From an uncultured Spartobacteria bacterium (lineage in GTDB: Bacteria; Verrucomicrobiota; Verrucomicrobiia; Chthoniobacterales; Chthoniobacteraceae): 64,000 nt of DNA. This document shows positions 1 to 64,000 of this stretch, piece by piece. The notes under the pieces were generated by a model. It searched no databases, had not been told where the DNA came from, and saw only the letters and a list, made by a program, of their open reading frames with translations. The position numbers were made by a program, and so were the translations under genes. Each line of letters opens with the position of its first letter. The first letter of the stretch is position 1. The stretch spans positions 1-64,000 of the forward strand of contig CAIYUV010000006.1 of assembly GCA_903929475.1 (NCBI GenBank), written 5' to 3'.

Positions 1-106
1 TCCTATCAAAAACAACCAACTAATTGCCCCGTCGCGCACCTCTCGCGTCCAAAAATCCACATACCACTCCCACTCGTTAGACAAAAAACAGCCGCCCAGA
101 AAACTT

Positions 107-823
107 TCAGACGATCGCCGCTTTATTCAGCGTTTCCTTAGGCCACGGTTGACTGTTCAAAACATCTTTCTGTCCGGTCTCCTTGATTCTTCCGGTTATG
201 AAACGCTTGAGCCTCTCTGGAGACAGCGGCCGTCCCTGAACTGTCAGCCGCTCAACTGTAACATTCAGCGAATTGCCGATCGATGAGTAATACACAAGGA
301 GCTGAACAAAAGTGCCATCTGCGGCGAGCGCAATCTGGTTGGGAAAAAATTGATACTGCCTCTGCAAGTAGGCAAGAAGCTCTTCAGTGGTCGGGAAATC
401 AACCTGCTCGTGACTCATAACCACTGCCCAGCGACTACCGCCGGACACAAAACTGTAAGCCGGCTGATACGGCCCGTAGCTTGTCATGCGGATATTATCG
501 AAGGTGTTCGACCATGGCTGCGAACGGCGCTCCAGCGGAATCACTAGCTCAAACCCCTTACCATCTTTTCTCCATTTAACGGTTCGCTTCAAATCGCGCG
601 GGTTCCACTGCACACTCAATTCCCAATCGTCTTTCGCAGCCGTGACACTCTTGGTCGAAGCCAATGTGCTCGGTTTGTCGTCAGGATTGGTAGAGCCGAG
701 GCCACGAACGAGCGTGTCCTGCAATGCCAGACCAGACGGGGATGGCGTAGAACTACAGCCAGCCTGAAAGATCACGACCATAATTGAGAGGAGTGCGGCA
801 ACAATATGGCAGATGGTCTTCAT
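107..823 (-). CDS. putative lipoprotein, hypothetical
   Basis: ORF 107..1102; internal start MKTICHIVAALLSIMVVIFQAGCSS at 823 gives a clear lipobox-type signal peptide. Confidence 0.7.
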   Translation of the reverse strand: MKTICHIVAALLSIMVVIFQAGCSSTPSPSGLALQDTLVRGLGSTNPDDKPSTLASTKSVTAAKDDWELSVQWNPRDLKRTVKWRKDGKGFELVIPLERRSQPWSNTFDNIRMTSYGPYQPAYSFVSGGSRWAVVMSHEQVDFPTTEELLAYLQRQYQFFPNQIALAADGTFVQLLVYYSSIGNSLNVTVERLTVQGRPLSPERLKRFITGRIKETGQKDVLNSQPWPKETLNKAAIV

Positions 824-1100
824 GCGCGGAAGTGGCCTATGACACGCGAACGGAAGTGTCGTGTTCGTGAACGGCTTGATAGGCGTCGGTTCGGTTGGGA
901 AATCACGGGGCGGGAAGTTCATGGGCGTTGGTTTTTGCGGAAATGGCGGGATTGGGCAACGCGAATGTTGGTCCACGCGCGCAGTGCGGACTTTTGCCAA
1001 GCGTGCGGGCGATCCATCAGAACTGCGCAGGGAGCGGCGACATCCCTGTGCGTCCCGAGGAAGCTTTGCCGGAAACACTTCACGAGGATACCATCTGCCC

Positions 1101-1331
1101 ATGAACTACGAACATCTCATCACAGTTGAGCCAGGCAAGCGCAGCGGCAAGCCGTGCATTCGCGGGATGAGGATTGCCGTTTACGACGTGCTGGAGTATC
1201 TCGCTTCTGGAATGACCGAGGACGAGATTCTGGCCGATTTTTCCGAGCTGACGCGCGAGGACATCAAGGCGTGTCTCTCATTCGCCGCCGACCGGGAACG
1301 CAAGCTCTTTAACGCCACTGCTCCGCTTTAA
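1101..1331 (+). CDS. DUF433 family (VapB-like antitoxin-type) protein
   Basis: MNYEHLITVEPGKRSGKPCIRGMRIAVYDVLEYLASGMTEDEILADFSELTREDIKACLSFAADRE matches the DUF433 pattern. Confidence 0.85.
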   Translation: MNYEHLITVEPGKRSGKPCIRGMRIAVYDVLEYLASGMTEDEILADFSELTREDIKACLSFAADRERKLFNATAPL

Positions 1332-3778
1332 AAAGTGAACGTCATGGTCATGATCACATTCCACAGAACGCTGTCTGCTTCGCCTTCGTGGCTGTTGGTG
1401 CCAAAGCCATTCACATAATCCGTATTGCGTCGGTAGATGTCCTTGTAGCCCTGATCGGGGAAGAAGAGACCGATGCCAAGGCCGACGATGACGTTGTCCG
1501 TGAGGAGCGGGCGGTATTTCATGCCGAAACTCACGTCCCAGCCAAGGCGGTCGCTGACTTTGTTGGTCTGCAACGCGTGCTCGATGGGCGCGGTCTGGTC
1601 GAACCAGATGTAGTTCGCATTCAGAAATGCGCGGAGGCGCGGCGTGACGTCGGCGTCCATGCCGAGGCCGAGGATTTTCACGCCGGGGTTCACGAAATTC
1701 GACTGCCCCTCGTTCTTACTGCTGCGGAAGTTCATCAGGAGGCTGTCCGAGTTTTTCAAATTCACCGCCGTGCCCGCGAGGTTAATGCCTTCGTGGACAT
1801 ACCAGCTAAACGGCCCGCCAACGAAATTCGGCGAATCCACGATGCTGTCGAAGCCCGTGGCGTGATCGTCCGTCGGATTGCGGTCGCCGCTCGCCCAGAG
1901 ACCGCTGAGTTTGAAACGCACCCAGTCGCGATCGTAGCTCAGCTCCGCTGCGGCCATCTGCGCATTCACATCCACGCGGCGACCCGCGAGGCCGTTGAGT
2001 TCGTCTTCGCCGAGCGCCCAGTAAAAGGCGTGCGTGATGTTCCAGCGACCGACATGGCCGTCGCCCGCCCAGCCGAGATACGCCACGCGCACGTCGTGTT
2101 CCTTTGTGAAATCGCCGAGCGGCTCGGGGCGGACGAGAAAGTCGTTCTTGTCGTAGTGGCGGTTGCCTCCGTCCCAGTTCATGTGAAAGGACGCCTCCGC
2201 CGTGTATCCTTTCCACAGAAAATCCTGACGGTAGATATTGGCGATGAGCACCTGCTGGCCACGCGCATCGAATTCGTTCAGCCCGCTGTAGGTGTCCTTC
2301 TCGCGCATGTTGAAATATGCGACGTTGTATTGAGTGCGGTTGTTGTCGTGGTTCCCGAAGAAACGGACACCGAGATTTGTGTCGTTGAAAATGAAGCCGC
2401 GGAAATCGGACACGAACGGCTGGATGCCCCAGCGTGAAGTCCAGAAATCGTAGTTATCGCTGAGGTCGCCGAGGTGATACTCGAAGAACAATTCCTGCAG
2501 CGCGACCCAGTCCTTGTGGCGGTAGGTGTAACTGGTCCCTGCAAAATCATTTTTCTGACTGCCGCCTCCTTTCAGCTTTTTCCCAGAGATCGGCTCGTTG
2601 GTAACCGGGTCCACATCCACAAAAGCCTTTGTGTCCCCGGCGGAGCGCAACTGCGGAGCGATGTAACGAAACAGATCCGCAGGATTCACCACCTTCGTAA
2701 GCGGCTTCAACGACCCGCCCTGCGCATTCACGCCATCGCTTTGTTTCGGAAAAGCACCGATGTCGGCAGTATGCGGCTCGGAACCGCTCGCGTGATTCAC
2801 TCCACGTGGATCGGGATCGAGCAGGTTTTGCTCGCGCACCCAAATCCAGTTGTCGTTCCGCACCACCTGCGCGCGGAAAAGCCACTCGACCGGCTTGAAC
2901 GATGTCTCGCCCTTGAAAATTTCAAACGTCAGCGAGCGGTCGTCCGAAATCAGCCACTGCTCGCCGCGTCCGAAAAACTCCGAGCTGTTCGGCGTCGCCG
3001 CACTCACGCCGCTCGGCACCGGCAGCCGGCGGTATTCAAAGAGCGAAAAGTTTTTCAGCGTGATGTTCGCAAAAATATCCTGCCCGTAGATCGGATAATC
3101 GCCCTTGAGCTTCGACTGCTCGTAGGGATGCCACCATTTGATCGTCTCGCGTCCGTCGCCGTAGGGTGTCTCGTGCGAAGGATCGAGATATCGCTGCCAC
3201 TTCGGAAACGGAATGGCCCAGCGATTCGCAATCGGCGAAGTGCCCGGCAGCAGACCCAATCCTTCACGACCGAGCGGATATTCGCGGTAGTGAAAAATAT
3301 TGTCCCGCTGGTGCTGTGAATAAACGCCGCGTCGCGGCAGACGCAGTCGGCCCGGCTCGTCCACATTGTCGAAGCGTGGCAGATACAAAAAGTCCTCCGG
3401 AAAAAGCGAGGGACGGTCGCGCAGTTCACCCGGCTGCGGCGCAGGCAGTGCATCCGGCACGAGCGGCGATCCCGTCCCGCCGGACACACCGTCATCCAGC
3501 GGCGATCCCGTCGGCAATTTTGGCTCGCTCTTCACCGGCTCCGGCTTCGCGGGCGGCGGCGCATCCGGCGTCTCCTGCAACGGGCGCACTTTCGGATGCG
3601 GCACCTTGAACGACTCCTTACCACTCCCCGGATCGGGATTGAATTGCGATGGTGCTTTTGGCGGAGATTTCTGCCGCTCCGTGTGCGTCGGCTCATCCGC
3701 CACAGGATGCGCACAAAATCCCGTGCTCAGAATACAAACCGTCGTGGCAGCAATCATGACTCGTCGGGTTGGAAGCAT
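1328..3778 (-). CDS. large outer-membrane beta-barrel (porin/alginate-export-like) protein
   Basis: 816 aa, N-terminal signal peptide, Pro-rich linker, alternating barrel-like sequence, C-terminal ...MTMTFTF with terminal Phe. Confidence 0.65.
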   Translation of the reverse strand: MLPTRRVMIAATTVCILSTGFCAHPVADEPTHTERQKSPPKAPSQFNPDPGSGKESFKVPHPKVRPLQETPDAPPPAKPEPVKSEPKLPTGSPLDDGVSGGTGSPLVPDALPAPQPGELRDRPSLFPEDFLYLPRFDNVDEPGRLRLPRRGVYSQHQRDNIFHYREYPLGREGLGLLPGTSPIANRWAIPFPKWQRYLDPSHETPYGDGRETIKWWHPYEQSKLKGDYPIYGQDIFANITLKNFSLFEYRRLPVPSGVSAATPNSSEFFGRGEQWLISDDRSLTFEIFKGETSFKPVEWLFRAQVVRNDNWIWVREQNLLDPDPRGVNHASGSEPHTADIGAFPKQSDGVNAQGGSLKPLTKVVNPADLFRYIAPQLRSAGDTKAFVDVDPVTNEPISGKKLKGGGSQKNDFAGTSYTYRHKDWVALQELFFEYHLGDLSDNYDFWTSRWGIQPFVSDFRGFIFNDTNLGVRFFGNHDNNRTQYNVAYFNMREKDTYSGLNEFDARGQQVLIANIYRQDFLWKGYTAEASFHMNWDGGNRHYDKNDFLVRPEPLGDFTKEHDVRVAYLGWAGDGHVGRWNITHAFYWALGEDELNGLAGRRVDVNAQMAAAELSYDRDWVRFKLSGLWASGDRNPTDDHATGFDSIVDSPNFVGGPFSWYVHEGINLAGTAVNLKNSDSLLMNFRSSKNEGQSNFVNPGVKILGLGMDADVTPRLRAFLNANYIWFDQTAPIEHALQTNKVSDRLGWDVSFGMKYRPLLTDNVIVGLGIGLFFPDQGYKDIYRRNTDYVNGFGTNSHEGEADSVLWNVIMTMTFTF

Positions 3779-3833
3779 CTCGCGCTGCCTTTACACGGAC
3801 TCGTCCCCCTTTTGCAACTCTTCGCAAAAAAAG

Positions 3834-3908
3834 CGTCCCCGGCGTGACTCGAACACGCGACCGGCCGCTTAGAAGGCGGCTGCTCTATTCCAACTGAGCT
3901 ACGGGGAC
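3834..3908 (-). tRNA. tRNA-Arg (anticodon UCU)
   Basis: Reverse complement GTCCCCGTAGCTCAGTTGGAATAGAGCAGCCGCCTTCTAAGCGGCCGGTCGCGTGTTCGAGTCACGCCGGGGAC folds as a cloverleaf; anticodon loop CTTCTAA; CCA not encoded. Confidence 0.93.
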
Positions 3909-4043
3909 TTTGAAAACCGTCACGCAAATCCATAGTGCATCGCACGGAAATCGGCGAGAGCTTTTCAACGTGAGAAGTGAGCGGGAGTGAAACCTGTCGC
4001 AAAATAGGGAAGCGGCTCAATTTGAGCGATCGAGATTCTTACT

Positions 4044-4111
4044 CTTTGTCTTGCTCATGCTCTTGCTCAGAAAACGACCGTCATCCGAGCAAGAGCATGA
4101 GCATGACAAAG
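4044..4111. repeat. inverted repeat, 25-bp arms (1 mismatch), 18-nt loop
   Basis: ctttgtcttgctcatgctcttgctc (4044-4068) versus gagcaagagcatgagcatgacaaag (4087-4111). Confidence 0.85.
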
Positions 4112-4266
4112 ACAGAAGATTTCAATTTGAGGCACTACGACTCAAGCGCAGTCACCTCATGAGGGAAAAATCCACATTTTGCCCTGAGAGATGATTTATG
4201 ATTTGGCGTTGACCGACCCATTACTTGTGTTAGACGCAGAGCTTTCCGGCATCCCGCCACTAAATC

Positions 4267-4755
4267 ATGTATTGCCCCAAGTGCAGCAGCCTTGAAGACA
4301 AGGTCATTGATTCCCGGCTGTCGAAGGACGGTCGAAGCATCCGCCGTCGCCGCGAATGTCTGGCCTGCGCGCACCGATTTACCACTTACGAAGAAGTCGA
4401 ACGGACGGAATTGCGGGTTTCCAAAAGGGACGGGCGGAGCGAGCCTTTCAACAAGGAGAAGCTCTTAAACGGGATGATCAAGGCGTGCGAAAAACGCCCG
4501 GTGGGAATCGAACAACTCGAACAAATCGCGGACGAAATCATGGCGACGCTGGAGACGGAGTTCCGGCGCGAGGTGCCGAGCACGGTCATCGGCGCGAAGG
4601 TGATGGCGGCGCTCCACGAACTCGATGAGGTGGCCTACGTGCGCTACGCGAGTGTGTATCGGCACTTTCAGGACATCGGGGAATTTATCCACGAAATCCA
4701 AAAACTCGAAAAGCGTCCGCGCAAAGGCGGCGCGCAAACCGAACTCTTCAAGTGA
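4267..4755 (+). CDS. nrdR: transcriptional repressor NrdR
   Basis: MYCPKCSSLEDKVIDSRLSKDGRSIRRRRECLACAHRFTTYE zinc ribbon plus ATP-cone. Confidence 0.97.
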   Translation: MYCPKCSSLEDKVIDSRLSKDGRSIRRRRECLACAHRFTTYEEVERTELRVSKRDGRSEPFNKEKLLNGMIKACEKRPVGIEQLEQIADEIMATLETEFRREVPSTVIGAKVMAALHELDEVAYVRYASVYRHFQDIGEFIHEIQKLEKRPRKGGAQTELFK

Positions 4756-5330
4756 TCGCATTCCGCGACGGACTTCCATTGATCGCCCTGGCAAACAGCC
4801 AAGTGGTCGCCTTCGAACGCGAGTGGCTGATCCGTGCGCTGAATGTGGCCGCAGTGCGCGCAGGCTATTCGAAGTGGTGGCTCGCGCCGCACATCGCCGA
4901 GAGCGTGCAGGTGTGGCTGGAAGGAATGCCGGATGTGCGCGTGATGCCGGTGGCGCAGTTCACACGGGCGGTGCGTGCGGCGCTGCAAGTGGTCGGATAC
5001 GCAGAAGTGGGCGAACGCTTCGAGGCGGCCTCGCCTTTCTCGCGCATCTCGCTCATCGAAGTCGCGCAGGAGGCGGGGAACGGCTACGAGCTGGCGTTTT
5101 TCAACACGCTGGGCAGACGCCTGCACGAGGTGCTGGAACTCGGCGGCAGCTATTGCGAACTCATCGGCCTCGAAACGTGCGTGAAGCTGCTGCGGCAGAA
5201 AAAACACTGGTGCGGCGGATGCGATGCCCTGCGCGCCGAGATCGTGATTTTCGCCCGCGAGCAAAGCGGAATTGCCTGCCGCGACTCGGGGGACAAGCGC
5301 GGGCGCGAACTTTTTCTCCACGTCGCATGA
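4752..5330 (+). CDS. ATP-cone-like domain protein, uncharacterised, coupled to nrdR
   Basis: ATGA overlap with nrdR; VVAFEREWLIRALNVAAVRAGYS...LAPHIAESVQVWLEG...VAQFTRAVRAALQVVGYAEVGERFE resembles an ATP-cone. Confidence 0.6.
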   Translation: MIAFRDGLPLIALANSQVVAFEREWLIRALNVAAVRAGYSKWWLAPHIAESVQVWLEGMPDVRVMPVAQFTRAVRAALQVVGYAEVGERFEAASPFSRISLIEVAQEAGNGYELAFFNTLGRRLHEVLELGGSYCELIGLETCVKLLRQKKHWCGGCDALRAEIVIFAREQSGIACRDSGDKRGRELFLHVA

Positions 5331-5665
5331 CCATTTTTGAAAAAATTGCCAGCGGTGAAATCCCCGCAAAACTCATCCACGAAACGGAGGACTTCGTCGC
5401 CTTTCACGACAACAATCCACAAGCCCCCGTCCATGTGCTCATCATCCCGCGCAAGTGCATCCTGCGTGTCGCTCTCGCGGAGGCTGCGCACGCGGATATG
5501 CTCGGTAGGATGCTGCTCGCCTCGCGTGAAATCGCGGAAAAACTCGGTGTGCTGGAAAGCGGCTACCGGCTCGTCATCAACAACGGCCGCGACGCGGGCG
5601 AAAGCGTGCCGCATCTGCACATTCACCTGCTCGCCGGACGCGCCCTGCAATGGCCGCCGGGATAA
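5327..5665 (+). CDS. HIT family (histidine triad) nucleotide-binding protein
   Basis: MTIFEKIASGEIPAKLIHETEDFVAFHD...GESVPHLHIHLLAGR; ATGA overlap with upstream gene. Confidence 0.95.
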   Translation: MTIFEKIASGEIPAKLIHETEDFVAFHDNNPQAPVHVLIIPRKCILRVALAEAAHADMLGRMLLASREIAEKLGVLESGYRLVINNGRDAGESVPHLHIHLLAGRALQWPPG

Positions 5666-6243
5666 CTTTTATGGACACCATAATTCACTACCTGCCCATC
5701 ATTGCAGTGCTCGCAGTTTTCGCCGAGCGGATGCGCGAAGTTTCCACCAAACGCGAAACCGTGCAGGGGAAGACGCAGGAGAAACTTACCTTCAATCTCT
5801 TCATGTTTTGTGGCGTCGCCATCGTCGCGGGCGGCATTGCGGAATACCTGCTGCTCGGACTCGATTTCTGGTGGCCCACCTTCGTTATCGGACTTCCGAT
5901 GTCCATCGCATCTTTCGTCATCCGGCGCTCGGCCATCCGTGCGCTCGGGCGTTTTTGGAGTCTGCACGTCGAGATGCGCGAGGGGCATGAATTCGTGCAA
6001 ACCGGGCCGTTCGCCCACGCGCGGCACCCGGTTTATTTTTCGATGATTCTCGAACTCTTCGGCATCGGCCTCATGCTCAACGCATGGTTCACACTCGCCG
6101 GAGTGTTCGCCATTTTCATCCCCACGATGCTCACCCGCGTGCGCATCGAGGAGCACGCCCTCGTCGAGAAATTTGGCGACGCTTACCGCGCCTACATGAA
6201 AACCACGTCGGCCATCATCCCCTGCGGTTGCCGTAAAAAATGA
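5650..6243 (+). CDS. isoprenylcysteine carboxyl methyltransferase-family membrane protein
   Basis: Multiple TM segments; GPFAHARHPVYFSMILELFGIGLMLN...RVRIEEHALVEKFGDAYRAYM motif; start may be 5671. Confidence 0.8.
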   Translation: MAAGITFMDTIIHYLPIIAVLAVFAERMREVSTKRETVQGKTQEKLTFNLFMFCGVAIVAGGIAEYLLLGLDFWWPTFVIGLPMSIASFVIRRSAIRALGRFWSLHVEMREGHEFVQTGPFAHARHPVYFSMILELFGIGLMLNAWFTLAGVFAIFIPTMLTRVRIEEHALVEKFGDAYRAYMKTTSAIIPCGCRKK

Positions 6244-7518
6244 ACTATCCGGAATCCCAGCGCAGGTTCGTGATCACCGGGATGGGCGTGATGGCACCGA
6301 ACGGCCAGTCGCTTGCCGCTTTTTGGGAAAGCATTCGCTCGGCGCACAGCGCAGCGGGGCCGATGACGCGATTCCCCGCTGAGGACTCGCCAGTGAGCGC
6401 CGCCAGTGAGCGCCGCCTGTGAGATCCGCGGGTTCGAGCCAGGCGACTACATGGAGGCGAAAGTCGCGAAGCGGCTCGACCGCTCCACGCAATACGCAAT
6501 CGCCGCCGCGCAAATGGCAGTCAAGGATTCCGGGCTTAACATCACCGCCCTCGACGCCGACCGCGTGGGCGTCGTCGAGGGCACCACGGTAAGCACGCTC
6601 GACGCAGCTACGCGTTCCGCCGAGGCGTGGAAAAAGCGCGGCTACCGCGGGATCAGTCTTTTTTCGATGGTGAATGGCTACAGCGGCAGCGGCAGCGGCG
6701 AACTCGCGATGGAACTCGGCATCAAGGGCCACGCCATCACGCTCAGCAGCGGCAGTGCGAGCGGCAACGACGTGATGGGCTACGCACTCTCGATGCTCCG
6801 CGACGGCGAGGCGGATGTGATGGTCGCCGGCGGTGCTGAGGCTCCCATTCAGCCGCTCGTGTGGGGCGCGTTCTGCCAGTCGCGCGTGATGGCCGTGTGC
6901 CGCGACGATCCCACGCACGCGATGAAACCATTTGATGTCGCGCGCAGCGGCTTCGTGCTCGGCGAAGGCGCGGGCTTTGTCGTCATGGAGGAACTCACAC
7001 ACGCACTCTCGCGCGGCGCACGCATCTATGCGGAAGTGTGCGGACATGGCCGCGCGTGCGAGGCGTATCACCCCGTCGCCCCGGAACCAAACGGAGCGGG
7101 TGCGATACTGGCGATGCAACGCGCGATGCAAAGCGGCGACATCACCGCCAGCGAAGTGGATTACGTGAATGCGCACGGCACGGCGACTGACGCGAACGAC
7201 GTAGTGGAAACCCGCGCCATCAAATCCGTGTTCGGCGCATTAGCCCGTAGAGTCGCCATCAGCTCGACCAAACCGATCACCGGGCATCTCATGGCAGCGG
7301 CAGGCGCAGTCGAGACAGTTGTCACCGCGCTCGCTTTGCATGAACAAGTGATTCCGCCGACGGCAAATCATCGCGTCCCCGATCCGGAGTGCGATCTTGA
7401 TTACGTCCCGCAAACAGCCCGCCCGTATCCCATTCGTGTCGCACTCAACTTGAGTTGCGGCTTCGGCGGGAAGAATTCCTGCTTGGCTCTTCGCAGATGG
7501 CCAACTCCGGCTCGATGA
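6240..7518 (+). pseudogene. beta-ketoacyl-ACP synthase (KAS II-like), frameshifted by a 13-bp tandem duplication
   Basis: ORF 6240..6422 (RRFVITGMGVMAPNGQS) continues in the +1 frame at about 6406..7518 (VNAHGTATDANDVVETRAIK, SSTKPITGHLMAAAGAVE). Confidence 0.85.
6389..6414. repeat. 13-bp perfect tandem duplication (gccagtgagcgcc x2)
   Basis: 6389-6401 and 6402-6414 identical; removing one copy restores one KAS frame. Confidence 0.95.
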
Positions 7519-9698
7519 GCATTTTTCACTACATCCCGTTGCTTGGCGGAATTTTCAACTTTGCCCTGTCGCTGTTCGTTCTCGGCTGCGACCGCCGCTC
7601 GCGCGTGAATCAGGTTTTTTTCGCATGGGGCATCGGCATCACCATCTGGAATCTGGGCACCTTCGCCATGTTCCGCGTGCAGAATCATGACGACGCCCTG
7701 ATATGCGCACGACTCCTTCAATACGGCGTCATCATCATCCCTCCCACATTGCTGCATCTCAGCCTCATCCTCTCCGGACTTCGTGCCGGGCGCTGGCTCG
7801 TCTGGCTCTATGCCATGCACGCCGGCCTGCTGGTGATGAATGCCAACGGACTATTCATCAGCGGTGTGCGCAACGTGGGCTACGCCTGGTATTCCGTTGC
7901 AGGTCCCGGATTCTGGATTTACGCACTGTCGCTCAGCCAGACTTTCGCCTCCGTTTTTATTCTGTGGAATAAAAGCCGCATGCTGCCGCCGAGACTAAAG
8001 CACCGGCTCAAAGGCATCCTCATCGCGCAGGCGCTGATCGTGATTTTCGGCACCAACGACATCCTCCCCATCCTTGGCATTGATTATTACCCGATGACAT
8101 CCATCATCGTGCGCCCCTACGGCAGCCTGGCCGCCGTTGCATATGGATTGATGGTCGCCTACTCTGTTTTCCAATATCAACTCCTTGATGTGCATCTCGC
8201 GCTGGGGCAGTCGGCGGCCTACCTCGTGCGCTTCGTGTTCCTCCTGTTCATCGCGACAGTGCTCGAAGTATGCGTGGGAGCATTCGCCCCGCCCGGTGCC
8301 ATCACCACCTTCGCCCTCGTCAGCACCATCCTCGTCATCACTCTTTCCGCACTCATTGCATCGTTCCTTTTTCCAAAGCTGCTCGGCAGCTCGGCTGAAT
8401 CGCTCGAACGCAGGCTGCTCGGCGACCACTTCGAGTATCAGGACAAAATACGATCCTTCACCGAGCATCTGCGCTGGCACACGGATCTCGCCACCCTGCT
8501 CAGCGACCTGCACGCACTGCTCGTGAACACGCTCCATGTCCGGGCATACTGGATCATCCTGCTCGATGAAACCAACCGCGCCTTCACCCTCACACGCGCA
8601 CATCCCGATCAACCCCAGCGTCAGCTCCCGGAACTGCGCAGCGACTCGCCAGTCTTCAAGTTTTTCGCCGACAAGAGCCAGAGCCACCTCTCGCTGAACC
8701 CCGGCTACGAACACGACGGCGAGGGCAGTCTCGAAGCCAAAGCCCGCGAGCAACTGAGCGCCTTCGTGGGTGACATCGCATTCCCGCTCCTCGTCGAGAA
8801 ACAGCCGCACGGCCTCCTCATCCTCGGCGAAAAAACCAACGGCGCGCCGTTCACGCGCAACGACACGCAACTCCTCGTCTCCCTCACTGAAAACTTCGCC
8901 CTCATCGCGAACCAAATTTCCCTCAAAAACCAAATTCTCATCAATCAGGAACTCGATCTATTGGGCCGCATGTCGCGCGGCATGGCGCACGATTTGAACA
9001 ATCTCACCACACCCGTATGGACCCTCCTGCAGCTTTTCAGCGAAGGCTGCGCGGACGAATCAGCACGCACCGAACTCGCGCCCGTCGCCATCCGCAACAT
9101 CCAGACAATGCGCGCCTACATCAAGGAAGCGCTCTTCTTTTCCGAAAACCTTCGCCCGGACATCCAACTCGGGCGACTCGACGTGCTCATTCAAAACGTT
9201 ACGGATCTCGCCCGCGAAAATAAACGCAACGGCAAGGAAATCACCTACCGCGTGGAAACGAGCGGTGAGACGCTTGTGGAGATGGACATGGTTCTTATCC
9301 AGCGCCTCATCGCCAACATCGTCTCCAACGCCGTGGACGCTTCGCAAGACGGCGGGGAAATCCGCATCGAGCTCATCCGCCTCGTGAAAACCGACGCCGC
9401 CCGCGACTGGCTGCGCGTGCGCGTCACCGACCGCGGCACCGGCATCCGCACCGAGGACATGAACCGCATTTTTCAGCCCTACTTCACCACCAAACGCACC
9501 GGCGACGAAGGACGCGGCTTCGGACTCGGGCTCGCGATTTGCCGCAAAATCGCGTCGCTCCACGGCGGCAGCCTCACGCTCACCAGTGAGGTCGGAAAGG
9601 GCACCGTCGTGAATCTCGACTTGCCCAACCGGCAGAAGAACGCCACAAACCCCGCGTTCCAGCCGCCCGGTTCGATAGCAGCAAATACGCACGTCTAA
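7515..9698 (+). CDS. membrane sensor histidine kinase (N-terminal multi-TM, GAF, HisKA, HATPase)
   Basis: Multiple TM helices, GRMSRGMAHDLNNLTTPVW H-box, HATPase motifs; ATGA overlap with the KAS gene. Confidence 0.85.
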   Translation: MSIFHYIPLLGGIFNFALSLFVLGCDRRSRVNQVFFAWGIGITIWNLGTFAMFRVQNHDDALICARLLQYGVIIIPPTLLHLSLILSGLRAGRWLVWLYAMHAGLLVMNANGLFISGVRNVGYAWYSVAGPGFWIYALSLSQTFASVFILWNKSRMLPPRLKHRLKGILIAQALIVIFGTNDILPILGIDYYPMTSIIVRPYGSLAAVAYGLMVAYSVFQYQLLDVHLALGQSAAYLVRFVFLLFIATVLEVCVGAFAPPGAITTFALVSTILVITLSALIASFLFPKLLGSSAESLERRLLGDHFEYQDKIRSFTEHLRWHTDLATLLSDLHALLVNTLHVRAYWIILLDETNRAFTLTRAHPDQPQRQLPELRSDSPVFKFFADKSQSHLSLNPGYEHDGEGSLEAKAREQLSAFVGDIAFPLLVEKQPHGLLILGEKTNGAPFTRNDTQLLVSLTENFALIANQISLKNQILINQELDLLGRMSRGMAHDLNNLTTPVWTLLQLFSEGCADESARTELAPVAIRNIQTMRAYIKEALFFSENLRPDIQLGRLDVLIQNVTDLARENKRNGKEITYRVETSGETLVEMDMVLIQRLIANIVSNAVDASQDGGEIRIELIRLVKTDAARDWLRVRVTDRGTGIRTEDMNRIFQPYFTTKRTGDEGRGFGLGLAICRKIASLHGGSLTLTSEVGKGTVVNLDLPNRQKNATNPAFQPPGSIAANTHV

Positions 9699-9701
9699 CC
9701 C

Positions 9702-11709
9702 ATGCGCACACTCCTCATCATCACTCGCCAGCCGCCATTCACAGCGGCCGTCGAAGCTGCGCTGGATGCAGGACACTACCGCCTCATCGGAAAAGAAGAC
9801 GCAGGCAGCGCAGGCGTGCTGCTTTCTCGTGGTGCGATAGACGCCATCATTCTCGATCTCGATTTCACAGATGCACTCGCCATCCGCACCATCGAGGAAG
9901 TGCGTGCGCTCGCCCCCGGCCTTCCGCTCATCGTCTTTGCACCGCAGGGCCGCAGGACGTGGGAGGAGGAGGCCTACATCCTCGGCGTCACGCACGTCAT
10001 CGAAAAACCCGTGCGTGGAAAACTCCTCAGCACACTCATGGAGCGCGCCTTCCTCGATAAAGATGCCCAGCTTCCCGCGCTCGTCCCGCAGCAGGCACCC
10101 TCCCTCCCTGTTCTCACCACGCTCCCCCAAAGCCGTGGGCTCGAAACGCTCCGCCGATTCTCCTCGCTGCTAGTCCACAGCCTCGATGCGCGCGAACTTC
10201 TCCGCGCCGCACTCCAGCAACTTCGCGAAGCACTCGGCATCAATCGCGCAGCCGTCTTCCTCCGCAAACCCAGCGCGCTCACCACGGACGGCACGCCGTC
10301 CTCCGACGACCACTGGCTGCGCCCCGCCTACACCATCGGCCATGAGCCGGGACTGATTCAGGAATTCCCGCTCAGCCTCGCCAACGGCATCGGCAACTAC
10401 CTGCACAAGCATGCGCGCATCCTCCGCGCAGACGCACCCGAGGCCCGCGCCTCGCGCGAAATCACCAAGGAATTCACCACCCTCGGCAGCATCATCGCGC
10501 TCCCCATTCATGATCGTGAAATGCTGCTCGGCGTCCTAGTCATTGATGAGCGCATCACCGGCGGCGGTTTCGGCGATGAGGAACTTACGCAGCTTTTTCA
10601 CTGGCTCGAAGAACTCGGCATCGCACTGCGCAATTGCTGGCGCCACGAGCAACTCCACGACACGCACGGCCTCATTGATGACATCCTCGCAGGCCTCGGC
10701 GGCGGCTGTATCGTCGTTGGTTCAAACTGCGGCGTCCTCCACGCAAACGAAGCTGCCATGCGTCTGATTTCTCCCGGCCACACACGACGTCTCGACTTCG
10801 CCGACATCCCGCAGGCGCTCGGCAGCCTCATCTTCCTCGTCATTCAAAAAGGCGAGGCCGTCACCCCCATTCAAATGGGTGCCGCCTGCGCACGCGGGCA
10901 TTTCCTGCCGCGTCAGCATCCAGCCGTTCTGCGTCGGCAAGGACAACCGCCCCAACGCCGCGCTCCTCGTTCTCGACGACATCACCGAGCACGAGCGTGC
11001 CGTCCAACTTGAAATTGAAACCAGCAAGCTGCGTCTCGTCCGCCAGATGGCATGGCACCTCGCGCACGAAATCGGAAACGCCGTCACACCGATCAGCACG
11101 ATGCAGCAGCTTCTCGAGATCCAGGGCGACGACGCCGACGCCCGTCAGGAAATGAGCGAAGTCCTCGCGAGCAGCGTCCGACGCATCACACGCCTGACGC
11201 AGCAGATGAATTTCCTCAGCCGTGACTGGGATGGCAAAAGCGGAGAGACCGCTTCCATCTCGGACATTCTCGAAAAGGCATATCAGGACGCGAACACCTT
11301 CCACCCCGGCAAACACAAACCCGTCCTGCATCTCGACAAGACAAGTCCGTGGAAAATCAGCGGCGACACCAAGGCGCTCCGCCACGCTTTCTCCGAGCTG
11401 ATCCTCAACGCCATACAAGCCAACCCGGAAAATCCCAGCGTCACCCTGCGCGTCGCGGACATCAGCACCGAGGGCCATCAGCGTCTCACCGTCGAAGTTC
11501 AGGACGCAGGCCCAGGCTTTCCCCACGAAGTTGCGGAAAAAATCGGTGAGCCATTTCAAAGCACACGCAGCGTCGGCCTCGGCCTCGGCCTCACCGTCAC
11601 GCGCAAGATCATCGAGAATCACAGCGGCCAGTTGGACATCCCGCATTCGGATCGCGGCCCCGGCATTATTCGAGTAACACTCCCTTTCACAAATCCTGCA
11701 AACAACTAG
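9702..11709 (+). pseudogene. hybrid REC-GAF-PAS-histidine kinase, split by an apparent 1-nt frameshift
   Basis: ORF 9702..11012 (REC ILDLDF/EKPV, GAF) continues in the +1 frame in ORF 10879..11709 (LLVLDDITEHERA, MAWHLAHEIGN, HATPase GLGLGLTVTRKI). Confidence 0.8.
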
Positions 11710-11721
11710 CCGGTTGCGTGC

Positions 11722-12729
11722 GTGCAGACGGCCAGCTATCGCTGCGGAGTGAAATATTTTCCAAACAGTTTTGTTTTCATCGCCATGCTGGGGATGTCTG
11801 TTTTCGCATCAGAGCCAGCGCCACCTGCGGGGATGACATGGATCAAGGGCGGGACTTTCACGATGGGAAGCGAAGACGGAGCGACGGACGAAAAGCCTCT
11901 GCATGAAGTCACTGTGAAATCGTTTTTCATGGATAAAACCGAGGTGACCAACGAGCAATTCTCGGAATTTGTGAAAGCCACCAAATACGTGACGGTGGCG
12001 GAGCGACCGCTGACGGCGAAGGATCTGCCGGGACTGCTGCCGGAGTTCGAGGGCAAGTCGGTGTCACTTTGCTACCGCCCGCCAAAAGGTGCGGTGGATC
12101 TCCGCGATGCGATGCAATGGTGGGCGCCGGTCATCGGTGCAAACTGGCGTCATCCCGACGGCCCGGAGACCGATATCGTCGGAAAAGAAAAACATCCCGT
12201 GGTGCATGTTTGCTGGGACGATGCGCAGGCTTATTGCAAGTGGGCGGGCAAGCGTCTGCCCACCGAGGCGGAATGGGAATTTGCAGCGCGCGGTGGATTG
12301 GAAAAAGCACGCTACGTCTGGGGTAATGAATTTTCGCCGAACGGAAAGTGGATGGCGAATACATGGCAGGGAAAATTTCCCAACGAAAACACCGGCGAGG
12401 ACGGCTTCAAGGGCCTCGCGCCCGTCGGCAGTTTTCCAGCAAATGGCTACGGTCTCTTCGATATGGCGGGCAACGTCTGGGAGTGGTGCGCCGACTGGTA
12501 TCTGCCGGATTACTACGCAAAGTCGCCGAAGGAAAATCCACCCGGCCCGACGACGAGCTTCGATCCCGACGAACCCGGCGTGATGAAACGCTCGACGCGC
12601 GGCGGCTCGTGGATGTGCAGCGATTCCTACTGCCTCGGCTATCGCCCGAGCGCACGGATGAAAACTTCGCCCGACACCGGCCTCGCGAACACCGGCTTTC
12701 GCTGCGTGAAGGACGTGGAGACGAAATAG
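11722..12729 (+). CDS. formylglycine-generating enzyme (FGE/SUMF1) family protein, exported, both catalytic Cys present
   Basis: GGTFTMGSEDG..DEKPLHEVTV, RLPTEAEWEFAARGG, RGGSWMCSDSYCLGYRPSARM; N-terminal signal-like segment. Confidence 0.92.
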   Translation: MQTASYRCGVKYFPNSFVFIAMLGMSVFASEPAPPAGMTWIKGGTFTMGSEDGATDEKPLHEVTVKSFFMDKTEVTNEQFSEFVKATKYVTVAERPLTAKDLPGLLPEFEGKSVSLCYRPPKGAVDLRDAMQWWAPVIGANWRHPDGPETDIVGKEKHPVVHVCWDDAQAYCKWAGKRLPTEAEWEFAARGGLEKARYVWGNEFSPNGKWMANTWQGKFPNENTGEDGFKGLAPVGSFPANGYGLFDMAGNVWEWCADWYLPDYYAKSPKENPPGPTTSFDPDEPGVMKRSTRGGSWMCSDSYCLGYRPSARMKTSPDTGLANTGFRCVKDVETK

Positions 12730-12732
12730 GCG

Positions 12733-13785
12733 ATGGCTGACGACACCATCAACATCGCCCGCCGAACCGCGCTCATTTTTGCCGGCGTCATCCTCGCTTT
12801 CCTCGGCGCGACGCTCGCATGGCTTTATCCCGAAATGAAACGCGTCGTGCGCGAACGCAGGCAGCGGGAGGCGGAAAATGCAGGCGGCACGGAGATGGTG
12901 CCCGTGCCCGGAAGTTCCTTCACGATGGGCGCAAACGACGGCGCGCCCGAGGAAAGACCGCTGCACGATGTGCGTGTGAATGCATTCCTGATGGATAAGA
13001 CCGAGGTGACGAACGCACAGTTCGCGCAATTTGTCGCAGCCACAAACTATGTGACGACAGCCGAGCGCCCGCCCGCCGGCGCGGACAAACTTCCAGCGGA
13101 ACAACGTGTCGCAGGCTCGTGGTGCTTTCGTTTTTCTCCGGATGCAAAATCAAATGCGCGCCGCCCGTGGGCGCACTGGGTGCCCGGCGCAAACTGGCGC
13201 CAGCCGGACGGCCCTGCATCGAACATCGGGGGCCGCGAAAAATTTCCCGTCGTCCATGTGAGCTGGGACGATGCGGTGGAGTTTGCAAAATGGGCGGACA
13301 AGCGTCTTCCGACCGAGGCCGAGTGGGAGTGCGCGGCACGCGGAGCGGTGGTGCTCGCTCACTATCCATGGGGCATGGAAGCCTGCCCCGATGGACACTG
13401 GCGCGCGAATGTGTGGCAGGGAAATTTTCCATCGAAGGATGACGCACTGGACGGCTTCGCGGGACTGGCCCCAGTGGGCAGCTACGCACTGAACAATTTC
13501 GGAATCGCCGATCTCGCGGGCAACGCAGCGGAGTGGTGCGCCGATTGGTTTGCTGCCGATTACTACGCCGAGTTGCGCCCGAATCCCGACAGGGCCGCGC
13601 ACAAAAATCCGCAAGGTCCCGATGTGAGCAACGACCCGACGGAGCACGGCGTGTGGAAGCGCGTGGTGCGCGGCGGCTCATGGATCAGCACGAATGCTGA
13701 ATTTCGCGTATCAGCACGTGGACGCGAGGAGCCGAATTTTTCCGCCGCATGGATTGGGTTTCGCTGCGTGAAGGACCAAAAATGA
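12733..13785 (+). CDS. FGE-sulfatase domain protein, membrane-anchored, catalytic Cys absent
   Basis: N-terminal TM helix; SFTMGANDGAPEERPLHDV, RLPTEAEWECAARG, RGGSWISTNAEFRVSARGRE. Confidence 0.92.
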   Translation: MADDTINIARRTALIFAGVILAFLGATLAWLYPEMKRVVRERRQREAENAGGTEMVPVPGSSFTMGANDGAPEERPLHDVRVNAFLMDKTEVTNAQFAQFVAATNYVTTAERPPAGADKLPAEQRVAGSWCFRFSPDAKSNARRPWAHWVPGANWRQPDGPASNIGGREKFPVVHVSWDDAVEFAKWADKRLPTEAEWECAARGAVVLAHYPWGMEACPDGHWRANVWQGNFPSKDDALDGFAGLAPVGSYALNNFGIADLAGNAAEWCADWFAADYYAELRPNPDRAAHKNPQGPDVSNDPTEHGVWKRVVRGGSWISTNAEFRVSARGREEPNFSAAWIGFRCVKDQK

Positions 13786-15491
13786 GCCCGATGCCGCCTA
13801 TCCTAGGACGCTGGCTACCGCGGTTCGGCCTGCTCGCGCTGCTTGTGCTCACTTTCGCCGCACGCTGCTACAACGTGGCTGACGTTTTTCACTCGGATGG
13901 GCGCATCTATTTTCTCGAAGGTGACTGCTACTCGCGCATGACACGAGTGAAGATGGTTTGCGAAGGACAGTTGGTGATCCGCCATCACGATTTCGAAAAC
14001 TGGCCGCAGGGCATCACGTCGCACACGACCGCGCCATTCGACTGGCTGATCGCCGGGCTGAAATATGTCACTGATTTCGGACTGCGAATTGTTGACTCAA
14101 AGGGCGAAAGCCGGATGCACGGACAGTCGCTCGATCTCGCTGGCGCGCTGGTTTCGCCGCTGCTCGGCGTCGCAACCGCGCTGTGGCTCTGGTGCTGGGC
14201 GGGATGGATGCGGCTGCCGTTTCGCACGCTGATGATGCTGCTCTTTGCATTGAGCCCTATTCTCGTGCAAGGCACGCAACTCGGCCGCCCGGATCATCAG
14301 TCGCTCCTCATTTTCCTGCTCGCGGTGGCAGTGAGCGCGGAACTGGCGCTTGCTGATACTGGGACACCAGCGCGACTCGCAAAACGCTGGGCCATTCTCG
14401 CGGGCGTGACGTGGGGCATTGCACTATGGGTTTCGTTCTTTGAGCCGTCGGTCTTTTTCGCGGGCGCAGTGGGGCATCACCTTTTGTTCAATCGCACCGC
14501 ACTTCGTGCGCGGGCCGTGCGGGGGAGATGGATTGCACTCGGCGCAGTGCTCCTGCTCGCGCAGTTCGTGGACGGCTTCCGCCTGTCGCTGCCGGGCGCA
14601 CATTTCGCCGCATGGAGCCGGACAATCAGCGAGCTGGCGACCCTTGATTTGCGCGGCGAACGTGTATGGCATTGGTTCGGTGCGCTGTGGCTCTTCGCGC
14701 CCTTCGCACTTTGGTTTGCGGCGCGGATGGACGCACGCTCCAAAGGTCTTTGGCTGCTAGTGCTGGTGATGTTCGGCCTCACCGTTTGGGAAGTGCGCTG
14801 GAGTTTTTATTGCGCGCTCGCACTTACTGTTTCGTTGCCATGGCAGCTTGCCGCATTGCGAATCCGCTGGGCGGGATGGACGGCCGGAGTCGTGGTAATG
14901 CTGCCGTTTCTTTTTGCATGGTCCAGGATGCTGCACCCAGACGGGGAGGAACGCGAAAGGCGTGAGTTATCCCGTTCCGTGCAGGACGAATGGCGCAGGG
15001 CTGCGGGCTTCATGCAGGAGCCGGGCGCCTTCCTCGCACCATGGTGGGTGTCGCCGCAAATCGCATATTGGTCTGGCCAGCCAGGCGTAGCCGGCACGAG
15101 CCACGAAAGCCTCGATGGCATCTACGATAGCGCTAGATTTTTTCTGACGGACAAACCCGCCGAGGCCGCAGCCATCCTGCGCGAAAGACGCGTGCGCTAC
15201 GTGCTGATCGATGACACCGCGCACGCGAACAGGGACTACTTCGCAGAACTGCTCATGGTGAGCAACTCTGCGAAAATTCTCGAACGCACCGCGCCGCCGG
15301 AGCCAATGGCAAAGGTGCTCGCCGAAAGCCCGCGCCTCGCTCCGCCATTTCTGCGCTATGTCACACCGGCGGAACGCGGGCTGGTTCACACGATGGGACG
15401 CTTGAAGGACGGGAAGTTCGAGGAGACCAGCGTGCAACTTTTCGAACCGCAGTATCATCAAATCTATCTCGTGCTCCCCGACAAACTATGA
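13782..15491 (+). CDS. multi-TM glycosyltransferase, STT3/oligosaccharyltransferase-like
   Basis: About 12 hydrophobic segments; LEGDCYSRMTRV, GRPDHQSLLIFLL and LAPWWVSPQIAYWSGQPGVAG resemble STT3 motifs; ATGA overlaps at both ends. Confidence 0.55.
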   Translation: MSPMPPILGRWLPRFGLLALLVLTFAARCYNVADVFHSDGRIYFLEGDCYSRMTRVKMVCEGQLVIRHHDFENWPQGITSHTTAPFDWLIAGLKYVTDFGLRIVDSKGESRMHGQSLDLAGALVSPLLGVATALWLWCWAGWMRLPFRTLMMLLFALSPILVQGTQLGRPDHQSLLIFLLAVAVSAELALADTGTPARLAKRWAILAGVTWGIALWVSFFEPSVFFAGAVGHHLLFNRTALRARAVRGRWIALGAVLLLAQFVDGFRLSLPGAHFAAWSRTISELATLDLRGERVWHWFGALWLFAPFALWFAARMDARSKGLWLLVLVMFGLTVWEVRWSFYCALALTVSLPWQLAALRIRWAGWTAGVVVMLPFLFAWSRMLHPDGEERERRELSRSVQDEWRRAAGFMQEPGAFLAPWWVSPQIAYWSGQPGVAGTSHESLDGIYDSARFFLTDKPAEAAAILRERRVRYVLIDDTAHANRDYFAELLMVSNSAKILERTAPPEPMAKVLAESPRLAPPFLRYVTPAERGLVHTMGRLKDGKFEETSVQLFEPQYHQIYLVLPDKL

Positions 15492-16879
15492 CCTTCGATT
15501 TCATCATCATCGGCGGCGGCAGCGCAGGCTACGCCGCCGCGCGCACGGCGATTTCACTCGGTTTAAAAACGTGCGTCGTGGACGGCGCGGAAGAACTCGG
15601 CGGGCTGTGCATCCTGCGCGGCTGCATGCCGAGCAAGACGCTGCTCGCCACTGCCAGCCGCGCCGTGTCGGTGCGTCGTGCTGCGGAATTCGGACTGCGC
15701 GCTGGTGTATTGGAAGTGCGCGGTGACGAAATTCTCGCACGGAAACGTCGGCTGATTGGCGAGTTCGCAGACTACCGCCGCGGGCAACTGGAACGCGGCG
15801 ATTTCGAACTCGTCCGTGGTTTCGCTCACTTCGTGGATTCCCAAACGATAGATGTCGCACTGCGCAGCGGCGGTGTGCAGCGCATCACGGGCCGCGCTTT
15901 TTTGCTGGCGACGGGATCGGTTGTTGGCGACGTGCCCCTTCCATCGCTGAAGGACGTGGGTTACTGGACCACCGACGACGTGCTCGAAAGCGCGCACGTG
16001 CCGCAATCGCTCGTCATCCTCGGTGGCGGCGCGACAGCGGTGGAGTTTGCCACTTACTACTCCGGACTCGGACGCGACGTGGCCATCATCCAGCGCAGCG
16101 AACAACTCCTGAAAGGAACTGACGCCGACGTTGCCGATGCGCTCACGCACGGACTACGCGAAAGAGGCGTGAAAGTTTTCACCGGGACAAAATTACTTCG
16201 CGCAGAAAAAGCTGGAGAGAAGAAGCGCATCGTCTTCGAGCACGAAGGCAGCAATGCGACGGTCGAGGCGGAGCAAATCATCCATGCCCTCGGTCGCACA
16301 CCGATGGTGAATGGACTCGGCCTGGACGCCGCCGGAATCGAACTGACAAAAGGCCGCCCGACGATGCGACCCACGCAGCAGACTTCGCAGTCGCACATTT
16401 TCGCAGCGGGCGATGTGTCCGGGCCGTTCGAGATCGTCCACATCGCGATTCAGCAGGGCGAGATCGCCGTGCGCAACGCCGCCCGCTTGCTCGCACAGAA
16501 AGGCGAGATGGAGGAAACGGACTACCGCCTCAAACTCTCGGTGATTTTTTCCGATCCCGAAGTCGCCGAGTGCGGCGCGAGCGAACAGGACCTGCGGACA
16601 GACAGCACCGCGTTTCGCGTGGCAAAGTATCCTTTCAATGATCACGGCAAATCCATGTGCATGGGCGAGACGGACGGCTTTGTGAAATTGATCGCCGCAG
16701 AGCATGGCGGCGAAATCCTCGGTGGCGCAGTCGTCGGCCCCCACGCTGCGGAACTCATCCACGAAATCGTCGTGGCCATGCGCTTCAGGGCAACAGCGCG
16801 CCAGCTTGCAGAGACGCCGCACTATCATCCCACATTGAGCGAAATCTGGACGTATCCCGCGGAGGAACTGGCCGGGTAG
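15488..16879 (+). CDS. pyridine nucleotide-disulfide oxidoreductase (dihydrolipoyl dehydrogenase/mercuric reductase-like)
   Basis: FIIIGGGSAGYAAA, GGLCILRGCMPSK redox Cys pair, HYHPTLSEIW C-terminal motif. Confidence 0.92.
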   Translation: MTFDFIIIGGGSAGYAAARTAISLGLKTCVVDGAEELGGLCILRGCMPSKTLLATASRAVSVRRAAEFGLRAGVLEVRGDEILARKRRLIGEFADYRRGQLERGDFELVRGFAHFVDSQTIDVALRSGGVQRITGRAFLLATGSVVGDVPLPSLKDVGYWTTDDVLESAHVPQSLVILGGGATAVEFATYYSGLGRDVAIIQRSEQLLKGTDADVADALTHGLRERGVKVFTGTKLLRAEKAGEKKRIVFEHEGSNATVEAEQIIHALGRTPMVNGLGLDAAGIELTKGRPTMRPTQQTSQSHIFAAGDVSGPFEIVHIAIQQGEIAVRNAARLLAQKGEMEETDYRLKLSVIFSDPEVAECGASEQDLRTDSTAFRVAKYPFNDHGKSMCMGETDGFVKLIAAEHGGEILGGAVVGPHAAELIHEIVVAMRFRATARQLAETPHYHPTLSEIWTYPAEELAG

Positions 16880-16910
16880 CAGGATTATTTCGTTTCCCCC
16901 GCCCAAGGCG

Positions 16911-16938
16911 TTGACACACAACGGCGCGAATCCATACT
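16911..16938 (+). promoter_or_regulatory. putative sigma70-type promoter upstream of bactofilin
   Basis: TTGACA (16911-16916), 16-nt spacer, CATACT (16933-16938). Confidence 0.4.
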
Positions 16939-16997
16939 TCCGCTCGTCGTCGGCGCGTGCCGGCACAAAAATTCAACCTCAACCAACACAAGCATCC

Positions 16998-17399
16998 ATG
17001 CCCGAAATCACCAACACCAAGAACATCCTCAGCAGCGACGTCGAAATCAAAGGCTCAATCAAATTCCAGAATGAGCTGACAGTTGACGGAAAAATCGAGG
17101 GCGAAATCACTTCCTCCGGCACGCTCACCGTCGGCGAGAACTCCGAAATCAAAGGCGAGATCAAAACCAAATCCGTCACCGTGCTCGGCAAGGTTCATGG
17201 AAACATCACAGTCGAGGAACGCTGCGAGTTGAAGTCGCACGCCGTCCTTTACGGAGATCTGAAAGCAACGCGCCTTGTCATCGAAGAAGGCGCGACTTTT
17301 GTCGGAAAATCCGAAGTGACCCCGAACAAAGTCGCGATGCGCCAGCCCGAAATCCTTCGCGCTCCTGACCGCACCGGCACCGGCGGCGCGCAGCGGTAG
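16998..17399 (+). CDS. bactofilin (polymer-forming cytoskeletal protein)
   Basis: VEIKGSIKFQNELTVDGKIEGEITSSGTLTVGENSEIKGEIKTKSVTVLGKVHGNI beta-helical repeats. Confidence 0.93.
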   Translation: MPEITNTKNILSSDVEIKGSIKFQNELTVDGKIEGEITSSGTLTVGENSEIKGEIKTKSVTVLGKVHGNITVEERCELKSHAVLYGDLKATRLVIEEGATFVGKSEVTPNKVAMRQPEILRAPDRTGTGGAQR

Positions 17400-17521
17400 G
17401 CGACCGGCGCAAAAAGCGCATTTCACGATTACGTGCCGCGCGGGCTCCGCTCCCAGCCTGCGCGGCGCGTGTGTGTTTCACTGCAACCGTGGCAAAGAAC
17501 GTCCGCAAACAAACTGAGAAA

Positions 17522-18289
17522 ATGGCATCCCTGTGCCCGCATTGCGGGTTTTCACAGGAGGAGTCTGTCTCCGCGAAAACGACGTTCTGCCGCAAATGCC
17601 AGCAGCATTATTCACTGGAGCGCCCGCTCGCTGGAGAGCGCAGCATCATCAAAGAACCGGGACTTTTCTCGAAGCTCTCGCGGATGATCGTGGGCGACAA
17701 GCAGCGCGAGGTGACGTGCTTTTCCTGCGCACACAAGCAGGTGCTCAGCACTGCCGCACAAAGCACGATGTGCCCCGGCTGTGGTGCTTATATTGATTTG
17801 CGCGATTTCAAAATCACCGGCCCATTTGGTCGGAGCGTGCAGACTGCGGGCGAAGTGCAACTCGGCTCGCGCGGCGACATCACGAGCACCCGGCTCATGT
17901 GCGGCTCGGCGTATCTCGAAGGTAGTCTGCGCGGATGCATCGTCTGCACAGGCACGGCAACTCTGCGCATGACAGGCCGTATGCCCGGCCTGCTCGAAGC
18001 GGAGCACGTTCTCGTGGACAAAAAAGGCGACATCGAATTTGTCCGCCTGTTGAAGACGAAACTTTTTGAACTGAACGGCAAGGCACGCGCGCGCGTCATC
18101 GCCGACAAAGTTGTGATCAACAAAGGCGGCTGGCTCGAAGGAACCGTCTATGCGCGCTCCATCGTCGTGGACAAAGGCGGCATCTTCACAGGCGACCTGA
18201 ACATCGGCCAAGATTTCAAAGACGTGCCCGACGAGCCGCCAATCGAGACTGACAGGAATCTTGCGCGCTTCGAGGAAGACGGACAATAG
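17522..18289 (+). CDS. zinc-ribbon bactofilin-like protein
   Basis: CPHC...CRKC and CFSC...CPGC followed by a bactofilin-like domain; start 17471 or 17522 uncertain. Confidence 0.8.
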   Translation: MASLCPHCGFSQEESVSAKTTFCRKCQQHYSLERPLAGERSIIKEPGLFSKLSRMIVGDKQREVTCFSCAHKQVLSTAAQSTMCPGCGAYIDLRDFKITGPFGRSVQTAGEVQLGSRGDITSTRLMCGSAYLEGSLRGCIVCTGTATLRMTGRMPGLLEAEHVLVDKKGDIEFVRLLKTKLFELNGKARARVIADKVVINKGGWLEGTVYARSIVVDKGGIFTGDLNIGQDFKDVPDEPPIETDRNLARFEEDGQ

Positions 18290-18320
18290 TTCACACTGCG
18301 ATTGTCTCCCAAGAACAAAT

Positions 18321-19232
18321 TTATTTTGTGGCGGGTGCAGGTGATGCGGGAACTGGCACCGGAGTCTGCGGAGCCGTTGTCGCCGGAACTGGAGTAGCGG
18401 GAACTGCCGGCTCGGTTTTCTTTTCCTGTGCGGCTGGCTGTGGTGCCGCTGATGGCGGCGCCAACACGGGTGCAGGAGGAACAACAGGCGCTTTGATTTT
18501 CGCAGCATCAGGTTTCTTCTCCGCTTCGGCCGGTTCGGGCTGGACAGGGCGCGGGTTTCCACCGGTGACTCGCCCGTTGGGATTTTTAATATCCGCTGCC
18601 AGCACCCTCGCTTCATCAAGAATAAAAGGGCTTTTCGCCTGCTGCTCGAGCGCTGAAAGGATGCGCAATGCCTCTTCAATTTTGCCCTTCGCCTTCAAAA
18701 TACGCGCCTGCCGAATCTGTGCGTCGCTGGCGGCGGAACTTGTGGAGTGTTCAGAAACGACGCGCTGATAGGTCGTGTAGGCTTCATCCGTCCTGCCTGC
18801 ATATTCCAGCGTGATGCCGAGACTGATGAGCGCACGATCCTGCAACTCGTGTTTCGGGTATTTCTCTGCAAACTCACGCAGCGCCTTTGCTGAATCGTCG
18901 TATTTTCCTGCGCGTCGCAATTCATCGCCAAGGCGCAATTGCGCGCTGGCAGCCGCCGGTGTGCCCGCCCACTCCGTGGTCACTTTGCTCAACTCATCCG
19001 CATTCTTCGCAGATGCAAGCGCTGTCGCCGAATCGGTAAGCTTCCGCTGCTTCACGATCTCGAAAGCAAAATACACGGCCACACCGACGAGGATCAGGAC
19101 GAGCGAACGAGTGATGGTTTTGCGATACTGAATCCAGAATGCGAGCAGATCGAACTCCTGCTCCTCCACGGGAGTTGGAGCCGTCGCTGGCACGGGTTTC
19201 TGTTCTTTGGATTCTGACTCGGGTTCCGACAT
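18321..19232 (-). CDS. TPR-containing membrane-anchored protein (YfgM/BamD-like) with Pro/Ala-rich tail
   Basis: Single TM after N-terminus; TPR-like LGDELRRAGKYDDSAKALREFAEKYPKHELQDRALISLG. Confidence 0.75.
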   Translation of the reverse strand: MSEPESESKEQKPVPATAPTPVEEQEFDLLAFWIQYRKTITRSLVLILVGVAVYFAFEIVKQRKLTDSATALASAKNADELSKVTTEWAGTPAAASAQLRLGDELRRAGKYDDSAKALREFAEKYPKHELQDRALISLGITLEYAGRTDEAYTTYQRVVSEHSTSSAASDAQIRQARILKAKGKIEEALRILSALEQQAKSPFILDEARVLAADIKNPNGRVTGGNPRPVQPEPAEAEKKPDAAKIKAPVVPPAPVLAPPSAAPQPAAQEKKTEPAVPATPVPATTAPQTPVPVPASPAPATK

Positions 19233-19329
19233 AGGGGGCGGAAAGTTTCAAACCAGCGGCTAAAACGCAAGCGCTCCGTTCAATGGCGGACGCTCGACAC
19301 GGGGAGACTCCCCGGCAAACTGCTGGCAG

Positions 19330-20616
19330 ATGCGCATCGAAGTCCTCAATACCGGCACCGAGTTGATGCTCGGCAACGTCGTCAACACTCACCTCTCGGC
19401 GATTGCGCAGGCGGTGTTTCCCATCGGTCTGCGCATCGAAAGACAGACGACCGTGCCCGATGGCGAGGCTATCCGCGAGACGCTGCGCGAAACTTTCGGT
19501 CGTGCCGACATCGTGCTCGTCACCGGCGGCCTCGGCCCGACGACGGATGACATCACTCGCGACATCACCGCCGAGTTGCTCGGCATCACGCTTGAACACG
19601 ACGAGGAAATCATGCGCCACATCGCCGAGCGTTTTGCACGTCGCGGTCTGCGCATGAGCGAGCGGGTGAAATTGCAGGCGCTCCGTCCGCGCGAAGCCAC
19701 GGTGCTGCACAATGCGAACGGCACGGCGCCGGGCCTCTACTTCCCAGCGATGGCGGGGAAAAATTCGCCTCATATTTTTCTCCTGCCGGGGCCGCCACGT
19801 GAACTGTTGCCGATGCTGCGAGAGCAAGTCGTCCCGATTCTTGCGACGCTCGCACCGAACAACGTGGAGTTTGAAATGCGCACATATCGAATCGTCGGAA
19901 TGGGCGAATCTGCCGTCGAGGAAATGGTCGGTGCAGACCTGCTGGCGATGGGCATCGAGGTCGGCTACTGCGCGCGTCCCGGCGAAGTGGATGTCCGTCT
20001 CATCGCCGCGCCGGCCTTGCTCGACCGCGCCGGGGCGCTGGTAAAGGAACGTCTGGGCGCATCCATTTTCACCACCGATGCGCGCTCGCTGGAGCAAGTC
20101 GTCATCGAAACGCTGACCTCACGAAATGCGAGCATCGCCACGGCGGAAAGCTGCACGGGCGGTTACATCGCCAACAAGCTCACGAACGTCGCTGGCGCAT
20201 CGCGTGTCTTCCTCGCGGGATATGTGACCTACGCAAACGAAGCGAAAGTCGCCGCGCTCGGCGTGGACGGTGCGCTCATTGAAAAACACGGCGCCGTGAG
20301 TGAACCCGTCGCCCGCGCGATGGCCGAAGGCGCGATTCAAAGGAGCGGCTCTGCTTTCGCAATAGCAACCACAGGCATCGCCGGCCCCGATGGCGGCAGC
20401 GCGGAGAAACCGGTCGGCACAGTTTTCATCGCACTCGCAAAACGCGATGCGGCGACTGTCACGCAAAAGCACTGCTTTCCGACGGATCGGGAGACCTTCA
20501 AGCAACTCGTCGCGCAGACTGCGCTCGACCTTTTGCTGCGCACGCTCGATGGGCGCGCGCTTCCCAACGAAACATTTTCCGAAGGCGACGGCGGCTGCGG
20601 TGTCTCCGCTGGTTAG
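19330..20616 (+). CDS. cinA: CinA family competence/damage-inducible protein
   Basis: MRIEVLNTGTELMLGNVVNTH, VTGGLGPTTDDITRDI, ATAESCTGGYIANKLT. Confidence 0.95.
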   Translation: MRIEVLNTGTELMLGNVVNTHLSAIAQAVFPIGLRIERQTTVPDGEAIRETLRETFGRADIVLVTGGLGPTTDDITRDITAELLGITLEHDEEIMRHIAERFARRGLRMSERVKLQALRPREATVLHNANGTAPGLYFPAMAGKNSPHIFLLPGPPRELLPMLREQVVPILATLAPNNVEFEMRTYRIVGMGESAVEEMVGADLLAMGIEVGYCARPGEVDVRLIAAPALLDRAGALVKERLGASIFTTDARSLEQVVIETLTSRNASIATAESCTGGYIANKLTNVAGASRVFLAGYVTYANEAKVAALGVDGALIEKHGAVSEPVARAMAEGAIQRSGSAFAIATTGIAGPDGGSAEKPVGTVFIALAKRDAATVTQKHCFPTDRETFKQLVAQTALDLLLRTLDGRALPNETFSEGDGGCGVSAG

Positions 20617-20621
20617 TCTGA

Positions 20622-21449
20622 TCAAACAGCGCGCTGGAGGATTCCCATCCAGCCTTGGAGTTTTGCGCTGAGTTCATCGTTTTCGTCATCGTCGGCGATG
20701 TGCAGGAGGTTGTTCAACATTCGCGCGAGCATCACGCGCGGCTTGCAGGGCATGAGGTGGTGCGGCTGCAACTCGATCCCCTGCCCCTCCAGCAACCGCT
20801 GGCAGTCGTCGAGATGCAGGCGCCGCCCGTGATGAAACGGATCGAGAAACGCATTACCGAGCCGCACCACAAAATGCCCGGGCAACCCGACACCGTGCAA
20901 CACGAGTCCCGCACGACGCGCGACGGCCATATAGACGATGGACAGCGAAAGCGGGATGCCTTGTCTGTTTTCTATGACGCTGGGGAAAATAGAGTTCTCC
21001 AGCGAGTAGTAGTCGTTTTCGTCGCCACGGAAACTGAGTTCTTCGCCGAGAAATTCCGCGAGCACCGTCGCCTGATGTGCCGCACTCTCGACTCCAATGA
21101 TGCGCAGACGAAGTTCCCTCCCCCATTTGTCGAGTTGCTCCCTTGCCTGCGTGAAATCTTCGCCCGGCTGCAACACCGCAGCCAGCAGCCAAGCAGCCTC
21201 CTCGATGTCGCTGTCGTCGCTGATGCGTCCGCAAAGTTCTCCGAAGGCCCTCTCCGCAATCCTGCTTTCCATCTGCCCCATCAACTCACGCAGGCGACGC
21301 TCGGCGCGTCCTTTTGCCACGGGCAAAAGCTCCCGCAAATCGCCAAGCAATTCACTGCCGCGTGTGCGTAGTTGCTCCTGCACAAGGTCTGCCGTTTCGC
21401 TGTCTTCGTCGGCGAGCAGGTGTAAAATGGAATCACTCTGGGCTAGCAT
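20622..21449 (-). CDS. SirB1/transglutaminase-like TPR family protein
   Basis: DYYSLENSIFPSVIENRQGIPLSLSIVYMAVARRAGLVLHGVGLPGHFVVR. Confidence 0.88.
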   Translation of the reverse strand: MLAQSDSILHLLADEDSETADLVQEQLRTRGSELLGDLRELLPVAKGRAERRLRELMGQMESRIAERAFGELCGRISDDSDIEEAAWLLAAVLQPGEDFTQAREQLDKWGRELRLRIIGVESAAHQATVLAEFLGEELSFRGDENDYYSLENSIFPSVIENRQGIPLSLSIVYMAVARRAGLVLHGVGLPGHFVVRLGNAFLDPFHHGRRLHLDDCQRLLEGQGIELQPHHLMPCKPRVMLARMLNNLLHIADDDENDELSAKLQGWMGILQRAV

Positions 21450-21507
21450 GGGAGAACGTATTCAGCACAAACCGTGCGCGCAAGTGGAGGTCGGTTTTTT
21501 CCTCGAA

Positions 21508-22680
21508 TTATTTTCTTAGAGCGGGTTTCGCGGCGTCCGTTTTCGGCGGCTTTCTCGCGAGTTCCGCTTCGATGGCTTTCCCTAGATTTTCGTCCCTCGG
21601 ATTTGTCGCCGGCGCGTAGCGGGCGATGACTTTTCCATCGCGCGCGATGAGGAACTTTCCAAAATTCCATTTCACGTCGCCGGGAAATGTAGCTCTTGGG
21701 CCGGAGAGTTCAGCGTAGAGCGGATGCTGCTCCGGGCCTTTCGCGTGAACTTTGTCCATCAGCGGAAAGGTCACGCCATACTTGCTGCTGGCGAATGTTT
21801 TGATCTCCGCATTCGTCGCCGGCTCCTGCGAACCGAAATCGTTGCACGGAAAGCCGACCACGACGAATCCCTGCTCCTTGTATTTCTCGTAGAGCGCCTC
21901 CAGCCCTTTGTATTGCGGAGTGAAACCGGATTTGCTGGCGACGTTCACGACAAGGATGACTTTGCCCTCAAACGCTTTCAGCGATGTTGGTTTTCCATCC
22001 AGATCATTGAAAGGGATGTCGTAGATTTTTGTATCATCGGCGATTCCAACGTTCGCATTCGGATCCACGATGGAAAATCCTTCGATTGCATCCGCGAAAT
22101 GGATGCGTAGCGGGCCGGTCAGCCCCATGAAGATGCGGTAGTTTTTTCCCTCTACAAATTCCTCGGCGGTGCCGGCACTGGCGGAAACCCACGTCCTCGT
22201 GGTTTCCGAATTCACCCCGTATTCCCTGCTCGGAGTTCCCGAGTAAATATAGACGTCATACGTTCCGCCGAATGGCGCAACAGAAGTGGTGATGTCCCAC
22301 GACGAACTGCCGTCGCGCAGGCCGGAGTGGAAGAGGCGCTGGAAGTTGTTCGTTATCGGCCCGCCGCCACCGTCATTACCCCCATCCACACCATTATCCT
22401 TGATCGTCAGTGTGATCGGATTGCTCCCGTTGTTGTCCGTGATCTCCACACTGAAATTGCATGGACTGTTGCTGTTCACGTTTTTTGGGGCGACGACGTT
22501 GTTCCAATTATCCTGCTTCGCACCTTCGGGACCGAAAACACCGAATATGTTCGCCGGTTTGTCGTGAATTCTGCCCGCAAAGTTCACGCCGTAGGATACC
22601 GGCGGATTCGTAGTTGGATTTGCTGCGAATACATTGCACACGCCTATGACGTAAATCAGCGCCCCTAGGATCATTTTCAT
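21508..22680 (-). CDS. exported fusion: N-terminal beta-sandwich-like domain + glutathione peroxidase-fold domain (Ser at peroxidatic position)
   Basis: Signal peptide; VILVVNVASKSGFTPQYKGLEALYEKYKEQGFVVVGFPCNDFGSQEP; WNFGKFLIARDG. Confidence 0.88.
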   Translation of the reverse strand: MKMILGALIYVIGVCNVFAANPTTNPPVSYGVNFAGRIHDKPANIFGVFGPEGAKQDNWNNVVAPKNVNSNSPCNFSVEITDNNGSNPITLTIKDNGVDGGNDGGGGPITNNFQRLFHSGLRDGSSSWDITTSVAPFGGTYDVYIYSGTPSREYGVNSETTRTWVSASAGTAEEFVEGKNYRIFMGLTGPLRIHFADAIEGFSIVDPNANVGIADDTKIYDIPFNDLDGKPTSLKAFEGKVILVVNVASKSGFTPQYKGLEALYEKYKEQGFVVVGFPCNDFGSQEPATNAEIKTFASSKYGVTFPLMDKVHAKGPEQHPLYAELSGPRATFPGDVKWNFGKFLIARDGKVIARYAPATNPRDENLGKAIEAELARKPPKTDAAKPALRK

Positions 22681-22728
22681 TCTACAATGGGGTGAAAAGC
22701 AGCGTGGTAATCGAACTGGGTGCCCGGT

Positions 22729-23871
22729 TTATTTGGCAGGTTTCTTCGGCTCGATTTTTGGCGGCTTTCTCGCGAGTTCGGCTTCGAGTGCCTTCACGAG
22801 TTCGGCGTTTTCCGGCGCAATGGCTGGTGCGTAGCGTGCGGCAACTTTCCCATCGCGGCCGATGAGAAATTTTCCGAAGTTCCATTTCACGTCGCCAGAG
22901 AATGCGGCCTTCGGCCCGCTGAGTTCGGCGTAGAGCGGATGTTGCTCGGGGCCTTTCGCGTGAACTTTGTCCATCAATGGAAAGGTCACGCTATATTTGC
23001 TGCTTGCGAATGTTTTGATCTCCGCATTCGTCGCCGTCTCCTGCGCGCCGAAGTCGTTGCATGGGAAAGCGACCACGACGAAACCCTGCTCCTTGTATTT
23101 TTGGTAGAGCGCCTCCAGTCCCTTGTATTGCGGCGTGAAGCCGGACTTGCTGGCTACATTGACTACCAAAATCGGGCGGCCCTCGAACGCCTTGAGCGAT
23201 GTATCTTTTCCATCAATGTCCTTCAGCGGGATTTCGAGGATGTTGAGATCTGCCTGCGCGCCGGGCGCTGCTGCGGGATCCACGATGGAAAAACCGGCGA
23301 TTGAGCCACATTCAATGCGCAACGGCCCGGACAGGCCGGTGAAAACGTGATAGTTTTGATCCAGATCGAACGTGCCCGACGCTCCGCCCGTCTTTGATGT
23401 CCATGTGCTCGCAGTTCCGCTGTTCACACCGTAGCCGATTCCAGCGCAGGGCGAGTAAATATAGACATCGTAGGTGCCGGGAAATGGCGGCTCCTTTGTG
23501 GTAATCACCCAGTTGCCGCTTGCTTCACGCAGACCCGAATTATAGAGCCGCTGGAAATTCGTGTCCGAAGGACCACCGCCGTCATTGCCACCTACGCTCC
23601 GGCAGGTCGTGCTGAGTTCGATGGGATTGTTCCCATTTTGATCCGTGATTTGAGCCTTAAAGGAGCCACCGCCCGAATTCACGTCCACACCCGATCTCAG
23701 ATTGTTCCAGTTTTCTTGATTGGCTCCGTCAGGCCCGAGTTTGCCGGTGACATTCACCTGCGCAGCCCTGTATCTCCCTCCGTAATTGACGCCGTAGGAA
23801 GCAGGCGGGGGCGCAGCGTGAACTTGGGGCAGGATCGAAGTGACGACGAGAGTTACTGCGAGCCACCTCAT
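22729..23871 (-). CDS. paralogous exported fusion: N-terminal domain + glutathione peroxidase-fold domain (Ser at peroxidatic position)
   Basis: Tandem paralog; NVASKSGFTPQYKGLEALYQKYKEQGFVVVAFPCNDFGAQE. Confidence 0.88.
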   Translation of the reverse strand: MRWLAVTLVVTSILPQVHAAPPPASYGVNYGGRYRAAQVNVTGKLGPDGANQENWNNLRSGVDVNSGGGSFKAQITDQNGNNPIELSTTCRSVGGNDGGGPSDTNFQRLYNSGLREASGNWVITTKEPPFPGTYDVYIYSPCAGIGYGVNSGTASTWTSKTGGASGTFDLDQNYHVFTGLSGPLRIECGSIAGFSIVDPAAAPGAQADLNILEIPLKDIDGKDTSLKAFEGRPILVVNVASKSGFTPQYKGLEALYQKYKEQGFVVVAFPCNDFGAQETATNAEIKTFASSKYSVTFPLMDKVHAKGPEQHPLYAELSGPKAAFSGDVKWNFGKFLIGRDGKVAARYAPAIAPENAELVKALEAELARKPPKIEPKKPAK

Positions 23872-26800
23872 GGTTGCGCTTTTGTTGGAACTTCCTGCGA
23901 TTTTTTCGCACGGTCCGCGATGACGCGGTAATACATATCAATGGACTCGCGATATTCGTCCGGCACGGGTTCGTGCTGAGCTTTGGTGAGCGCCTCGGCC
24001 ATCTTCGGTGGCAGTTTTCCCCATTCGCCCTTCTTGGCGTTGACAAGATCAGGAAGTTTTCCCACGGCATCGGGGTCGGCGAGTTTGGAGCCACCTTGGG
24101 ATTTGGCCATTTGGTTTTTGGATGGCTTGGCTTTCATCGGAGAAGGCGGCGGGTTTCTGTCCTGACGCATTTTATCCATCGCGGCCTTGGCCATCTCGGA
24201 CAACGGGCCTGGCATCGGCGGGCCGGGCGGGCCTCCGGGAATCGGGACTGGAATGCCTCCGGGAATTTCGCCTCCGGGTCCGGGTGGTGGCGGCGGGCCG
24301 GGCGGCGGTGTGGGGCCGTTCGGATCGCCGGGAAGTCCGGGTGCTTCGCTTCCGGGAGGTGGTGGCGCTCCACCGGTCAGGTTTTTCCCGGGCGCGGGCG
24401 CGGGCTTCGGTCCGTCAGCGGCTGCGGCGGCAGCTTCGGCAGCCTCCTCGGCGGCTTCTGCTGCTTCAGCGGCGGCAGCTTCTGCGGCCTCGGCGGCTTC
24501 TGCGGCGGCGGCTTCGGCAGCAGCGAGTGCGGCTTCGGCGGCGGGTGAAGGTGATGCCTTTGCAGCTTTCGCAGCCTTTGCGGCGGCGGCCTTGGCTTCT
24601 GCAGATTTGGCTTCTGCAGCCTCGGCGGCCTCCGCAGCAGCTATCTCTTCATTGGCTGCCTCTGTAGCTTCGGCTTCAGTAGCGTCAGCGTCCGCGTTGT
24701 CGTTGAGTTGTTTGTCGAGAGCATCGAGCGCACGGGCGAATGCTTTTTGTTCTTCAGGTGTGGCTTCGATAGGCATTTCGTCGCTGTTGCCTGCTGGCTT
24801 CTCGTCTGCCGCCGGTTTCTCGCCCGCTGCTGGTTTTTCGCCCGCTGCTGGTTTTTCGCCCGCTGCTGGTTTCTCGCCCGCTGCTGGTTTTTCGCCCGCT
24901 GCTGGTTTTTCGCCCGCTGCTGGTTTTTCGCCCGCTGCTGGTTTTTCACCCGCCGCTGGTTTCTCACCTGCCGCTGGTTTCTCACCCGCTGCTGGTTTTT
25001 CGCCTGCCGCTGGTTTCTCACCCGCTGCTGGTTTCTCGCCCGCCGCTGGTTTTTCACCGGCTTCAGGCTTTTCACCTGCTGCTGGTTTTTCTCCAGCTTC
25101 GGGTTTCTCGCCTGCGGCTGGTTTTTCACCGGCTTCGGGCTTTTCACCTGCCGCTGGTTTTTCTCCAGCTTCGGGTTTCTCGCCTGCGGCAGGCTTCTCT
25201 CCGGGCGCTGGTTTTTCTCCAGCTGCCGGCTCTTCGCCGTTTGCAAGTTTTTCGGTTTCGTCTTTCAACTCCTTCGCTCTTTCCTCGAGTGATTTCTCCG
25301 CCTTCTCCACGGGAGCGAGAACCTCATCCAAATTCTTCTTCTCCTTGATCGCCTTTTCCGCTGCGGGCACTTCTTCCTCCCCAGTTTTCTCGGTCTTATC
25401 GGCTATCTCTCCTAATTTCTTTGCGGCGTCCTTGTTCTTGAGACGATCCTCGTGGCGGCTTGCACGGGCAATTTCCGATGCAGCTTCCTTCACTTTGTCA
25501 TCAACAGGATCCTGATCCTTCGAGACACCGGTGAGGCGCTTGTTGGCCGGCGCAGCGTCTGGATTCTTGGCGTTCTCGACGGCCTGTTCGGCAGCTTCCT
25601 TCGCGGCTGCCTGAGCGCGGCGGATGGCTTCGATAGCCTGACTCGCTTTCTGACTGCCAAGTGCGGACTGCTGGTTCCCCTGCTGATTCGTTTCCTTTTG
25701 CGCGCCGCCCTTGTCCATTTCCGTCTTCGCCCTGTTCGCAGCTTCGTTGGACTCATTGATAAAGCCGGACGCGAGCGAGATGAAAAACTCACACTTGTCG
25801 TTCACCATGGAGGCAAACCTCACGACATCCTTCACGACCGCGCTCTTGTCGAGTTGCGTGGCAGCTTCCACGACGACATCCACAGCCACCACAGCGGGAC
25901 CGGATTTTTCAACTGCGGTTTTTGTTTTTTCCAAAGCCGTTTTGTTGTCCGCCTTGGTGGCGAATTGGTTTGCCGCGTCGGCTGCGGTCTTTGCCTCGCG
26001 CATCAAGGACGCTGCCAGCTTCGCGGCGTCGAGTGCCGACATATTGTTCTTAGGATCCTTCGCCTTGGTGGCTTCGTCCTTCACTTTTTTGGCAACCCTT
26101 GCTTCGCCAGCCGCAGCGTCATTCAGTTTATCAACCGCATTGGCGATGGCATTCTTGGTGATAGAATCCAACTCCTTCCGCATTTCGGGATTTGTTGCGA
26201 GTTTGCTTTCGAGATCCTTGAGCAGGTCGGCGGCGCTCTTGTTCTGCATTTTTTCGAGCACCTCAACCTTGACCATTTCCTCGTCGAGCTTCTGCTTGAT
26301 GCCGGTTTCTGTTTCCACCTTGCGCATTTCCGTGCGCGTCTCGACTGAAGCCTTCCCGTCCTCCAGCGCGGCATAGTTTTTGGCGATCAAGTTCAACGCC
26401 TTCACGAGTTCCTCCTCCTGCTCGACGGCAGTTTCGAGTTCGCCTTTCTGCCCAGCTACTTCCTCGACCACGGTTGCATCCAAAAGCGCCTGCTCCGCGC
26501 GTGGCGGCGGATTTTTCAAAAGTTCGAGCGCATCGTTGGCATCGCGCATTCTCTCGCGCTGATCTTTTTTCAGAATGTTCTGCTCGTTCGCGTCCGCGCG
26601 GATGAGACCTCTGAGGCCGTCAATCTTGACGTTGATCTGACGTTGCTGTGCGAGTTGTGGCACAGTGAGGTTTTTGTTCGCCTCGGGAGTAGATTGCAGA
26701 ACTTGCGTTACCTGTCCGGAGGTTTTCGTTTTGAGAGCGGCTTCCTCCTTCGCGAGTGCGGCTGCGAGTTCGCTGATTTTCGGGGAAAGCTTCGCAAGAT

Positions 26801-29800
26801 TTTTGCGCGCAGCTTCCATCGGCTTGTGGAGGACGCCCAGCATTTCCCTTAGTTTTCCGGCCAACGTCTCCAAATCCTTGCGCACGCTTTGCGGAGGCCG
26901 GTCAGTTTTGCTGCGACTAGACATTTCGTTCGCCGCTTTCATGAACGACTCACCGACGTTCAAGTCCCTGAGCTTCGCAATCACGCTCTCTACAGCTTTT
27001 GCCGCCTCTGGATCCTTGAGTTCCAAATTCTTCAATTGATCCGGCGCAAGATAGAGCCGCGTTGAAATCCATGCCCAGTCGCGTGGGACGCTCGTGCGCG
27101 CCTGCGGAGCGCGAAGCTCCCAACGCTCACGCCCGGCGAGGGACATCAGACCGTCCATCAATTCATGCAGATTGTGCCCGGCTGCCAGAATACGAAGGTT
27201 CTGGCTCAATTCCTGAAGCTGCTTCTCGCCGCCATTTTCCGAGGCGCGCAGAACCGACAACGCCACGGTCGCGCGGCGCAGGTCGCCCACAAACGCGGTG
27301 TCCGCGGAGGAACGGAATTCCTCCAAGTCTCCGTGGGTTTTGAAAATTTCCACGCGTGAATTCAACGATGCATCAAGCAATGCGGCGCGCTCATCGGGAG
27401 TGAGCAGTTCCGTTTGTGCAATCGCGGCCTGATCCTTCAGCAGCAGATCAATGTTCGTCCAGATTGGATCGAGTTCCTCCATCAGATCGCGGTGGGTCAC
27501 AGCGATCAAACCAGGAGGCATCTTCGTTGGCTCTGCGGGCAGGCGGAGACGGGTGGTGATCAATTTCGGTGCAAGCTCGGCCCGGACATCGAACGTCCTG
27601 TTGATGTGCGCCTGAATCGCATTGGAGTATTGCTCCAACATCCCGATGTGATCCTTGTTTAATGGAACCGAATCGAGGGCGTTTTCACATTTCGAGCGTT
27701 CGTTGATCAGATTGTTTCGGATGCCACGTGCGGCTTCACCGAGCGGCACCCCGCGTTCGGTCATTTTCTCCAACAGCGACTCGATGTTCTTGCTGGTGCT
27801 CATAACCGTCTGGAAGCGCGTGGCGAGCTTCGCCCATTCCTCCGGCGTCTTGCTGATTTTCGCCTTCACGACGATGCGACGCTGCTCGGCGGATAGCACG
27901 GCACCAAGTTCCGCGACGGAATCAATCTCTTCGGCAGAAAGCAGCATGTGCGCAGTTTCCTGCGCAACTTTCGCCAGCGTCTTGACGTTCGTGGTCGTCG
28001 CCATGACCTGATGCATGAGTTCGCGCGCAGCCGGGATACCCGGACTGGTCGCCAATAATTTTACAACGCGCCCCGCTTTTTGCGCCTCGCCACTGTGAAT
28101 CTGCCCAAGCAACTGCCCCAGCAAAACAATGTCCGCGCTGTGGTGATTTGCGGGCGCTTCACGAAGAAGGACATCAAGTTCCACCCATGTCTGATAGAGT
28201 TTCGCCTCGTAGTCTTCATAGACTGTCGCAAGCGACTGCACCGTCTGCCCGCGCAGTGAGTCCGTTGGTTCCAGTGTGTCAAATTTACCGCTCGCAGCCT
28301 TCGCCTGAGCCTCCAGCTTTTCACTCGATGCAAGCAGAGCCTGCAACGAGGTGTTCAACGCTTGAAAATCCCTGATGGCGGAGAGGCGCTTCATTTCAAA
28401 TCCCGCCGCGACGACGGTGATCAATAGCGTGCGGGACTCCACTCGATTGCCCGCAAAGTCGGCTGCCACGAGCTTCATCGAAATCTGATCGCCTTCGCGG
28501 ACTCCCTCTTCAAAAAGGTCCCAGTCGCGCGTCACTCGCTTGCTGGGTCCCGCGTTCTTCGCAAGCACGACTTCCTTCCATTTTCCGTCGTTGACTTTGA
28601 TCTCCTGCGTCACCTGAGCGAGGCCGATGTCATCGCTCGCATTTGCGATGACCTTCACAATTTCATTCGCTGGGGAAATGAGATCGTTTTCCGGCTCCAC
28701 GAGCGAGATGGCTGGCACCAAATCCGGTGCTGCGCGCAGTTCGTATGCAGGGCCGAATTTGTTTTCAAAACCGGTGTCCTTGCTCGTCAGATTCACCCGG
28801 TAGGTGGCCGACTCCTTGATGGTCAGTTGCGTTGAAAGACGACCATCCGGCAACTGATTCAGCGGAACCAGCACTTGTTTGCCGCCGACGTCCATGTTCA
28901 ACGCGCCGCTTTTCACCGGCTGGTTGGGTTTCACAATCACATCCACCTTGGTGCCGACAATCGCCGCGATGTCGCCGCTTTCATCCTTCACGGTTTTATC
29001 AGCGATGCCAGTATAGCTAGGATAGTGGTAAGTCTTCTCGAACCCCTCCTCAATCGGACGCGCAGCCGCTGTCAGATGGTAGTAGCGGGAGCGGCCATCA
29101 CCGGCCTGAATGCGGTAATCCACCGTGTTGCGCCCTACTCGGATGTTTGCAGTGAAGCGATCATTTCCAATCGGCGTCATTTCGGAAATGTTGGTCGGTT
29201 CGTCTTTGGAGACCGTTTCCAAATTGGCCGTTTTCACGACCGCTCCACGAAGCTCTATCACCACTTTAATCGCATCGCCTTGAGCGACGACTTGATCGCC
29301 AGCCTTCGGCTCAATCACGAAAATCTGCGTGTTGGAAACACGCGCCAGGTTCGCTCCCGGCGCGAGCGCCCGCAGAAGCAGGCTGCTCAGCCTCATGTGG
29401 CTCGCAAGCATCAGCACCACGAGTGCAACGATGATCACTCCGGCAAAATTGATGTAGCGCTTGATCAAAGTGACGGGCAGAAGCGCCTCCACCTCGACAT
29501 CCTCCATCCGGCTCGAAACGTCCTTTTGCAGCAGCTCTCGGAACTGCGCGGAGTCAAAAACGTCGCCTTCGCCGCTGCCCAGCTCGACTGCCGATAACAA
29601 ATCCTCTCGCAACTTCGGCGCCGCGTGTTCGAGAAGGCGCGCGATCTGTCTTTCATTCGGCGCGTGCCGCAAAGGGCGCAGGCAATACCACCACGCCACC
29701 GCGAAACTCGCCGCATACGCCAGCAGGCTGAGCACCCAGCGCGATTTGTCCGAAAGGAACGGGATGTAATAGTCCGCCGCCGCAACCGCGACCATCGCGG

Positions 29801-29912
29801 CAATCAAAACCGCCACGGCGGCCAGCACGCCTCGAAGGATAATCAGGCCCCGTCGCCGTTTGGCAAAGGCGGTCAGTTTCTGAAAGATAAGAGGGTCTAT
29901 ATGGCTGCTCAT
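23868..29912 (-). CDS. giant membrane-anchored coiled-coil protein (DUF4175-like) with PAAGEK repeat and Ala/Glu-rich C-terminus
   Basis: 2014 aa; two N-terminal TM segments; long helical region; about two dozen PAAGEK-type hexapeptides. Confidence 0.8.
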   Translation of the reverse strand: MSSHIDPLIFQKLTAFAKRRRGLIILRGVLAAVAVLIAAMVAVAAADYYIPFLSDKSRWVLSLLAYAASFAVAWWYCLRPLRHAPNERQIARLLEHAAPKLREDLLSAVELGSGEGDVFDSAQFRELLQKDVSSRMEDVEVEALLPVTLIKRYINFAGVIIVALVVLMLASHMRLSSLLLRALAPGANLARVSNTQIFVIEPKAGDQVVAQGDAIKVVIELRGAVVKTANLETVSKDEPTNISEMTPIGNDRFTANIRVGRNTVDYRIQAGDGRSRYYHLTAAARPIEEGFEKTYHYPSYTGIADKTVKDESGDIAAIVGTKVDVIVKPNQPVKSGALNMDVGGKQVLVPLNQLPDGRLSTQLTIKESATYRVNLTSKDTGFENKFGPAYELRAAPDLVPAISLVEPENDLISPANEIVKVIANASDDIGLAQVTQEIKVNDGKWKEVVLAKNAGPSKRVTRDWDLFEEGVREGDQISMKLVAADFAGNRVESRTLLITVVAAGFEMKRLSAIRDFQALNTSLQALLASSEKLEAQAKAASGKFDTLEPTDSLRGQTVQSLATVYEDYEAKLYQTWVELDVLLREAPANHHSADIVLLGQLLGQIHSGEAQKAGRVVKLLATSPGIPAARELMHQVMATTTNVKTLAKVAQETAHMLLSAEEIDSVAELGAVLSAEQRRIVVKAKISKTPEEWAKLATRFQTVMSTSKNIESLLEKMTERGVPLGEAARGIRNNLINERSKCENALDSVPLNKDHIGMLEQYSNAIQAHINRTFDVRAELAPKLITTRLRLPAEPTKMPPGLIAVTHRDLMEELDPIWTNIDLLLKDQAAIAQTELLTPDERAALLDASLNSRVEIFKTHGDLEEFRSSADTAFVGDLRRATVALSVLRASENGGEKQLQELSQNLRILAAGHNLHELMDGLMSLAGRERWELRAPQARTSVPRDWAWISTRLYLAPDQLKNLELKDPEAAKAVESVIAKLRDLNVGESFMKAANEMSSRSKTDRPPQSVRKDLETLAGKLREMLGVLHKPMEAARKNLAKLSPKISELAAALAKEEAALKTKTSGQVTQVLQSTPEANKNLTVPQLAQQRQINVKIDGLRGLIRADANEQNILKKDQRERMRDANDALELLKNPPPRAEQALLDATVVEEVAGQKGELETAVEQEEELVKALNLIAKNYAALEDGKASVETRTEMRKVETETGIKQKLDEEMVKVEVLEKMQNKSAADLLKDLESKLATNPEMRKELDSITKNAIANAVDKLNDAAAGEARVAKKVKDEATKAKDPKNNMSALDAAKLAASLMREAKTAADAANQFATKADNKTALEKTKTAVEKSGPAVVAVDVVVEAATQLDKSAVVKDVVRFASMVNDKCEFFISLASGFINESNEAANRAKTEMDKGGAQKETNQQGNQQSALGSQKASQAIEAIRRAQAAAKEAAEQAVENAKNPDAAPANKRLTGVSKDQDPVDDKVKEAASEIARASRHEDRLKNKDAAKKLGEIADKTEKTGEEEVPAAEKAIKEKKNLDEVLAPVEKAEKSLEERAKELKDETEKLANGEEPAAGEKPAPGEKPAAGEKPEAGEKPAAGEKPEAGEKPAAGEKPEAGEKPAAGEKPEAGEKPAAGEKPAAGEKPAAGEKPAAGEKPAAGEKPAAGEKPAAGEKPAAGEKPAAGEKPAAGEKPAAGEKPAAGEKPAAGEKPAADEKPAGNSDEMPIEATPEEQKAFARALDALDKQLNDNADADATEAEATEAANEEIAAAEAAEAAEAKSAEAKAAAAKAAKAAKASPSPAAEAALAAAEAAAAEAAEAAEAAAAEAAEAAEEAAEAAAAAADGPKPAPAPGKNLTGGAPPPPGSEAPGLPGDPNGPTPPPGPPPPPGPGGEIPGGIPVPIPGGPPGPPMPGPLSEMAKAAMDKMRQDRNPPPSPMKAKPSKNQMAKSQGGSKLADPDAVGKLPDLVNAKKGEWGKLPPKMAEALTKAQHEPVPDEYRESIDMYYRVIADRAKKSQEVPTKAQP
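24790..25240 (-). repeat. 18-nt periodic in-frame coding repeat (PAAGEK/PEAGEK)
   Basis: Tandem gctgctggtttttcgccc-type units within the giant CDS. Confidence 0.95.
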
Positions 29913-30042
29913 GGTCGTATTGGTTCGAGAACTTCGAGTTTAGAGCCAATCATGCAAAGAAAATTAGGCAGTTTTGTGAACTTTAAGCGAAAGCGTCGAA
30001 GCACTCTGGACGCACCCCTGTTCAGTCGTTACACGGGCCCAG

Positions 30043-30705
30043 ATGAAAAAACTGTTCGCTGAATTTCTCGGCACCTTCGCGCTCGTGTTCGCTGGCACAG
30101 GCGCGATTGTGATTAACGACGCCACGGGCGCGATTACACACCCCGGTATCGCGCTCACTTTCGGCCTTATCGTGATGACGATGATTTACTGCTTCGGCGA
30201 TGTGAGTGGCGCGCATTTGAATCCCGCAGTCACCACCGCTTTTGCCGCCGCACGACGGATGCATTGGAGCGAAGTGCCCGGCTACATCGGCGCGCAAGTG
30301 CTAGGTGCGCTCACTGCGAGTGGTCTGTTGAGTTTCCTTTTTCCAACAAACGCAAAACTCGGCGCAACGCTCCCCTTTGGTCTGCCAATGCAAAGCTTCA
30401 TCCTCGAAGTGGTGCTCACTTTTCTCCTCATGCTGGTGATCCTCAGCGTGAGCACGGGTGCAAAAGAGAAGGGCATCACAGCCGGCATCGCCATCGGTGG
30501 TGTGATTGCGCTGGAGGCCATGTTTGCAGGGCCGATTTGCGGAGCCTCGATGAACCCCGCCCGCTCGCTGGCTCCGGCAATCATCAGTGGCCACATCGAG
30601 CATCTCTGGCTGTATATCGCCGCTCCGGTGCTCGGCGCGCTGCTTGCCATCCCCGCCTGCTGCGGCGTGCGCGAAGCAGGCTGCTGTTGCGCCGCACGTT
30701 CGTAA
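30043..30705 (+). CDS. MIP family channel (aquaporin/aquaglyceroporin)
   Basis: HLNPAVT and MNPARS motifs, six TM segments; Cys-rich C-terminus ACCGVREAGCCCAARS. Confidence 0.95.
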   Translation: MKKLFAEFLGTFALVFAGTGAIVINDATGAITHPGIALTFGLIVMTMIYCFGDVSGAHLNPAVTTAFAAARRMHWSEVPGYIGAQVLGALTASGLLSFLFPTNAKLGATLPFGLPMQSFILEVVLTFLLMLVILSVSTGAKEKGITAGIAIGGVIALEAMFAGPICGASMNPARSLAPAIISGHIEHLWLYIAAPVLGALLAIPACCGVREAGCCCAARS

Positions 30706-30713
30706 AATAAGCC

Positions 30714-31145
30714 ATGCCACCGCTCATCCTCATTCTCTGCACGGGAAATTCCTGCCGCTCCCACATGGCCGAGGGCATCCTCCGTGACGCCGTCGGCGAC
30801 AAACTTCGCGTCGCCAGCGCGGGATCAAAGCCTGCGGGCTACGTGCATCCGCTCGCCATTCGCGCACTCGCGGAAATCGGCATTGATATTTCCTCGCATC
30901 ACTCAAAGCACCTCAACGAATTCCTGACACAAGACGTGGAGACCGTCATCACCGTCTGTGGAAACGCAGATCAAGTTTGCCCGATGTTTCCCGGCCAGAT
31001 GAACCGCCATCACTGGGGCTTCGACGATCCCGCCCACGCGACCGGCAGCGAAGAGGAACAACTCGCTGTCTTCCGCCGCGTGCGCGACGAAATCGCCCGC
31101 GTCTTCCGCGCCTACGCCGCAGGACGGATCGATGCGTTGAAGTAA
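30714..31145 (+). CDS. arsC: arsenate reductase, thioredoxin-dependent (LMW-PTP type)
   Basis: [17 protein letters not shown]-loop plus [14 protein letters not shown]...HWGFDDPA. Confidence 0.93.
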
Positions 31146-31150
31146 GCGAG

Positions 31151-31594
31151 CTACGCCTTGCCGCCGTAGCTCACATAGTCGTCAAGATCGAGCAGGTCGC
31201 TCCAACAAACGATGTCCGCGCGGCCCGGCCCACATTCGGCGAGATAGGAATCGAAGCGCGCTTTGTCGTCTGCGCCGGGCTTGCGTTTGTCAGACGCATC
31301 GCTCCATGCCTCGATTTCCTCTGCCGTGTGTTTGTTGCGTTGATTCGCCTTTATCCATGCGAGCACAGCACCGTCGCCGCCGCCCTTGGCGACTTCGGCT
31401 TTGAGCGCATTGGCATCAATGCCAAGAAACGTGAGAATGCGCTGATCGTTCGGGCAGGCGTAGTGGAAACTCCCCGGTGTCCCGGCGATTTCGGCGCGAC
31501 ACTTGTCGAGCATCCGGCAGAGCAGCGCGTAGCCACCGAGACGGGCTTTGGGGCTACGTGGCGGACGTTGAGAGAGGTCGGTGATCGGGCTCAT
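31151..31594 (-). CDS. DUF5069 domain protein
   Basis: RSPKARLGGYALLCRMLDKCRAEIAG...FHYACPNDQRILTFLGID. Confidence 0.8.
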   Translation of the reverse strand: MSPITDLSQRPPRSPKARLGGYALLCRMLDKCRAEIAGTPGSFHYACPNDQRILTFLGIDANALKAEVAKGGGDGAVLAWIKANQRNKHTAEEIEAWSDASDKRKPGADDKARFDSYLAECGPGRADIVCWSDLLDLDDYVSYGGKA

Positions 31595-31621
31595 GGATTT
31601 AGAAAGCAGAACTCCGCACGG

Positions 31622-32587
31622 CTATTTACGCCGCCCTTTTGGATCTTGGTTCGCCTGCAATTCCTCCTCGGTCGGCTTGCTTTCCACGCCGTTGGTGGGG
31701 ACTTCGGCTTTTGCCGTCCAAAGGATCGCGTTGAGCACGAGCTTGCGTTGGTCGTCGTTCGCCCAGCCTTTGTGAAAGTGACCACCGGTAAAACCAAAAC
31801 CGCGCCCACCGTCCTCGCGCTGCACCGCCCATGCGACGTGCTGCGGTTGCTTGAGTTCGATGACTTCGTTGCGCACTTCGGGGTTACCGCTATGCGTGCC
31901 GTCCTTGCCCGCAGTGTTGGGCGGCGGAAGATCGGTGAGGATGGGCATCACGCCCTTCATTCCCGCGCGGAAACGCATGTGGTAATACCATTCGTCATTC
32001 GTGCTGAATGGCTTCACGCCATTGCTGATTGGGTGCTTCGGCAACTCTTTGAAATTCGCCGTCCAATGCGGATTCACTGACCAGAACTGCTCGAAGTATC
32101 CACCGAGCCAGTCGAGAAATTCGGGCGTCGCCTTTCCTTTTGATCCGCGTCCCGCTGGTAACGTCTGCTTTGTCGGCTGTCCGTCGGCGGAGGGTTCCAC
32201 CGGCGTCCAGTTGTCTTTTACGTAGGCAGGCTCGACGGCGTAGTGCAGGCAGACAAAACCGCAGCCACGCTTCATCTGTTCGCCGAGTTGATGCAGACGT
32301 TCGTCGTTCGCTGCGGGGTGCCCATCGCCACCATCGGCGTAGATGAGAACTGTATCCGCCTTGGCGAGTTCCTCGGCTGCGGGCCACTCGCCGTTGAGAT
32401 GAATTTTCACCTCCACTTTGTCAGCCGAGCCCTGTGCGAGGCATTTGGCGAGAAGCTGCACGCCTGCATTGTGCTCATGCTCGCCCGGCCCGTGCGAAGG
32501 ACGGCCTGCGATGAAGACGAGTTGCTTTTTGTCCGCTGCAAAGACGGAGGCTGTGAGTGCTGCGAGGGTGATGAGGATGGTTTTCAT
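31622..32587 (-). CDS. ThuA domain protein, exported
   Basis: Signal peptide; FIAGRPSHGPGEHEHNAG; GFVCLHYAVE; FGFTGGHFHKGWANDDQRKLVLNAILWTAK. Confidence 0.92.
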   Translation of the reverse strand: MKTILITLAALTASVFAADKKQLVFIAGRPSHGPGEHEHNAGVQLLAKCLAQGSADKVEVKIHLNGEWPAAEELAKADTVLIYADGGDGHPAANDERLHQLGEQMKRGCGFVCLHYAVEPAYVKDNWTPVEPSADGQPTKQTLPAGRGSKGKATPEFLDWLGGYFEQFWSVNPHWTANFKELPKHPISNGVKPFSTNDEWYYHMRFRAGMKGVMPILTDLPPPNTAGKDGTHSGNPEVRNEVIELKQPQHVAWAVQREDGGRGFGFTGGHFHKGWANDDQRKLVLNAILWTAKAEVPTNGVESKPTEEELQANQDPKGRRK

Positions 32588-32610
32588 GTGCTGTTGGAGT
32601 TGAAATGAAA

Positions 32611-32651
32611 AAGCCGCGAAGGGTGCGCTACGTTTGCGTCCTTCGCGGCTT
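32611..32651 (-). terminator. intrinsic terminator-like hairpin between DUF1080 and ThuA genes
   Basis: Perfect 12-bp arms aagccgcgaagg / ccttcgcggctt; on the minus strand followed by a T-rich tract. Confidence 0.75.
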
Positions 32652-32665
32652 CATCGTGAGATCAG

Positions 32666-33364
32666 TTATTTGTCGGTCTTGAGAACGATGTTTTTGAACT
32701 GCACCGTCATCGGCGGGCCTGCGTGGAGTTGAAACGCGAGGACGCCCGACTTCGCTCCGACCTCAGTTTCGTCGGTCACGTCCACCGTGAGATTGCCGTT
32801 GATGAAATGCTGGAGATGCCCGCCCTTGGCGACGATTTTGTAGTCGTTCCATTCGGCGGGTTTGATCGCTGCCTGGATTTCATCGCTCTTGCCAACTTCG
32901 CCGGTGACTTCGATCTTGTTGCCCTCGTGGATGGTCACCTTTTGCCCGCGCTTTGCAAGAATACCGCGTCCCTTTTCCTCGTAGAGGATTCCGCTGTAGG
33001 TCTTGCCGACTTCAAAATCCGCCTGATAGCCGGCAACGACGGAATATTCAGCTTTCACGACCTTGCTGCGATACTGGATGCCGCTGTTTCCAAATCCCTT
33101 CGCGCCGCCTTCGGCATCCGTGATTTTATATTGAAGGGTGAGTTCAAAGTCGCCGACCTCGCCGTCCTGCCAGATAAGGAAGGTGTTTTCCTTCGCAGGC
33201 GTTTCCTTCGAGGTCTGGCCGGTGATTGCACCGTCCTTCACACTCCAAAATTCCGGCTGCCCTTTCCACCCGGTGAGATCCTTGCCGTTGAAGAGCTGCT
33301 TTTCGTCGGCGGAAGCGAATGAGCAGAGCGCGAGGAGCGCAGCGAGTGTGGTGGTCAGTTTCAT
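32666..33364 (-). CDS. DUF1080 (3-keto-disaccharide hydrolase-type) protein, exported
   Basis: Signal peptide; KQLFNGKDLTGWKGQPEFWSVKDGAITG; GNSGIQYRS. Confidence 0.93.
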   Translation of the reverse strand: MKLTTTLAALLALCSFASADEKQLFNGKDLTGWKGQPEFWSVKDGAITGQTSKETPAKENTFLIWQDGEVGDFELTLQYKITDAEGGAKGFGNSGIQYRSKVVKAEYSVVAGYQADFEVGKTYSGILYEEKGRGILAKRGQKVTIHEGNKIEVTGEVGKSDEIQAAIKPAEWNDYKIVAKGGHLQHFINGNLTVDVTDETEVGAKSGVLAFQLHAGPPMTVQFKNIVLKTDK

Positions 33365-33391
33365 GTTTTTGTAGGTTGGTAAAAGAGACGA

Positions 33392-34243
33392 CTACTTTTT
33401 GCCGAAAACCTTGTGCATATTTTTCAAGCCCTTCACCGCGATGTCAGTGCGGTTCGGCTCGATTTTTCGCCAGATGGCTGCGGCGCGCGCGATGACTTTC
33501 ACGTCGGTGGTGAAGGATTCGATGACCACGTCGCCCTTGAATTTAATCTTGCGCAGAGCCTTCACGATGGGAGCCCATTCGATGTGATCGTTGCCCGGTG
33601 TGCCGCGGTCACTGCCGCACGCGTGGAAGTGCGCGAGGTGCTTGCCGGCCTTGATGATTGCAGCGGCCTGGTTTTTTTCCTCGATGTTCATGTGGAACGT
33701 ATCGAGGTGAAGTTTCACCGCTTTGCTGCCCACGGCCTTCACGAGCTTCAGCCCCTGATCGCAAGTGTTGAGGAAGTCGGTTTCAAAACGATTCAGCGGC
33801 TCGATGCAAAGGAGCACGCCTTTTTTCTCCGCGTGTTTTGCGAGAGCCTTGAGGTTTTTCACCACGAGGGCGAATTCCACTTTCTGTTGCTTTGGCTCCA
33901 CGGCGTCGGCCTTGCCCACGACCGAGTAAACAGGCCCGATGACGCTCGGGCAGCCCATCACTGCCGCCTGATCAATCAGCGCCTTAATGTATGCGGCACC
34001 CGCCTTCTGCTCGGCGGCGTTGCCGCGAAAATCACGACCCGGCCCCATGCACGCGCAGATGCTGCCGACGGCGATGCCCGCTTTTTTCGCCGCAGCCTTC
34101 ACTGCGACTGGATCAATGTGCGAGGGATCCTCGACGGGAATTTCGACGGTGTCGAAGCCCCACTTTTTGAATTGTGAAAACAGCTTGGTGCTCGCGGTGA
34201 CGAACGGGCTGACGAACAGGAATGAGTTAATACCGAAACGCAT
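33392..34243 (-). CDS. sugar phosphate isomerase/epimerase (AP endonuclease 2 TIM barrel)
   Basis: MRFGINSFLFVSPF...FDTVEIPVEDPSHID...GVLLCIEPLNRFETDFLNT...LHLDTFHMNIEEKN. Confidence 0.92.
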   Translation of the reverse strand: MRFGINSFLFVSPFVTASTKLFSQFKKWGFDTVEIPVEDPSHIDPVAVKAAAKKAGIAVGSICACMGPGRDFRGNAAEQKAGAAYIKALIDQAAVMGCPSVIGPVYSVVGKADAVEPKQQKVEFALVVKNLKALAKHAEKKGVLLCIEPLNRFETDFLNTCDQGLKLVKAVGSKAVKLHLDTFHMNIEEKNQAAAIIKAGKHLAHFHACGSDRGTPGNDHIEWAPIVKALRKIKFKGDVVIESFTTDVKVIARAAAIWRKIEPNRTDIAVKGLKNMHKVFGKK

Positions 34244-34358
34244 GGGTGTGGATTTGTTGAGTGTTGGTTTGCTGAAAAGGGACGCGCCTTTTGCTCGCGG
34301 GAACAAGCGGAGTCAAGCGCAGGACACAACGCGCTGACAACTCAGCGAATGAATTTGC

Positions 34359-35630
34359 TCAAGGCTCGCCTACGGCCGCCACAAGCCGCCGGACTATTGC
34401 CTCGCCATTCGCACCCTCGCGCAGTGCGGCGGCATTTCCGAAGACACGATGCGCCAGCGCGCAACAGGCAGTCGCACGAATATCATCCGCAGTGACGAGC
34501 GAACGCCCCGCGATGATTGCGCGTGCCTTTGCACCGAGGATGAGCGCATGAGCACCGCGCGGCCCGGCTCCGCTGCTCACGTATTTGCGGATGAAATCGG
34601 GCGCACCTGCATCGGCGGGGCGCGTGGCCCGCACAAGGCGGATGGCGAATTTCACCAAGTGATCACTCATCGGCAAATCAAGAACTGTCTTTTGCAATTC
34701 CAGGATTTCTCGCGCGCTGAAGATTTTTTCCGATGCGGCATCCGGCGGCACGCTCGCTCCTTGCGTGCTGATGCTGAACATAAAGCGGTCAATTCGTTCC
34801 GCGGAAAGCGCACGCACCCCCGCCTCCCCGACTCCGCCCTGCGTTGCCATGACAAAAAACAGCGGCTCCAGCGCAAACTTCATCCCCTCCGCAGCGATGC
34901 TATATTCCTCCATCGCCTCGATCAAAACTGTCTGCGGCCCGTCCGGCGCACAGTTGAATTCCTCGGCAAAAAATATCTGTGCAAAAATCGGCCCCTGCAC
35001 GAGACGCCCCGCGCCCTCGACACCGAACAAGTCACGCTCCGTGACATCCGGCGTGAAACGCACACGCTCGCATTTCAAATCGAACATCCCCGCAAGCGAG
35101 CGCACAAACGCAGCATCCGTCGCACCACCCATGCCGCCGAGCACGACGTGCCCGCGCGAAATCAACGCCGCCAGCACATCGCCGACGACGATGCCATTCT
35201 CTCCGATTTTCCGCGCAAGCGCCGCCACTCGTCCGCGCACCTGCTCCACGAGTTCCTGCACCGCCGGACGATGCACGACGCCACGCGACTCTGCCGGCAA
35301 TGCACGGCTCGCAGCCTCGGCGATTGCGGAAACAACCGCATCCTCATCCTCGAAAACGAAAACATTGTCCCCGATGACCACCTCATCCTTGTCGGCTATC
35401 GGGGCCTCGGCCACCCGGTTTCCATTCAGCCTCGTCCCGTTCACGCTCCCGAGGTCGCGCAAAAACCAGCCGCCATCCTTCGGGAAAATCTCCGCGTGCC
35501 TGCGCGATCCCGCGCTCTCCGGGTGGAGCATCACATTCGTATCAGGATCGCGCCCAATAGAAAGCGACCCGCCCGCGAGCGAAAAAATCTGACCCTGCTG
35601 ATAACCGAGTAAAACGCGAAGTTGTGGCAT
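34359..35630 (-). CDS. FHA domain-MoxR-type AAA fusion (degenerate Walker A)
   Basis: FHA: SIGRDPDTNVMLHPESAGSRRHAEI..LGSVNGTRLNG; MoxR-like GPIFAQIFFAEEFNCAPDGPQTVLIEAMEE. Confidence 0.85.
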   Translation of the reverse strand: MPQLRVLLGYQQGQIFSLAGGSLSIGRDPDTNVMLHPESAGSRRHAEIFPKDGGWFLRDLGSVNGTRLNGNRVAEAPIADKDEVVIGDNVFVFEDEDAVVSAIAEAASRALPAESRGVVHRPAVQELVEQVRGRVAALARKIGENGIVVGDVLAALISRGHVVLGGMGGATDAAFVRSLAGMFDLKCERVRFTPDVTERDLFGVEGAGRLVQGPIFAQIFFAEEFNCAPDGPQTVLIEAMEEYSIAAEGMKFALEPLFFVMATQGGVGEAGVRALSAERIDRFMFSISTQGASVPPDAASEKIFSAREILELQKTVLDLPMSDHLVKFAIRLVRATRPADAGAPDFIRKYVSSGAGPRGAHALILGAKARAIIAGRSLVTADDIRATACCALAHRVFGNAAALREGANGEAIVRRLVAAVGEP

Positions 35631-35806
35631 TGTTTGTTTTGCGAAATCACGGAGCCGCAGCCCCGCCCTCAACTAGCAAGCCGAGTGCTCGCAGCAGAAC
35701 AAACCTTCCACTTTTCGATACCCAACCGGGCTAATAACCGATTTGCCACTCGCCTTTTTTACTCCGCGATTGAATTCTCCCCCTCTTGCTTCTCTAAAGT
35801 AAAACC

Positions 35807-36505
35807 ATGCACACACGCCGCACCGCCATCAAAGCCATCGCCACCGCCGCGCTCGTTGGCCCGCAGCTTTTCGCCCAGGGCACCACGCCCACCGAAGTCT
35901 TCAAACTCGCACCGCTGCCCTTCGACTACGACGCGCTCGAGCCACACATTGACGCGGAAACCATGAAGCTCCACCACGACAAACACCACGCCACCTACGT
36001 CGCCAAACTCAACGAAGCCATCGCCAAAGCCCCCGACCTCGCCGGCAAGCCCATCGAAGAACTCCTCACCACCCTCGATGCCGTGCCCGAAGCACTGCGC
36101 CCCGCCATCCGCAACCACGGTGGTGGCCACTACAACCACGCACTCTTCTGGCAGCATTTGAAAAAAGACACCGGTGGCCCGCAGGGCGACCTCCTCCGCC
36201 ACATCGAAAAAACCTTCGGCTCCTTCGCAAAATGGCAGGACCTTTTCGGCGACGCCGCCGCAAAACAATTCGGCAGCGGCTGGGCATGGCTCGTCCTCCG
36301 CGATGGCAAACTCGCTATCGAGGCCACCGCCAACCAAGACTCCCCGCTCAGCACCGGTGGCACTCCGCTGCTCGGCATAGACGTGTGGGAACACGCCTAC
36401 TACCTCAAATATCAGAACCGCCGCGCCGACTACATCAAAGCCTTTCAAGAAGTCATCAACTGGGAATTCGCCGCCGACCGCTACAAAAAGCTCGCGGGGA
36501 AATAA
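35807..36505 (+). CDS. Fe/Mn superoxide dismutase, exported (Tat-like signal)
   Basis: [11 protein letters not shown] signal; [46 protein letters not shown]. Confidence 0.95.
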
Positions 36506-36634
36506 TTTCCAAGCGCATCACTTTGACACCTTTTATCGAACGCTGGCGACACAGGCATACCGACGATCCTCGTGATGCAAACTTCCAGTTTTGAATAATG
36601 CACGACGGATACAGGGTGATTCCTTGCCTGCGCG

Positions 36635-38362
36635 ATGGTTCGCGCGCTAGGGTATCCGCGTTTGAAACCTTCAGAAACTTCTTTAACGCCGACTTGTGAT
36701 GCAGTGGGGCAACCAGTAAAGACTGGATACGAAGCGCGCTCACCTGTGCATGCGTTTGGCTTCCACGCCTGTTGGATTCTTATTCTTCTCATTGCAGCGT
36801 GGTGGAGATTCTCTTTTCCGCAGACACCTTTGGTGGACAAAGATTTTTGGGGGTATTTGAGCCCGGCGTTGAGAGCTCTGACCGGGCACTCACTGGAACA
36901 TAGCTACGGCCGGGCGATCTTATATCCAAGCCTCGTATATGCAGTGCTCTCAATTTTTCGGGATTTCCGTGCGATCGCAGTGATACAGCACGCCCTCGGC
37001 CTCGGCACGGGGCTGCTTTTACTGGCGACATGGTGCGCAGTCCGAGCGGCATTCCGCACACACCACACGTCGCGCCGATTTTATGATGCTGCCGGTCTTG
37101 CAATGTTCGCGATTTTTCTTTTCGCACCGCAACCAGTGAAGTTCGAATTCTTCATCCGGCCCGACGTGATCTGTCCGTTTTTTGCCGCTTTGAGTTTTTT
37201 TCTTCTGGTTCGCTTTCTCCTCGCATGGCGAACCGGGGGAGGCTCGCGCAGAATGCTGGCGTTTGGAATGTCGGCGGTCTTTTTTTCCTTTGTGCTACCA
37301 AGCCTGAAACCGAGCTACTGGCTCAGCGCCATTTTCACCACCATCCCGATATGGTGCTTTTTTTTCAGTCGGCGTGAAAAGCTTTTGCACCGTTTTTTGG
37401 TGATTTTGATTCCGGGCACCGCCGTGTGGCTGCTGCTTGTTTTGCCTGAACAGCGATCATCACGCAGCGACGAGGTAAGCCATACTTTTCCGCCCCAGTC
37501 AGTTTTTAGCATTCACGCCGTCATCATACGCAAACAGATTGCCGCTGATGTTGCCACGCCCGATCCCGCTGTGCCGTATTCGCAAAAAACGCTCCGCTCC
37601 ACCCTCGCTCTACTTGATGAAGGCATCGCCAATGCGCGTCGCAATAGCCCAGGCCATATGCAATCCCTCGACTGCAATGCCGACTACCTTTTGTATAGAG
37701 ATCCTTTTTTTACAAAAATGGCGGACGGTGAACTTCAAAAAAGTGAGCCGCGCATCGAGTTCTACCGTTATTACTTTCAGCGAGCGTGGCGCAAAATGCC
37801 GGGAGCAATGCTGCACAAGGTCGGTATTCAGCTTGCGATGTTTTACAATCTCCACTGCCCGGCCTATGATGGACACAGCTTCGAGCTGAAAAAAAATTAT
37901 GTCATCTCCCTCGAACAGTTTGAAGTGCCCGATTACCACGCCGAGCTGGTCGCGTGGCCTCCGGCTCTATACTACATGGCCTCCGTAGCCGAACTCGAAA
38001 ACCGTGGAGCAACCATTCACGCACCAAAATTCCTGGCCTTTATCCTCGACCGTCTGGGCAACTGTTACATGCCCGGCCTCATCGCATGGCTCGCGACACT
38101 GCCGTGGCTTTGCTGGCGTGCCGACCGCCGCGCACGCTTCGGCCTCTGCGCCGCCATCCTCGCCGTTGGTTATGCATACAATTTCGGAAACAACCTCGGC
38201 ATCGCCATCCTCCACACACTCGAAATCGGGCGCTACAGCATTGTCCAGTTCGCGACTACACTCATCACTGAAACGCTCACGGGAATCTTTTTGTTTGAGG
38301 TATTCGCAACCGCAATCCCGCTATCATTTTCACGTGCAAAAAAGGCGTCTTACACACCGTAA
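36635..38362 (+). CDS. multi-TM membrane protein, possible glycosyltransferase-like
   Basis: About 10 hydrophobic segments; PLVDKDFWGYLSPALRALTG near N-terminus. Confidence 0.6.
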   Translation: MVRALGYPRLKPSETSLTPTCDAVGQPVKTGYEARSPVHAFGFHACWILILLIAAWWRFSFPQTPLVDKDFWGYLSPALRALTGHSLEHSYGRAILYPSLVYAVLSIFRDFRAIAVIQHALGLGTGLLLLATWCAVRAAFRTHHTSRRFYDAAGLAMFAIFLFAPQPVKFEFFIRPDVICPFFAALSFFLLVRFLLAWRTGGGSRRMLAFGMSAVFFSFVLPSLKPSYWLSAIFTTIPIWCFFFSRREKLLHRFLVILIPGTAVWLLLVLPEQRSSRSDEVSHTFPPQSVFSIHAVIIRKQIAADVATPDPAVPYSQKTLRSTLALLDEGIANARRNSPGHMQSLDCNADYLLYRDPFFTKMADGELQKSEPRIEFYRYYFQRAWRKMPGAMLHKVGIQLAMFYNLHCPAYDGHSFELKKNYVISLEQFEVPDYHAELVAWPPALYYMASVAELENRGATIHAPKFLAFILDRLGNCYMPGLIAWLATLPWLCWRADRRARFGLCAAILAVGYAYNFGNNLGIAILHTLEIGRYSIVQFATTLITETLTGIFLFEVFATAIPLSFSRAKKASYTP

Positions 38363-38429
38363 ACATGGCCGGAGATGAACGAGCGGTTGATTCCTGCGCC
38401 GTCCTCCTGCATTTGTCTCCGCCACTTTC

Positions 38430-39701
38430 ATGAGTCTCACTGATCAAATCCACGACTTCGGCAAACGCGCACGCGCCGCCGCACGCCAGCTCCGCCAATG
38501 CACTGCGGAGCAAAAGAACGCAGGTCTCCGCGCGATGTCGGACGAACTCGTCGCCGCGCAGGACGCGATACTTTCTGCAAATGCGAAGGATTTGGAGAAA
38601 GCAAAGGCTGCGGGGTTGAGCGCGGCGATGATGGACCGCCTCACGCTGAATCCCAAGCGCATCGCTGCGATGGCGGACGGGATTCGTCAGGTCGCGGAAC
38701 TGCCTGATCCTGTCGGCGAGATTATCCGCGACTGGACGCGGCCCAACGGACTTCGCATCCAAAAGAAACGCGTGCCCATCGGGGTCATCGGGATCATTTA
38801 TGAATCGCGCCCCAACGTCACCGCTGACGCAGCGGTGCTCTGCGCGAAGACGGGCAACGCGACAATCCTCCGTGGCGGCAGCGAGAGCATCAACAGCAAC
38901 ATCGCCATCGCCGCCGCCCTCGCACGCGGTGGCGCGAAAGCCGGTCTGCCCGCCGATGCAATCCAGCTCATCCCTGTGACCGACCGCGAGGCCGTGCGCG
39001 TGATGTGCGAAATGGATCAGTTCCTCGATTGCATCGTCCCGCGCGGAGGGAAGAGCCTCATCGAAGTCGTCGTCAGCCATGCGCGGATGCCCGTCATCAA
39101 GCACTACGACGGCATTTGCATCATGTATGTGGACGCCGCCGCCGACCTCGCTATGGCGGAGAAACTCATCATCAACGCCAAGTGCCAGCGTCCCGGAGTG
39201 TGCAACGCCATCGAGACTGTGCTCGTTCATTCCGCAGTGGCGGAAAAATTCTTCGCCACGACAGCGCCTGCCATTTTGGAGAAAGGAGTCCAACTCCGTT
39301 GCGATGAACGCGCATTTTCCAAGCTCGCAAATCTCAACTCCCCTCTCGTCGCGCACGCCGCCGCCGAAGATTTCCGCACGGAGTATCTCGATCTCATCCT
39401 CGCGGTGAAAGTCGTGGATTCGATCGAAGAAGCCATCTCGCACATCGAGAACAACGGCTCGCACCACAGCGACTGCATCATCACTGCCGACGGACGCGCA
39501 GCCGAGCAGTTCCTCGCCGACGTGGATAGTGCGACGGTTTATTGGAACGCAAGCACGCGCTTTACCGATGGCGGCGAGTTTGGATTCGGCGCTGAGATCG
39601 GCATCTCGACCGACAAGCTCCACGCACGCGGCCCGATGGGGCTGGAGGAACTGACGACTTACAAATACGTCCTGCGCGGCAGCGGGCAGGCACGACCATA
39701 G
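38430..39701 (+). CDS. proA: gamma-glutamyl phosphate reductase
   Basis: IYESRPNVTADAAVLCAKTGNATILRGG; NAKCQRPGVCNAIETVLVH; ARGPMGLEELTTYKYV. Confidence 0.97.
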   Translation: MSLTDQIHDFGKRARAAARQLRQCTAEQKNAGLRAMSDELVAAQDAILSANAKDLEKAKAAGLSAAMMDRLTLNPKRIAAMADGIRQVAELPDPVGEIIRDWTRPNGLRIQKKRVPIGVIGIIYESRPNVTADAAVLCAKTGNATILRGGSESINSNIAIAAALARGGAKAGLPADAIQLIPVTDREAVRVMCEMDQFLDCIVPRGGKSLIEVVVSHARMPVIKHYDGICIMYVDAAADLAMAEKLIINAKCQRPGVCNAIETVLVHSAVAEKFFATTAPAILEKGVQLRCDERAFSKLANLNSPLVAHAAAEDFRTEYLDLILAVKVVDSIEEAISHIENNGSHHSDCIITADGRAAEQFLADVDSATVYWNASTRFTDGGEFGFGAEIGISTDKLHARGPMGLEELTTYKYVLRGSGQARP

Positions 39702-39751
39702 AATCCACGGGAATATCCCCTGCCCTGCCCGCTCTCACTTTCCATAAAGCC

Positions 39752-40327
39752 ATGAACACATTCATCCGCACCGCAGCAGCAGCACTCGCGATTTTCACGT
39801 GTGCCTGCGACGCCAAAGACAAAAAGTCGACAAACGAAAAAGCCATGAACGAACAAAGCCAGAAGCAAGACCTCTCGAAACTCTCGAAAGAGGAACTCGC
39901 CAAGAAACTCGACCAGGAAGCCTACTATGTCTGCATCATGGGCGGCACCGAAAAGCCATTTCAAAACAAGTATTGGAACAATCACGAACAGGGAGTCTAC
40001 GTGGACATCATCAGCGGCAAGCCGCTTTTTGCGAGCACTCACAAGTTTGAATCCGGCAGCGGATGGCCGAGTTTTTTCAGCCCGCTTGAGAAGGATGAAA
40101 TTATGGAGAAGGTGGACACAAGCTTGGGTATGATCCGCACCGAGCTGATTGCCAAAACCAGCGGCTCCCACCTCGGCCACCTCTTCGACGACGGCCCGCG
40201 ACCCACCGGAATGCGCTACTGCATCAACAGCGCCGCGCTGCGTTTTATTCCAGTGGCGGACTTGAAAAAGGAAGGGTTGGAAAAATTCGCGCCCCTTTTT
40301 GAAAAGGAAGGCGCGGAGAAAAAGTAG
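39752..40327 (+). CDS. msrB: peptide methionine sulfoxide reductase MsrB, signal-bearing
   Basis: SGSGWPSFFSPL, HLGHLFDDGPRPTGMRYCINSAALRF. Confidence 0.95.
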   Translation: MNTFIRTAAAALAIFTCACDAKDKKSTNEKAMNEQSQKQDLSKLSKEELAKKLDQEAYYVCIMGGTEKPFQNKYWNNHEQGVYVDIISGKPLFASTHKFESGSGWPSFFSPLEKDEIMEKVDTSLGMIRTELIAKTSGSHLGHLFDDGPRPTGMRYCINSAALRFIPVADLKKEGLEKFAPLFEKEGAEKK

Positions 40328-40439
40328 TCGCAGCTACTGTTTTCAACACCACCGCCGGGCATGGCGTCCGGCGGCAGTTCGTATTTTTGAACAGTTCAAC
40401 CTTTTCAGCGCAGCAGTGCTTTGCTTCACTGCCGTTCAC

Positions 40440-41822
40440 ATGACGAAAGTCCCATCTTACCTGCTCGCCGCATTCCTCGCCTTATCCATCGCGGCATGGG
40501 GAGACACCTTCACCTTGAAAAGCGGGGAAAAAGTGGAAGGCAGTATTCTTTCGGAAACGGACAAGGTGGTGACGCTCCAAATCGCGGTAACTGCTACGAT
40601 CAAGGACGAGCGCGTTCTTAAAAAAACCGACATCGTGAGCGTGGAAAAAATCGCGCCGGACGAACAGGCGTGGCCGGCACTAAAGGCTCTCGCACTCGGC
40701 GACGAATCGCTCGAAGCTGCGGACTACGCACAGGCAATCACAAAGCTCGGCGCTTTCGTCAGCCTCTATCCACAGAGCAGCCACGCAGCCGAGGCAAAAA
40801 CGAAGCTCGGTGTTTTTGATGCGGAAAAAAAACGCATCGAGGCCGGTGAATTAAAAATCGGCGGCAAGTGGCTCAACTCCGAGCAGGCGGAACAGGAAAA
40901 AGTGCAAATCGCCGGGGATATCCTGCTTTCCCGCATGAAACGATTCGCCGTCGCCATCCAGTATGTCGAAACCATGAATGTCTTTGACGCTCTTGAAAAA
41001 AACTATCCCGGCTGCGCCGCGATGCCCGACGCCATTGATATCGCACGTCAGGCCATCCCCGCGCTCAGACTCGCCGCAGAACAGCGGCAGACGCAATTCA
41101 AGCAGAACGTGGTGGAAAACGCCGCGCGCCTCGCAAACGCACGCGGCACTGAACGTGAGCAAGTCGAAGCGTTGCAAAAGAAAAATCTAGCGACACTGGA
41201 GGCAGCCGTCGCCGCCGCCGAGCACAGCGGCGCGAACTGGCTTCCTCTTTCCCCCGCCAACGACCGCAGCCTGACTTCGCTCATCAACAGATGCAACAGC
41301 GAGCTTACCCGCATCAACGCCCTGCCCGTGGAAAAAATGCGGCAGTCCATCAAAGCTATCGCCAAGGCTAGGGCCGCCTTTGAAACCAACGATCTCGCCG
41401 CAGTCGAAAAAGCACTCACCGATGCCGGCGGTGCGTGGTCTGCAAACGAACAAGTCAAACGCCTCCAGGCAAAACTCGTCATCGAACGCCAGAAAGCCGC
41501 CGAGGCCGCAAAGGCTGAGGCAGCCGAGAAAGCCGCAATCGCAAAAGCAAACGCGGAAAAACTCGCCAAATTAAAAGCCGAGGCAGTCAAGGCCGAGGCC
41601 GAGGCAAAGAAGGCGCGAGACGAGAAAGCAGCGCGCGATGCTGAAACAGCGGCTGCAGAACAGGAAAAATGCGACCGTGAAAATCGTAACCGCATCATCA
41701 TGTATTCACTTGGTGGCATCGCGGTCATCATCTTGCTCGTCGTCGTCGCCCGGAAAAAACCGCGTCCCCAAGTCGAAATCCTGCCCGAGAAACCAGACAC
41801 GGAAAATCCCCCCGCCAAGTAA
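40440..41822 (+). CDS. exported coiled-coil protein with C-terminal TM helix, hypothetical
   Basis: Signal peptide MTKVPSYLLAAFLALSIAAWGD; Ala/Lys/Glu-rich coiled coil; C-terminal YSLGGIAVIILLVVVARKK. Confidence 0.75.
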   Translation: MTKVPSYLLAAFLALSIAAWGDTFTLKSGEKVEGSILSETDKVVTLQIAVTATIKDERVLKKTDIVSVEKIAPDEQAWPALKALALGDESLEAADYAQAITKLGAFVSLYPQSSHAAEAKTKLGVFDAEKKRIEAGELKIGGKWLNSEQAEQEKVQIAGDILLSRMKRFAVAIQYVETMNVFDALEKNYPGCAAMPDAIDIARQAIPALRLAAEQRQTQFKQNVVENAARLANARGTEREQVEALQKKNLATLEAAVAAAEHSGANWLPLSPANDRSLTSLINRCNSELTRINALPVEKMRQSIKAIAKARAAFETNDLAAVEKALTDAGGAWSANEQVKRLQAKLVIERQKAAEAAKAEAAEKAAIAKANAEKLAKLKAEAVKAEAEAKKARDEKAARDAETAAAEQEKCDRENRNRIIMYSLGGIAVIILLVVVARKKPRPQVEILPEKPDTENPPAK

Positions 41823-41852
41823 ACACCACTCCCGCCGCCCGCACATCACCTT

Positions 41853-42437
41853 ATGCGCACCGCAACCATCCAACGCAAAACCGGCGAAACAGACATCCGC
41901 ATCACACTCACCATTGAGGGGCGCGGCACCAGCACCATCGCCACGAAGATCCCGTTCTTCGACCACATGCTCACGCTCTTCGCGCGCCACAGCCTCGTGG
42001 ACCTCGACGTGAAAGCAGACGGCGACATCGAGGTGGATTTCCACCACACCGTCGAAGACACCGGCATCGCGCTCGGCCAGGCATTCGCGCAGGCGCTCGG
42101 CGGGAAAAAAGGCATCCGCCGCTACGGCCACGCGTATTTGCCGATGGACGAAACGCTCGCCCGCGTCGTCGTGGATTTCAGCGGACGCCCCTACCTCGAA
42201 TACCGCGCCCCGAGCGGCGTGAGCAGCATCAACGGCTTCGCCTTCCAGCTCGTCGAAGAATTTCTCCGCGCCTTCAGCGTTCATTCCGGCTGCAATCTGC
42301 ACGCCGAAATCCTCTACGGTCGCGACGCCCACCACATGGCCGAAGCCATCTTCAAAGGCCTCGCCAAAGCCGTGGACGCCGCCTGCCAGATCGACCCGCG
42401 AGTCGAAGGCGTGCCGAGCACCAAGGGAATGCTGTAG
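41853..42437 (+). CDS. hisB: imidazoleglycerol-phosphate dehydratase
   Basis: FFDHMLTLFARHSLVDL; DVDFHHTVEDTGIALGQA-type motif; DAHHMAEAIFKGLAKA. Confidence 0.97.
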   Translation: MRTATIQRKTGETDIRITLTIEGRGTSTIATKIPFFDHMLTLFARHSLVDLDVKADGDIEVDFHHTVEDTGIALGQAFAQALGGKKGIRRYGHAYLPMDETLARVVVDFSGRPYLEYRAPSGVSSINGFAFQLVEEFLRAFSVHSGCNLHAEILYGRDAHHMAEAIFKGLAKAVDAACQIDPRVEGVPSTKGML

Positions 42438-42440
42438 CGG

Positions 42441-43040
42441 ATGATCGCACTCATTGACTACGGCTCCGGCAACGTCCGCAGCGTCTTCAACGCACTCACC
42501 TCCCTCGGCGCGGACGTCCGGCTCACAGCAGACGCGGGCGAAATTTCGCGCGCCGAGAAAATCGTCCTCCCCGGCGTCGGTGCGTTTGGCGATTGCGTGC
42601 ACGGATTGCAGGAACGCGACTTGTGGGGGCCGATGCAGGACAGCCTCGCCAGCGGTCGGCCCTTCCTCGGCATCTGCGTCGGCTACCAGATGCTCTTCGA
42701 GCAAAGCGAAGAGACCCCCGGCGTTCGTGGGTTTGGATTTTTTCCCGGCAAAGTGAAACGCTTCGCCACCCCCGGCTTAAAAATCCCGCAAATCGGCTGG
42801 AACAACCTCAACCTCACCCCGCACCCGCTCTGGGCCGGCCTCCCTGCGCAGCCCCACGTTTATTTCGTCCACAGCTACTACTGCGAACCGACCGACCCCA
42901 CCACCGTCATCGCCCGCACCACCTACGGCCAGACCTTCGCCGCCGCCGCCGCGCGAGGCAGCGTCGCCGGTGTCCAATTTCACCCCGAAAAAAGCCAGAC
43001 CGTCGGCCTCGGCATCTTGAAAAACTTCCTCAACACCTAA
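42441..43040 (+). CDS. hisH: imidazole glycerol phosphate synthase subunit HisH
   Basis: IALIDYGSGNVRSV; PFLGICVGYQMLFEQSEE; GVQFHPEKSQ. Confidence 0.97.
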   Translation: MIALIDYGSGNVRSVFNALTSLGADVRLTADAGEISRAEKIVLPGVGAFGDCVHGLQERDLWGPMQDSLASGRPFLGICVGYQMLFEQSEETPGVRGFGFFPGKVKRFATPGLKIPQIGWNNLNLTPHPLWAGLPAQPHVYFVHSYYCEPTDPTTVIARTTYGQTFAAAAARGSVAGVQFHPEKSQTVGLGILKNFLNT

Positions 43041-43045
43041 ACACC

Positions 43046-43765
43046 GTGCTCCTATTTCCCGCGATTGACCTCATGTCCGGCCAAGTCGTCCGCCTCCAAC
43101 AAGGCCGCGCCGACCAAAAAACCATCTACTCCAGCGACCCTGCCGCCTTCGCGCGAAAATGGGAAACCGAAGGCGGCGACTGGCTCCACCTCGTGGACCT
43201 CGACGCCTCCTTCTCCGGCCAGCAGAGCAACCTCGCCTCCGTCCGCGCCATCACCAGCGCCGTCAAAATCCCCTGCGAACTCGGCGGCGGCATCCGCACC
43301 CCCGAAGCCATCGAACGCGCCCTCGAAGCAGGCGTCACCCGCGTCATCCTCGGCACCAAAGCCGCCGAATCCCTCGACTTCGTCGCCGAAATGGCCACCC
43401 GGTTTGGCCGCGACAAAATCGCCGTCGGCATCGACGCCAAAAACGGTATCGTCTCCGTCAAAGGCTGGACACACGAAACCGGCCAGAGCGCCCTCGACCT
43501 CGCCATCTCCGCCGTCCACGCCGGCGCAGGCACCATCATCTACACCGACATCGCCACCGACGGCATGTTAATGGGCCCCAACTTCGCCGAAACCGAACGC
43601 GTCCACAACGCCATCCACCCCTTCGGCGGCCAGCTCATCGCCAGCGGCGGCGTCGGCACCGCAGCCCACGTCACCCGCCTCCGTGAAATCCCCGGCCTCT
43701 ACGGCTGCATCATCGGCAAAGCCCTCTACGACGGCGCCGTCACGCTGCAAGAATGCACCGCGTAA
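43046..43765 (+). CDS. hisA: phosphoribosylformimino-5-aminoimidazole carboxamide ribotide isomerase (GTG start)
   Basis: LLFPAIDLMSGQVVRLQQGR; CELGGGIRTPEAIERAL; TDIATDGMLMGPN. Confidence 0.95.
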   Translation: MLLFPAIDLMSGQVVRLQQGRADQKTIYSSDPAAFARKWETEGGDWLHLVDLDASFSGQQSNLASVRAITSAVKIPCELGGGIRTPEAIERALEAGVTRVILGTKAAESLDFVAEMATRFGRDKIAVGIDAKNGIVSVKGWTHETGQSALDLAISAVHAGAGTIIYTDIATDGMLMGPNFAETERVHNAIHPFGGQLIASGGVGTAAHVTRLREIPGLYGCIIGKALYDGAVTLQECTA

Positions 43766-43811
43766 GCAGCACGCTTGCGCGCATCCACTTTCACTCTCAC
43801 TCTCACATTTC

Positions 43812-44795
43812 ATGAAAGCTCTCTATTTTGACTGCATCTCTGGCATCAGCGGCGATATGACCGTCGGCGCACTTCTCGACCTCGGCGTGAAACCCAGCGC
43901 GCTGGAGTGGGAATTGAGCAAACTGAACCTCGGCGATTTCCACATGCACTATGATCGCGCGAAACGGAAGGAGATCGAGGGTGTGAAGTTCGACATCCAC
44001 GGCGGCGCGACGCACGGGGAGGATTGCGGGCATGAACACGGGCACTCGCACGAGGAGAAGCACGAGTGCTGCGGCCACGGTGAACATTCCCATGGCAGCG
44101 AAAAACACGAGCACACGCACACGCACGAACATTCGCACAGCGGCGAGTCGCATTCGCATGAACACTCCCACGAGCATGAACATGAGGACGGCCACGATTG
44201 CTGCGGGCACAAGCACGAAGAGCACGCGCACGAGCATGGCTGCTGCGACGAGGAGCACGGGCATCATCACCACCACGAGGACTCGCGCACCTACGCGCAA
44301 ATCCGCGAGATCATCGAGCATAGCGAGCTGTCCGCTTTCGTGAAGAAGCACGCCGTCGGCATTTTTCACCGCATCGCCGTGGCTGAGGGAAAGATCCACG
44401 GGCAGCCGCCTGAGAGCGTTCATTTCCACGAAGTGGGCGCGTTCGATTCCATCGCGGACATCGTGCTTTCATGCGTGGGCATCGAGGCGCTGGGCGTGGA
44501 GAAAGTGTATGTTTCCCGACTGCACGACGGTCGCGGAACGGTCGAGTGCGCGCACGGGACATTCCCCGTGCCTGCGCCTGCGACGCTGGAGATTCTGAAG
44601 GGCATCCCGCTCGGGCAGATTGATGAACCGCACGAACTCATCACGCCCACCGGCGCTGCGATCGCGGCGGAGTTCGCTGTGAGCTTTGGCGACATGCCTG
44701 CGATGAAGATCGAGCGCATCGGCTACGGTCTCGGCACGCGTGAACTCGCCGCCCGCCCGAATGTGCTGCGTGCAGTGCTCGGCGAACTGGCGTAA
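43812..44795 (+). CDS. larC1: LarC N-terminal part (nickel-pincer cofactor biosynthesis) with long His-rich insertion
   Basis: MKALYFDCISGISGDMTVGALLDLG; VHFHEVGAFDSIADIV; His-rich 43998..44283; in-frame TAA at 44793-44795. Confidence 0.9.
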   Translation: MKALYFDCISGISGDMTVGALLDLGVKPSALEWELSKLNLGDFHMHYDRAKRKEIEGVKFDIHGGATHGEDCGHEHGHSHEEKHECCGHGEHSHGSEKHEHTHTHEHSHSGESHSHEHSHEHEHEDGHDCCGHKHEEHAHEHGCCDEEHGHHHHHEDSRTYAQIREIIEHSELSAFVKKHAVGIFHRIAVAEGKIHGQPPESVHFHEVGAFDSIADIVLSCVGIEALGVEKVYVSRLHDGRGTVECAHGTFPVPAPATLEILKGIPLGQIDEPHELITPTGAAIAAEFAVSFGDMPAMKIERIGYGLGTRELAARPNVLRAVLGELA

Positions 44796-44807
44796 TTTTT
44801 CGCAGCC

Positions 44808-45251
44808 ATGAGCTACGAAACGGACACGGTCACCAAGCTCGAAACGAATCTCGACGATCTCTCGCCGGAGATCACGGGCGCGGTGATGGCGCAACTGTTC
44901 GCCGCCGGTGCGCTCGATGTGTGGCTCACGCCGATCCAGATGAAAAAGAATCGCCCCGGCGTGATGCTCTCCGTGCTCTGCGAGGAATCCACCGTGGCCG
45001 CGCTGACCGATCTTATTTTCGCCGAGACGAGCGCGTTTGGTCTGCGCGTGGAGAAGGTCGTGCGGCTGAAACTCTCCCGCCGCTTTGCGCAAGTGAGCAC
45101 GGAGTTTGGCGAGGTGACGGTGAAGCTGGGATTGAAAGGTGAGCGCGTGGTGCAGGTCGCGCCGGAGTTCGAGAGCTGCCGTGCCGTCGCGGAAAAATCG
45201 GGCGTGCCCCTGCGCGCCGTGTATGCGGCGGCGATTGCGGCGCGGAGGTAG
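44808..45251 (+). CDS. larC2: LarC C-terminal part
   Basis: TVTKLETNLDDLSPEITGAVMAQLFAAGALDVWLTPIQMKKNRPGVMLSVLC; same reading frame as larC1. Confidence 0.9.
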   Translation: MSYETDTVTKLETNLDDLSPEITGAVMAQLFAAGALDVWLTPIQMKKNRPGVMLSVLCEESTVAALTDLIFAETSAFGLRVEKVVRLKLSRRFAQVSTEFGEVTVKLGLKGERVVQVAPEFESCRAVAEKSGVPLRAVYAAAIAARR

Positions 45252-45254
45252 GCG

Positions 45255-46370
45255 CTATTTCACAAACTCGATGCTCACGGGCATGGAGATGCCGGTGACT
45301 TCGCTCGTGAATGTGAGCGAACCCGTTGTCGCGTCCACTTTGTGAATGGCGAGGTTCGCGCTGTCCTGCCCGCCGGCGACGAGCCAGCGACCGTCGGGCG
45401 TGAGATTGAAGCCACGCGGGTTTTTTACGTGAGCGGGCGCGGCTTCGTTGAAGGTCAATTTTCCATCCACGCCGATGGTGTAAATCGCGATGCTGTCGTG
45501 ACCGCGATTGGAGACGTAGAGGAACTTGCCGTTCGGGTGACAGAAGATTTCCGCGATGGAGTTTTTGTCGGCATCGGGTGCGCCGACGGGAAGCGAGCTG
45601 AGTGTTTGCAGCGCGACGAGCGTGCCTTTCGCCGCATCGTGCGCGAAGACGGTGACGGTGCTGGTGAGTTCGTTGCACACGTAGGCAAATCCGCCCTTCG
45701 GGTGAAACGCGAGATGGCGCGGCCCGCTGCCGGGCGGGACTTTTGCGCTCGGCGGATTGTGCGGAGTCAGTGTCCCTTTCGCCGCATCGAATTTGTAGAT
45801 GAAAATGTCGTCTGTCCCGAGGTCGCACGCGTAGGCGAAATCGCCATTCGTATAAATGGCGTGCGCATGCGGCTCGCTTTGCCGCTGAGGATTCGGTCCT
45901 TTTCCCTCGTGCCGGATGAAGGCCGTGGGCTCGCCGAGTGTTCCTGCGGCTTCAACCGGCACGCTGGCGAGAGTCCCGGAGCCGTAGCTGACAGCGAGGA
46001 CGTTTCGCCCGCTGGCGTCCACCCACACGTGGCAATTGCCTTTCTCGCGAGTGCTCTGCGTGTCCAAAAGTCGAAGGCTACCGTCCTTTTCAATCGCCCA
46101 TGCGCCGACGCCACCGCCGTCGAGTTCGATGGCTGCGTAGAGAGATTTCCCGTTCGGGTGAATGGCGAGGAAGGTCGGGTTCTTCGCCTCGGCAACAAGG
46201 CCCGTGATGCGAGCCGAGCCGCTGCCGAGATCGAGAACGCCGCGATAAATGCCCTTCGATTCGCTCGGCGGCCTTGTGTAGGTGCCCACGTAAAATGGTA
46301 TTTCAGTTTGCGCAGGAGATGTGGATGTGATGGCGGCTAGCATGGCGAAGAATACAGGGAGGATTTTCAT
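45255..46370 (-). CDS. lactonase family (7-bladed beta-propeller, 6-phosphogluconolactonase-like), exported
   Basis: FYVGTYTRPPSESKGIYRGVLD; GSGPRHLAFHPKGGFAYVCNEL; FCHPNGKFLYVSNRGHDSIA. Confidence 0.92.
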   Translation of the reverse strand: MKILPVFFAMLAAITSTSPAQTEIPFYVGTYTRPPSESKGIYRGVLDLGSGSARITGLVAEAKNPTFLAIHPNGKSLYAAIELDGGGVGAWAIEKDGSLRLLDTQSTREKGNCHVWVDASGRNVLAVSYGSGTLASVPVEAAGTLGEPTAFIRHEGKGPNPQRQSEPHAHAIYTNGDFAYACDLGTDDIFIYKFDAAKGTLTPHNPPSAKVPPGSGPRHLAFHPKGGFAYVCNELTSTVTVFAHDAAKGTLVALQTLSSLPVGAPDADKNSIAEIFCHPNGKFLYVSNRGHDSIAIYTIGVDGKLTFNEAAPAHVKNPRGFNLTPDGRWLVAGGQDSANLAIHKVDATTGSLTFTSEVTGISMPVSIEFVK

Positions 46371-46427
46371 ACGTGCTCAAACTTGTGAGGAAACAGCGAC
46401 CGATTCCAAGCACAACTTGACGACCAA

Positions 46428-46736
46428 TCAATTCACGCGCTTTGCGCGGCTCAACGGATCGCTTTCCTCGGCTTGAATACGCGCATGCGCCTTACGAATT
46501 CCCGCTCGCACCGCCAAACCGGCAGCGCCTATAAGCGGCAAGGCAAAAAATCTTCCGGTTCTTAAAAGTAATACAAAGGCAGCCGCGGCGAGCACTGAAA
46601 GTATGAAAACAGCCATATGCACACGAATGATGAATGAGCGTTCGCGCTCGCTCCTCGCGCGACGCGCTTTCCACCAGACATTCAGCGAATACGGAATGGC
46701 GACAACTATCAGCAGGATGGCCAAGACGGGACCCAT
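46428..46736 (-). CDS. small membrane protein, hypothetical
   Basis: 102 aa with two to three hydrophobic helices; fills an otherwise empty interval. Confidence 0.5.
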   Translation of the reverse strand: MGPVLAILLIVVAIPYSLNVWWKARRARSERERSFIIRVHMAVFILSVLAAAAFVLLLRTGRFFALPLIGAAGLAVRAGIRKAHARIQAEESDPLSRAKRVN

Positions 46737-46877
46737 ACGTTATTCCTCAACCCGCCAGCACCGGGATTGCGAGACTGAAAGAATGCCCTGAGTGGATTTG
46801 ATGCAGCGCGGGATTCGGAATTTTTCCTCTACCGCGCTCAAATAGTGGTTAACGTCGCGGAGATTCTTCACCGTTTT

Positions 46878-47915
46878 ATGAACAAGCTACTCATCCCAAT
46901 CCTCGCGGTTCTTGCGATTGCAGGCAGCGTTTTCGGCATCATGCAAATGAGCAGCGCTGACGAAACTCAAAGGAAGCTCGATGCGCTCAACGAAAAAGTC
47001 GCCGCCAATGAAAAGGCCCTGCGCGACGCCCTCGCCGGCCTCGCCAAGGCAAATGATGAACTCATTTCCCTGCGAGCGAGGAACGCCGCATTGATGCAGG
47101 AGCGCGACGATGCAAAAAAGAAAGCACAGCAAATTGCGGCGGCTGGCGGCGAAGCAGCCGAGGCGGGCTCTACGGCGAAGAATAGCGGACAAAAGCAGCA
47201 GTTCGATGTGCGAGGGATGATGCAGGGATTTGCCAAGCAAATGGACAAGCCGGAGACGCGCAAAGCGATGACGCAAATGAGCGAGCGCATGGTCAGCGGC
47301 GCCTACGCACCGCTCTACAAGAAACTCGGTATCAGCGAGCAGGATTCCAAATTGATTTCCGAGCTGCTGGCTGAACGCAATTTCACCGCCCTCGACAAAG
47401 GCAGAAAACTCCTGGACGGAAAAAGCACGGACGACGCGAGCATGGCGGCAGTCCGCAGTGAAGTGCAGGCGACGAAGGCTGAATACGACGCGAAGCTCAA
47501 AGGCGTGTTAGGCGAACAAAGCTTCAACGAGTTGACTGCCTACGAACAGACTGTCGGTGACAGGCACGCGCTGGATTTTTTCGACCGCAATTTCCAACAA
47601 AAGGATCAACCACTTCAGCAACAGCAGCGCGACTCCCTGCTCAACGTCATGAGTGAGGAGCGGCTGAAAAACCCGAGCAGTGAAATCCCCGACCTCGGCG
47701 GCGGCCCCGGCATGGCGATGCTGATGACCGATGCAGAAGCCACGGCCCAACAGCAAAAGGAGGAGGCGTATCAAGCGCGCGTTCTTTCCCGTGCTCCGCA
47801 AGCGGGGCTCACGCCCGATCAAGTCAACATCCTGCAAGACTCCTTTAAACAGCGAAATGAAATGCGCAACATGGGGCGCGTGATGAGTCGCGCATTCATC
47901 GGCGGTGGAAAGTAG
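46878..47915 (+). CDS. membrane-anchored coiled-coil protein, hypothetical
   Basis: MNKLLIPILAVLAIAGSVFGI anchor, Glu/Lys/Ala coiled coil. Confidence 0.7.
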   Translation: MNKLLIPILAVLAIAGSVFGIMQMSSADETQRKLDALNEKVAANEKALRDALAGLAKANDELISLRARNAALMQERDDAKKKAQQIAAAGGEAAEAGSTAKNSGQKQQFDVRGMMQGFAKQMDKPETRKAMTQMSERMVSGAYAPLYKKLGISEQDSKLISELLAERNFTALDKGRKLLDGKSTDDASMAAVRSEVQATKAEYDAKLKGVLGEQSFNELTAYEQTVGDRHALDFFDRNFQQKDQPLQQQQRDSLLNVMSEERLKNPSSEIPDLGGGPGMAMLMTDAEATAQQQKEEAYQARVLSRAPQAGLTPDQVNILQDSFKQRNEMRNMGRVMSRAFIGGGK

Positions 47916-47936
47916 GCGCTGCTTTCAAAGACGCCG

Positions 47937-49103
47937 ATGGCACTGCCCATTAAATACAGCATTCGCAACGTCATCGTCCGCTGGCGTTCCTCGCTGGCGA
48001 CCATCGGCGCAGTGATGGTTGTAGTCGGTGTGTGGGTGTGGATGCAGGCGATGGCGGCGGGTTTGGAAAAAGCAGCGGGCAACACCGGCGATCCGCGCAA
48101 TCTGCTCATCACACGGCGCGGCTCCGACTCGGAGTCCGGCAGCCAGATCACACGCGCCGACCTCGCTGCCGTGCAATACGCGGAGGAAATCGCACGCGAC
48201 AGTGATGGGCGCGCACTCATCACGGCGGATACGCTCGTCGTCATCTATCTCCCGCGCGCTGGTGCAAACAGCGGCGGTGCAAATGTTGTTTTTCGCGGCA
48301 CCGGGCCGAACGGCGTCGCACTCCGCCCGCAGGTGAAACTCGTCGAGGGCCGGTGGTTCGTGCCGGGAAATCGCGAAGTCACCATCAGCCGCCGGCTCGC
48401 CGTCCGCTTCGCAAACATGGGCGTCGGCAGCACCATCAAAATCGGCGCACGCGAGTTGAAAGTTGTCGGCTACTTCGATGCTGGCGGAAGTGCTTTCGAC
48501 TCCGAGGCATGGCTCGATGCCGACGAAGCGCGTTCTGTTTTCAATCGCGACAACTACGCAAGTCTGCTCCTGCGACCCGTGGATGAAGCCGCGGCCACGC
48601 GCTTCAAAACACGGCTCGAATCCGACAAGCGCCTCGTTGTGCGTGTGTCGCGGGAGGTCGCCTACTACGCCGAGCAAACCAAGACGGCGAAGCCGATTCG
48701 TTTCGCGGGAAGTTTTCTCGCGGTCATCCTTTCCATCGGCGCGGTGCTCGCGGGCATGAATACGATGTATGCGAGCATCGGTGCGCGGACGCGTGAAATC
48801 GGCACGCTGCGAGTTCTTGGCTACCGGCGGCGCTCCATCATCGGCGCCATCCTTATCGAGGGAGCAGCCCTCTCGTTACTCGGCGGTGCACTTGGTGCCG
48901 GGCTGGCCTTGCTCGGCAACGGCTATCGCGCAGGCACCTTCAATTTTCAGACCTTCAGCGAAAGTGTCTTCGAGATCAGCATCCCGCCGATACTTGTGGC
49001 AGAAGCGCTGGTCTTCGCGATTCTCGTCGGCATCCTCGGCGCGCTCCTGCCTGCGCTGCGCGCGGCGAAAATGCCCGTCATCGCCGCGTTGAAATCACTG
49101 TGA
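47937..49103 (+). CDS. ABC transporter permease (MacB/FtsX type)
   Basis: Four TM helices; ARTREIGTLRVLGYRRRSIIGAILIEGAALSLLGGALG; no partner ATPase adjacent. Confidence 0.88.
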   Translation: MALPIKYSIRNVIVRWRSSLATIGAVMVVVGVWVWMQAMAAGLEKAAGNTGDPRNLLITRRGSDSESGSQITRADLAAVQYAEEIARDSDGRALITADTLVVIYLPRAGANSGGANVVFRGTGPNGVALRPQVKLVEGRWFVPGNREVTISRRLAVRFANMGVGSTIKIGARELKVVGYFDAGGSAFDSEAWLDADEARSVFNRDNYASLLLRPVDEAAATRFKTRLESDKRLVVRVSREVAYYAEQTKTAKPIRFAGSFLAVILSIGAVLAGMNTMYASIGARTREIGTLRVLGYRRRSIIGAILIEGAALSLLGGALGAGLALLGNGYRAGTFNFQTFSESVFEISIPPILVAEALVFAILVGILGALLPALRAAKMPVIAALKSL

Positions 49104-51719
49104 CTTGGTCGTCTTCTTTCCCGGCTTCCCCCGCTGATTCGTCACCCCGTCTGTTTGTTCGTATGCCGCGAATTGAGGTAGGACACGCGCTTTGAACTCA
49201 GTGGAGAACAGAATGTCGTCCACGGCAATCGCAGTCGCCCGTGCTGCATCGGGCGGGAGATTTGCCTTGGTAAATGCGATCAGTTCCTCCGCTCGTGCAG
49301 CATCCGAGAAGTGACGGAAGAGGTGAGCCACGTAGTCGTCCGCTGCGCTGGCTGAGAGCAGCGCGAGCAATTCACCCAAATGCTCTTTGGCAAAAGTCAG
49401 TGCTAGCTCCGGGTGCTCACCTTCACTCGCAACACGAGCAACCATGCGCGCCGCTGGATTTGATGGTAGCTCACCCGTCAGCGAAAGTTGAAGCGCGCGC
49501 TTCGCCAGTGAGATGTCGCTCGCAGACGCAAGTGCACCGTAGAGGATTTGTTTCTGCTCTGTGTCGGATGTCTTTTTAGCCAGCGCGTGAATGCGCTCCC
49601 ACATCTTCGCGTCAGCGTATTTGCCTGCGAGGTGAAGCACCGCACCCCGCAAGTCACCAGACAGACTGCCACCATCGAGAAATGACTTCGCGCGTATTTG
49701 AGCCTCGGTGAGGATCACCGCATCACCGCAGACGCCGAGCATTCGGATGAGTTCAGCACGATGATTTACCGTGGCGATGTCTTCTCCGGCCTTCGTATTC
49801 CAGCCAAGTCGCGCAAATCGCGGCGCGAGAAAGTTGCGTGACCATTTGCGAATGGCATCACGTTGCTTGGTGCCACGCGCGAGGTGGTCGAGTGTGCCAA
49901 GCACGCCGACAAGATGCCCGCCGATGAGTGGTGATGGGTCGTTGCGTAATTGTTCTGCGACTTCTAGCCATCGCTTGAGCGGCAATTTGTCCGACTGCAC
50001 GAGCGCCCATGTGTCGTGCAGCACATTCAAACGATCCGCCTCCGCGAGTTCGGCGAGCCGCAGCTTCAGCGAATCCCAAAGCTCCGTGTCATAGCAAACA
50101 CGGCAGTAAGCCGTGGCACCCACATTCACGACGGCGGGCAAATCACAGTTCACGCGCACCGGGTCTTTGCCGACGAGAACAACCTGCGGCACTCCACCGA
50201 CTGGTGAGACTGTCACCGGAATCAGCCACGAAAGCGGAGCCGCATTTTTTTGGTGAATCACAAATCGCTCCTGCCGAAGTTCGATGCTCTTTTCGCCAGC
50301 CATGCTGACTTTCACCACAGGAAAACCCGGTTGCTCCGTCCATCCCGCCGCCATCTCGCGGACCTTCTGCCCCGATGTCTCCTCCAGTGCCGCCCACAGA
50401 TCGGCGGTCGTGGTGTTGGAGTTTGCATGTCGTGAAAAATAGAGACGTAGCCCTGCGCGGAATTTTTCCTCGCCGAGCCAAGTCTCCAGCATCCGCAGAA
50501 ACGCCTGCCCCTTTTGATATGTGATTTCATCAAACGCTTTCAGCGCCTCGGCCTCGTTCGTAATGCTTTGTTGAATCGGGTGCGTCGTCGCGCGCGCATC
50601 CAGTCGCATCGCACCCTCGCGACCGCCAGCGGCACGCAGCCACTTCTTCCACTCGGGATGAAAATGATCGGCAACCTTCGTATCCATCCACGAAGCGAAT
50701 CCCTCGTTCAGCCAGAGATTGTCCCACCACGCCATTGTCACCAAATCGCCGAACCACTGATGCGCGATCTCATGTGCGACTACGTCGAACACATGCTCGC
50801 GGCCTGACTGCGCGCCGCCCACCTCGTCGTGCAGCATCGCCGTGTCCGCGTAAATGATGCAGCCCCAGTTCTCCATCCCCGCCGCACCCACGCTTGGGAA
50901 CGCCACTTGATCGAGTTTCGGCAGTGGATATTTCACTCCGAAGTATTCGTTGAAAAACGGCAGCACTTGCTTCGTCGCCTCCATCGCCACGCGCATCTGC
51001 GCACGCTTTCCCGGCGTAGCGAAAATACGCAGCTTCACCCCGGCCACTTCGTCTTCGATGCTCTCCAACTCCGAACTCGCAAATGCGACGAGGTAGCTCG
51101 ACATCGCGGGCGAAACTCCGAAGACGATTTCCTTCCACCCATCTCCAAGAGGCGTTTCCCTCTCGGCGGGCATATTAAAAAGCGCCGTGTGTTTTGCTGG
51201 CACGACGGCTGTGAGTTGGAACGCAGCGCGAAACGCTGGCTCGTCCCAGCATGGGAACATCCGTCGCGCATCAGACGGCTCCATTTGCGTTACGAGTGCC
51301 TCCCACCACGTCCCATCCGGGAGCTGATAGCGCATGAGGTAAAGTCCCTGCGGCTGCTCCGTCAGCTTGCCGGAAAACTCCAGCGCCACCTTATGCGCGC
51401 CCACCGTTATCTCGGCACCACTGAGCATGAGGAGTTGCGTGCTGTCGTCCGCTTTCGCCGTGAGCACAGTGCCATCCAGCGTTGCCGAAACGATCCGCAA
51501 CCCCAGCGAATTCAACGTGAGACTCGTCACCACCTTGCGTGCTTCGATGTCGATCTCCACGCGTCCTGTGAAAGCCGCCTTTTTCACATCCGGCTCGATG
51601 CGGATTGCGTAGCGTTTCGGCACGACATCCTTCGGCAGACGACCCGGAGTTTTTTCAAAAACGAACGGCTCCTCGGCAAACGCGGCGAACGTGAGCAGGA
51701 AAAAGAGAAAGCGGATCAT
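49095..51719 (-). CDS. M1 family metallo-aminopeptidase, exported
   Basis: GAAGMENWG; VAHEIAHQWFGDLVTMAWWDNLWLNEGFASW; start MIRFLFFLLTFAAFA. Confidence 0.95.
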   Translation of the reverse strand: MIRFLFFLLTFAAFAEEPFVFEKTPGRLPKDVVPKRYAIRIEPDVKKAAFTGRVEIDIEARKVVTSLTLNSLGLRIVSATLDGTVLTAKADDSTQLLMLSGAEITVGAHKVALEFSGKLTEQPQGLYLMRYQLPDGTWWEALVTQMEPSDARRMFPCWDEPAFRAAFQLTAVVPAKHTALFNMPAERETPLGDGWKEIVFGVSPAMSSYLVAFASSELESIEDEVAGVKLRIFATPGKRAQMRVAMEATKQVLPFFNEYFGVKYPLPKLDQVAFPSVGAAGMENWGCIIYADTAMLHDEVGGAQSGREHVFDVVAHEIAHQWFGDLVTMAWWDNLWLNEGFASWMDTKVADHFHPEWKKWLRAAGGREGAMRLDARATTHPIQQSITNEAEALKAFDEITYQKGQAFLRMLETWLGEEKFRAGLRLYFSRHANSNTTTADLWAALEETSGQKVREMAAGWTEQPGFPVVKVSMAGEKSIELRQERFVIHQKNAAPLSWLIPVTVSPVGGVPQVVLVGKDPVRVNCDLPAVVNVGATAYCRVCYDTELWDSLKLRLAELAEADRLNVLHDTWALVQSDKLPLKRWLEVAEQLRNDPSPLIGGHLVGVLGTLDHLARGTKQRDAIRKWSRNFLAPRFARLGWNTKAGEDIATVNHRAELIRMLGVCGDAVILTEAQIRAKSFLDGGSLSGDLRGAVLHLAGKYADAKMWERIHALAKKTSDTEQKQILYGALASASDISLAKRALQLSLTGELPSNPAARMVARVASEGEHPELALTFAKEHLGELLALLSASAADDYVAHLFRHFSDAARAEELIAFTKANLPPDAARATAIAVDDILFSTEFKARVLPQFAAYEQTDGVTNQRGKPGKKTTKSQ

Positions 51720-51720
51720 G

Positions 51721-52998
51721 CTAGAGATTTGAAAGCACGTCCGCTGCGATGTCGGCGACCTTTGCGAGATCCTCGGCTGTGTGCGCAAGAGAGAGGAATC
51801 CGGCCTCAAATTGCGAGGGCGCGAAATAAACACCGCGTTCAAGACAGGCGTGGAAGAACTTTGCGAAAGCGGCTTTGTCGCTGGCGAATGCTTCCGCGAG
51901 ATTTCGCACGGGGCCGTTGGTGAAATAAAGGCAGAACATCGAACCGATGCGGCGGAAATTGTAGTCGCAGCCAGCGCGTTTCAGTCCGGCACGCACACGG
52001 GATTCGAACTCCGCGCCGAGCGTTTCCAATTTCGCCCAGCCATCCACACGCTCCAATTCGCGGAGCTGCGCGAGACCAGCGGCGAGGGCGAGCGGGTTTC
52101 CGCTGAGAGTGCCAGCTTGATAGACGGGGCCGTCGGGCGAAAGTATGTCCATGATTTCACGACGCCCGCCAAATGCGCCGACGGGTAGTCCGCCGCCGAT
52201 GACTTTGCCGAGCGCGGTGAGGTCGGGTTTCATGCCGATGATTTGCTGATAGCCGCCACGCGCGAGGCGGAAGCCAGTCATCACTTCGTCGAAAATCACA
52301 AGGGCTTCGTGTTCAGCGCAGAGTTTCCAGAGCAGTTCATAAAATCCGGGCTCGGGAAAATAGAGACCGGCATTCGCGGGGACGGCCTCGACTATCACGG
52401 CGGCAATTTCCTTTCCCTGCGCAGCGAATACGGCGCGCAGCGCGTCTGTGTCGTTGAACGGGAGGGTGATGGTGAGCGCGGCGAGTTCGGCGGGGACGCC
52501 AGCGCTGTCCGGGTGACCATGAGTGAGCGCGCCGCTGCCGGCTTTCACGAGGAGCGAATCCACGTGACCGTGGTAGCAGCCGGTGAACTTTACGATTTTC
52601 CCGCGCCCGGTGAAGCCCCGCGCCAGTCGCACGCACGACATCGTGGCTTCGGTGCCGCTGTTGACCATCCGCACTTTTTCGATGCTCGGCACCCATTCGC
52701 AAATCGTCCGCGCCATTTCCACTTCGAGCGCGTGCGGTGCGCCAAAACTCACGCCACGCTGCGCCGTCGTATTAATCGCATCCAGCACCACACGCGGCGC
52801 GTGACCAAGAATGGCAGGTCCCCATGTGCCGACGAAATCAATCAACTCACGCCCATCCGCATCCCAAATGCGTGCGCCACTCGCGCGCTCTACGAAAAAC
52901 GGCTCACCCCCCACCCCACGGAAAGCGCGGACAGGAGAATTCACCCCGCCGGGGATGTAGCGGCGGGCGGCTGCGAAGAGTTCGGATGAGCGTGTCAT
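51721..52998 (-). CDS. hemL: glutamate-1-semialdehyde 2,1-aminomutase
   Basis: IPGGVNSPVRAFRGVGG; FTGCYHGHVDSLLVKAGSG; VYQAGTLSGNPLALAAG. Confidence 0.97.
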   Translation of the reverse strand: MTRSSELFAAARRYIPGGVNSPVRAFRGVGGEPFFVERASGARIWDADGRELIDFVGTWGPAILGHAPRVVLDAINTTAQRGVSFGAPHALEVEMARTICEWVPSIEKVRMVNSGTEATMSCVRLARGFTGRGKIVKFTGCYHGHVDSLLVKAGSGALTHGHPDSAGVPAELAALTITLPFNDTDALRAVFAAQGKEIAAVIVEAVPANAGLYFPEPGFYELLWKLCAEHEALVIFDEVMTGFRLARGGYQQIIGMKPDLTALGKVIGGGLPVGAFGGRREIMDILSPDGPVYQAGTLSGNPLALAAGLAQLRELERVDGWAKLETLGAEFESRVRAGLKRAGCDYNFRRIGSMFCLYFTNGPVRNLAEAFASDKAAFAKFFHACLERGVYFAPSQFEAGFLSLAHTAEDLAKVADIAADVLSNL

Positions 52999-53083
52999 TG
53001 CTCATTACGAATGACGAATGCTGGATGACGAAGCAACACCGCGCCGCATTTCGTTTGAATAAATCGCCTCGCCCTGACGACAA

Positions 53084-53794
53084 ATGCACTTACTCTACCC
53101 AACCGTGAAAGCTCTACTACTCGCGCTCGTCATTCCCACGCTCGCCTTCAGCGCAAGCAGCCTCCTCCGCGAACCCGGCTCGATTTACCTTGAGGATATC
53201 TCGGTGAAATCGCTGCGGATCAACACCACGAGCGATGCAGCCGTGAGTTCCAAGCCTGCCGAGGGACAATTTCTCGGCACGATCAAAAAGGGCAGCCCGG
53301 TCGAATTGATAGCCGTCTCCGATACATCCTACCGGGTCCGCGGACAGGCTACGCAAGGCGGTGTCGTCGGCTGGGTGGATGCAAAATCGCTCACGCCGCT
53401 CAAACCGGAATTCCTCGATAGTCTGCGCCAGAACGCCAAGCGCAAAGCCGAGGTAGGGGCGCTCATCGCCAAAAACGAAGTCGCGCTCAACATGAAGCCG
53501 GAAGAAGTCGCCGCCTCGCTCGGCAAAGCACAAAAGAAAACCTCCAAACTCGACGCACAAGGCCGCAAGGAAGTCTGGGAATTTGTTCGTTATGCACGCG
53601 TTCCTCAGGAAACGACCGCCTACGATCAGGCCGGGCGGCTCGTGACAAACACCGTCTACGTCAAAGTGCCTTCGGGAAAATTGATCGTCACTTTTGAAAA
53701 CAACCTCGTCACTTCGCTCGAACAAAGCGAAGGCAACACCGACGTGCAGGCACCTGTGCGCCAAGTCGCAGTGCCCATCGTCGTCACCTATTGA
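53084..53794 (+). CDS. exported SH3-like domain protein, hypothetical
   Basis: Signal peptide; FLGTIKKGSPVELIAVSDTSYRVRGQATQGGVVGWVDAKSLTPL. Confidence 0.7.
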   Translation: MHLLYPTVKALLLALVIPTLAFSASSLLREPGSIYLEDISVKSLRINTTSDAAVSSKPAEGQFLGTIKKGSPVELIAVSDTSYRVRGQATQGGVVGWVDAKSLTPLKPEFLDSLRQNAKRKAEVGALIAKNEVALNMKPEEVAASLGKAQKKTSKLDAQGRKEVWEFVRYARVPQETTAYDQAGRLVTNTVYVKVPSGKLIVTFENNLVTSLEQSEGNTDVQAPVRQVAVPIVVTY

Positions 53795-53857
53795 ACGATT
53801 CGGGTTCGCGAAAATCCTCTCGCCTCACTCATTTCACACATTCACGCTCACACCACA

Positions 53858-54520
53858 ATGAAGACACTACTCTGCATCACCTCACTGTTCATCTCCACCG
53901 TATTCGTCCACGCGGATCTCACCATCGAGCAAAAGATGGAGTCCGCGATGATGAACGGCAACATGACCATGAAAATCAAAGGCGATAACGCCCGCATGGA
54001 CATGCCCAGCCCCGTCGGCGGCAACGTCACCGTTATCATGAACTTGAAATCCGGCGACATGACAACGCTCATGCACGCGCAGAAAATGGCCATAAAGTTG
54101 AATATGAATGATGCAAAGAAACAGGCCGAGGCTGCACAGAAGGCAGCAGGCATTGACCCCAACAAAATCGAAAAACCAAATGCCACAGGGACGAAGGAAA
54201 AAGTCGGCGCGTGGGATACCGAGATTTATGAATTCACCCTGGGCGGAACCAAAGGCAAAATCTGGGTCGCCAAGGATTTTCCTGACGCGCAGGCCATCAA
54301 GGAGCAAATGCTGAAAATGAGCAACGCCGCTGCCGGCGGTTTTGACGCGAACAAACTGGACGTGCCCGGAATGACTGTGAAAACAGAAATCAAAACACCA
54401 GCGGGCAATATGACTACCACTCTTGTGAAGGTCTCCCAGGATCCCGTGGCAGACGGTGAATTCGTCCTGCCCGAGGGCTACAAAGAGAGGAAGATGCCAG
54501 CACTTCCCGGCGCGAAGTAA
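53858..54520 (+). CDS. exported DUF4412-like protein
   Basis: Signal peptide; IEQKMESAMMNGNMTMKIKGDNARMDMPSP; WVAKDFPDAQAIKEQM. Confidence 0.65.
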   Translation: MKTLLCITSLFISTVFVHADLTIEQKMESAMMNGNMTMKIKGDNARMDMPSPVGGNVTVIMNLKSGDMTTLMHAQKMAIKLNMNDAKKQAEAAQKAAGIDPNKIEKPNATGTKEKVGAWDTEIYEFTLGGTKGKIWVAKDFPDAQAIKEQMLKMSNAAAGGFDANKLDVPGMTVKTEIKTPAGNMTTTLVKVSQDPVADGEFVLPEGYKERKMPALPGAK

Positions 54521-55138
54521 ATGTCCCGGCGGAAACTCAAACAGTCACCTTCCAGCAAGGCCGAGCCAAAAACCCGGCCTTTGCTCATTCTGGCATCCTC
54601 CTCGCCACGCCGACGGGCGCTGCTCGCTGAGCATGGGTTTGATTTTGAAGTGATCGCTCCAAGCGGCGTGGAAGAGATCGCACCACCGCACCTCTCGCCC
54701 GGCGAGACCGTCCTCGCCAATGCGCGCGCCAAGGCTCGCGCTATCGTGCATTCCGATGCGGTCGTGCTCGGCGTGGATACGGAGGTGTTTTTCGAGGGCC
54801 GTGTGCTCGGAAAGCCAGCGGACATGAACGATGCCCTTGTCATGATCTCTCGCCTGAATGGTCGGACGCATGAGGTCTATTCGGGCGTCTGGATGGTGAG
54901 CGGAAAAAAGGAATATGGCTTTGTCGTCGTCAGTCGCGTCCACTTTCACAAACGCACCGCAGCGGAATTAAGCCGCTACCTCGCCCGCATCAGGCCGCTG
55001 GACAAAGCCGGTGCCTACGCAGCACAAGACGACCATGGTGAAATGATCGCACGCGTCGAAGGAAGTTACTCAAACGTCATCGGCCTGCCAATGGAGGGTC
55101 TCGCGGAAAAACTCGACGAATTTTTGGAGAGAAAATAA
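54521..55138 (+). CDS. maf: Maf family nucleotide pyrophosphatase
   Basis: LILASSSPRRRALLAEHGFDFEV; VVLGVDTEVFFEGRVLGKP; AYAAQDDHGEMIARVEGSYSNVIGLPME. Confidence 0.95.
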   Translation: MSRRKLKQSPSSKAEPKTRPLLILASSSPRRRALLAEHGFDFEVIAPSGVEEIAPPHLSPGETVLANARAKARAIVHSDAVVLGVDTEVFFEGRVLGKPADMNDALVMISRLNGRTHEVYSGVWMVSGKKEYGFVVVSRVHFHKRTAAELSRYLARIRPLDKAGAYAAQDDHGEMIARVEGSYSNVIGLPMEGLAEKLDEFLERK

Positions 55139-55153
55139 ATCAGCGAGGACAGT

Positions 55154-55417
55154 TCAACCCGCGACAAGTGGACGCTCGGCCCGCTGCTCCTCAAAGATTT
55201 CCACCCTTGCCCTTCCGCCGTGTTTCATCGCTGCGGCATCAAGCAAACTGCGGATGGCGGCAATGGTGGCTCCGTGTTTTCCGACGACTTTCTTAATGTC
55301 ACTCTGGTTGAACTGAAGACGGAAGATGGTCAGCTTGGGAGCCTCTTCTTTTAAGATGATCATCTCCTCGGGAAATTCGATGAGTTGACGCAAGACGTAG
55401 TCGAGAAAGCGATCCAT
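55154..55417 (-). CDS. khpA: KH-domain RNA-binding protein KhpA-like
   Basis: LDYVLRQLIEFPEEMIIL..DIKKVVGKHGATIAAIRSLLDAAAMKHG; next to rpsP-ffh. Confidence 0.88.
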   Translation of the reverse strand: MDRFLDYVLRQLIEFPEEMIILKEEAPKLTIFRLQFNQSDIKKVVGKHGATIAAIRSLLDAAAMKHGGRARVEIFEEQRAERPLVAG

Positions 55418-55453
55418 GGATTGTTTCTACTCACGCGCAGTGAGATGGGAAAA

Positions 55454-55495
55454 GCGCAAAGTGCGGAGGCCCCGAAGAGTCTCCGCACTTTGTGC
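55454..55495 (-). terminator. terminator-like hairpin between rpsP and khpA
   Basis: gcgcaaagtgcggag / ctccgcactttgtgc (1 mismatch); minus-strand side followed by TTTT. Confidence 0.6.
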
Positions 55496-55521
55496 TAAAA
55501 AATGTGGCCTTGAAACAGCGA

Positions 55522-55773
55522 CTAGGCCGCAGTAGCGGCCTTGCGCAGCTTCTTCACGAGGCTGCGAACGGTGTCGCTCGGCTGTGCGCCATTTTTTACC
55601 CAGTAATCCACGCGGGTGAGGTCAATGTTGGCGTTCAGACCCTCTTTCTTGGGGTCGTAGTTCCCGATGATCTCGATGAACTTGCCGTCGCGCGGGCTGC
55701 GCTGGTCGGCGACGACGACTTTGTAATACGGTGTGTTTTTTGTGCCTTCGCGGCGGAGTCGGATGACTACCAT
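55522..55773 (-). CDS. rpsP: 30S ribosomal protein S16
   Basis: MVVIRLRREGTKNTPYYKVVVADQRSPRDGKFIEIIGNYDP. Confidence 0.97.
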   Translation of the reverse strand: MVVIRLRREGTKNTPYYKVVVADQRSPRDGKFIEIIGNYDPKKEGLNANIDLTRVDYWVKNGAQPSDTVRSLVKKLRKAATAA

Positions 55774-55813
55774 GATGTCAGTATTTTGTGTGGCGGTTTT
55801 AGTTTTTGAAAAA

Positions 55814-57145
55814 TCAGCCCCGGTTAAAAAGACCCTTACCCTTGGTTCGGGCGAGCATCTTTTGCATCCGAGGCATCTGCTTCATCATCTTTCGCATTTC
55901 ATTGAAACGCGTGATGAGGTCATTCACTTCGGTGACTGTGGAGCCACTCCCGCGGGCGATTCGCTGACGGCGTCGTGCATTGAGAATGTCCGGCGTCGTC
56001 CGCTCCTCGTTGGTCATCGAAAGCACTATGGCTTCGACTCGCTTGAGTTGCTTTTCGTCAATCGAAAGGTTTTTGAGATTACCCATGCCGGGAATCATGC
56101 CAAGGACTTTTTCTAGGGGTCCCATGCTGCGCATCATTTTGAACTGCTCGAGGAAGTCGTTTAAATCGAACTCCGCCCGGCGCATCCGCTCCTCCATGCG
56201 CTTGGCATCCTCCTCATTAATCGCCGCAGCCGCGCTCTCGACGAGCGTGACAATGTCACCCATTCCGAGGATGCGGCCCGCGAGCCGGTCGGGGTGAAAA
56301 ACCTCGAACGCGTCCATTTTTTCGCCAGTGCCGGCGAATTTGATCGGGCGCTTGGTGACTTCGCGCATCGAGAGCGCCGCGCCACCGCGTGCATCACCGT
56401 CGAGCTTGGTGAGGATGAGTCCGGTGATATCGAGCGCTTCGTGGAAATGCGTGGCCACGCTTACGGCTTGCTGACCTGTAGCCGCGTCGGCGACGAGCAG
56501 GACTTCCTGCGGCTGGAGAAATTCGCGCAGGCGCTTCACTTCCGCGACGAGCACTTCATCAATTTCCTGCCGTCCGGCGGTGTCGTAAATTTCCACGTTG
56601 TGTGGCGTCTGCTTGAGCCAATCCAGCGCGAGCTTGGTCGAGGCGAGCACGTCTTTTTCTCCAGCGGGCGGAGTAAAAACAGGCACGCTGAGCTGGCGGC
56701 CAAGCGTGGCGAGCTGCTCGATGGCCGCCGGGCGATAAAGGTCACACGCGATGAGCACGGGAGCCTTACCTTGTTTGCGCAGCCAGTTTGCGAGCTTGCC
56801 GCAGGTCGTCGTTTTTCCAGCGCCATTCAGGCCGACGATGAGGATTCGCGCGGGAGGCGTGAGCACGAGCGCGGACGCATCGCCGCCGAGCAGTCCGGTC
56901 AATTCATCATAGAAAATTTTGACGATCTGCTGACCGGGCGTGACTGATTTCAGCACCTCCTCGCCGAGCGCCTTTTCCTTCACGCGTGCGATGAAATCTT
57001 TCGCCACTTGGAAATGCACATCGGCCTCGAGCAACGCCATGCGCACTTCGCGCAATGCGTCGGTGACATTCGACTCCGAAATCTTCCCCTTCCCGGAAAG
57101 ATTTCGGAAGACGCCCTGCAATTTATCGGCAAGCAAACTGAACAT
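55814..57145 (-). CDS. ffh: signal recognition particle GTPase Ffh
   Basis: GLNGAGKTTTCGKLA; DTAGRQEIDEVLVAEVKRL; LTKLDGDARGGAALS; M-domain. Confidence 0.97.
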   Translation of the reverse strand: MFSLLADKLQGVFRNLSGKGKISESNVTDALREVRMALLEADVHFQVAKDFIARVKEKALGEEVLKSVTPGQQIVKIFYDELTGLLGGDASALVLTPPARILIVGLNGAGKTTTCGKLANWLRKQGKAPVLIACDLYRPAAIEQLATLGRQLSVPVFTPPAGEKDVLASTKLALDWLKQTPHNVEIYDTAGRQEIDEVLVAEVKRLREFLQPQEVLLVADAATGQQAVSVATHFHEALDITGLILTKLDGDARGGAALSMREVTKRPIKFAGTGEKMDAFEVFHPDRLAGRILGMGDIVTLVESAAAAINEEDAKRMEERMRRAEFDLNDFLEQFKMMRSMGPLEKVLGMIPGMGNLKNLSIDEKQLKRVEAIVLSMTNEERTTPDILNARRRQRIARGSGSTVTEVNDLITRFNEMRKMMKQMPRMQKMLARTKGKGLFNRG

Positions 57146-57279
57146 GAGGGCGCGGAGACTAGCGACGAAGCCTCAATCGTCCAGCGCGGAGGCGGCGAGA
57201 CTGCCGGACACAGAAATACAACAAGTTGCACGTTCACCCTTGCCGCGCGGGCATGGTTGTTCATCCTGCGCGTCCGACC

Positions 57280-58527
57280 ATGAAGAAATTTCTCGTTCTG
57301 CTCATCCTGCTCGCAGGTGTATTTTTCGGCCTGAAAAAATGGAGTCCTCATACTCTTGAGCGCGTCCAGTTTTGGAAAAAGAAAACGACCGAGGTCGCGC
57401 AGAATCAAACACTGCCGCCCGCCGAGCCAGCACCCGTGCCAGGCAATGAAACGAAGATCACTCCTGTTCCAAAATCCACAGCCATCTCCGTGGACAAAAC
57501 AGCCCAGGTCGTCGTGCTCATGTATCATCGCGTGGAGCCGCCCACAAACACCACCGGCGCGCTGAACATTCCGCCGGATCAATTCGAGCAGCAGATGCAG
57601 ACGATCAAAGATCGCGGACTCGCAGTCATCTCAATGCAGGATTTCCTCGCGTGGCGTCGCGGCGAAAAAAACATCCCGCAACGCAGCGTGCTCATCACGA
57701 TTGACGACGGCTACGTCTCCGCATTCGACACAGCGCGGCCCATCCTGAAGAAATTTGCCTACCCGTGGACGTGCTTTGTTTACACAAAGTTCATCGGCAC
57801 GGGCGGCAAAAGCATTTCGTGGGAGCAACTTGGCCAGCTCCGCGACGAAGGCGTGGAAATTGGCTGCCACACCATCTCGCACATCAACCTCCGCGACGCG
57901 CGCAACAAAACACCCGATGCCTACACACAATGGCTGCGTGACGAAGTGATCAGTTCCAAACAAATCATCGAGCAAAAACTCGGCGTCAAATGCGCCGCGT
58001 TCGCATACCCCGAGGGTCGCTACAATTCCCACGTCCTCGAACTCGTGAAGGAAGCAGGCTACGCCGCTGCCTTCACAGCCTACGGGCAGCGCGTCACGCA
58101 CAGTGCGCCCTTCGACCGCATCGGCCGCTACGCATGGAATGTCCGGCGCCCGCAGGACATGGCGCAGGCGTTCGCATTCAACGGTCCCGTCGAGGCCGGA
58201 ACCGAGCAGCCCGACCTCAGCGAGCCCGCCGCCGCCACAAGCGTCACCCAGCCGCTCGAAGGCGAAACCATCACCGACGACCGCCCGATTTTGAAAGCCA
58301 ACCTCGCCACACTCGGCGAACTTGATCCAGCAAGCGTCGGCCTGCGACTGAGCGGCATCGGCATCATCCCGTGCAAATTCGACCCCGCCACCAGCATCAT
58401 CGAAGCCCGCCCCGGCCAGCCGCTCACGCCCGGCGAATACACAGTGACAGTCAGTGCGAAGGCCGGAGGCAAACGCATCGAGACTCAATGGCGTTTCAAA
58501 TTCGCCCCGGCTCCAAAGACACAGTAA
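57280..58527 (+). CDS. polysaccharide deacetylase (NodB) family, membrane-anchored
   Basis: VVVLMYHRVEPP; SVLITIDDGYVSAFDTA; IGCHTISHINL; FAYPEGRYN. Confidence 0.93.
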   Translation: MKKFLVLLILLAGVFFGLKKWSPHTLERVQFWKKKTTEVAQNQTLPPAEPAPVPGNETKITPVPKSTAISVDKTAQVVVLMYHRVEPPTNTTGALNIPPDQFEQQMQTIKDRGLAVISMQDFLAWRRGEKNIPQRSVLITIDDGYVSAFDTARPILKKFAYPWTCFVYTKFIGTGGKSISWEQLGQLRDEGVEIGCHTISHINLRDARNKTPDAYTQWLRDEVISSKQIIEQKLGVKCAAFAYPEGRYNSHVLELVKEAGYAAAFTAYGQRVTHSAPFDRIGRYAWNVRRPQDMAQAFAFNGPVEAGTEQPDLSEPAAATSVTQPLEGETITDDRPILKANLATLGELDPASVGLRLSGIGIIPCKFDPATSIIEARPGQPLTPGEYTVTVSAKAGGKRIETQWRFKFAPAPKTQ

Positions 58528-58620
58528 GGCCGCCCGCCGGCGGCGTCTTTTTAAGTTGAATCGCAGAAACATCGCGGGAAGTCTCCCGCCCCTTTCGCTG
58601 CCCAAGGCGCAATCCCAATC

Positions 58621-59457
58621 ATGTCCCACATCAACACCGATCGCGTCCTGCGACCGAGCAAAGGCCTCATCAGCCTCAATCTCGGCGAGCTTTGGCGCTT
58701 CCGCGAATTGCTTGGTCTCCTCGCGTGGCGCGACATTCTGATCCGCTACAAACAGACCTACCTCGGCATCGCGTGGGCTGTGCTCCAGCCCGTGCTCACG
58801 ATGGTCGTCTTCAGCGTCATCTTCGGTCGGCTCGCGAAATTTGAATCGTGGGGCGCGCCCTACGCCATCCTCACACTCTCCGCGCTACTCCCTTGGCAGT
58901 TTTTCGCCAATGCACTCAGCGAAAGCAGCAACTCGCTTGTTGCCTCCGCACGCATCATTTCCAAAGTCTATTTCCCGCGCCTCATCATCCCCATCAGCGC
59001 CGTGCTCAGCGGCGTGCTGGATGCGCTCATCGCCACAGCAATTCTCCTCGTGCTGATGCCATTTTACGGCGTCGCCTTCCGCCCGCAACTGCTGCTGCTT
59101 CCGCTGTTTTTTCTCGCCGCATTTCTCCCCGCGTTCGCCGGCGGCGTGTGGCTCAGCGCGCTGAATGTGAAATATCGCGACGTGCGCTACATCGTGCCAT
59201 TCATCGTCCGCATAGGTATGTATGTCACGCCCGTCGGATTTTTGTGGCAGACATTGCTGCCGGAAAAATGGCGCCTGCTCTTCCATCTCAATCCGCTCGT
59301 CGGCGCGATAGACGGCTTCCGCTGGTGCGTGCTCGGCGAAAAATTCGCGCCTTGGTGGCCGGGCTTCTGGATGAGCATCGGCGTCACATTCGTAGTCCTG
59401 ATCACTGGCCTCATCTATTTCCGGCAAACGGAAAAAACATTCGCCGACCTCGTGTAA
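58621..59457 (+). CDS. ABC-2 type polysaccharide export permease (Wzm/TagG-like)
   Basis: LLAWRDILIRYKQTYLGIAWAVLQPVLTMVVFSVIFGRLAKF; six TM segments. Confidence 0.93.
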   Translation: MSHINTDRVLRPSKGLISLNLGELWRFRELLGLLAWRDILIRYKQTYLGIAWAVLQPVLTMVVFSVIFGRLAKFESWGAPYAILTLSALLPWQFFANALSESSNSLVASARIISKVYFPRLIIPISAVLSGVLDALIATAILLVLMPFYGVAFRPQLLLLPLFFLAAFLPAFAGGVWLSALNVKYRDVRYIVPFIVRIGMYVTPVGFLWQTLLPEKWRLLFHLNPLVGAIDGFRWCVLGEKFAPWWPGFWMSIGVTFVVLITGLIYFRQTEKTFADLV

Positions 59458-60726
59458 ATGAGCGACCCGATCATCAAAATCAGCGGAGTCGGCAAACGAT
59501 TCGTCCTCGGCGAAAGCGCCGGGCACGACACACTCCGCGACCACCTCGCCGCCGGGCTGCGACGCATCGTTGGGCGCAAAAAAGCAACACAGCCCGTTAC
59601 CGAGCACTGGGCGTTGCGCGATGTTTCCTTCGACGTGAACGAGGGAGAAGTCGTCGGCATCATCGGCCACAACGGTGCCGGCAAATCCACGCTCTTAAAA
59701 ATCCTCAGCCAGATCAGCGAACCCACCGAGGGCGAAATCCGCATCCGTGGCCGCATCGCCAGCCTCCTCGAAGTCGGCACCGGCTTTCACCCCGAACTGA
59801 GCGGGAGGGAAAACATCTACCTCAACGGATCGATCCTCGGCATGACACACACAGAGATTCGCGCGAAGTTCGATGAAATCATCGCCTTTGCAGAGGTAGA
59901 AAAATTCCTCGATACCCCCGTGAAGCGATACAGCTCCGGTATGTATGTCCGCCTCGCCTTCGCCGTCGCCGCGCATCTCGATCCAGAAATTCTCGTCGTG
60001 GATGAAGTCCTCGCCGTTGGTGACGCCGCCTTTCAAGCCAAGTGCCTCGAAAAAATGGGCAACGCCGCACGATACGGCGGACGCACTATCCTTTTCGTCA
60101 GTCACAATATGCAGGCACTCCGCTCGCTCTGCTCCCGAGCCGTGCTCCTGCAGCACGGCCATGTAGTGAAAATCGGCGACACCGCCAGCGTGCTGAACCA
60201 CTACCTCGCAGATTCCACAAACCTGCAAACCTCCCGCTCCTGGTCTGCTGCAGGCGCGCCGGGTAATGACCAAATCCGCATCCGCGGAGTGCGCGTCGCC
60301 GATGAACACGGCAATGTCAGCGGCGTCTTTTCGACCAGCCAGCGCATCATTGTGGACATCGAATTCGACTGCCACGAAATCCTCCCCACACTCACCCTCG
60401 GCTTTGATCTGAAAACCACGGAGGGCGACGTGCTCTTCCGCAGCTACCAGACCGATCAAAATCCCGCCGACCACCCACCGCTGCAACTTGGCCGGCAAAC
60501 GTGGCGCTGCGAAATTCCAGCCGGGCTTTTCAATTACGGCACATTCCTCGTCTGCCCGCGCGTCAACCGCCAGAACCACTACCTCATCTACGAAGGCCCC
60601 GCCGCCGCGCGATTCGAGTGCGTGCTCGATCACGGCGTCTCCCCGTTCTGGCACAAATTAAAAGGCCGCGCCGACCGCGCCGGCCTCATCTCGCCCATCC
60701 TCCGCTGGACCCAATTGCATGGCTGA
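59458..60726 (+). CDS. polysaccharide export ABC ATPase with C-terminal carbohydrate-binding (Wzt-like) domain
   Basis: GIIGHNGAGKSTLLKILSQI; YSSGMYVRLAFAVAAHLDPEILVVDEVLAVGD; C-terminal extension. Confidence 0.95.
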   Translation: MSDPIIKISGVGKRFVLGESAGHDTLRDHLAAGLRRIVGRKKATQPVTEHWALRDVSFDVNEGEVVGIIGHNGAGKSTLLKILSQISEPTEGEIRIRGRIASLLEVGTGFHPELSGRENIYLNGSILGMTHTEIRAKFDEIIAFAEVEKFLDTPVKRYSSGMYVRLAFAVAAHLDPEILVVDEVLAVGDAAFQAKCLEKMGNAARYGGRTILFVSHNMQALRSLCSRAVLLQHGHVVKIGDTASVLNHYLADSTNLQTSRSWSAAGAPGNDQIRIRGVRVADEHGNVSGVFSTSQRIIVDIEFDCHEILPTLTLGFDLKTTEGDVLFRSYQTDQNPADHPPLQLGRQTWRCEIPAGLFNYGTFLVCPRVNRQNHYLIYEGPAAARFECVLDHGVSPFWHKLKGRADRAGLISPILRWTQLHG

Positions 60727-61660
60727 CCGCACTTCCGACTGGATTTACCGGCACGAAACACTCGGCTGGAGCTATCGTCCCGAGCTTCGCCGCCAGCTCC
60801 CCATGCTCCTCCGTGCCTACGCGCGTTTCTGCGCGCTCCAGAAAAATTCCCGCCGCGGATACATCGTTCGCGGTCGCTGGCTTTTTCAAAAAATCACCGC
60901 ACTCCGCCGCCTTCTCTCCCGTCCAGATTCAACCCGCCTCGCCGTCGGCCCTCACGTCGTTCACCTGAATCTCAACGACCCGCGAATGTTCCAGGTCCCC
61001 AACGAACTCCTCCACGACTCCGACGAAATTGAATGTCTCCGGCACTTCTTGCACGTGGGCGACACCTTCCTCGACGTAGGCGCAAACCATGGCGGCTTCT
61101 CCATCCGCGCCGCTCCCATCGTGGGACCCGGCGGTCTCGTTGTCGCCATCGAGCCGCAGCCGCGCATGGCAGGGCTGGTCGAACAATCGCTGCGTGAAAT
61201 CAAGGATCTGAAATTTCAACTGCACCCCATCGCGTGCGGTGAGAAGGACGACACGATCACCTTCTACATCCCTCGTGGATCGAGCGGATCCGCCGGGCGC
61301 TTTGCCGCCTACTCCGCGCAGGTCGATCACACCGAAGTCCGCGTGCCGATGAAGCGATTCGACGACGCAGTGGACTGGCGCACATTCCCCGGCGAAGTAT
61401 TTTTGAAACTCGACATCGAAGGCAGCGAACTCGCCTTCCTCACAGGGGCCGCCAATTTCATCAACACACGCCGACCGCGCATTCTCATGGAAGTGAACCC
61501 CGCCACGTTGGGCGGCGCGGGCCTCACCGTCGGCCAGCTCATCGCTCCCCTGCTCTCCGCAGGCTATCGCAGCTTCATCGAAATCAATCAGCGCGAGAAA
61601 CTGCTCCCGCTCGACACACTCGACGCCAGTCGCCAGCGCAACGTCGTCCTGCTTCCATAG
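60719..61660 (+). CDS. FkbM family methyltransferase
   Basis: GDTFLDVGANHGGFSIRAAPIVGPGGLVVAIEPQP; FLKLDIEGSELAFLTGA. Confidence 0.92.
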   Translation: MADRTSDWIYRHETLGWSYRPELRRQLPMLLRAYARFCALQKNSRRGYIVRGRWLFQKITALRRLLSRPDSTRLAVGPHVVHLNLNDPRMFQVPNELLHDSDEIECLRHFLHVGDTFLDVGANHGGFSIRAAPIVGPGGLVVAIEPQPRMAGLVEQSLREIKDLKFQLHPIACGEKDDTITFYIPRGSSGSAGRFAAYSAQVDHTEVRVPMKRFDDAVDWRTFPGEVFLKLDIEGSELAFLTGAANFINTRRPRILMEVNPATLGGAGLTVGQLIAPLLSAGYRSFIEINQREKLLPLDTLDASRQRNVVLLP

Positions 61661-61665
61661 TCACC

Positions 61666-62826
61666 GTGCATCTCGGCATCATCTGCGAGGAATACCCCCC
61701 AGCACCGCATGGCGGAACCGGCTCTTCGTATCGCGATCTCGCCGAGGGTCTCGTCGCTGCGGGACACCAGGCCACCGTCGTCGGCGTGCAGCCCGTCGAA
61801 CCGGTGCCGCGCGTGATCGAGTCACAGCAAAACGGCGTCCGGGTCGTGAGACTTCCCCGCGCTCCGGCACTGCTGCGCACTCGCCTCGGAGCATGGCGGG
61901 AAAGACAGAACATCCTCACGCACTTGAAGCGCATCCATGCGATCCAGCCGTTCGACGCCATCGAAGCATCCGACTACAATGGCTGGCTTTCCCATGGTGG
62001 TATCGCGGGTGTCCCCGCCATCGTGCGCATCCGCGGCTCCAATCTTTTTTTTGACGCCGAGCTGAATCGCCCGCCGCAACATTTCGAACACGGCCACGAA
62101 CGTGCCGCCCTCGCCCGAGCCACGCATCTCGCCAGCGTTTCACGCTACGCCGCCAAGCGCACACTCGCCCTCGCAGGACTCTCCTCACGCCATTGCGAAA
62201 TTTTGCCAAACGGAGTGGACGCCGGGGTCTTCTCGCCCTCGCCCGGCATCACGCCTGATCCCGGCCTCATCGTCTTTGTCAATTCGCTCAATCCCAAAAA
62301 AGGTATCGAGCAACTCCTCGACGCCGCCAACTCGGTATTCCCCGCGTTCCCGCACGCACGCCTCGCAGTCATCGGCGAAGACACGCAGTGGCGCGTCAGC
62401 GGCGGCTATGTCGCGCAGTTGAAAGAACGCATCCACCCCGCATTGCGCGACCGCGTGGAATTTACAGGCCGCCTTCCACGTGAACAAATCGTCGGCTGGC
62501 TCCGTCGTGCTGCAATCTGCTGCTATCCGTCGCACATGGAAACTTTCGGCATCGCTGCACTTGAAGCCATGTCCGTCGGGCGGCCCACCATTTTCACACG
62601 CCTCGGCCCCGGCCCCGAGATCGTGGACGACGAAAAAAACGGCCTGCTCTGCGACCCGCGCGACCCCGCCGATATCGCACGCTGCCTCACCCGTTTGCTC
62701 TCCGACCCTGCCGCCGCCGAGCGGCTCGGAGCCGCAGCCCGCGAGCGCGTCCTTGCACACTTCGACAAACGCGACTGGGTTCAGCGCAATCTTGATTTCT
62801 ACCGCCGTTGCGGCACCCCGGCCTGA
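61666..62826 (+). CDS. glycosyltransferase family 4 (GT-B), GTG start
   Basis: EEYPPAPHGGTGSSYRDLAEGLVAAGH; VNSLNPKKGIEQLLDAA; SHMETFGIAALEAMSVGRPTIFTRLG. Confidence 0.93.
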   Translation: MHLGIICEEYPPAPHGGTGSSYRDLAEGLVAAGHQATVVGVQPVEPVPRVIESQQNGVRVVRLPRAPALLRTRLGAWRERQNILTHLKRIHAIQPFDAIEASDYNGWLSHGGIAGVPAIVRIRGSNLFFDAELNRPPQHFEHGHERAALARATHLASVSRYAAKRTLALAGLSSRHCEILPNGVDAGVFSPSPGITPDPGLIVFVNSLNPKKGIEQLLDAANSVFPAFPHARLAVIGEDTQWRVSGGYVAQLKERIHPALRDRVEFTGRLPREQIVGWLRRAAICCYPSHMETFGIAALEAMSVGRPTIFTRLGPGPEIVDDEKNGLLCDPRDPADIARCLTRLLSDPAAAERLGAAARERVLAHFDKRDWVQRNLDFYRRCGTPA

Positions 62827-64000
62827 TGCTCTTCAACAGCTACGAGTTTCTTTTCTTTTTTCTCCCAATCACACTCATCGTCTTTTTCCTGCTCGGCGGG
62901 CGCGGCGCGACAGTCGCCGCCTCCGCGTGGCTCGCCGTCGCGAGCGTTGGCTTTTACGCATATTGGAATTGGAAGCACGCCCCCATCGTCCTCGGCTCCA
63001 TCGCCGTGAACTACCTCATCGGCTCGCGACTTTCGCGCAACGCGGGGAAAGCGCCCGGCCTGCTTGCATTCGGCGTCATCGCCAACCTGCTCCTGCTCGG
63101 CATCTGCAAATACCGTGGCTTCGTCATCGAAAATCTCAACGCACTGCTCCACACATCGTGGGTGGTGCCGCCACAGGTTCTCCCGCTCGGCGTGTCTTTT
63201 TTCACCTTCACACAAATTGCATTTCTCGTGGATGCCCATCGCGGCGGGGCGCAACACTACCCCGGCCTCCGCTACGGACTTTTTGTGCTCTTTTTCCCGC
63301 ACCTCATCGCAGGTCCCATCGTCCATCATCACCAGCTCATCCCACAGCTCGGACGGCGCGAAATCTTCCGCTTCCAGCCCGGCCCCTTTGCCGTCGGACT
63401 CACGCTCTTCGTCATCGGGCTGGCAAAAAAAGTCATCTTCGCCGACACACTCGCCACCTTCGCAAAACCCGTTTTTGCCAGCGCAGCGGGAGGCGACACA
63501 CCCGGCTTCTACGCAGCGTGGGGCGGCGCGCTCGGCTACACACTCCAGCTCTATTTTGACTTCAGCGGCTACTCCGACATGGCGCTCGGTCTCGCACGGA
63601 TGTTCGACGTGAAATTCCCCGCCAATTTCAATTCGCCTTACAAGGCAACAAGCATCATCGAATTCTGGCGGCGCTGGCACATCACACTCTCGAACTTCCT
63701 GCGCGACTACCTCTATTTTCCCCTCGGCGGATCGCGCTGCGGAAAAGCGCGGCACTACATCAATCTTTTCATCACCATGCTGCTCGGCGGCATCTGGCAC
63801 GGCGCAGGGTGGACCTTCATCATCTGGGGCGCATGGCACGGCGCAGCGCTGTGTGTGAACCACGCATGGCGCGCACTGCGCGGTGCAGGGAAGGATGCGC
63901 AGCCTGCCACATTCAGCGGTCGTCTCTTCGCCGGAGCGATCACCTTCCTCGTCATCGTCATCGGCTGGGTTTTCTTCAAAGCGGCAAACGTCCCAGCCGC
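62826..64000 (+). CDS. MBOAT family O-acyltransferase (AlgI-like), truncated at window edge
   Basis: Own translation from ATG 62826: MLFNSYEFLFFFLPITLIVFFLL...FDFSGYSDMALGLARMFDVKFPANFNSPYKATSIIEFWRRWHITLSNFLRDYLYFPLGG; not in ORF track because no stop inside window. Confidence 0.93.
   Translation, partial: MLFNSYEFLFFFLPITLIVFFLLGGRGATVAASAWLAVASVGFYAYWNWKHAPIVLGSIAVNYLIGSRLSRNAGKAPGLLAFGVIANLLLLGICKYRGFVIENLNALLHTSWVVPPQVLPLGVSFFTFTQIAFLVDAHRGGAQHYPGLRYGLFVLFFPHLIAGPIVHHHQLIPQLGRREIFRFQPGPFAVGLTLFVIGLAKKVIFADTLATFAKPVFASAAGGDTPGFYAAWGGALGYTLQLYFDFSGYSDMALGLARMFDVKFPANFNSPYKATSIIEFWRRWHITLSNFLRDYLYFPLGGSRCGKARHYINLFITMLLGGIWHGAGWTFIIWGAWHGAALCVNHAWRALRGAGKDAQPATFSGRLFAGAITFLVIVIGWVFFKAANVPA

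Follow-up and report, generated by a model that had tools for sequence, protein, structure and literature searches.

We find that the larC locus of this Spartobacteria genome bears a genuine gene fission that is conserved and looks functional; its details are new and of use to work on LarC, although the phenomenon is of an ordinary kind. With a probability of about 0.9, larC was split at its interdomain linker, and the resulting LarC1 and LarC2 would be separate chains that act together as a nickel insertase. LarC carries out the CTP-dependent insertion of nickel into the pincer cofactor (PMC11796402).

The larC locus and its predicted products

The window, meaning the whole 64,000-nucleotide stretch analyzed, carries both parts of larC behind a run of histidine biosynthesis genes:

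42441..43040, + strand: hisH, within the hisB-hisH-hisA run upstream of larC1
43046..43765, + strand: hisA, with a GTG start, directly upstream of larC1
43812..44795, + strand: larC1, N-terminal LarC domain, 327 aa (PF01969, TIGR00299)
44793..44807, + strand: junction between larC1 and larC2, TAA plus the 12-nt gap TTTTTCGCAGCC
44808..45251, + strand: larC2, C-terminal LarC domain, 147 aa (PF01969, NF052512)

larC1 starts with ATG at 43812 and stops with TAA at 44793-44795, after which the gap codons TTT TTC GCA GCC lead to the ATG of larC2 itself at 44808; larC2 stops with TAG at 45249-45251. The first-pass annotation had placed the two genes in one reading frame, separated by a single TAA, and on re-reading all of its coordinates were correct. 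The partner genes looked for alongside LarC are all in the same genome, with larB (C90), larE (C268) and two larA-like genes (C129, C83) found elsewhere in it.

The larC1 open reading frame matches PF01969 over positions 1-234 (295.5 bits) and that of larC2 over positions 240-375 (175.4 bits). Against the NCBIfam models, LarC1 scores 221 bits for TIGR00299 (cut-off 90), and LarC2, the CTP-binding part, scores 152.8 bits for NF052512 (cut-off 50). By sequence, the predicted products are complementary parts of one complete LarC that is cut at the linker. Single-chain LarC, as in Moorella thermoacetica and Synechocystis (PDB 12BI; PF01969), likewise has both domains complete and the conserved residues kept, but joins them by a short linker, whereas in the window the place of the linker is taken by a stop codon, a gap and an additional ATG, which would give two polypeptides. 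In an alignment to full-length LarC (12BI), the window LarC1 extends up to residue 255 and LarC2 begins at residue 268, which places the stop in a linker of about 12 residues.

Structural models agree with a cut between domains. In the predicted LarC1 model, a single residue lies between the last strand (residues 318-326) and the stop, while LarC2 modeled alone reached a pLDDT of 95.6 and has the same fold as the crystal structure 6BWO (TM 0.89). Because LarC2 folds alone in these predictions and LarC1 is complete at its last strand, they favor two subunits. LarC2 also retains the invariant residues common to fused homologues. The stand-alone LarC2 structures 6BWO, 6BWQ and 6BWR match the window LarC2 in fold and length; 6BWO is described as the LarC C-terminal domain, that is, an isolated domain, whereas the free LarC2 of the window is a predicted natural product. 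An archaeal stand-alone relative is represented by 3C19 (MK0293). LarC1 carries a His-rich insert at about residues 67-154 (44010-44276), which is His/Cys-rich and predicted to be disordered; comparable His-rich stretches occur in other LarC proteins of the Chthoniobacteraceae.

Split and fused larC across the family

We compared 40 genomes of the host family (f1, Chthoniobacteraceae, Verrucomicrobiota) and found larC in 32, fused in 5 (genera g3, g4 and g7) and split in 27 (g1, g2, g5, g6 and g8). The larC1 stop of the split genes may be TAA, TAG or TGA. hisA adjoins larC in 22 of 28 split loci, and the fused orthologues of g3 and g4 sit behind hisA as the window larC does; since this neighbor is common to both forms, they occupy the same locus by descent. 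On the protein tree the fused genera fall between two split clades, with modest support.

Two genomes of other species whose LarC2 is 96.5-98% identical (G152 and G005) have an identical TAA and an identical 12-nt gap, and the isolate genome of Chthoniobacter flavus Ellin428 (NZ_ABVL01000003.1, G136) has TAA, 3 nt and ATG. Comparing related genomes had been proposed as a check on the junction, and the recurrence of the stop shows that the TAA is real rather than a slip of assembly. In close pairs, dN/dS is about 0.01-0.18 for LarC1 and mostly 0.01-0.23 for LarC2, although ratios of 0.41 and 0.49 were obtained for two LarC2 pairs that differ by few changes. Purifying selection thus acts on both halves in most of these pairs, which argues against a decayed gene.

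The fused orthologues that share the family and the hisA-larC setting might raise the suspicion of an error in sequencing or assembly, or of a gene in decay after a recent nonsense mutation. We regard this as extremely unlikely, given the junctions repeated in two other species and echoed in the C. flavus isolate, the low dN/dS of both halves and the presence of the split throughout five genera. The first-pass annotation had paired uninterrupted genes in relatives with assembly error as grounds for doubting the TAA; such relatives exist in g3, g4 and g7, but they reflect a true difference between fused and split genes, not an error.

The relative frame of the two genes proved variable: among the 27 split genomes, 16 have larC2 in the frame of larC1 and 11 have it in another frame. 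Close relatives of the window locus carry the pair in all three relative frames, so the shared frame in the window is incidental; with a prior of 1/3, it carries no signal by itself. When frame is mapped as a label on the protein tree, at least 7-8 changes are needed, and six pairs of close relatives are mixed. In the clearest of these pairs, the TAA is followed by TTTTTCACCC... in L030, which is in frame, and by TTTTCACCC... in L044, which has T4 rather than the T5 of L030 and is out of frame. The start of LarC2 is constant by comparison: it is ATG in 28 of 28 split genes, namely those of the 27 family members and that of G046 from a different family, and YETDTV or a similar motif usually comes within the next few residues. 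Met is found in 0 of 20 fused linkers. A varying frame beside a constant ATG means that a separate start has been maintained and frame continuity has not.

A mild excess of in-frame pairs persists after near-identical genomes are collapsed (13/23, against an expected 1/3; nominal p about 0.02, with relatedness ignored). This excess fits descent from an in-frame nonsense event and is not fully explained.

The probable start of larC2 and the rejected routes to a joined product

The absence of an obvious Shine-Dalgarno sequence before the larC2 ATG had been pointed out earlier, and indeed none is present at the window junction. Yet of the 46 starts of long ORFs in the window, just 2 have an SD-like 4-mer, compared to 12% of random positions (the starts were picked mechanically), and a survey found some Verrucomicrobia to be SD-scarce (PMC10783764). 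A missing Shine-Dalgarno sequence is therefore the norm here and carries no weight as evidence. CC stands directly before 10 of the 46 ORF starts in the window, compared to about 7% of ATGs in general. Across the split genomes, larC1 and larC2 have the layout of a coupled pair, with the constant ATG described above and a gap of -4 to 65 nt; in G124 they overlap by ATGA (gap -4). With 12 nt from stop to ATG in the window, coupling or reinitiation is the simplest route and probably accounts for larC2 translation.

Readthrough of the TAA could instead yield a functional full-length LarC, alone or alongside two short products. The frame is open across the window junction and the family shows its mild in-frame excess, but fusion by readthrough is impossible in the 11 out-of-frame family members (12 when an independently split gene from another family is counted), and the frame flips between sister species. 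TAA followed by T, as in the window, is not a leaky stop context; RNA structure around the larC1 stop did not exceed chance (fold z-score 0.00), and no Rfam match was found at the window junction. With frame continuity not conserved and neither a leaky context nor an RNA structure in place, we judge readthrough to be very unlikely. A narrower version, in which the in-frame members make a small amount of full-length LarC by readthrough as a functional third isoform, has a similarly slim chance of being right; if true, it would account for the mild in-frame excess.

Programmed frameshifting or slippage, as in Lactobacillaceae, could also join the parts. Production of LarC as one polypeptide in Lactobacillus is attributed to a frameshift, and work on L. 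plantarum reportedly places its emphasis on full-length LarC; our literature search for LarC with frameshifting found nothing on point. The larC1 and larC2 genes of L. plantarum and L. paracasei W56 bear the same names and are cut at the same domain junction of the same protein. In W56 they lie in different, overlapping frames with A10 before the larC1 stop: larC1 ends GAAAAAAAAAACTAA and the larC2 frame is open underneath for 58 nt, as expected for slippage. In contrast, the window larC2 has an ATG of its own behind the larC1 stop and lies in the same frame as larC1, so that a single shift would destroy the fusion, and no slippery run was found before the larC1 stop. The out-of-frame overlap and slippery run of the Lactobacillus type are thus missing from the window, and the probability that frameshifting operates here is close to nil. 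larC on one L. plantarum plasmid (L177, NZ_CP018325.1) is a single ORF, unlike the two-frame arrangement of W56.

Both models of a joined product were rejected for the window larC on the basis of frame variation.

Splits beyond the family and a probable two-part LarC

Of 80 named larC loci drawn from many phyla, 69 carry the fused gene, which makes this the common state of larC. Splits nevertheless occur elsewhere. In family f4, G046 has a split larC and G013, of the same genus, a fused one, which makes this an independent split in another family. The clostridial loci L154 (Eubacteriales) and L172 (Neoanaerotignum), from unrelated genomes, resemble the window in having an in-frame stop, a short gap (3 nt, against 12 nt in the window) and a separate ATG. 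They differ in having TGA where the window has TAA, and in a GAGGA that precedes the larC2 ATG by about 7 nt, a standard ribosome-binding arrangement, where the window has no SD. The clostridial split is of separate origin from that of the Chthoniobacteraceae. Apparent splits elsewhere in the phylum that lie at or near contig ends (G214, G354, G372 and G561) were left out of the counts.

Several further loci were noted. In a second, AT-rich larC copy (L086, G510:C316, about 2195-2215), the frame changes between larC1 and larC2 and A10 lies at the junction; this Lactobacillus-like arrangement may reflect genuine slippage, faulty assembly or a contig from a contaminant. The larC of L084 (G064:C34) is interrupted, extending over three frames with a TAG in addition, and is a pseudogene or a product of poor assembly. 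In L132 (Brevibacillus migulae), a stop closes the LarC1 domain and no LarC2 follows directly; the closest LarC2-like match lies about 1.1 kb off in another frame. Three genomes of family f4, genus g12 (G003, G039 and G052), matched the LarC profile only over its first ~100 positions, in open frames of 222-404 residues, and possibly encode a different LarC-like protein.

In G220 (family f34, same phylum), larC1 and larC2 are unlinked in the interiors of different large contigs. Its larC1 is inside a 121-kb contig with an unrelated reading frame downstream of it, and its larC2, with an ATG of its own, is inside a 219-kb contig. In this genome (L081 and L089), larC2 begins at the end of another reading frame.

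That the G220 genes are unlinked shows that the halves can be inherited apart, and LarC2 might be made while only one half serves NPN synthesis and the other has a different role. We give this little chance, as 26 of the 27 split family genomes have larC1 next to larC2 on one contig (in the remaining one, G092, larC2 is cut off by the contig end) and LarC2 keeps the invariant residues of its fused homologues. Three routes had been offered at the outset for the window locus. The out-of-frame relatives contradict readthrough as the way to a full-length LarC, and reinitiation is plausible as the way larC2 would be started. Two separate subunits are strongly supported by the unconserved frame, the constant ATG, the ATGA overlap of G124 and the unlinked genes of G220.

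In the two-subunit arrangement, a gene fission would have divided larC at the flexible interdomain linker, and the adjacent cistrons would yield LarC1 and LarC2 as independently folding polypeptides. Ribosomes terminating at larC1 would initiate at the nearby larC2 ATG by coupling or reinitiation. LarC1 and LarC2 would then cooperate, non-covalently or in sequence, as a CTP-dependent nickel insertase, completing the nickel-pincer nucleotide cofactor for LarA-type enzymes; judging from the genes, their association and joint activity are most likely. The shared frame in the window would be a leftover of the split or a coincidence arising after it.

LarC has so far been studied as one polypeptide. 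Its natural division across a bacterial family, and the unlinked genes of one more distant genome, suggest that the covalent link between LarC1 and LarC2 is dispensable. Automatic annotation can miscall such split loci as frameshifted genes or pseudogenes. The Chthoniobacteraceae offer a natural system for asking how the two halves of LarC meet.
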